DNA of 32,581 nt from Rhodospirillales bacterium (lineage in GTDB: Bacteria > Vulcanimicrobiota > Vulcanimicrobiia > Vulcanimicrobiales > Vulcanimicrobiaceae). Under the pieces are notes generated by a model that had not been told where the DNA came from, did not search any database, and saw only the letters and a list, made by a program, of their open reading frames with translations. A program made the position numbers and the translations under genes. This document shows, in pieces, positions 1 to 32,581 of the stretch. The stretch is taken from contig JANYGA010000188.1 of assembly GCA_025359485.1 (NCBI GenBank), positions 1 through 32,581 on the forward strand, given 5' to 3'. Position 1 is the first letter of the stretch. Each line of letters opens with the position of its first letter.

Positions 1-1222
1 CGTCGATTCCGCCCGCTTCCAGCGTCTCTTGCAATGCGTCGCGCATGAGCTCGAGTCGTCGGGCGCGTAAATCGTGCACGGTCGGCACGTTTTCCGTCGT
101 GATCTTGCGTTTGGTTAAGTGCTCGATATTTCGCAACAGTCGCGTCTCGCGCGCCTCGGCGAACGTAATCGCCACGCCTTCGCGACCCGCGCGGCCCGTG
201 CGACCGATGCGATGCACGTACGCATCGGGCGATGCGGGCACGTCGTAATTGACGACGTGCGAGACGTGATCGATATCGAGGCCGCGTGCGGCGACGTCGG
301 TCGCGACGAGAATGTCGCTCGTCTTTTCGCGGAACCGACGCAGCACGCGATCGCGCTGGTCTTGCGAGAGACCGCCGTGCAAGGCTTCGGCGCCGTAACC
401 ACGCGCGCCGAGCGTCTGCGTGAGTTCGTCGACTTCGATGCGCGTGCGGCAGAACACGATCGCCGATGCGTCGTCTTCCATATCGAGCACGCGCGCGAGG
501 GCGGCCGCCTTATGACGGCGTTGCACGACGTAGGCAACCTCGCGGACGCGCGGCGCTTCGCCCGCGGCGAGCGCTTCGCGCACGATCGTGACGCGTGCCG
601 GATCCTTAAGATGACGTTTCGCAATTTCGAGGATGCGTCGCGCCATCGTTGCGGAGAAAAGTGCCGTCTGGCGAACTTTCGGGACGGCTGCGAGAATCGC
701 ATCGAGTTCGTCGGCGAAACCCATGTCGAGCATCTCATCGGCTTCATCGAGCACGACGGCTTCGACCGCATCGAAGGAGATCGTGCCGCGACGCACGTGA
801 TCGAGCGCGCGGCCCGGCGTCGCGACGACGACATCGACGCCGCGCTGCAACGCGCGCAATTGTTGGTGCATCGATTGGCCGCCGTAGACGGGCAAGACGC
901 GAACATCGAGCGGGCGGCCATAGGTGTGTACGGCTTCGGCGACCTGCATCGCGAGCTCGCGTGTAGGCACGAGAATGAGCGCGCGAATCTTCCGCGCTTC
1001 GCCTGCGGCGCGACCGATGCGGTGGAGGAGCGGAAGGGCGAATGCGGCCGTTTTGCCAGTGCCGGTTGCTGCTTGGCCGAGGACGTCGCGGCCGGCCAGG
1101 AGCGGCGGGATCGCTTCACGTTGGATATCGGTCGGCTCTTCGTAGCCGAGCGCTGCGAGGGCACCGACGAGCGCCGGGTCGAGTCCGAGCGCGTTAAAAC
1201 CGTCGGTTTGGGTGTTTTCCAT
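1..1222 (-). CDS. DEAD-box ATP-dependent RNA helicase (C-terminus beyond window edge)
   Basis: Own minus-strand translation from ATG at 1222: MENTQTDGFNALGLDPALVGALAALGYEEPTDIQREAIPPLLAGRDVLGQAATGTGKTAAFALPLLHRI...LVPTRELA...VVATPGRALDH...LDEADEML...SATMA...HRIGRTGRAG. Walker A (ATGTGKT), DEAD, SAT and HRIGRTGR motifs are all present. Absent from the ORF track because the frame is open at the window edge. Confidence 0.95.
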   Translation of the reverse strand, partial: MENTQTDGFNALGLDPALVGALAALGYEEPTDIQREAIPPLLAGRDVLGQAATGTGKTAAFALPLLHRIGRAAGEARKIRALILVPTRELAMQVAEAVHTYGRPLDVRVLPVYGGQSMHQQLRALQRGVDVVVATPGRALDHVRRGTISFDAVEAVVLDEADEMLDMGFADELDAILAAVPKVRQTALFSATMARRILEIAKRHLKDPARVTIVREALAAGEAPRVREVAYVVQRRHKAAALARVLDMEDDASAIVFCRTRIEVDELTQTLGARGYGAEALHGGLSQDQRDRVLRRFREKTSDILVATDVAARGLDIDHVSHVVNYDVPASPDAYVHRIGRTGRAGREGVAITFAEARETRLLRNIEHLTKRKITTENVPTVHDLRARRLELMRDALQETLEAGGID

Positions 1223-1270
1223 ATTTCCAGGTGATTCGCCAAATGGCGCGACTGCAACTGTTGTCATTGG

Positions 1271-1876
1271 TCATGACCGCTCGCGCTCCGAACGCGCGAC
1301 GGGCGCCATGCCGCGAAAACACGATGCGCGGTGATCGTCGACGACGCCCGTCGCTTGGAGATAGGCGTAAACGATCGTCGACCCAACGAAGCGAAACCCA
1401 CGCGCGCGTAGATCTTTCGAGATACGATCGGAGAGCGGCGTCGTCGCCGGCATCGCTTCGCCATCCGCGCGCCGCGTCACGATCGGGACGCCATCGACGT
1501 AAGCCCAGAGAAACGTCGCAAACGATCCATGCTCGCGCTGCACGTCGAGAAAGCACGTCGCGTTGCGCACGGTCGCCGCGATCTTTCCGCGATGACGCAC
1601 GATACCCGGATCGCGCGCGAGCGCGTCGATCTTCGCTTCATCGAAGCGCGCGACGACCTCGGGATCGAAGCCCGCAAACGCGGCGCGATAGCCTTCGCGT
1701 TTGCGCAAAATCGTCTCCCAACTCAGACCCGCTTGCGCGCCTTCGAGCGTGAGCAATTCGAAGAGCCGTCGATCGTCGTGCACGGGGATGCCCCATTCCA
1801 CGTCGTGATACGACAACGAGGGTTCGCGAAGCGCCCACGAGCAACGCACGCGGTTCACCGTCGGCTCGTCACGCAT
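1271..1876 (-). CDS. tag: DNA-3-methyladenine glycosylase I
   Basis: MRDEPTVNRVRCSWALREPSLSYHDVEWGIPVHDDRRLFELLTLEGAQAGLSWETILRKREGYRAAFAGFDPEVVARF... is the Tag family signature. Internal start chosen within the 311-aa ORF. Confidence 0.93.
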   Translation of the reverse strand: MRDEPTVNRVRCSWALREPSLSYHDVEWGIPVHDDRRLFELLTLEGAQAGLSWETILRKREGYRAAFAGFDPEVVARFDEAKIDALARDPGIVRHRGKIAATVRNATCFLDVQREHGSFATFLWAYVDGVPIVTRRADGEAMPATTPLSDRISKDLRARGFRFVGSTIVYAYLQATGVVDDHRASCFRGMAPVARSERERS

Positions 1877-1982
1877 CGTACACTCGTTCGCGTCGAGCGG
1901 ATCGCGCTCCGGCGGCGATGCGATACCGATGTCGACGGGTTCGGTATGCCTTGCGCGCCGCGACGGCGAATCGCGTCCACCG

Positions 1983-3968
1983 ATGAATCTCGACGTGTCG
2001 CCCTCGGACGTTTCCGATATCACGGAACCGCATCCCGCGAACGATCCAGCGAGCGACGAGCGTAAAGAACGCGCGCGCATCAAAAAGCTCGTCGCGCCCC
2101 TCGGCTGGAAACTTATCGGCCGCGAGACGGCCGAGATTCGCATCGTTCGCGAATTCCGATTCGGGAATCGCACGATCGTCGTGCGCGGTCGCGTCACCGT
2201 CGACATGCCGAGCGAACCGACGAGAGAAGCGGGCGAGGCGGCCGTCGCGCCACTCGTCGATCCGACCGTCGGTCGCTTCGTTCACGCGATCGAACGCGCC
2301 GCAGCGAAGATCCTCACCGCGCCCGACGACGTCGAAAAAAAACACGTCTTCGAAAGCGCGTCGTTCTTCACGGCGATCGAAGATGCGCGGCGCGGCATCG
2401 TGCGCATCTATCAGGATCTCGAAAACAAGCGCATCGACGAGCGCGTCGAAGCCGATCTCGGTTTACGATTCTACATCGAGGGCTTCACGCACGCGTCGCG
2501 CACGTTTGAATATTTCGTCGGGCCGACGAATTCGGGCAAGACGCACGCCGCAATCGAGCTGCTGCGTGAAGCCGAGAGCGGCGCGTATCTCGCGCCGCTT
2601 CGTTTGCTCGCACTCGAAGTGCACGAACGCCTCAACGAACTCGGCGTGCCGACCTCGCTCGTCACGGGCGAAGAGCGCGTGCTGCTCCCCGACTCGCAGC
2701 ACGTGAGTTCGACCGTCGAAATGGTTGATCTCAAACGCGAGATTGACGTCGCCGTCGTCGACGAAGCGCAGATGTTGCAAGACGAGCAGCGCGGCTGGGC
2801 GTGGACGCTCGCGATCGCCGCCGTGCCCGCAAAACACGTCGTCCTCTGCGGCTCCGATGACGGCTTGCACGCCGCACGCAGGCTCGCGACCCGCCTCGGC
2901 GTGACGCTCACCGAGCGTCGGTTCGAGCGCAAGAATCCGTTGCACGTCGTCGATGCGTTGCCGCTCACGGAATTGCGCGCGGGCGATGCGGTCGTCGCCT
3001 TTTCGCGCAACGCCGTCGTGGAATTGCAAGGCCAGATTTCACGCAACGGCCGCAGCACGGCGGCGATCTACGGCTCGCTCTCGCCCGCCGTCCGTCGGCG
3101 CGAAGCCGAACGATTCCGATCGGGTGAGGCGGCGATTTTGGTCGCGACCGATGCGATCGGTTTAGGACTGAATCTTCCGATCCGTCGCCTGATCTTCGCC
3201 GCCGTCGAAAAATATGACGGCACCGCGATGCGCGCGCTCACGCCGCCCGAAATTCGCCAGATCGCGGGGCGCGCCGGTCGCTACGGCATTCACGAAGAAG
3301 GCCAAGTGACGGCGATCGATCCGCGCGCCGTGCCGCTAATTCGCGAGAGTCTCGCGCGCTTCGATCCGCCGCCGACCGAGCCGCCGCTCTGGATCTCGCC
3401 GACCGACGAACATCTCCGGCGACTCGCCGCGATCATCGGCACGACGCGCGTGAGTCGGCTCATGCAATTCTTTCAGACTCGCGTCTTACGCGACGAAGAC
3501 GCGAGCGTGCGAATCGCCGATCTCACCGACACGATCGAGGTCGCGATCGCCTTGGAACAATCGGATCGCTTTCTCGAACTCCCACTTGCGGTGCGCAATA
3601 CGTACGCCCGCGCGCCCGTCACGACGCGCGGGAATTCTCTCGGCGTCCTCGCGCGTTGGGGCGATCGCCACGCGAGCGAAGGCCGCGTCGAGGGAACGGA
3701 ATTGCTTACCGGGCTCGTTGCCCGCGATCGGCTGCTGCTCTTCGAAGATCGCTCCCGCCTCGCGACGCTCTACCTCTGGCTCGCGCAACGCTTTCCCGAC
3801 GTGTATGTGAATAGCGCCGCAATCGTGCGCGTCCGCGAGCGGACCGACGACGATATTCACGACGCGTTGCTCGAACACGGTTCGAAAGCGCGCCCCGAGC
3901 GACGCGGACCTACGCCATTTCGCCGCAAAGGCCCGCCGAAGTTCGACAAGCGGCGGCTCAAAAAGTAA
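1983..3968 (+). CDS. SUV3-like DExH/D RNA helicase
   Basis: FVGPTNSGKTHAAIELL (Walker A), PLRLLALEV, SSTVEMVDL, VVDEAQML (motif II), YGSLSPAVRRREAERFR, ILVATDAIGLGLNLPIRRLIF, QIAGRAGRYG resemble the SUV3/SUPV3L1 helicase family. Basic C-terminal tail. Confidence 0.85.
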   Translation: MNLDVSPSDVSDITEPHPANDPASDERKERARIKKLVAPLGWKLIGRETAEIRIVREFRFGNRTIVVRGRVTVDMPSEPTREAGEAAVAPLVDPTVGRFVHAIERAAAKILTAPDDVEKKHVFESASFFTAIEDARRGIVRIYQDLENKRIDERVEADLGLRFYIEGFTHASRTFEYFVGPTNSGKTHAAIELLREAESGAYLAPLRLLALEVHERLNELGVPTSLVTGEERVLLPDSQHVSSTVEMVDLKREIDVAVVDEAQMLQDEQRGWAWTLAIAAVPAKHVVLCGSDDGLHAARRLATRLGVTLTERRFERKNPLHVVDALPLTELRAGDAVVAFSRNAVVELQGQISRNGRSTAAIYGSLSPAVRRREAERFRSGEAAILVATDAIGLGLNLPIRRLIFAAVEKYDGTAMRALTPPEIRQIAGRAGRYGIHEEGQVTAIDPRAVPLIRESLARFDPPPTEPPLWISPTDEHLRRLAAIIGTTRVSRLMQFFQTRVLRDEDASVRIADLTDTIEVAIALEQSDRFLELPLAVRNTYARAPVTTRGNSLGVLARWGDRHASEGRVEGTELLTGLVARDRLLLFEDRSRLATLYLWLAQRFPDVYVNSAAIVRVRERTDDDIHDALLEHGSKARPERRGPTPFRRKGPPKFDKRRLKK

Positions 3969-3971
3969 CGC

Positions 3972-4367
3972 CTAGCGGCAGCGCGCGCAGCGACCGTAAA
4001 ATTCGACGGAATGATCGTCGAGTGCGAAGGCTTGCTGCGCCAGGAGTGTGGCGCGAAACTGATCCATCGCGCCGCAATCGACTTCATCGACGTGCCCGCA
4101 CGTGGTGCAGATTGCGTGATGGTGATGCTCCTCCGTGCAGAACACGTACGACATCTCACCCGCTCCCTCGGGCCGACTCGAGACGGCACCGGTCTCCAAC
4201 AGCAGGTCGAGGGTGCGATAGATGGTCGAGAGCGCGATTTTCGGATGATCCGCTTTGAGAAGTTTGTAGATCGCGTTTGCCGTAAGGTAGCGCCTCTCGC
4301 TTTTCAGGAGGTCGAGAATGTGCCGTCGCGTTGACGTGGTGTAGACCGCTCGTACGCTTCCCCGCAT
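3972..4367 (-). CDS. Fur-family transcriptional regulator
   Basis: MRGSVRAVYTTSTRRHILDLLKSERRYLTANAIYKLLKADHPKIALSTIYRTLDLLLETGAVSSR...EEHHHHAICTTCGHVDEVDC...CARC. Typical Fur winged helix and metal site. Confidence 0.92.
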   Translation of the reverse strand: MRGSVRAVYTTSTRRHILDLLKSERRYLTANAIYKLLKADHPKIALSTIYRTLDLLLETGAVSSRPEGAGEMSYVFCTEEHHHHAICTTCGHVDEVDCGAMDQFRATLLAQQAFALDDHSVEFYGRCARCR

Positions 4368-4486
4368 GACCGGTAATTCGAGCCGCTCCTGCCCTTGGCA
4401 TGCGCGGTCTCGCAATGGGGCAGAGCGGTAGCATCCCCGAGCGACCGACGGCGGGAAATCGTCGAAACGGGCCGATAGATTGCTTC

Positions 4487-4954
4487 GTGCCCAAAGTTGC
4501 GATCGAACGGACCACCAAACAAAAACGCGCGATTCGGACGGCATTTGAAACCGAGGGCCGACCGCTCTCGACGAATGAAGCGTTCGAAGCCGCGCAGGGG
4601 CTCGTCGGCGGACTTGGCATCGCGACCGTCTACCGTTCGATCAAGGCGATGCTCGACGACGGGTGGCTCACGCCGATCGACGTTCCCGGCAAAGGCGTGC
4701 TCTACGAACTCTCCGGGAAAGCGCACCACCATCACTTTTCGTGCACGACGTGCCACCGCGTCTACGAACTCGATGGCTGCGTCGACAACGTGATCGTCCC
4801 ACTCCCGCGCGGCTTCAAAGCGTCCGGTCACGACGTAACGATTTTCGGTCGCTGCGCGACCTGCGCGACGCCCCCGCGCCCGCCCGCCGCGAAGAAGTCG
4901 ACCATCGCGAAAAAAGCTACGCCGAGAGCACGAAGCGCGACCAAACGTCGATAG
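4487..4954 (+). CDS. Fur-family transcriptional regulator (second, divergent copy)
   Basis: VPKVAIERTTKQKRAIRTAFETEGRPLSTNEAFEAAQGLVGGLGIATVYRSIKAMLDDGWL...KAHHHHFSCTTCHRVYELDGC...CATCA. Start uncertain: GTG at 4487, or the ORF-track start at 4400. Lys/Arg/Ala-rich tail. Confidence 0.88.
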   Translation: MPKVAIERTTKQKRAIRTAFETEGRPLSTNEAFEAAQGLVGGLGIATVYRSIKAMLDDGWLTPIDVPGKGVLYELSGKAHHHHFSCTTCHRVYELDGCVDNVIVPLPRGFKASGHDVTIFGRCATCATPPRPPAAKKSTIAKKATPRARSATKRR

Positions 4955-5023
4955 AACCGGTCGGAGTCTCCTAAGAACGATTTCTCATTAGCAGGTAAAA
5001 ACCCGGTCGATAATGCGAACCGC

Positions 5024-5260
5024 TTATCGTCTAGCGACGCTTTCGCGCTCGTGCGTTACCGAGAGCGCGTATTTACGATGAGCAGCGGCGCTCCGGAACC
5101 GCGCACGAGATAGCGTTTCGATTCGAGTTCGTCGCGGGGGAATCGCCAGAGTGACCAAGATATAGCGCGCCATAATCAGGTGATATGTCGTGTGGGGCAG
5201 GAGCAAATGATCGAGTCCGACCACGAAACAAAATAAAATCGTGGAGATGACACCGTACAT
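5024..5260 (-). pseudogene. Possible remnant of a membrane protein N-terminus
   Basis: MYGVISTILFCFVVGLDHLLLPHTTYHLIMARYILVTLAIP is strongly hydrophobic, then becomes a non-protein-like Arg-rich tail. Lies beside a clear pseudogene. Confidence 0.3.
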
Positions 5261-5358
5261 TTTGACTTTCGGATCGACTCCGCTCGACTAATTTCGCGCG
5301 AAATCGCGAGCCGAACTGAGTTCGCCGTCTCGCGTCGTGAAGCGAATCGTATCCGTCC

Positions 5359-6027
5359 TCACGCGGGCGTGTGCAAACCCTCCGACGCACCGTACACCGC
5401 CGAAGCGAGTCCCGCGGGACCCCGCCGATCACGATCGCATCGTACGTGCCACTCGATGGCTTTGTCTGCAGGTTCACCGCGATCGCGAGTTCGCGTGTCG
5501 AGGGATGCGCTAGCAGCGTTCCATCGACCAGCCGCACGATCGGAAAGCGATCTTCGAAGGTGGCGATTTCGGGAAAACGTCGTTGCGAACGCGGATCGTC
5601 CACGATGAGAAATTCGTGACGGACGCGATTGCGCGATATCCCAGCGATGTCGGAAAACCACGACGGCTGGCCTTCGACTCCGTCGCACGCTCGCTGAGAT
5701 ATTGCAGACGATCGCGCATCGCATCCAACATGATTTCGCGGAAGCTCGTATTCGAGTCGCATCACGCGACAATCGACGATCGCTCGCGCATTCACGAACG
5801 CATCGGCACCGAGTAAGATCCGTGCCGACGCGTTTGGTGATCTCCATACGACCGTCGAGAACGACGTATTCGCCCGCGAGCACGCGCAGTTCGGCCGATT
5901 TCGAAACGATATCGCCCAAGTCGTCTTCGGAAAATGATGCGAAGAGCGCGAGATCGCGCACATGTTCGACGGTAATCACGGCCGCCGCCCGGACGATACG
6001 GTCATGCGCGTTGCTTCGCACGGACAT
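5359..6027 (-). pseudogene. Frameshifted and truncated cyclic-nucleotide-binding-domain / thioredoxin-reductase-like fusion
   Basis: Family-like segments alternate between minus-strand frames: VRDLALFASFSEDDLGDIVSKSAELRVLAGEYVVLDGRMEITKRVG; LLGADAFVNARAIVDCRVMRLEYELPRNHV; MLDAMRDRLQYLSERATES; PAVVVFRHRWDIAQSRPS; HEFLIVDDPRSQRRFPEIATFEDRFPIVRLVDGTLLAHPSTRELAIAVNLQTKPSSGTYDAIVIGG; GPAGLASAVYGASEGLHT. The rest of the reductase is missing. Confidence 0.8.
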
Positions 6028-6230
6028 GGTGTAAAACTAGCCACAGCTCGGATTAACGCTCTTCTGGATTGACCCTGGGGCCTTTCCGTGAGAGCATCAC
6101 GCAAAAGGCTTGATTTAGCTACCGACGACGCGCGGGCCAGAAAGCTCGAGCGTTCGCCATCGGAGAGCCGATCCATGAACGTGGCAGCCAACGGTACGAT
6201 GATCATCACCCAACATCCCTCGACGCCGTC

Positions 6231-7307
6231 ATGAAGACCGCGCATGTTCGGGCCTTCAGCGTGACTCGCGCGAATCGTCTGCCGGAGGGAGCGTTCGATG
6301 AGTTGCGTCGTTTGATCGAAACCTATCAGCGGCTTCGTTCGCGAGCCGATGCGAAGGCAAACGGCACCGATGCGGAAATCGCCGTCTTGAAAAATCGTCT
6401 CGATGCGCGAACCTCGCAATGGACCGATCTCGGCGAAGCCGTCCTCTGTACGATCTGGCTACTCGAAGTCGAAGAGGTGCGCGCGCATTTAGCGAGCTGG
6501 CGACGTCGCATGCACGAAGTGATCGGCGATACGCGGTACGCATCGTATTCGGCCTGCGCGGCCGATCTCAACGCGCTGCCCCCGGACGCCGTAGCGTTGC
6601 GCGCGGATCTGGCCGAGTGCATCGACACCGTGAACTACTTCTACGGCGCTTACGGTGTTGCCGCGAGTAGTCGTACGCAAGTGACGAAAGCGTTGATCGC
6701 GTACGCGGCACTCGTTCTGGGCGTCCTCGCGTCGTTCGGCATCTTCTTCGCATTTGCGTCGCATCTCAATATCGTTTTGCCCGTCGACGCGCTGGAATAC
6801 ATGCTTGCGACGTCGGCTGCCGCCGTTTTCGGCAGCGTCATCAGCGTGCAACGCCGATTGCAAGACCCAACCATCGACGTCGATCCGTTGTATCGCTATA
6901 TCCAAAGTCGTTCGGATCGATTGAGCATGACGTTCGTCTCGGTCGTCTTCGGTGCGGTGTTCGGGTTGACGGTCTACCTCTTGCTCCTCTCGGGGTTACT
7001 CGGTGGCTCCGCGTTCCCGCAAATCGGCGACGACGGCATCCCGAAGCCCGGCAAGACGGTCGCCTTACTCCTCCTCTACGGCTTCCTCGCCGGATTTGCG
7101 GAGCAGTTGATCCCCGACACGCTGACGCGCATCGCGGCGACGACGATCGATGGCATCGTCGGCGCACCGTCGACGACGCCAATCCCGCCGGTGCCGACGC
7201 CGGACCGTGACCTCGGCCGCGCGAGATCTGCGAACGTCACGACCGCAAGTTCGGCCGCGGCCGCCGAGCCGACGAACGTCGCGACGTACGACCACGCGGG
7301 AGCGTGA
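6231..7307 (+). CDS. Hypothetical integral membrane protein with soluble N-terminal helical region
   Basis: 358-aa ORF. Several hydrophobic segments (ALIAYAALVLGVLASFGIFFAFA, MLATSAAAVFGSVISV, FVSVVFGAVFGLTVYLLLLSGLL, VALLLLYGFLAGFAEQLIP) and a low-complexity C-terminus. No family recognised. Confidence 0.75.
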   Translation: MKTAHVRAFSVTRANRLPEGAFDELRRLIETYQRLRSRADAKANGTDAEIAVLKNRLDARTSQWTDLGEAVLCTIWLLEVEEVRAHLASWRRRMHEVIGDTRYASYSACAADLNALPPDAVALRADLAECIDTVNYFYGAYGVAASSRTQVTKALIAYAALVLGVLASFGIFFAFASHLNIVLPVDALEYMLATSAAAVFGSVISVQRRLQDPTIDVDPLYRYIQSRSDRLSMTFVSVVFGAVFGLTVYLLLLSGLLGGSAFPQIGDDGIPKPGKTVALLLLYGFLAGFAEQLIPDTLTRIAATTIDGIVGAPSTTPIPPVPTPDRDLGRARSANVTTASSAAAAEPTNVATYDHAGA

Positions 7308-7329
7308 ATGCCAGCTTCCGTTGCGAATG

Positions 7330-7405
7330 TGGAGCCGACGAGCAGATTCGAACTGCTGACCTGCTGATTACGAATCAGCTGCTCTACCAACTGAGCTACG
7401 TCGGC
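7330..7405 (-). tRNA. tRNA-Thr (anticodon CGT)
   Basis: Minus strand GCCGACGTAGCTCAGTTGGTAGAGCAGCTGATTCGTAATCAGCAGGTCAGCAGTTCGAATCTGCTCGTCGGCTCCA: complete cloverleaf, anticodon CGT, TTCGAAT T-loop, encoded CCA. Confidence 0.96.
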
Positions 7406-7472
7406 ACGGGCGAGCCAAAACCGGACTCAAGCGCCGCGCCATAGGTTCACGCGAGCGAGGCCGAACCCTGCA

Positions 7473-8735
7473 TCAGTCGTACCCGAGATCGAAGTCGGCC
7501 GGCGCGAAATCGCGCAGCATCGTATACGGTTCGTGCACGAGGGCGAGCGCGGATCGCGAGAACCAAGCGCGTCGCAGATGTAACGTGTCGAGCACGCGCA
7601 CGATCGTCGCGTTGCGCGGATCGAGATCCGCGCACATGCGCAACGCCGCGGCGATCGCGAGGCGCTTCGTCGGCATCACCATTGGCATGCGCGCGTTGCC
7701 CGCAGCCGTCGTGGTGAGCGCGTTGAGGTACGTCGGGAGCGGATCGTACGCCGAGGCGAGCTCCGAAGTCACGACATCGGCGAGACCGACGCCGTTGCCG
7801 TTCCCATCGTCGCCCGCCATCGCGAGATAAACGAGGCGCGTCACGTCGGGGCCGCCGGAGATCGCGGTGCTTGGAAAGCGCCCCGTGACGTTGGGATCGC
7901 CACCGCCACCGCTCACGCTTTTCCCGACGCGATCGACGACGAGAACGTCTATTTTATCCAGCGGCAAGCGCGCGAGATTATTCGATGCTTCGACGAGCAA
8001 CTCGCGCTCGCGCGTTAAGATGTCGCGTGCCGCGAGCGCTTCGACACGACACGGCTCTTCGTGTGCGTTTTCGAGAATGGCGAGCGCGAAGGCGACCTTC
8101 CCCGTCGCGATCGTGACGGCTGCGGCTTCGGGAACGCTATCGCGCATTTTGTGCCACCCGAGAGAATGGATCGATCGCGCGCCTTCTTGTTTCCCGAGTC
8201 CCAGACCGAGCATCTTCGCACAGCCACTCTCGATCGGGCCGCGAAACGACGTGTGCGGCTTCACGCGGTTGATCGCAACGATCGCATCGGCCTCATGGGC
8301 GAATGCGTCCATGTAGACGGGCAAACCGCTCGGCGTATGGCCGATCGCGACGCTCTCCATCGTCGCGCGAATGGGCGCGCCGACACGGGCTTCGGTGATT
8401 CCGAGATGCGCGAGGACGTCGGCTTGACCTTGCGCCGTGGATGCGCCGTGCGAGCCCATCGCGGGAACGATGAATGGTTCGGCACCATTGGATCGAAGCG
8501 CTGCGATAACGGCTGCGACGAATGTATCGATGCGCGCGATGCCGCGACTGCCGACGGCGACTGCGACACGACCCGTTGGAAGCGTGATCGTCGCGAGCGC
8601 GGCTGCGACGGCGGCGGCGGGATCGGTGAGGGCGGGCGGCGTCGGCATCTCGCGCTCGACGAGCGCGAGATCGGGGATCTCGATGGCACCGAGTTCGTGC
8701 TCGAAACGTTCGGTGTACCGTGAGACATCCATCAT
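7473..8735 (-). CDS. Lactate-racemase-like (LarA N-domain/DUF2088) protein
   Basis: VAVAVGSRGIARIDTFVAAVIAALRSNGAEPFIVPAMGSHGASTAQGQADVL...AINRVKPHTSFRGPIESGCAKMLGLGLGKQEGARSIH... Confidence 0.75.
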   Translation of the reverse strand: MMDVSRYTERFEHELGAIEIPDLALVEREMPTPPALTDPAAAVAAALATITLPTGRVAVAVGSRGIARIDTFVAAVIAALRSNGAEPFIVPAMGSHGASTAQGQADVLAHLGITEARVGAPIRATMESVAIGHTPSGLPVYMDAFAHEADAIVAINRVKPHTSFRGPIESGCAKMLGLGLGKQEGARSIHSLGWHKMRDSVPEAAAVTIATGKVAFALAILENAHEEPCRVEALAARDILTRERELLVEASNNLARLPLDKIDVLVVDRVGKSVSGGGGDPNVTGRFPSTAISGGPDVTRLVYLAMAGDDGNGNGVGLADVVTSELASAYDPLPTYLNALTTTAAGNARMPMVMPTKRLAIAAALRMCADLDPRNATIVRVLDTLHLRRAWFSRSALALVHEPYTMLRDFAPADFDLGYD

Positions 8736-8791
8736 CGTCGATCGCGGTTCGACGCGCAGGCACGGCCTCCGGTACGTCCGAAGCGCGAATC

Positions 8792-9754
8792 ATGACCCCG
8801 ATCGAACGCGGCGCGCTCGTCGCCCTCGCCGTCATCGCGTTCGTCGGAAGCTCGATCGCCACGGCAAACGCCGATTGCTCGTCGCGCAAGAATTACGGCG
8901 CTGGGATCGTCTTCGTAACCGATCGCGAGCCGCTCGGCGACGAGCGTATCTTCGGCGGCGAACGCGCGCGCGGCGACGCGGACGACCTCGTAACGACGGG
9001 CACGCTCACCGGCACCAAACCCGCACAGACGCGCGGCTGCACGTCGCGACTCTCGTTTTTTCAAGCTCTCAACCATCGCTTCGCGCGCGGGCACGGACGA
9101 CACATCCTCGTCTACGTGCACGGCTATTACACGTCGTTCGTCACGGCATCGCGCGATGCGCTCACGCTCGCGCACGAGGTACGCTTTCCCGGCCCCGTCG
9201 TACTGTACTCGTGGCCCGCGACCGTCACCGCAAAACCGGCGTACGGTACCGAATCGCGCAACGCCGCGTGGTCGGCGCCGCACTTCGCGCGTTTCGTCAA
9301 CGACCTCGAAACGCACTTCCACAACGTTCCGATCTCGTTCGTTGCCAGCGGCGTCGGCGCACGTTTCGCGACGTCGGGGCTGCGCGTCGTTCGCGATCCG
9401 CGCTGCCGGCATTGCTTCGAGCGCGCGGTTTTCGTGCAGCCCGAGATCGCGGCCGACGCGCTGCGACGCAATCTCGATCGCGCGCGGATGTGCGACGGCC
9501 GACGCGACCCCGCACGCACGGGTGCGCCGATCACCATCTACACGACGACGCCGCACCCCAGTTCGTGCTCGGGCATCGATACGGTGCGCGTTCCCGTGCG
9601 CTTGATCGCGGAGAACGGCGGCCGCGATCCACTCGCGAGCGCCGTGCTCGTCCGCGACGTCCGCGAAGCGCTCGCGGGGACGCCGCGTACGGCCTCATCG
9701 CGGCGGCTCGCGCACGCAGCGTCGCGCGCGCGAAAGGCTACGGCGAAGTCTTAA
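8792..9754 (+). CDS. Secreted DUF900-like alpha/beta-hydrolase fold protein, probably catalytically degenerate
   Basis: Signal peptide MTPIERGALVALAVIAFVGSSIATANA. LVYVHGYYTSF, VVLYSWPATVTAKPAYGTESRNAAWSAPHFARFVNDLE and FVQPEIAADALRR match the DUF900 layout. Nucleophile elbow reads ASGVG. Confidence 0.75.
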   Translation: MTPIERGALVALAVIAFVGSSIATANADCSSRKNYGAGIVFVTDREPLGDERIFGGERARGDADDLVTTGTLTGTKPAQTRGCTSRLSFFQALNHRFARGHGRHILVYVHGYYTSFVTASRDALTLAHEVRFPGPVVLYSWPATVTAKPAYGTESRNAAWSAPHFARFVNDLETHFHNVPISFVASGVGARFATSGLRVVRDPRCRHCFERAVFVQPEIAADALRRNLDRARMCDGRRDPARTGAPITIYTTTPHPSSCSGIDTVRVPVRLIAENGGRDPLASAVLVRDVREALAGTPRTASSRRLAHAASRARKATAKS

Positions 9755-10706
9755 AGGCCTGAACGAAATCGCCACTGGGCTGCGCCCAGACGATCCACAT
9801 CTGGCCCGTGCGCCCATCGAGACCGATCGTATGGGCTTCCGCGGGAACCGTCGTTTGCGCGACGATCGTCGGCGCGCCGCTGGGATTATCGCGCAAGACC
9901 GTCACCATGCCGCTCCCCGCACACGCGAAGAGATGCGTCGTTCGATCGAGACTGCATTGATCGACGCGCGCTTGAATCGCCGTCTTGCCGACGAGCGTTC
10001 CCGTTCGATCGTACGCCGCGACCATGCCGTTCTGCCCTCCCACGAGGACGTGGCCGAGCGAGTCATCGTATTGCAGCGGATGGTTGCCCGTAATCTCGGG
10101 CGTGCGTACGGTTTGCTTCACCTTAAGCGTTTTCGCATCGATCACGACGTATTCGCCGAGATTCGCGATATTTTGATACACGTCGTGCGTTTTCGGATCG
10201 ATGTCGAGGTACTCGGGTTTGTGGCCGGGGAGATCGACCGTCCCAACACTCTTCATCGACGCGCCATCGAGGACGTAGACGTGCGTGCCGTCGTCTTCAT
10301 CCGCGTAGACGTGGCCCGTTGCCGAATCGTACGCCACCGCATCGACCGCGCCACCCACGTCGGTCGTGCGCAGCACTTTCATCGTGACGGGATCGACTTC
10401 CGAGATCGAATTATCGGTGCCGTTGCCGGTAAAAACATGCCCCGAGACCGGGTCGACGGCGACGCCGTGAACCGACCCGATTTTGATTTGACCGAGTACG
10501 GCTCCCGAATCCGCATCGACGATTGCGAGGCATGAGCTCCCCGTATGCGCGGTATAGACGCGACGTCGTTGCACGTCGACGGTGACGTAATCGAAGCCGC
10601 TAAAAATCGGCACGGCTTGTGGCGGGGCGACAGGCAAGAGAGTCATGCGGCGCTTATCGCGTGCCGTGAGAGCGGAGTCCTCTCGAAACTTTCTGGGAAT
10701 TACCAA
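9738..10706 (-). CDS. YVTN/YncE-type beta-propeller repeat protein
   Basis: Repeating VDADSGAVLGQIKIGSVHGVAVDPVSGHVFTGNGTDNSISEVDPVTMKVLRTTDVGGAVDAVAYDSATGHVYADEDDGTHVYVLD. 3' end overlaps the convergent gene by 17 nt. Start uncertain. Confidence 0.82.
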   Translation of the reverse strand: MVIPRKFREDSALTARDKRRMTLLPVAPPQAVPIFSGFDYVTVDVQRRRVYTAHTGSSCLAIVDADSGAVLGQIKIGSVHGVAVDPVSGHVFTGNGTDNSISEVDPVTMKVLRTTDVGGAVDAVAYDSATGHVYADEDDGTHVYVLDGASMKSVGTVDLPGHKPEYLDIDPKTHDVYQNIANLGEYVVIDAKTLKVKQTVRTPEITGNHPLQYDDSLGHVLVGGQNGMVAAYDRTGTLVGKTAIQARVDQCSLDRTTHLFACAGSGMVTVLRDNPSGAPTIVAQTTVPAEAHTIGLDGRTGQMWIVWAQPSGDFVQAFKTSP

Positions 10707-10808
10707 GACATTAACTTTGTCGCTCCAGACTTAATGCGGTCGTAATCTCGGCTTAGCCACTCTTGCATATGGTAGGCGTGTTTCCACTCGATTTGCTTTA
10801 GGAGCATA

Positions 10809-13592
10809 ATGAAACGCTTCACACGTTTGGTCGCAGCTTTGCGAGCCGTCGTGGTTTTCGCGATCGTCGTCGCGATGGTCGCCCCTGCGAATGCACAGTC
10901 GCCCGTGATCCCTCTGAGTGGAACGGTGATCGACGCAGCCTCAGGCCTACCGCTCGCGACGGCGAACGTCACCGCAACGGGACCCGCCACAACCACGGTT
11001 TCGGCCGATCGCGACGGACGATTTACGTTCGCTTCGATCGCTCCCGGTCTCTACACCCTCGTCGCACGCGCCGACGGCTACCAGCCGGCGCAGAGCGAAT
11101 CGATCACGCTCGTCGAGAACAGCACGGCGACCGTGACGCTGAGTCTACAGCGCGTCGCCGGTTCGTCGAATCTCAAAACGATCGGAACGACGACGGTACG
11201 CGCGAGCGCGTCGTTGCAGAAAGCTTCGGTCCTGTACCAACAGGTCAACGCGGAAGCCGTGACCGAGCAGGGCCTCTACCGCCTCGGCGACGCGCTTCGC
11301 GAATTGCCGGGCGTCGTCAACAGCGGGAGCGATACCGCAGCACCCGCCGACGACATCAATCTCAACTTTCGCGGTATCGGAAATCTCGAAACGCTGACGC
11401 TCGTCGACGGACACCCCGTCGGGTACGGCCTGCGAAGCCCGTATAATTTCGATATCTCGCCCGCACCGCTCTTTCGCAACGTCGTCGCCGTCTACGGCTC
11501 GGGTGCCGATCAATTCTATCCGCTCAATTCGATCGGCGGTATCTTCGATTTCCAAACGATCAATCCGACGCGGACGCCTCGTGCCTCCATCACGCAGCAA
11601 ATCGGCACGTTCGGTCAGTCGAGCAGCATCTTTACGACGACGGGGACGATCGATAACATCGGTTACGCGATCGCACTCGGCGGTCAAGGCACGAACGGCC
11701 CCGTGAGTCATCGCCACGATCTCTTCGGATACTCGGCAGCGCAAGATCCGGGCGCGACCGATGCGTTTCGCAACAACGGCTTCTATCAAGTCGACACCGC
11801 GACGACGACGCACACCTTGCTCGGTAAACTCACGTTCCCAATCGCGAAGAAAACGACCGGACTCGTTTCGGCGCTGACGGAGTCGTTCTACGACGATAAG
11901 ACGGGCAACGGCGACCTCGATTTCCTTCCCTACGATCAAGCCCTGGCATCCGCGACCGCAACGGCCTCGGCGCCAAACGCCTACGCGGTCGCGGGTGGTC
12001 CGCAGATGTCGATCGCCGATGCGAGCGGCAACATCACGTGCCCGCAAGGGTACGCACCGCTCACGAACGGCAACGGGGTTCCATCGGGCACGTTCACGCA
12101 GAACACGATCGGCCTCATTCAAAACGGCGTCCGCACCGCGTGCGTTACGCCGCAGCAGTACGCGGCGAATGCCTCCGGCCTCAACGGTGCGGGCCCGGCA
12201 TTCCAGACCTACAATCTTCAGGATTATCACGCGAGAGTCACACAGACCAACGGCAATCAGGAAACGTACGTCGACGGTTACGTCGATCGCTACACGCATC
12301 ACTACGATCGCGATCAGCAATTGCCATATATCGCGGCGCCGGGCGATAACCCCAATTCCTATTACGAAGGCGTCGTCAACAGCGGCCTCACGCTCGCGAC
12401 ATCGTTCACGTCGCCAGCGAACACGCTCGGCCTCGGATTCTCGTACAACAACGCGAACTACTACGACTACAACAGTCCGGGCCCGATCGTCGTCACGGCG
12501 TCGAGTAAGAGTGACTTTACGGGCTTCGTGCGCGACGCGTACAAAATTCCGTCGCTCCCGCTGACGCTCTACGCAAACATTTTCGTCAAGAACGCCGGCG
12601 AGACGAATACGTCGTTCGTCGATCCGCGTCTCGCGGCGGTCTACACGCTTAAGAACGACGTCTTTCGCGCGAGCGCGGGTGTTTCGAGTACGCAACCCTA
12701 TCTCGCCGCGATCAGCGCGCCATTCACGCAAGGCTCGACGGGTGCGCTCGCCGGCAACGTCACCAACGCCCCCGGCGGATCGTGTTCGACCGCGACGAAC
12801 AGTCCGATCTCGATCGGCTCGGGCGGCGGCGGCTCGTTCTTGCGTCCCGAACGCGGCGTCGATCTCGAAGCGAGCTACGGCCACCGATTCGGCGGCGATT
12901 CGAACGTGCAAGCGACGTTCTACACGACCAACGTTTTCGATAAAATCTATAGCGCGACGTCGCCGCTATCGATCACCGGAAGCGGCTTCATCAACCCATC
13001 GTATCTCGCGCAGGTTCAGGCAGTCGTGCGCGGCATTTGCGGCCAGAATTTCAACGTCAGTACGGGCCTCGGCGTCTCGGCCCCGGTCAATCTCGGACAC
13101 GTCCGCGCGCAAGGCGTTGAGGTCTCCGGTCGTCAGCGCCTGATCCGTCGCGTCGCCCTCGATTACGATTACGGCGTCAATGCCGTCCAACTCGTGAGCG
13201 CGCCGGCCTCACTCCTGGTGCGTCAGTCGACGCTCATCCAGGGCGCGCAATTGCCGAACGTCCCGTTGCATCAATACAATCTCGGTCTCAACTACGAGTT
13301 CGTCCGCAACGCGAATTTCCGCATCGCCTATCATCACATCTCCGACAACAACACGAAAAATCTCGGGCCGTATGGCTTTGCGGATCTCGTGATTGCCGGC
13401 CCCGTCGGCCCCGGTCGCCTCGGGATCGCCGTCAACAATCTTTTCAATAGTCAAGCGTTCTATCAGGGTCTCGAAAACGTCGGCGTCCCGCTCGCAACCA
13501 ATTCCTATGCGGGCGGTCAACCCAAAGCGCAGGAGCTCTTTGGGCTGCCGAATCGACAGATCGACTTTACCTACACGCTCTCAACGAAGTAG
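10809..13592 (+). CDS. TonB-dependent receptor with N-terminal carboxypeptidase-regulatory-like domain
   Basis: Signal peptide, LSGTVIDAASGLPLATANVTATG...FTFASIAPGLYTLVARADGYQPAQ, plug LRELPGVVNSGSDTAAPADDINLNFRGIGNLETLTLVDGHPVGYG, long beta-rich barrel region. Confidence 0.92.
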   Translation: MKRFTRLVAALRAVVVFAIVVAMVAPANAQSPVIPLSGTVIDAASGLPLATANVTATGPATTTVSADRDGRFTFASIAPGLYTLVARADGYQPAQSESITLVENSTATVTLSLQRVAGSSNLKTIGTTTVRASASLQKASVLYQQVNAEAVTEQGLYRLGDALRELPGVVNSGSDTAAPADDINLNFRGIGNLETLTLVDGHPVGYGLRSPYNFDISPAPLFRNVVAVYGSGADQFYPLNSIGGIFDFQTINPTRTPRASITQQIGTFGQSSSIFTTTGTIDNIGYAIALGGQGTNGPVSHRHDLFGYSAAQDPGATDAFRNNGFYQVDTATTTHTLLGKLTFPIAKKTTGLVSALTESFYDDKTGNGDLDFLPYDQALASATATASAPNAYAVAGGPQMSIADASGNITCPQGYAPLTNGNGVPSGTFTQNTIGLIQNGVRTACVTPQQYAANASGLNGAGPAFQTYNLQDYHARVTQTNGNQETYVDGYVDRYTHHYDRDQQLPYIAAPGDNPNSYYEGVVNSGLTLATSFTSPANTLGLGFSYNNANYYDYNSPGPIVVTASSKSDFTGFVRDAYKIPSLPLTLYANIFVKNAGETNTSFVDPRLAAVYTLKNDVFRASAGVSSTQPYLAAISAPFTQGSTGALAGNVTNAPGGSCSTATNSPISIGSGGGGSFLRPERGVDLEASYGHRFGGDSNVQATFYTTNVFDKIYSATSPLSITGSGFINPSYLAQVQAVVRGICGQNFNVSTGLGVSAPVNLGHVRAQGVEVSGRQRLIRRVALDYDYGVNAVQLVSAPASLLVRQSTLIQGAQLPNVPLHQYNLGLNYEFVRNANFRIAYHHISDNNTKNLGPYGFADLVIAGPVGPGRLGIAVNNLFNSQAFYQGLENVGVPLATNSYAGGQPKAQELFGLPNRQIDFTYTLSTK

Positions 13593-13625
13593 CACGCCCC
13601 ATCGCGGATGCGCGATGCGACGAAG

Positions 13626-13658
13626 AAAACGGCGCGGTTTGCTTACCGCGCCGTTTTT
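13626..13658. terminator. Bidirectional rho-independent terminator
   Basis: aaaacggcgcggt - ttgctt - accgcgccgtttt: perfect 13-bp inverted repeat with A-rich and T-rich flanks between convergent genes. Overlaps the stop codon of the 13657-13920 ORF. Confidence 0.92.
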
Positions 13659-13920
13659 ACGCGTTCTCCGGGACGTCGTGAAACGTACCTTTCTTCGCGG
13701 TGTCGTCGAGTTCGAGATCTTCGAGGAGATAGTAGACGATCTTGCGATCGTCGAACCCGACCTTCGCGAGCGCTCGGCCTCCGATCTCGACGACCTCGTG
13801 GATATGCCCGACTTGTCCCGCATACCGATAGTTCACGGCCGTATAATTCGCTTCGTCCGGTTTGGGATGCGGCGTAGCCTTCGTCCCGCGCAACGGCGTT
13901 TTATGGCGATGGTCGCTCAT
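13657..13920 (-). CDS. Small hypothetical protein
   Basis: 87 aa, MSDHRHKTPLRGTKATPHPKPDEANYTAVNYRYAGQVGHIHEVVEIGGRALAKVGFDDRKIVYYLLEDLELDD. Protein-like composition, ends at the terminator. Confidence 0.65.
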   Translation of the reverse strand: MSDHRHKTPLRGTKATPHPKPDEANYTAVNYRYAGQVGHIHEVVEIGGRALAKVGFDDRKIVYYLLEDLELDDTAKKGTFHDVPENA

Positions 13921-13984
13921 GTGATACTCCTTCGCTCGTGTCGGCCCGAGCTACCAATCTTCGACGTCAGGTCGATCGAACCGA

Positions 13985-14302
13985 TCATCGGACGTCGCGC
14001 ACGAGCGAGACGTACCCATCGAACGTGTCGACATCGTCGAGAAAACCAAGGGCACGTAGCACGTCGATGCGTTCGTCGCCCGCGGTAAACCGCGCGATCA
14101 CGACGGCGGCAAAGCGGCCGACCGCGATCGCGTTGAGCTCGCGCACGAGTGCCGCATACGACGCACGATCGCCTTCGAGCGCGCTGATGAGCAGTGCGGA
14201 CCCATCGACCTCGAAGGTCGCCGAACCACCCTCGGCGCGCACGGTATGCGAATCGCCCGCCGTGGCGACCTCATGGTCCGGAATAATGCGAGCCTTCGCC
14301 AT
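13985..14302 (-). CDS. Small hypothetical protein, start overlaps dnaB 3' end
   Basis: 105 aa, MAKARIIPDHEVATAGDSHTVRAEGGSATFEVDGSALLISALEGDRASYAALVRELNAIAVGRFAAVVIARF. Co-directional, 32-nt overlap with dnaB. Confidence 0.6.
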   Translation of the reverse strand: MAKARIIPDHEVATAGDSHTVRAEGGSATFEVDGSALLISALEGDRASYAALVRELNAIAVGRFAAVVIARFTAGDERIDVLRALGFLDDVDTFDGYVSLVRDVR

Positions 14303-16913
14303 AGGGCACGAAGAGCGTATGCTCTTTGAGGAAGCGTAATTTTACGGTCCCGGTCGGGCCGCTGCGGCTTTTTGCGATGATGAACTCGGTGAGATCGGGC
14401 TCCGGCGCGCTCTCGGGATTGTAATACGCGTCGCGGTAGAGGAACGTGACCATATCGGCCTCTTGCTCGATCGCGCCCGAATTATGCGTGAGCATATCGT
14501 CGACGACAAAATTATGGAGATCTCCGACGGTAAGATCGTAGACCATGTCTTCACCGCACGGCTCGATCCGCACGATCGGATCCCAAAGGACGTCCGAAAA
14601 AGCGAGCGCTTCGAGAATCGCGTCGTCGAGGCGCTCTGCGACGAGAGCACGCGTCGTGCGAGACATCGCCTCGCCTTGGTCGCGCCATCCGAGCTGAGCA
14701 TGAGAGAGACGCGCTTCGGCGCGCAACATGCGCACGTACGGATTGACGTTCGCGGGAATGCGATCGAACTGGGCCGCGTCGTTTAGCTTCTCACGAACGA
14801 TTTTCGCGATCGCATGCTCGTGTTTTTTGCCGAGAAAACCGATGCGATCCATGAATCGCGTGACCGATTCACGTTGCATGAGCGAAACCGTCCAAATCGC
14901 TTTCGTTTCGGTACGATATCCGTCAATGTTTCGCGTATCGCTCGAAACAATACCATTGATACCGAACCTTAGCAGAGCATGCTGGACGTCGCGCGCGAGA
15001 CGTTCGCTAATCGTGCTGAGTCGAACGGTTACCCGCGTACTTGTCGAGCCGCGCGTGAGGCTACCATCTGCGTGGAAAAGGCCACGAAGAAACGCCGCAA
15101 CCACATCATCGCTTTGCTCGAAAAGCGATTCCGGAATATGTTTTTCGTCGCCCGTCGATTTCCACACGCCGAGGCTGCGAAGCCACGTCGTTAAGGGGTT
15201 GCGCCCGGCACCACACATTCGTCCAGTCGTAAGAACAACTCGCGTTGCCTCCGTACCGGCATGTTCGGCTCGAACGTATGGCTCGAGCGAAAATTCGTCT
15301 CGTCCCAGCCGGACCGCGATATCGGCTTCCGCCTCCGTTGCCACGGTGATTGCCGGGCTGCCGCCGAAATGGCCATCGCCTGTCAACCATCCGAGCAGCA
15401 ACGCGCGGCCGATGGTAAAGCTCGGATCCTTGGTCGGCGCATTGGTCGTCGCGTATCCCCGCGGCACGGCAATCGCATCGCCTACGCCCAATTCTCGAAG
15501 CTCGACCCAGCGCGACAGCGTGCGGAATCGGTGGCCCGCGGTGGCGCGAATAGAGCGCCCGCTTTGCGTCTCCATTCGGTACACCTGTTGCGTCCCAACA
15601 GTCCAAGCGTCCGTGATCGGTCGTTTCACGAGCTTATACCGTTCATCGACGGCCCAGACATCGAAGCGCAGATTCTTTGCGACGATTTCGGCCATTGAGA
15701 AACGTGCACCCGAAGACGCGTTCGTTACGAGCGAATCGCCGACGAGGCAATCGCGCAAATCCGAAAGCATCGGTCGTTTATCGTTGCGCGACTCGACGCC
15801 GCGGTTGAGCTGAGCGAGTGCGAAGATCGGAATCTGCAAATCTTTCGCCGTCGCTTTGAGCGTACGGCAGATTTCCGAGAGTTCGTCGTTGCGATTTTGC
15901 GGACGCGACGACGTCGATGGGCGCACGAGTTGCAGGTAGTCGATGAAAACGGCGGCGAGCCCGTCGCCGGCTTGCAGACGCCGACAGCGGCTACGAATCT
16001 CGGTGACGGTGACCGTGCCCGAATCGTCGATGTAGATCGGCAACTGCGAGAGCGCGCTCATGCCGCTCGAGATTTTCTCCCATTCGGGATCGCGAATGTT
16101 GCCGCGCTTGAGATTCATCGAATTGATCCGCGACTCGGCGCAGAGCAGTCGCGTGACGAGTTCTTCGTTCGTCATTTCGAGGGAGAAGAACGCGACGGGC
16201 CGTTGTTCTTCTTTGGCGACGGCGGCCGCCATCGTGAGCGCCATCGACGTCTTTCCCATCGCCGGTCGCGCCGCGAGAATGACGAAATTTCCCGGCTGAA
16301 ACCCCGCCGTGTACTCATCGATATCTTTGAAGCCCGATGTGAGTCCCGTGCGATCGCCGCGATTGTGATACGCGCGATCGATCTGCTCGAAGGCGCCTTT
16401 GAGGAGCTTGTTGATCGGCGAGAATTCGGAACGATTCTGCTTGCGGCCGACATCGTAGACGATCTGTTCGCTGCGATCGAGCGCGCCTTCGACGTCTTCT
16501 TCGTTCTCGAAGCCGATCTTCGTGATCTCGGTACCGGCATGGATGAGCCCGCGTAACGACGATTTCTCGCGTACGATGTGCGCGTAGTATTCCGCGGAAG
16601 CCGCCGTCGGTACCGTGTCCATCAGCGAGTTGAGGTAGGGCAAGCCGCCGACGTTTTCGAGTAGCGCCTTGCGCCGCAACTCTTCGGCGAGTGTGATTTT
16701 ATCGAGCGGTTCGCCACGTTCGTAGAGCTGGACGAGCGCGAGAAAAATCGTCTCGTGAACGTGTGCGTAAAAATCCGGTGGCGAGAGGATCTCGCTCACG
16801 GCCGACATCATCTCGCGATCGACGAGGATCGACCCGATGACCGCCATCTCGGCTTCTAGATTGTTTGGTGGTATACGATCGACCTGACCGTACCCCGTCG
16901 CCGCGATCGCCAC
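14271..16913 (-). CDS. dnaB: Replicative DNA helicase DnaB, intein-containing precursor
   Basis: IPPNNLEAEMAVIGSILVD, ILAARPAMGKTSMALTMA, FFSLEMTNEELVTRLL, VFIDYLQLV, LSDLRD...SGAIEQEADMVTFLYRD, with an intervening intein. Confidence 0.96.
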   Translation of the reverse strand: MAIAATGYGQVDRIPPNNLEAEMAVIGSILVDREMMSAVSEILSPPDFYAHVHETIFLALVQLYERGEPLDKITLAEELRRKALLENVGGLPYLNSLMDTVPTAASAEYYAHIVREKSSLRGLIHAGTEITKIGFENEEDVEGALDRSEQIVYDVGRKQNRSEFSPINKLLKGAFEQIDRAYHNRGDRTGLTSGFKDIDEYTAGFQPGNFVILAARPAMGKTSMALTMAAAVAKEEQRPVAFFSLEMTNEELVTRLLCAESRINSMNLKRGNIRDPEWEKISSGMSALSQLPIYIDDSGTVTVTEIRSRCRRLQAGDGLAAVFIDYLQLVRPSTSSRPQNRNDELSEICRTLKATAKDLQIPIFALAQLNRGVESRNDKRPMLSDLRDCLVGDSLVTNASSGARFSMAEIVAKNLRFDVWAVDERYKLVKRPITDAWTVGTQQVYRMETQSGRSIRATAGHRFRTLSRWVELRELGVGDAIAVPRGYATTNAPTKDPSFTIGRALLLGWLTGDGHFGGSPAITVATEAEADIAVRLGRDEFSLEPYVRAEHAGTEATRVVLTTGRMCGAGRNPLTTWLRSLGVWKSTGDEKHIPESLFEQSDDVVAAFLRGLFHADGSLTRGSTSTRVTVRLSTISERLARDVQHALLRFGINGIVSSDTRNIDGYRTETKAIWTVSLMQRESVTRFMDRIGFLGKKHEHAIAKIVREKLNDAAQFDRIPANVNPYVRMLRAEARLSHAQLGWRDQGEAMSRTTRALVAERLDDAILEALAFSDVLWDPIVRIEPCGEDMVYDLTVGDLHNFVVDDMLTHNSGAIEQEADMVTFLYRDAYYNPESAPEPDLTEFIIAKSRSGPTGTVKLRFLKEHTLFVPYGEGSHYSGP
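14481..15749 (-). other. Intein (423 aa) with LAGLIDADG homing endonuclease domain inside DnaB
   Basis: Block A CLVGDSLVTN, block B RATAGH, dodecapeptide motifs LLLGWLTGDG and AAFLRGLFHADGS, block F VYDLTVGDLHNFVVDD, C-terminal HN followed by Ser+1. Junctions LRD|C...HN|SGAIEQEAD. Confidence 0.95.
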
Positions 16914-18868
16914 TAGCGCGCGCCCCGTCGCGGGCGTGCGAGTTCGAGTGCGTCGAAGGCTTCGCGGACGTTCCGAACGGTCACGATCTCCATATCGCCG
17001 AGCGTGCGATCGACGTCGCGTTCGTTTTCGCGCGGCACGATCGCGAGGCGCATCCCGGCCTGCCGCGCCGCGTACATCTTCTCGACGATTCCGCCGACGG
17101 CACGCACGTTGCCCGCAATCGAAAGCTCGCCCGTGATCGCGACGTCGCGCGGAAGCGGCGTTTTCGTAATCGCGGAATACAGCGCCAAAAAGACGGCGAG
17201 CCCGGCGGATGGTCCGTCGATGTTGCCACCACCGACGACGTTGACATGCACGTCGTAATCTTGTGGATCGACGCCCGCGACCGCACGCACGACCGAACTC
17301 GCGTTGAAGACGCTGTCCTTCGCCATCGAGCCCGCAGTGTCGTTGAAACGTACGGTGCCCTTGTTCGGTTCGCGCGCCGCAAACGCGATCGCTTCGATTT
17401 CGATGATGCTGCCGACGTGATGTGCGACGCCGAGCCCGAGCGCTTTCCCGATCTCGCGACCGCGCTTCGCGCGCACGGGTGTGTGCGGCACGAGCCGACC
17501 CGCCTGCACGACCGTCGTGACGTCGTCTTCCACGATCGTCGCCGCCGGCGTGCGCGACGACCGCGTCGCGCGTGACGAACGCTGTTGCGCGCGAAAGAGA
17601 GCGTGACCGTGAGCGTCTGCGAGAATCTGCACGGCTTTGCGCCCTTCGATCGTATAGGATGCGACGAGTTCGGCGACGCGCGGTGCGAGCTTCACGCCCA
17701 AACGTTTCGCCGCGCCCGCAACGATGTCACGAACTTGGACTTCGGTGAGCGGTTCGAAGAAAACTTCGGCGCAGCGCGACCGAATCGCCGCATCGATTTC
17801 ACTCGGATCGCGCGTCGTCGCACCGATCATGACGAAGTCGGCGGGCGCACCATCGGTAAAGAGCTTCTTCACGTACGCGGGAACGCTCGGATCGCTCTCG
17901 TCGTAATACGACGACTCGAACGAGAATCGCTTATCTTCGAGCACTTTGAGCAGCTTCGTTTGGAGCACCGCGTCCATCTCACCGATCTCGTCGATGAAGA
18001 GCACGCCGCCGTGGGCTTTCGTGACGAGTCCGAGTTTCGGTTCGGGAATGCCGCCCTCGGCAAACTCGCGCCGCGACCCCTGATAGATCGGATCGTGCAC
18101 GCTGCCGAGCAGCGGATTCGTCGTTTCGCGCGGATCCCAACGCAACGTCGCACCGCTCGCTTCGACGAAGGGAGCGTCGGCTGCGAACGGTGTGTAATCA
18201 CGCGTCTTCGCAACATCGAGTGCGAGACGCGCGACCGTCGTTTTCCCAACGCCGGGCGGACCGTACAAAATGACGTGTTGCGGAAACGGCGACGAGATTT
18301 TTGCGAGCAGCGATGCGATCGCAGCCTTCTGACCGACGACATCGGCGAGCACGCTCGGACGCACGAGCGCGAGTGCGCTTGCGGAAAGTTTGCGATCGTC
18401 GAGGGCGACGAGGTCGCGCAGCTTCTTCTCCGTTGCCGGCGTCTCGGGGCCCGCGTCGTCGCGAATCGCTTCGAGCTTGAGATCTTTGAGATAATCGAGA
18501 TGGCGTTCGGCCATCTTGATGTTGACCTTCGTCTCGATCTTCTCTTCGAGCGTGCGTTGCGCGACGAGATCGGCGAGACCATCTTCGATCTCCGCGATCG
18601 CATCGCCGAATTTTCCGGGCTGCGGGACGCGATCGAGCGTGGGATCTTCGAAGACGAGCCGTTGCAACGCCAAGATGCGCTCGGCGAGAACGCTCGAGCG
18701 CATGAGTTTGAGCGCGTTGAGTTTCCCCGCGCGTAAGACCAGCTTATCGGAACCGATCGTGTTCGCGAGCAGCTCGTAAAGCGCGGCGACGTACCGGCGC
18801 ATGCCGTCGTCTCCGCCGAATTTGCGGCGGAAACGAGCGAGATTCGCGGGATCGACGCCGACGGCCAT
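16913..18868 (-). CDS. Lon-family ATP-dependent protease (LonC-like)
   Basis: AAA+ Walker A ILYGPPGVGKTTVARLAL, Walker B GGVLFIDEIGEMD. Lon Ser-Lys protease domain GGGNIDGPSAGLAVFLAL...ITGELSIAGNVRAVGGIVEKMYAARQAG. Confidence 0.88.
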   Translation of the reverse strand: MAVGVDPANLARFRRKFGGDDGMRRYVAALYELLANTIGSDKLVLRAGKLNALKLMRSSVLAERILALQRLVFEDPTLDRVPQPGKFGDAIAEIEDGLADLVAQRTLEEKIETKVNIKMAERHLDYLKDLKLEAIRDDAGPETPATEKKLRDLVALDDRKLSASALALVRPSVLADVVGQKAAIASLLAKISSPFPQHVILYGPPGVGKTTVARLALDVAKTRDYTPFAADAPFVEASGATLRWDPRETTNPLLGSVHDPIYQGSRREFAEGGIPEPKLGLVTKAHGGVLFIDEIGEMDAVLQTKLLKVLEDKRFSFESSYYDESDPSVPAYVKKLFTDGAPADFVMIGATTRDPSEIDAAIRSRCAEVFFEPLTEVQVRDIVAGAAKRLGVKLAPRVAELVASYTIEGRKAVQILADAHGHALFRAQQRSSRATRSSRTPAATIVEDDVTTVVQAGRLVPHTPVRAKRGREIGKALGLGVAHHVGSIIEIEAIAFAAREPNKGTVRFNDTAGSMAKDSVFNASSVVRAVAGVDPQDYDVHVNVVGGGNIDGPSAGLAVFLALYSAITKTPLPRDVAITGELSIAGNVRAVGGIVEKMYAARQAGMRLAIVPRENERDVDRTLGDMEIVTVRNVREAFDALELARPRRGAR

Positions 18869-18875
18869 GTTGCCT

Positions 18876-19328
18876 TTAGGCGGTCGAGGCGATAACTTTC
18901 ACCGTGGTCTTCGCCACGATGTTCTTACCGAGTCGGATCTCGACGGGGTAGCTTCCCAGCGACTTGATGTTGTCGGGAACTTCGATTTTATGACGATCGA
19001 TCTCGACGCCGAGCGCCGCATGGATCGCATCGGCGACGTTGGCATTCGTGATCGCGCCGAAGAGCTTGCCGTTGCCGCCGGCCTTCGCCGGAACGGTAAC
19101 CTGGAGGCCTTCGAGTTGCTTGCCGAGGGCTTCCGACATGGCGACCGCCTCGGCATCGCGCCGGGCTTTGGCCTTGCGTTGCTGTTCGAGAAGCGCGAGG
19201 GAGCCTTTGGAGGCTTCGGCTGCGAGGCCGCGCGGGAGCAAGAAATTGCGGGCGTAGCCGTCGGCGACTTCGAGGACGGTGCCGGTCGTGCCGAGCGACT
19301 TCACGTCGCTCATCAAAATGATCTTCAT
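18876..19328 (-). CDS. rplI: 50S ribosomal protein bL9
   Basis: MKIILMSDVKSLGTTGTVLEVADGYARNFLLPRGLAAEAS...LFGAITNANVADAI: canonical bL9. Confidence 0.97.
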   Translation of the reverse strand: MKIILMSDVKSLGTTGTVLEVADGYARNFLLPRGLAAEASKGSLALLEQQRKAKARRDAEAVAMSEALGKQLEGLQVTVPAKAGGNGKLFGAITNANVADAIHAALGVEIDRHKIEVPDNIKSLGSYPVEIRLGKNIVAKTTVKVIASTA

Positions 19329-19331
19329 GGG

Positions 19332-19592
19332 TTAGTCCGCGACGAAGGGTAAGAAAGCGATGACGCGAGCGCGTTTGACCGCGACCGTAAGGAGGCGTTG
19401 ATGCTTGGCACAGCTGCCGCTGATGCGACGCGGCAAAATTTTTCCGCGCTCCGAAATGTATTTGCGCAGCCGCGTGACGTCCTTATAGTTGATGTCGGGC
19501 TGTTTATCGGCGCAGAAGTTGCAGATCTTGCGCTTGGGACGTCGCTCTTTTTTGGCGGCGTTGCGTTTTTTCGAGGTGGAAGTACTAGCCAT
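19332..19592 (-). CDS. rpsR: 30S ribosomal protein bS18
   Basis: [83 protein letters not shown]: canonical bS18. Confidence 0.97.
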
Positions 19593-19605
19593 ATCCGTCC
19601 TGTCG

Positions 19606-19711
19606 ATGTAGGTGGAGACGGCTGCGCGCACGGCGTGCGACAGCCCTACATACGTGGCGAGAAGCGCCACGACCGGAGAAACCCGGATTTCTTGAGGGCA
19701 CGAGCGCCCTC
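19606..19711 (-). promoter_or_regulatory. Structured 5' leader of rpsR (candidate ribosomal-protein autoregulatory element)
   Basis: In mRNA sense: hairpins GAGGGC/GCCCTC, CCGG/CCGG and CGTGGCG/CGCCACG. Then a composite stem ATGTAGG/CCTACAT enclosing GCTG/CAGC and CGCAC-GCC-GTGCG, with an 8-nt one-sided bulge CGTCTCCA. Ends 13 nt before the rpsR ATG. Confidence 0.6.
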
Positions 19712-19981
19712 GGAGTCACGAAAGCAGAGCTTACCGGAAAACGGCTCGGAAGTCTAGCGGGAACGTCAGGCAAACGTAAAGGCGGGCTTACGGGCGCTGT
19801 GCGCATGGTCAAATCACCGTCGCGGACCTGCACGACGGCGGGAGCAAACCCATCGACATCGAGAACGAAAGATCAGGACTTCTTAATATAAGCTTAATTC
19901 GTTCAATTTTGGGTCATTCGTTTCGGCGATGATGCCGAAGGTACGACCAAGGTCGCATAAAAGGAGGCTATTGTTTCACTC

Positions 19982-20146
19982 ATGGGAGCTTTTCGTTCTT
20001 TTCTCGCCGACGAGTGCGGTCAGGGACTCGTCGAATACGCGCTCATTATCGCCCTCGTGTCGGTCGTCGCAATCGGCGCTCTCTCGTACCTCGGCGGCAA
20101 GGCCAGCAACACGCTCAACAATTCGGCCAGCGTGCTCACGAACTAG
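19982..20146 (+). CDS. Flp/Fap-type pilin (copy 1)
   Basis: MGAFRSFLADECGQGLVEYALIIALVSVVAIGALSYLGGKASNTLNNSASVLTN. Type IVb prepilin motif GQG|LVEYA. AAGGAGG upstream. 54 aa, below the ORF-track cutoff. Confidence 0.85.
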   Translation: MGAFRSFLADECGQGLVEYALIIALVSVVAIGALSYLGGKASNTLNNSASVLTN

Positions 20147-20333
20147 CAAATCGAGCGACCTCTCGAGCGGACGACGGACACGAATGCATCTGCGTCGGGT
20201 CGGTCGTCGCGTGAGCCAGCTCTCATCCGATGCGGAAAGCGATGCCGCACGCCCACGAAGACTGGCGCCGGAGCGTCGATTCTCCGAAGATGAAAACAAC
20301 CAGCATCGCTCGCTCCGAGCCGGAGAACTTATC

Positions 20334-20495
20334 GTGACTGCATTTCACACCCTCATGCTCGATGAGAGTGGCCAAGGATTGGTCGAGTATGCGCTCATTC
20401 TCGCCCTCGTCGCGGTCGTCGCGATCGTCGGGCTCGGCGCCGTCCGAACGAAGACCGATTCGACGCTCAGTAACGTCTCGAACAAGATGGTCTAG
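20334..20495 (+). CDS. Flp/Fap-type pilin (copy 2, probable GTG start)
   Basis: (V)TAFHTLMLDESGQGLVEYALILALVAVVAIVGLGAVRTKTDSTLSNVSNKMV, preceded by GGAGAA. Lies within the 188-aa track ORF, whose upstream part is not protein-like. Confidence 0.8.
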   Translation: MTAFHTLMLDESGQGLVEYALILALVAVVAIVGLGAVRTKTDSTLSNVSNKMV

Positions 20496-20538
20496 CCCGC
20501 GCCAAGCGAGCGCCGAGCTCCCTCCTTGTAACAAATGG

Positions 20539-20574
20539 CCGAAAGATTCCGCTCCCTCTTAGCGGCATCTTTGG
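20539..20574 (+). promoter_or_regulatory. Long hairpin in the pilin-glnA intergenic region
   Basis: ccgaaagattccgct-ccctctt-agcggcatctttgg: about 13 paired positions with one bulge and one mismatch. Confidence 0.5.
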
Positions 20575-20580
20575 TACGTC

Positions 20581-20610
20581 GCCCGCATCCACACCGCGGG
20601 CCGTTCTTTT
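20581..20610 (+). terminator. Terminator-like hairpin upstream of glnA
   Basis: gcccgc-atccacacc-gcgggc followed by cgttctttt. Could be the pilin terminator or a glnA leader attenuator. Confidence 0.45.
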
Positions 20611-20641
20611 CGTGGCCCACCAAGGAGTGCGAACACCACCG

Positions 20642-22072
20642 ATGTCCACCGAACTGCGCGACTTTTTGATGCTCTCCTATACCGAGCTCGAAGCCCTCAA
20701 CCTCGCGGCAAAAGAAGACCGCAGCAAACGCCTTCCCGCGGCCGAAATTCAGAAAAAGCGGCTCAAATATTTGACGGACGAAACGCGCATCAAAGCGGTG
20801 ACCGTCCTCTTTAGCGATCTCGAAGGCCGCTTGCACATGCTCGATTACGACAAGAAATTCTTGTTGAAATCGTTCGATAATCTCACCTTCGACGGTTCGT
20901 CGATCCGCGGATTCACGGCGCAAAAAGAAAGCGATCTTCGGCTCGCAATCGACTGGGCCGCGTTCTATTGGGCGCCGGGCGACATCTTCGGCTCGGGGAA
21001 AGTCCTCGTCTTCGGCGACGTCCTCGGTCGCGACGGCAAACCGTTTTCCGGCGACATGCGCGGCACGCTCAAGACGCTCTCGAACGAGGCCTACGAGAAA
21101 GACGGCTACACGCTCAACGCCGCAAACGAAATCGAAGGCTTCGTCTTCGCCGGGCTCGATGCCGAGCGCCACTTCCACGAGACCGGAAAATTCGAGTACG
21201 TCAACACCGGCGGCTACTATCACTCGTTGCCGGGCGATCCGCTGCGCACGTTCATCGACACGGTCGCCGAAGTGCAGCGCGCGATGGGCTTCGAGAACGA
21301 GAAAGACCATCCCGAGGTCGCACCATCGCAGTTCGAAATCAATTACAGTTATGGTGAAGTCGTCGCGGCTGCCGATACGATCCAACTCTATAAATTGATC
21401 TGTCGCCAAGTTGCGACGCGGTTGGGCATGTCGGTGAGCTTCTTGCCCAAGCCCGTCGTCGGCGTCAACGGCAACGGCATGCACACGAACGTCTCCGTCA
21501 CCAAAGACGGCAAGAACATTTTCTGGGATGCCAACGGCGAAGAGCGACTCTCGAAATTCGGCTGGGAGTTCATCGATCGCATCCTCACGCACGGCGACGA
21601 TATCTGCCTCGCGTTGAACTCAAGCGTGAATGCGTACCGTCGACTCGACCCGCATTTCGAAGCGCCGAATCAAATCAAAGCTTCGGCGATCGATCGCGGT
21701 TCGATGATCCGCGTTCCCTTCGGCAACGAACGCAGCGCGCGTGTCGAAGTGCGCTCGGTCGCACCCGATGCGAACCCCTACATGGTGCTGCTCTCCGTCT
21801 TTAAAACGGGCCTTCACGGAACGATCTCGAGCGATCCAAATATCCGTCAGGCATCGCGTTTTCTCCCCGACAACATCTACGATGCGATCGTGCATTTCCG
21901 CAACTCCAGCTGGACGACCGAACTCTTCGGAGCCGACGTCAAAGAGCGCTACGCGGAGCTCAAGCAAGCCAGCGCCGATCGGTGCCCGCGTTTGCTCGGC
22001 ACGTTCGTGAAGGCCCAAGAAGTCCAGTACCATCACGAAGTCTACAACCAGTTCCTCTGGAACATGTTCTAG
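20642..22072 (+). CDS. glnA: Glutamine synthetase (type I family)
   Basis: NLTFDGSSIRGF...PSQFEINY...GVNGNGMHTNVSV...NSSVNAYRRLDPHFEAPNQ...RSMIRVPFGNERSARVEVRSVAPDANPYMVLL (one residue of the start of this string abbreviated from DRGSMIRVP). Confidence 0.95.
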   Translation: MSTELRDFLMLSYTELEALNLAAKEDRSKRLPAAEIQKKRLKYLTDETRIKAVTVLFSDLEGRLHMLDYDKKFLLKSFDNLTFDGSSIRGFTAQKESDLRLAIDWAAFYWAPGDIFGSGKVLVFGDVLGRDGKPFSGDMRGTLKTLSNEAYEKDGYTLNAANEIEGFVFAGLDAERHFHETGKFEYVNTGGYYHSLPGDPLRTFIDTVAEVQRAMGFENEKDHPEVAPSQFEINYSYGEVVAAADTIQLYKLICRQVATRLGMSVSFLPKPVVGVNGNGMHTNVSVTKDGKNIFWDANGEERLSKFGWEFIDRILTHGDDICLALNSSVNAYRRLDPHFEAPNQIKASAIDRGSMIRVPFGNERSARVEVRSVAPDANPYMVLLSVFKTGLHGTISSDPNIRQASRFLPDNIYDAIVHFRNSSWTTELFGADVKERYAELKQASADRCPRLLGTFVKAQEVQYHHEVYNQFLWNMF

Positions 22073-22147
22073 CAATCGTTGCCATCCGCGATGCGGACGG
22101 CAATTCGCACGGCATGACTGATTGCGGCGTCCGCATAAGTCGTGTGG

Positions 22148-23953
22148 ATGATCGCAACGACGTTCGACGCTCTGCTCCGCCGAGATCTCGATTTCCAGCT
22201 CTATGCGATGCAGGGTCTCGGCGAGCTCGTTTCGCGCGAGCGCTATGCCGAACACGACGTCGAAACGTTCGCCTCGATCATCGATACGGCTTATGACGTC
22301 GCTGGCGAGCGCTTCGCGCCGATCGCGGCGGAACTCGATGCCTTCGAACCGACCTTGCGCGATGGCGTCGTCCAAACGCTCCCCGCGCTAGCGGGCGCAC
22401 TCGATGCATTCGTCGAGGCGGGTTTCATGGCCGTGGGATTCGATGCGAAACACGGTGGCATGCAACTCCCGCATCTCATGACCGTCGCGACACAACTCAT
22501 TTTCAGCGCGGCAAACGGCCCGGCTGCCGGGTATCCGTTTCTCACGCAGGGCGCCGCGAATCTGCTCGCGGTTTTCGCGTCGCCCGAGCAGCAGAAAACG
22601 TGGCTCGAACCGATGATCGAAGGGCGCTACTTCGGCACGATGGCGCTCACGGAACCGCAGGCCGGCTCCTCGCTTGCGGAGGTCGCAACGCTCGCCGTAC
22701 CGCATGCCGACGGAACGTATCGGCTCACCGGGAATAAAATGTGGATCTCGGGATCCGAACACGAACTCTCCGAAAACATCATCAATTTAGTACTCGCGCG
22801 ATTGCCGGGAGCGCCGGCGGGCGTCAAGGGCATCTCCCTCTTCATCGTGCCGAAATTCGCCCTCGATCCCAGCGGCGAGGCCACGATTCGCAACGACGTC
22901 ACCGTCGTCGGACTCAATCACAAACTCGGCCAACGCGGCATTAGCAACTGCGCGCTCTCACTCGGCGATCGCGGCGCGTGCATCGGCTATCTCGTCGGAC
23001 AAGAGCACGCGGGCATGCGTCAGATGTTCCATATGATGAACGAGGCACGCATCGGCATCGGCGCGTGGGCGACGTGTACCGCGTACGCCGCATATCGCTA
23101 CGCGCTCGCGTATGCGAAAACGCGACCGCAGGGTCGGCGCACGGGCGCGAAAGATCCGACGGCCCTGCCGGTACCGATCGTCGAACACGCCGACGTGCGC
23201 CGCATGTTACTCGCGCAAAAAGCGATCGTCGAAGGCGGGCTTGCGATCGTGACGTATTGCGCGCGCCTCGTCGACGACGAGCATTCCCATCCCGATCCCG
23301 CCGAACGCGAAGCCGCGCACCGATTGCTCGAAGTGCTCACGCCGATCGCAAAAACGTGGCCGTCCGAACACGGTTGCGAAGCGAACTCACTCGCGATTCA
23401 AGTGCTCGGGGGGTACGGCTATTCGCCCGAGTACCCCGTCGAGCGACTCTTCCGCGATCAACGGCTCAACCCGATTCACGAAGGCACGACGGGTATTCAA
23501 GGACTCGACCTTCTCGGCCGCAAGGTCACGCTCGGCGGCGGCATCGGCTTCACGCTTTTGCTCGCACGCATGCGTGAAGAGATCGCGCGCGCTCGCGCCG
23601 ATGCGACACTGATAAAAGAAGCCGACGCACTCGCCGCAAGCGTCGATCGTGCCGAAGCGGTCACGGCGATTCTCGTCGGCGCGCAACGCGAACTCGGCGC
23701 CGAACGCGCGCTCGCAAATGCCACGATCTATCTCGACGCACTCGGCACGATCGTCATCGCGTGGATGTGGCTCGCGCAAGCGCGCGTCGCAAACGAACGC
23801 GCGGCGAACGCGACGGACGATGCGTTCTACGCGGGAAAACGCACGACGTGCCGTTACTTTTTCCGCTACGAGTTGCCGAAGGCGGCGCCGATGTTCGATC
23901 TCCTCGCGTCGCTCGACGATACGACGACGGCACTCGCGATCGCCGAACTTTAA
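22148..23953 (+). CDS. Acyl-CoA dehydrogenase family protein
   Basis: GTMALTEPQAGSSLAEVAT, YRLTGNKMWISGSEHELSENI, LNHKLGQRGISNCALSLGD, IQVLGGYGYSPEYPVERLFRDQRLNPIHEGTTGIQGLDLLGRKV. Confidence 0.95.
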   Translation: MIATTFDALLRRDLDFQLYAMQGLGELVSRERYAEHDVETFASIIDTAYDVAGERFAPIAAELDAFEPTLRDGVVQTLPALAGALDAFVEAGFMAVGFDAKHGGMQLPHLMTVATQLIFSAANGPAAGYPFLTQGAANLLAVFASPEQQKTWLEPMIEGRYFGTMALTEPQAGSSLAEVATLAVPHADGTYRLTGNKMWISGSEHELSENIINLVLARLPGAPAGVKGISLFIVPKFALDPSGEATIRNDVTVVGLNHKLGQRGISNCALSLGDRGACIGYLVGQEHAGMRQMFHMMNEARIGIGAWATCTAYAAYRYALAYAKTRPQGRRTGAKDPTALPVPIVEHADVRRMLLAQKAIVEGGLAIVTYCARLVDDEHSHPDPAEREAAHRLLEVLTPIAKTWPSEHGCEANSLAIQVLGGYGYSPEYPVERLFRDQRLNPIHEGTTGIQGLDLLGRKVTLGGGIGFTLLLARMREEIARARADATLIKEADALAASVDRAEAVTAILVGAQRELGAERALANATIYLDALGTIVIAWMWLAQARVANERAANATDDAFYAGKRTTCRYFFRYELPKAAPMFDLLASLDDTTTALAIAEL

Positions 23954-23980
23954 TCGCCAACGCGCGGCTCGTCGCCGCCG

Positions 23981-25474
23981 TTAGTCACCGCCGTCGCCAC
24001 CGCTCGAGACCGTGACGCGCGGCGTACTGCCCGTCGAAATGACGACGATTGCATTGGACCCTTGCCGCACGAGCGTTCCCGGCGATGGGATTTGCTCGAT
24101 CACCGAATTCGCCGCCGCGTCCGCGTAGGCGGCCGCGTAGCGGACGTGAAGTTTTACGGGTTTGAGGCGTGCCACGGCGTCGGCGAACGTCGTTCCGATG
24201 AGATTGGGAATCGCGAGCAGCGGTAAGCCCGAACTCACGGTGAGCGCGACGGTGGAGCCCGTCGTCGACGACGACCCCGCAGGCGGATTTTGCGCGATAA
24301 CGACGCCCGCGCCCGCAAGCCGATCCGACCGTCGCACCGTTTCGACGCGAAGTCCGCCCGCGATGAGCTTCGACCGCGCGCGATCGACCGACGCGCCGCG
24401 CACGTCGGCGACGGCGATCGACTTCGGCCGAGTGAGCGCGACGACGAATAGGACGAGCACGAGCAGTCCCGCTCCGATCGCGAGCATTCGTGGCGAGATC
24501 GATTGCTTGCGCGCGGCGAGTCTAGCACGAATGCCAGGCGTTTTCGGCGACGTACGTGCTCGCGCGCCGCGCTTTGGCATCCCGACGGCGGGCATGCCGA
24601 CGAGAGTCGGCGCGTCGGTCGCATACGAGCCACCCGCGGCCGTGGGCGGTCGCACGAGTGCCGCAAGCGCGAACTCGACATCGCTCGCCGAACGAAAACG
24701 CTCGTGCGGATCTTTCTGCAAGAGTCGCGCGACGATTCGTGCGAGCCCGAGCGACATGCCGCGTTCCAGCTCCGCGACCGCGGGTTCGGGACGCTCGACG
24801 TGCGCGAGCGCGATCGCGACGGCCGAATTTCCGATAAACGGTACGGTACCGAAGCAAAATTCGTAGAGCATGATGCCGAGGCTGTAGAGATCGGAGCTCG
24901 GGCCGAGATTATGGCCAAGCGCCTGCTCGGGCGAAAAATAATGAACGCTCCCGACGAGCGAGCCCGGGGAATCGATCGTGAGATCGCTGCGCCCAAATGC
25001 GCGAGCGAGCCCGAAATCGGTCACTTTGAGGACGCCCGCAGCCGTACGAAGCACGTTTGCCGGCTTGAGATCGCGATGGACGATCTGTTGCGCATGTGCC
25101 GCGCCAAGCGCCCGCGCGATCTGCCGCGAGTATTCGATCGCGAGCGTTTCATTCAGCGTGCCACCCCCTTTAAGCACGGTCGCAAGCGAAGGTCCATCGA
25201 TACATTCCATCACGATCGCATGCGTGCTGCCATCGGAGACGATGTCGTAGATCGCCACGACGTGCGCGTCGACGATTCGTGCGGCCGTCCGCGCTTCGAC
25301 GTAAAATCGTTCGACGATTTCGGCGTCGCGACCGTACGCCGACGTGAGAATTTTAATCGCGACCGGACGGCCCAGGAGCGTGTCGTGACCGCGCGAGACG
25401 GTCCCCGTCGCACCTTCGCCAAGCAACGCGTCGATGCGATAGCGCCCACCGAGTATCTTCGTCATCTCCTCCAC
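23981..25474 (-). CDS. PknB-type Ser/Thr protein kinase with TM segment and PASTA repeats
   Basis: LGEGATGTVSRGHDTLLGRPVAIKIL, IVHRDLKPANVL, VTDFGLARAF, SPEQALG, SDLYSLGIMLYEF. TM MLAIGAGLLVLVLFVVALT, then PASTA-like repeats. Confidence 0.94.
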   Translation of the reverse strand: MEEMTKILGGRYRIDALLGEGATGTVSRGHDTLLGRPVAIKILTSAYGRDAEIVERFYVEARTAARIVDAHVVAIYDIVSDGSTHAIVMECIDGPSLATVLKGGGTLNETLAIEYSRQIARALGAAHAQQIVHRDLKPANVLRTAAGVLKVTDFGLARAFGRSDLTIDSPGSLVGSVHYFSPEQALGHNLGPSSDLYSLGIMLYEFCFGTVPFIGNSAVAIALAHVERPEPAVAELERGMSLGLARIVARLLQKDPHERFRSASDVEFALAALVRPPTAAGGSYATDAPTLVGMPAVGMPKRGARARTSPKTPGIRARLAARKQSISPRMLAIGAGLLVLVLFVVALTRPKSIAVADVRGASVDRARSKLIAGGLRVETVRRSDRLAGAGVVIAQNPPAGSSSTTGSTVALTVSSGLPLLAIPNLIGTTFADAVARLKPVKLHVRYAAAYADAAANSVIEQIPSPGTLVRQGSNAIVVISTGSTPRVTVSSGGDGGD

Positions 25475-25527
25475 GGGTGAATACGCACCGACTTCCGTCG
25501 ATTCCCTCGCTATTTTTGGAACGGGCT

Positions 25528-26190
25528 CTAGCGAATGCTGCTCGCGTAGAACGTCCCGTTTTGCGAATATCCGTACGCCGTGATGGAACGTGCGATCGTG
25601 AGTTGGCCGGAGATCGCATTATTGGCTTGCGCGCGCGAGATGTCGACGCGTACGGGCGGCAGTCCCACGAGCGTCAGAATACTGCCGCTGATTGAGAGGA
25701 TCGAACCGCCAACCTGTTGCTGGCCGTACCCACTGCCGTTCCCGTTGCCGTAGCCGTTTTGGCCACCGTTGCAATTGACGACGAAAAGACCGTTCCGATA
25801 GCAGCCGTTGAACGAAACGTGCTGTCCGATGCCGATCTGCGTACCTGCCGTATCGACCGTGATGGTGCGGCCGTCATCGAGACGAACTTGAGCCGTGTTG
25901 CCGTTGACCGAAAGCACGGTGCCGCTGATCGTCGCATACTGCGAATTTCGGCCGTGGTGCTTATGATGTTTGTGGTGCTTGTAGTGCCCTTCGTTTTGAT
26001 CGCCCTCGCCGCGGTAGCCGCGATCGTCGCCCTTGCCACGATCCTCGCCGTCATCTGCGAACGCGGCGGTCGCCGCAAAGGCTCCGAAGGCCGAGCCGTT
26101 CGAAGTGGGCGTCGACAGCGAACCGAACAGCATAGCAGCCGTCGTGGCGCCGGCGAAGACGGCAGCGCCGACCAGTTGGCGTAATTTCAT
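25528..26190 (-). CDS. Exported His-rich protein with DUF5666-like beta region
   Basis: Signal peptide-like MKLRQLVGAAVFAGATTAAMLFG. Charged linker GHYKHHKHHKHHGRN. ISGTVLSVNGNTAQVRLDDGRTITVDTAGTQIGIGQHVSFNG. Confidence 0.7.
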   Translation of the reverse strand: MKLRQLVGAAVFAGATTAAMLFGSLSTPTSNGSAFGAFAATAAFADDGEDRGKGDDRGYRGEGDQNEGHYKHHKHHKHHGRNSQYATISGTVLSVNGNTAQVRLDDGRTITVDTAGTQIGIGQHVSFNGCYRNGLFVVNCNGGQNGYGNGNGSGYGQQQVGGSILSISGSILTLVGLPPVRVDISRAQANNAISGQLTIARSITAYGYSQNGTFYASSIR

Positions 26191-26317
26191 GGACCTACTC
26201 CTAAAGACACATGGAGAATAAAGACGCTACGGTAACGTTGCGTTTCCCGGAAAAGGTCCGTCGGCACGCGAAACGCGCGCGAACTCCCATCCATGTTAAC
26301 AGCGAGGGCACGCACGC

Positions 26318-27604
26318 TTGCCGCAAACGACCGTAGCGAAACGATTCGCTTTAGGCATCAACTATTGGCCGCGCGGCAGTGCGATGGCGATGTGGCGTCA
26401 CTTCGACGAAAGCGAGATCGCCGAAGACTTCGCGCGCATCGCCGGACTCGGGCTCGATACCGTGCGGTTTTTCTTGCAATGGTCGGATTTCCAACCGCAC
26501 GCGCAGACGATCGACGAGACGATGCTAGGTCGTCTCGAACGCTTCGTCTCGCTCGCGCACGACGCGCGTTTACGCGTGATGCCGACGCTCTTCTCGGGTC
26601 ATATGAGCGGCGTGAATTGGCTGCCGTCGTGGACGCTCGACCCCGCGACGTCGCATGGTCGTTTCCGCACGTTGACCGAGGCGAGTGAATCTCTGCACGG
26701 CATCGGTGACTTCTACACGGGACCCCTGCTCGAGGCGCAAATCCGTCTCGCGCGTGCCGTCGGCGAGCGATTTCGCGAGCATCCGGCAGTCGTCGCATGG
26801 GATTTGGGTAATGAGTTTAGTAATTTGCGCGAGCCCGCCGATCCCTACGTCGCCGCGGCATGGAGTCGAACGCTCGCGAAAGCACTTCGCGAAACGTCTC
26901 ATCTGCCCGTCGTCGCCGGGACGCATGGCGAAGATCTCACGCGCGATCGCAATTTGCGCTTCGCGACGTTCTGCGAACCGCACGCCTTCGCCACGATGCA
27001 CGGGTACAGCGTCTATAGCGGTTTCGCACGCGATCGCCTCGATCCCGAAGTCGTCCCGTTTCTCGCATCGCTCGCGGCCGCATTTTCATTCAAAGACGTG
27101 CTCTTCACGGAGTTTGGAAACCCGACGTGCCCGCCGGGAAAGCTCTCGCCCTTCGAACGCGTCGCGCTTCCCGACGAAGTACCCAATCCGACGGTCTCGC
27201 CCGACGACCCGATTTTTGCGACCTATGCGTGTTTGCGCGAGAGCGAGAATGCGGCGTACTGCACGGCCGTTCTCGACCGGCTCCATGCCGATGGGCGCCT
27301 CGGTGCGTATTGGTGGTGCTGGGCCGATTACGACGAGCGGCTTCGCGAAACGCCGCCCTTCGATCGTGCACCGCACGAGATGACCTTCGGCATCATCCGC
27401 AGCGACGGCACGGAGAAGCCCGTCGCGGCGGCGCTCGCTGCCTTCGCGGCCGAAAAACGGCTCGTGTTGGGCGCGCAAGATCGACCGACGGTCTCCGACA
27501 CGTACTATTACCGGACGTTGCCGACGAGCACGAAGACGCTCTACGATGCTTTCTTGCAAACGGTCGACGATCGGCGTGCTCGTGCCAGGGCGCCCGAGGC
27601 GTAG
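26318..27604 (+). CDS. GH5-like (cellulase/mannanase-type) glycoside hydrolase
   Basis: FALGINYWPRGSAMAMWRHFDESEIAEDFARIAGLGLDTVRFFLQWSDFQP, putative acid/base Glu in VVAWDLGNEFSNL, putative nucleophile Glu in DVLFTEFGNPT. TTG start as given by the ORF track. Confidence 0.82.
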   Translation: MPQTTVAKRFALGINYWPRGSAMAMWRHFDESEIAEDFARIAGLGLDTVRFFLQWSDFQPHAQTIDETMLGRLERFVSLAHDARLRVMPTLFSGHMSGVNWLPSWTLDPATSHGRFRTLTEASESLHGIGDFYTGPLLEAQIRLARAVGERFREHPAVVAWDLGNEFSNLREPADPYVAAAWSRTLAKALRETSHLPVVAGTHGEDLTRDRNLRFATFCEPHAFATMHGYSVYSGFARDRLDPEVVPFLASLAAAFSFKDVLFTEFGNPTCPPGKLSPFERVALPDEVPNPTVSPDDPIFATYACLRESENAAYCTAVLDRLHADGRLGAYWWCWADYDERLRETPPFDRAPHEMTFGIIRSDGTEKPVAAALAAFAAEKRLVLGAQDRPTVSDTYYYRTLPTSTKTLYDAFLQTVDDRRARARAPEA

Positions 27605-27644
27605 GCGGCGGGGAATCGGCGTCGCACCGCCGCAAAAGAGCGAA

Positions 27645-27833
27645 ATGGCCGCAAAACGTACGATTCACCCGCCCAAGCCCCGCCTCGACCTACCGTGGTC
27701 GCAACTCGCAAAGGCCCAGCAAAACCAGCTCTACACCGCAGCACTCCATGCGTTCACCCAAGGTGAAGGCCCGAACCCCGGCACGAGCGGGCAATATCAT
27801 CGCGCGAAAACCGCCGAAGAAACCAAAAACTAA
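27645..27833 (+). CDS. Small hypothetical protein
   Basis: MAAKRTIHPPKPRLDLPWSQLAKAQQNQLYTAALHAFTQGEGPNPGTSGQYHRAKTAEETKN (62 aa). Protein-like composition. Confidence 0.55.
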   Translation: MAAKRTIHPPKPRLDLPWSQLAKAQQNQLYTAALHAFTQGEGPNPGTSGQYHRAKTAEETKN

Positions 27834-27863
27834 CTCGCCCGCGGCGCCAGCTACCACGGCACG

Positions 27864-27895
27864 GACCGCGTCAATCACGCGGTCTTCGTTTATTT
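27864..27895 (+). terminator. Probable rho-independent terminator
   Basis: gaccgcg-tcaatca-cgcggtc (perfect 7-bp stem) followed by ttcgtttattt, between the small ORF and the NRAMP-like gene. Confidence 0.55.
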
Positions 27896-27908
27896 CGGAG
27901 CCTTCCTG

Positions 27909-29162
27909 ATGACTACTCCGGCTCGAGCCGAGCGTCAAGTCCCCGTCACGGCCGGGCGCGTTTTGAAGCGCTTGGGGCCGGGCATCGTCTCCGGCGCATC
28001 CGATAACGACCCCACCACCGTCGCGACCCTCGCGATCGTCGGTGCGTCGACGGTCTACGGCCTCGCATGGCTCGTCCTATTCGTGATCCCGATGCTCGCC
28101 GTCGTGCAGGCGATCGCCGCGCGCATCGGCGTCGTGAGCAAACGTGGGCTCGAAGATTGCATCCGTGCGCGTTACGGAAACGGCCTCGCGCTCGCCGCAC
28201 TCTTCGCGGTCCTCGCGGTCAACGTGATCACGCTCGCAGCCGACCTCGAGGGCGGCGGTGCCGCATTGCAGATCATGACGGGCATCGATTACCGATGGTT
28301 CGTCGTCCCCTTCGCGGTGCTCGCCGCAGCCGCGCTCATCATCGGCAAGAGCGACTCGATCACCAATGTCCTCAAGTACCTAACCATCATCTTTTTCGCA
28401 TATATCGCCACGGCATTCTTCGCCCATCCCGATTGGCTCGCGGTCTTACGCGGCTCGCTGATTCCACATTTTGAGAATAATAAAGCGTATATCTCGGGCG
28501 CGATCGCGTTGCTCGGTACGACGCTCACGAGTTATGCCTACGTTTGGGAAACCGTGGCGTCGAGCGAAAAGCGCCAACCGTTGCGACGGATCGGGCTCGT
28601 GCAAGCCGAAGCCATCGTCGGGATCGTCTTCGCGGGCATCGTCTTTTGGTTCATCGTCGTCGCAACGGGAGCCACGCTCGGCGTCCATCACAAGATGGTC
28701 GAAACCGCGCAAGATGCCGCCGTCGCGCTCGTCCCCTTTGCGGGTAAATATGCGAGTTACGTCTTCGGGTTCGGCCTCTTAGCATCGGCGATGATCGCGG
28801 TCCCCGTCCTCGCTGGAACGAGTGCGTACGTGATGGCCGAAGCGTTCGGCTGGCGCCGCAGTCTCGATGCGAGTTTCGCGCGTGCCGATCGTTTTTATTG
28901 GACGCTCATCGCATCGCTCGCGATCGGTGCTGCGATCGCCCTCGTCGGTATCTCGCCGATCAAGTTGCTCTTCTTCAGTGGAATTGCGGGCGGCATCGCG
29001 ACGCCATTTACCCTCGGACTCATGATGCTCGTGGGGCGCAGTCGCCGCATCATGGGTGAGAACCGTCTCGGCGGCACGCTCGCGATTGCCGGATGGGGCG
29101 TGACGACCGTCGTATCGATTGCGGCCGTCGTTTATTTGATCCAGACGGCGCGTGGGGGATAA
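27909..29162 (+). CDS. NRAMP (SLC11)-related divalent metal ion transporter
   Basis: LKRLGPGIVSGASDNDPTTVATLAIVGASTVYGLAWLVLFVIPMLAVVQAIAARIGVVSKRGL, multiple TM segments. NRAMP-like fold with a noncanonical TM1 motif. Confidence 0.88.
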   Translation: MTTPARAERQVPVTAGRVLKRLGPGIVSGASDNDPTTVATLAIVGASTVYGLAWLVLFVIPMLAVVQAIAARIGVVSKRGLEDCIRARYGNGLALAALFAVLAVNVITLAADLEGGGAALQIMTGIDYRWFVVPFAVLAAAALIIGKSDSITNVLKYLTIIFFAYIATAFFAHPDWLAVLRGSLIPHFENNKAYISGAIALLGTTLTSYAYVWETVASSEKRQPLRRIGLVQAEAIVGIVFAGIVFWFIVVATGATLGVHHKMVETAQDAAVALVPFAGKYASYVFGFGLLASAMIAVPVLAGTSAYVMAEAFGWRRSLDASFARADRFYWTLIASLAIGAAIALVGISPIKLLFFSGIAGGIATPFTLGLMMLVGRSRRIMGENRLGGTLAIAGWGVTTVVSIAAVVYLIQTARGG

Positions 29163-29163
29163 G

Positions 29164-29592
29164 ATGACGCCACTTGACTTACAGAGGCAGAAACCGCGGA
29201 GCACGCGTGCGACGATGCTCGGATTTTATCTGCTCCCGCGAACGATCGATAAGTTGCGCGCCGAACTTCCAGGCGGTTCCATCGGGCCATATCTCAACCA
29301 CGACGCGGGCTTCAGCGCATTCGTCGTAAAGCGACTGGGCCTCGACATGACGGCGTTTCGAGAAACCGTCGCAAAAGCGAAGGACGAGCGCGAAATCGAA
29401 ACGTGGCTCGCCGAGCGCATCGATCCGGCCGCGGCGCCCGCGCTCAACGCGAAGCTCGAATCGTTCGTGGTCGAACGGATGTCGCCGGAAGATCAAATGC
29501 TCGTTCGCGAACGTCATCCCGTGATGGCGCAGCGACCGGAGCTCTCGAAGATTCTCGACATTCTCGACGCCGATGATGGTTACGCGGTGTAG
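29164..29592 (+). CDS. DUF5069-like protein
   Basis: MTPLDLQRQKPRSTRATMLGFYLLPRTIDKLRAELPGGSIGPYLNHDAGFSAFVVKRLGLD... resembles DUF5069 proteins. ATG immediately after the NRAMP stop. Confidence 0.7.
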   Translation: MTPLDLQRQKPRSTRATMLGFYLLPRTIDKLRAELPGGSIGPYLNHDAGFSAFVVKRLGLDMTAFRETVAKAKDEREIETWLAERIDPAAAPALNAKLESFVVERMSPEDQMLVRERHPVMAQRPELSKILDILDADDGYAV

Positions 29593-29602
29593 CCCGAGCC
29601 CG

Positions 29603-31291
29603 TTACCACGTGCGCATGCCCGGTGCGAGATAGTGCGCTTGCGATAGATACTCGTGCATCGGACCCGCGTACGCAACGATGGCGAGTGCGAGCGCAGCAC
29701 CCGCCCAACGGCCGAGGCCGTCGAACACGCGCGGTGTCGGCATCGCATCGGCATCGACTTCGGCAAATGCGAAGGGGATGGGTTCGAGCGCGCGTTCGTC
29801 TTGGAGACGCGTGCCGACGGCGACGATGACGAACATGACGATGCTGATGAAGAGCACGATGCCCCCGATTGCTGCCGCAACCATGTGTGGATGCCATGCA
29901 GCCGCGATCGCGGAGCCCGCATACGATACATCCGACGACCGGCGTGGCGATCCCAAGAGCCCGGCCCAGTGCATCGAGAGTGACATCAAACTCATGCCGA
30001 CGAAGAATGTATACATCTGCGCGAGTGCGAGTTTGGGCGCGAAGAGTTTGCGGCCGGTCAGCGTCGGGACGAGCTTATAGGCGGCGGCCATGAACGTGAG
30101 CGCGACGGGTCCGCCGACCGTGATATGAAAGTGGCCGACGATCCACATCGTGTTGTGAACGAGCACGTCCATGCTATACGAGGCGTTGACGATGCCGCCG
30201 AAGCCGCCGGGAATGAAGAGCAACATCCCAAGAGCGATACCGGTGAAGACCGGGTCTTTCCACGGGAGCCAACGCACGATATTGAGGAAGCCGCGTTTTC
30301 CGGCGCGTCGTGCCGCGATCTCGAATGTCGCAAAGAGCGCGAACGCCGTCATGAACGATGGGACCACGACGCCGTAGGTGAGCGCCATGTGGAGCCATTT
30401 CCACGTCGCGCTGATGCCGGGATCGAGGAACTGATGGTGCAGCCCGACGGGCGTCGAGAGCAAAAGGAGAAAGATAAACTAAAGGCGCGTCAGTGAGTCG
30501 CTAAAGACGCGGCCACCGAACGTCGTCGGCACGATCGTGTACCAGACGAGATAGGCACCCATGATCCAAAAGTACACGAGCGGGTGACCGAAATACCAGA
30601 ATAAGATGCGCGTGAGCTCGACGTCGATTCCCGATGTCCAACCGAGCGACCATGGGATCAAGAGCGCCATCTCCGCAACGACGCCGAGCGTCGCGATGAC
30701 CCACATGATCATCGTCGTCGCTCCGATAAACGCCGGGAGCGGAATGCGCTGAGCGGCATGGCGGCGCTTGAACCAAATCACGTTCTCGATAACTTCGGCT
30801 GCGACGACCCACGTGCCGAGTACGAGGAAGGTCGCGCCGAAGTAGAACCACGGTGAAGCTTTGAGCGGTGCGTAAAACGTGTAGAGCACGCTCGCATTTC
30901 CACCAAGGATCGACGTCGCCGCCATGATCGTGCCGAGCAGCATGACGGCATACCCGAACCAGCCGAGCTTGAGCGACCGCCCCGGTCGCACGATCGTTCG
31001 GTAGATCGCGAATTGAAAGAGCCCGACGATGAAGAACGTCGTAAAGACGAGCGCGAGTAAGACGCCGTGTGCCGTGAGCATACGATAGTAATCGAATTCC
31101 GGCGGCATCACGATGAAATTCGCGCGAGAGAACGTCTGTAGGAGACCGAAGAGCGACCCGAGTGCGAGCGCGAATGTCGCGGTGTAGATCTGCGCGAGAA
31201 CGAGCAGATTCTCGTTCGCGACGGTATAGCGATCCAAGAAGACCGGGTCCCGTTTCTGCACGTCGAGCGTTGGCGGATGCATCGTCGTCAT
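29603..31291 (-). pseudogene. ba3-type cytochrome c oxidase subunit I interrupted by an in-frame TAG
   Basis: Two collinear ORFs in the same frame. N-part MTTMHPPTLDVQKRDPVFLDRYTV...MLTAHGVLLALVFT...FWYFGHPLVYFWIMGAYLVWY...SDSLTRL, then TAG at 30479-30481, then FIFLLLLSTPVGLHHQFLDPG...HNTMWIVGHFHITVGGPVALTF. No frameshift. Whether it is truly a pseudogene is unresolved. Confidence 0.85.
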
Positions 31292-31755
31292 CGCACCACG
31301 ATGCTTGCGGCCATCGCCTGGTGTCCGCCGCCGCAATACTCGTTGCACAGCAAGAGATACGTGCCGGCCTTCGCAAACGTATGCGAGACCGTACTGACCC
31401 ATCCGGGTGAGACCATCGTATTGACTCCGGTTTCGGGAATACTAAAGCCATGAACCACATCGGTTGCGGTGACGAAGAACGTGACGCGCGCGCCCGCGGG
31501 AATCGTCAACGTTCGCGGCTCCCATGCAAAAATACGACCGACGTAATACGCTTCGTAGACGCCGGTTTTTATTTTTCGCAGCCCCGGATGATCGAAGGGC
31601 GCCGTCGAGGAGACCTTCGCGGGATCGATGCTTTCGACGTGACTCGGTGGAACGAACCCCTCGACCACGGCGGCCGTCGTAATCGTCACGAGAAAGATCG
31701 CGAGCATCGCGATCCCGAACGCGAGCCAAATTTTTTCGTAGCGGTGAACGTGCAC
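31288..31755 (-). CDS. Cytochrome c oxidase subunit II (CuA), ba3-type
   Basis: MHVHRYEKIWLAFGIAMLAIFLVTITTAAVVEGF...VVHGFSIPETGVN...LLLCNEYCGGGHQAMAASIVV. Complete CuA motif CxxxCxxxHxxM. GTG start. ATGA overlap with subunit I. Confidence 0.93.
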   Translation of the reverse strand: MHVHRYEKIWLAFGIAMLAIFLVTITTAAVVEGFVPPSHVESIDPAKVSSTAPFDHPGLRKIKTGVYEAYYVGRIFAWEPRTLTIPAGARVTFFVTATDVVHGFSIPETGVNTMVSPGWVSTVSHTFAKAGTYLLLCNEYCGGGHQAMAASIVVR

Positions 31756-31756
31756 G

Positions 31757-31876
31757 TTACCACCGCGCCGAGAGTAAGACGAACATCAGAAACCAGCCGA
31801 TGAAAATAAAGATTCCGAGCCCGGCGACGAAGGCGAGCGTCGCGGGTAAGGGCTCGTTAAACTGCGGTTCCGACAT
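31757..31876 (-). CDS. Small oxidase subunit (IIa-like), single TM
   Basis: MSEPQFNEPLPATLAFVAGLGIFIFIGWFLMFVLLSARW (39 aa) directly upstream of subunit II. Resembles the small ba3 subunit IIa in size and topology. Confidence 0.7.
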   Translation of the reverse strand: MSEPQFNEPLPATLAFVAGLGIFIFIGWFLMFVLLSARW

Positions 31877-32400
31877 CAGGTTTGCGGCGCCACGCGGAGT
31901 TGCTGATCGCGAAGCGTCGATTTGGCGGACTCGACCTCGCAAAAATCGGCTTCGATCGAATCGGCGATCGTGGCGAGCAAATTGCGCGCGGTCGATTCGG
32001 CGATACGATGCCCGACGACCGCATCGAAAACGGCGCCGACCGCACCGAGCGGTGGTTCGTAGCTTCCCTCGAGCACGAGATCGAACGAGTCGTAATCCTC
32101 GCTGCTCGCCACGGAGAGCGATCCGCCAAAGCGCGGATACGGCCCGGCATTCTCAGGCGCCCACGTCACCGCATACCGCGGAAGCATCGCGCCGAGCGAA
32201 TGGCTAGGCACGAGCGTGGCGATCGCGGTCCGTTCGAGACTGAAGCCGCCATGCACGCCCGGAACGGGGACTTCGGCGCGAAGGTGGACGCGAGCGATAT
32301 CACCGTCGCTATTGCCGCGCGCGGCAAAGTATCTCGTGAGATGTCGCGCCGCTTGATTGACGGCGCAATGGACGGTCGTGCGTTCTGAAATGTTGCTCAT
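31876..32400 (-). CDS. Hypothetical protein, possibly SRPBCC fold
   Basis: 174 aa, FSLERTAIATLVPSHSLGAMLPRYAVTWAPENAGPYPRFGGSLSVASSEDYDSFDLVLEGSYEPPLGAVGAVFDAVVGHRIAESTARNLLATIADSIEADF. TGATG overlap with the IIa-like gene. Confidence 0.65.
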   Translation of the reverse strand: MSNISERTTVHCAVNQAARHLTRYFAARGNSDGDIARVHLRAEVPVPGVHGGFSLERTAIATLVPSHSLGAMLPRYAVTWAPENAGPYPRFGGSLSVASSEDYDSFDLVLEGSYEPPLGAVGAVFDAVVGHRIAESTARNLLATIADSIEADFCEVESAKSTLRDQQLRVAPQT

Positions 32401-32529
32401 CGCATTCTCGACCGTAACACGTCCGTGCGAAGATTACGCGAATAGACGGCCTCTTGGTCGATGGCTTAAAGCGCCAGCGCCCTCATACGTCGCATCCGCC
32501 GTCTTCGTGCTCGCCGTCGTGTCATCTAC

Positions 32530-32581
32530 TCAGTGCATGAGATAGCGATCCGCCCAGTCGACCCAGAGCCGATCGCGCTCC
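32530..32581 (-). CDS. C-terminus of a CDS entering from the right edge
   Basis: Open minus frame ...ERDRLWVDWADRYLMH-stop. Very short, no family assigned. Confidence 0.35.
   Translation of the reverse strand, partial: ERDRLWVDWADRYLMH

Follow-up and report, generated by a model that had tools for sequence, protein, structure and literature searches.

A gene for subunit I of a ba3-type (B-family) heme-copper oxidase, in the draft genome of a soil-type bacterium of the Vulcanimicrobiota (Candidatus Eremiobacterota), is interrupted by a single in-frame TAG at codon 271. On balance we favor the view that this is an ordinary subunit I gene carrying one very recent nonsense substitution, found in this genome only. 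The genome comprises 2.95 Mb in 296 contigs and is given as 99.96% complete; the gene lies in a stretch of 32,581 nucleotides, referred to here as the window. Among named relatives, MAGs of Candidatus Eremiobacterota (Vulcanimicrobiota) stand nearest, and the best of them share ~67–73% identity with it in ba3 subunit I.

The interrupted gene and its operon

The subunit I gene spans 31291 to 29603 on the minus strand and comprises 563 codons, final TAA included. The TAG occupies positions 30479–30481 (minus strand), and the claim of the first-pass annotation, that it stands at codon 271 of a frame unbroken over 563 codons, proved exact to the codon. The sequence quoted there occurs once in the window, which contains no N letters. 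Both the reading frame and homology persist on either side of the stop: the 5' part (30482–31291, minus strand; 270 codons) extends to the loop before helix 7 and matches positions 3–244 of the COX1 profile (PF00115), and the 3' part (29603–30478, minus strand) runs from helix 7 to the normal TAA and matches positions 247–436. When read through, the protein aligns with subunit I of the Thermus thermophilus ba3 oxidase without a gap across the site, the TAG being aligned with A268 in the numbering in which H282 and H283 are the CuB ligands. Because the two halves match consecutive parts of COX1, and because the alignment is gap-free across the site, they are one interrupted gene and not two chance open reading frames.

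The copper and heme ligand motifs (GHP..Y, HH and HFH), as read from the sequence, are all present, and are placed as the first reading had them: GHPLVYFW 5' of the TAG, HHQF and HFH 3' of it. The PF00115 match, together with the fact that the nearest solved relatives are ba3 enzymes, assigns the gene to the B family; what it lacks of a member of that family is an uninterrupted reading frame. Upstream, the ATG of subunit I overlaps the TGA of the CuA subunit II gene (31288–31755, minus strand), which had been said to look intact and is so, with a match to PF00116. A small frame whose end lies at about 31758–31850 (minus strand), which ends ...FIFIGWFLMFVLLSARW and has no Pfam match, is by its position presumably the single-helix (IIa-like) subunit.

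Elsewhere in the window, positions 14271–16913 (minus strand) encode a replicative helicase DnaB with an intein at about residues 389–812, at the DLRD/SGAIEQ site; the insertion matches an intein N-terminal splicing model. A SNF2-type helicase on another contig of the source genome (L230:5540-9172, minus strand; G000:C144) carries an insertion with matches to LAGLIDADG and to intein-containing proteins, and this insertion is therefore probably a second intein.

Distribution of the stop among relatives

A TAG conserved in relatives had been put forward as the observation that would speak against a recent mutation and for recoding or splitting. The comparison was made and gave a negative result. 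Among 99 same-family genomes, 62 have a gene for ba3 subunit I, and only in the source genome does an in-frame stop fall inside the matched frame. At the site, 109 aligned loci (some genomes being counted twice) carry Ala (36), Val (34), Thr (33) or Ser (6), with no other stop there; all relatives have a sense codon. Among these residues only serine has a codon that is one substitution from TAG, and this serine codon is found in some relatives. A premature stop that is missing from the orthologs is what is expected of a nonsense pseudogene, and the absence of conservation at the site is not what is expected of recoding. The other Vulcanimicrobiota ba3 subunit I genes (up to 73% identity) have the same length and the same motifs as the interrupted gene but, unlike it, no in-frame stop inside the matched frame. 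TAGs in two relatives (G021 and G028) were considered as conserved recoding and rejected: they belong to 37 surplus residues that precede the true start, and vanish when the correct start is used. No genome of the same genus as the source was found, so the age of the change is bounded only by the genome's own terminal branch.

Three further loci deserve mention. In one relative (G004:C32, which is QHBJ01000003.1; L216:4366-5989) a frameshift near residue 421 disrupts the gene for ba3 subunit I, giving the family a second interrupted copy, due either to mutation or to assembly error. The contig CAJCIN010000042.1 (L045), titled Rhodospirillales, has an Eremiobacterota-type ba3 gene and is probably mislabelled; it is apparently the same as a contig that groups within the family of the source genome (G014:C42; 25,448 bases each). 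Finally, JAGGRA010000004.1 (L089), titled Pseudomonas sp. ISL-84, has a Bacillus-type ba3 subunit I with about 39% identity to the query, as have the loci of Neobacillus and Cytobacillus; contamination or mislabelling is possible.

The status of TAG in the source genome

Use of TAG was surveyed in a 690-kb sample, about 23% of the source genome, containing 558 likely coding segments. TAG terminates 174 of the 530 segments that have a stop, about a third, and RF1 is present in the genome; recoding would be expected to leave TAG rare or absent as a normal stop, or RF1 lost. Neither the 38 Rfam tRNA matches nor a genome-wide pattern scan yielded a tRNA with a CUA anticodon. The list of tRNAs is incomplete, there being none for Cys, Glu(UUC) or Gly(UCC) among the 38 matches despite the rated completeness of 99.96%, which reflects either a gap in the assembly or a miss in the search. 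CUA-like pattern hits in tRNAs on three contigs (C226, C109 and C18) were discarded, the ARAGORN anticodons being UCU (Arg), CUC (Glu) and GCU (Ser), respectively. No pyrrolysine ligase (PylS) was found in the source genome in a search in which one control genome scored above the cut-off, and no tRNA-Pyl-like pattern was found.

A scan of the same sample for coding segments that adjoin in frame returned about 58 pairs, of which ten were checked with Pfam and the rest by eye only. The ba3 subunit I gene was the only case found of a TAG or TAA interruption. One other in-frame stop was found, a TGA in the formate dehydrogenase alpha subunit (...VENQARI*HSST...; L184:7447-10677, G000:C156) at the usual selenocysteine site; the remaining pairs look like neighboring genes that share a frame. 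Since this TGA was picked up, and since the genome has the matching tRNA-Sec (G000:C180:6667-6756), the scan is able to detect real recoding.

Dispensability and age

In the source genome an aa3-type operon (on contig C265) and cbb3-type CcoN and CcoO genes (on contig C192) are present and intact; searches of this genome found neither a cytochrome bd oxidase nor a second copy of the ba3 gene. Among family genomes at least 90% complete, 20 of 55 have no ba3 match, which means that loss is common. Given the intact aa3-type and cbb3-type genes, the many relatives without ba3 and the frameshifted copy described above, the ba3 oxidase is evidently dispensable.

The interrupted gene itself bears no mark of decay. 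Compared with 53 relatives, none of 192 near-invariant columns is altered. The share of tree length that falls on the gene's own tip is, after the TAG relative to before it, 1.20, within the range of 0.47–1.68 observed in 42 sequences; the part after the stop thus evolves no faster than the part before. The lack of decay on either side means that the TAG is either very young or not real.

Explanations for the in-frame stop

Four explanations had been offered in the first-pass annotation, and two of these, a recent nonsense mutation and a sequencing or assembly error, survive. If the halves were products of a split gene, made separately and assembling into an oxidase, then the retention of all motifs across both halves would be accounted for, as would the position of the cut, close to the helix 6–7 loop. 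Nevertheless, the TAG aligns within the stretch that leads into transmembrane helix 7, and the sole in-frame start codon near it, a TTG six codons past the TAG (30461–30463, minus strand), stands behind a pyrimidine-rich stretch with no Shine-Dalgarno-like sequence upstream. The next in-frame starts, 31 codons on and later, fall past the HH copper ligands, and no relative is broken at this site; we consider a split gene most improbable. Decoding of the TAG, be it by a suppressor tRNA, pyrrolysine machinery or local readthrough, would explain why the half downstream is still conserved, but the frequency of TAG as a terminator, the presence of RF1, the failure to find a CUA tRNA, PylS or a tRNA-Pyl-like pattern, and the sense codon in all relatives make it very unlikely. 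A particular form of this idea, in which a species-specific suppressor, missed as an odd tRNA or through an assembly gap, reads the TAG as a small residue and thereby sets a low, regulated level of oxidase, we regard as scarcely credible.

The choice is then between a nonsense allele and a base-call or consensus error in the draft assembly (or a base from a minor strain that became the consensus), with the gene of the organism intact. Such an error is a substantial possibility, if the less probable of the two: the genome is a draft in 296 contigs; apart from the TAG neither side of the gene is damaged, which an error explains as well as a young mutation does; and spurious internal stops in bacterial assemblies are documented, arising from low-coverage or low-quality reads (PMC11017572). 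Against it, the frame is kept, so that a substitution and not an indel would be needed, and the assembly does not appear error-rich, the 690-kb sample having revealed no other TAG or TAA interruption. This last fact, together with the frequent loss of the gene, leads us slightly to favor a real null allele, and we infer that the TAG is present in the organism.

Were the nonsense substitution real, RF1 would end translation at codon 271 and leave a 270-residue fragment lacking the HH copper ligands and the HFH heme/copper ligands. Without these ligands, cells that carry the TAG allele should have no functional ba3 oxidase, and respiration would proceed via the intact aa3-type and cbb3-type oxidases.

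Comparison with known systems

The ba3 oxidase of the source genome should be annotated as interrupted, and neither as functional nor as recoded. If the base is real, it is a further instance of ba3 oxidases being lost patchily across the phylum; beyond annotation the significance is small. Our literature search found no interrupted ba3 gene. The change is an ordinary one, and neither outcome, nonsense mutation or assembly error, is novel. The T. thermophilus ba3 subunit I (PDB 1EHK, 2QPD, 1XME) belongs to the same family over query residues 73–599 (E 2e-110) and has Ala where the source gene has a nonsense codon. In showing one internal stop within an otherwise intact conserved gene, the source gene resembles the internal-stop pseudogenes, spurious or genuine, that have been described in bacterial assemblies (PMC11017572).
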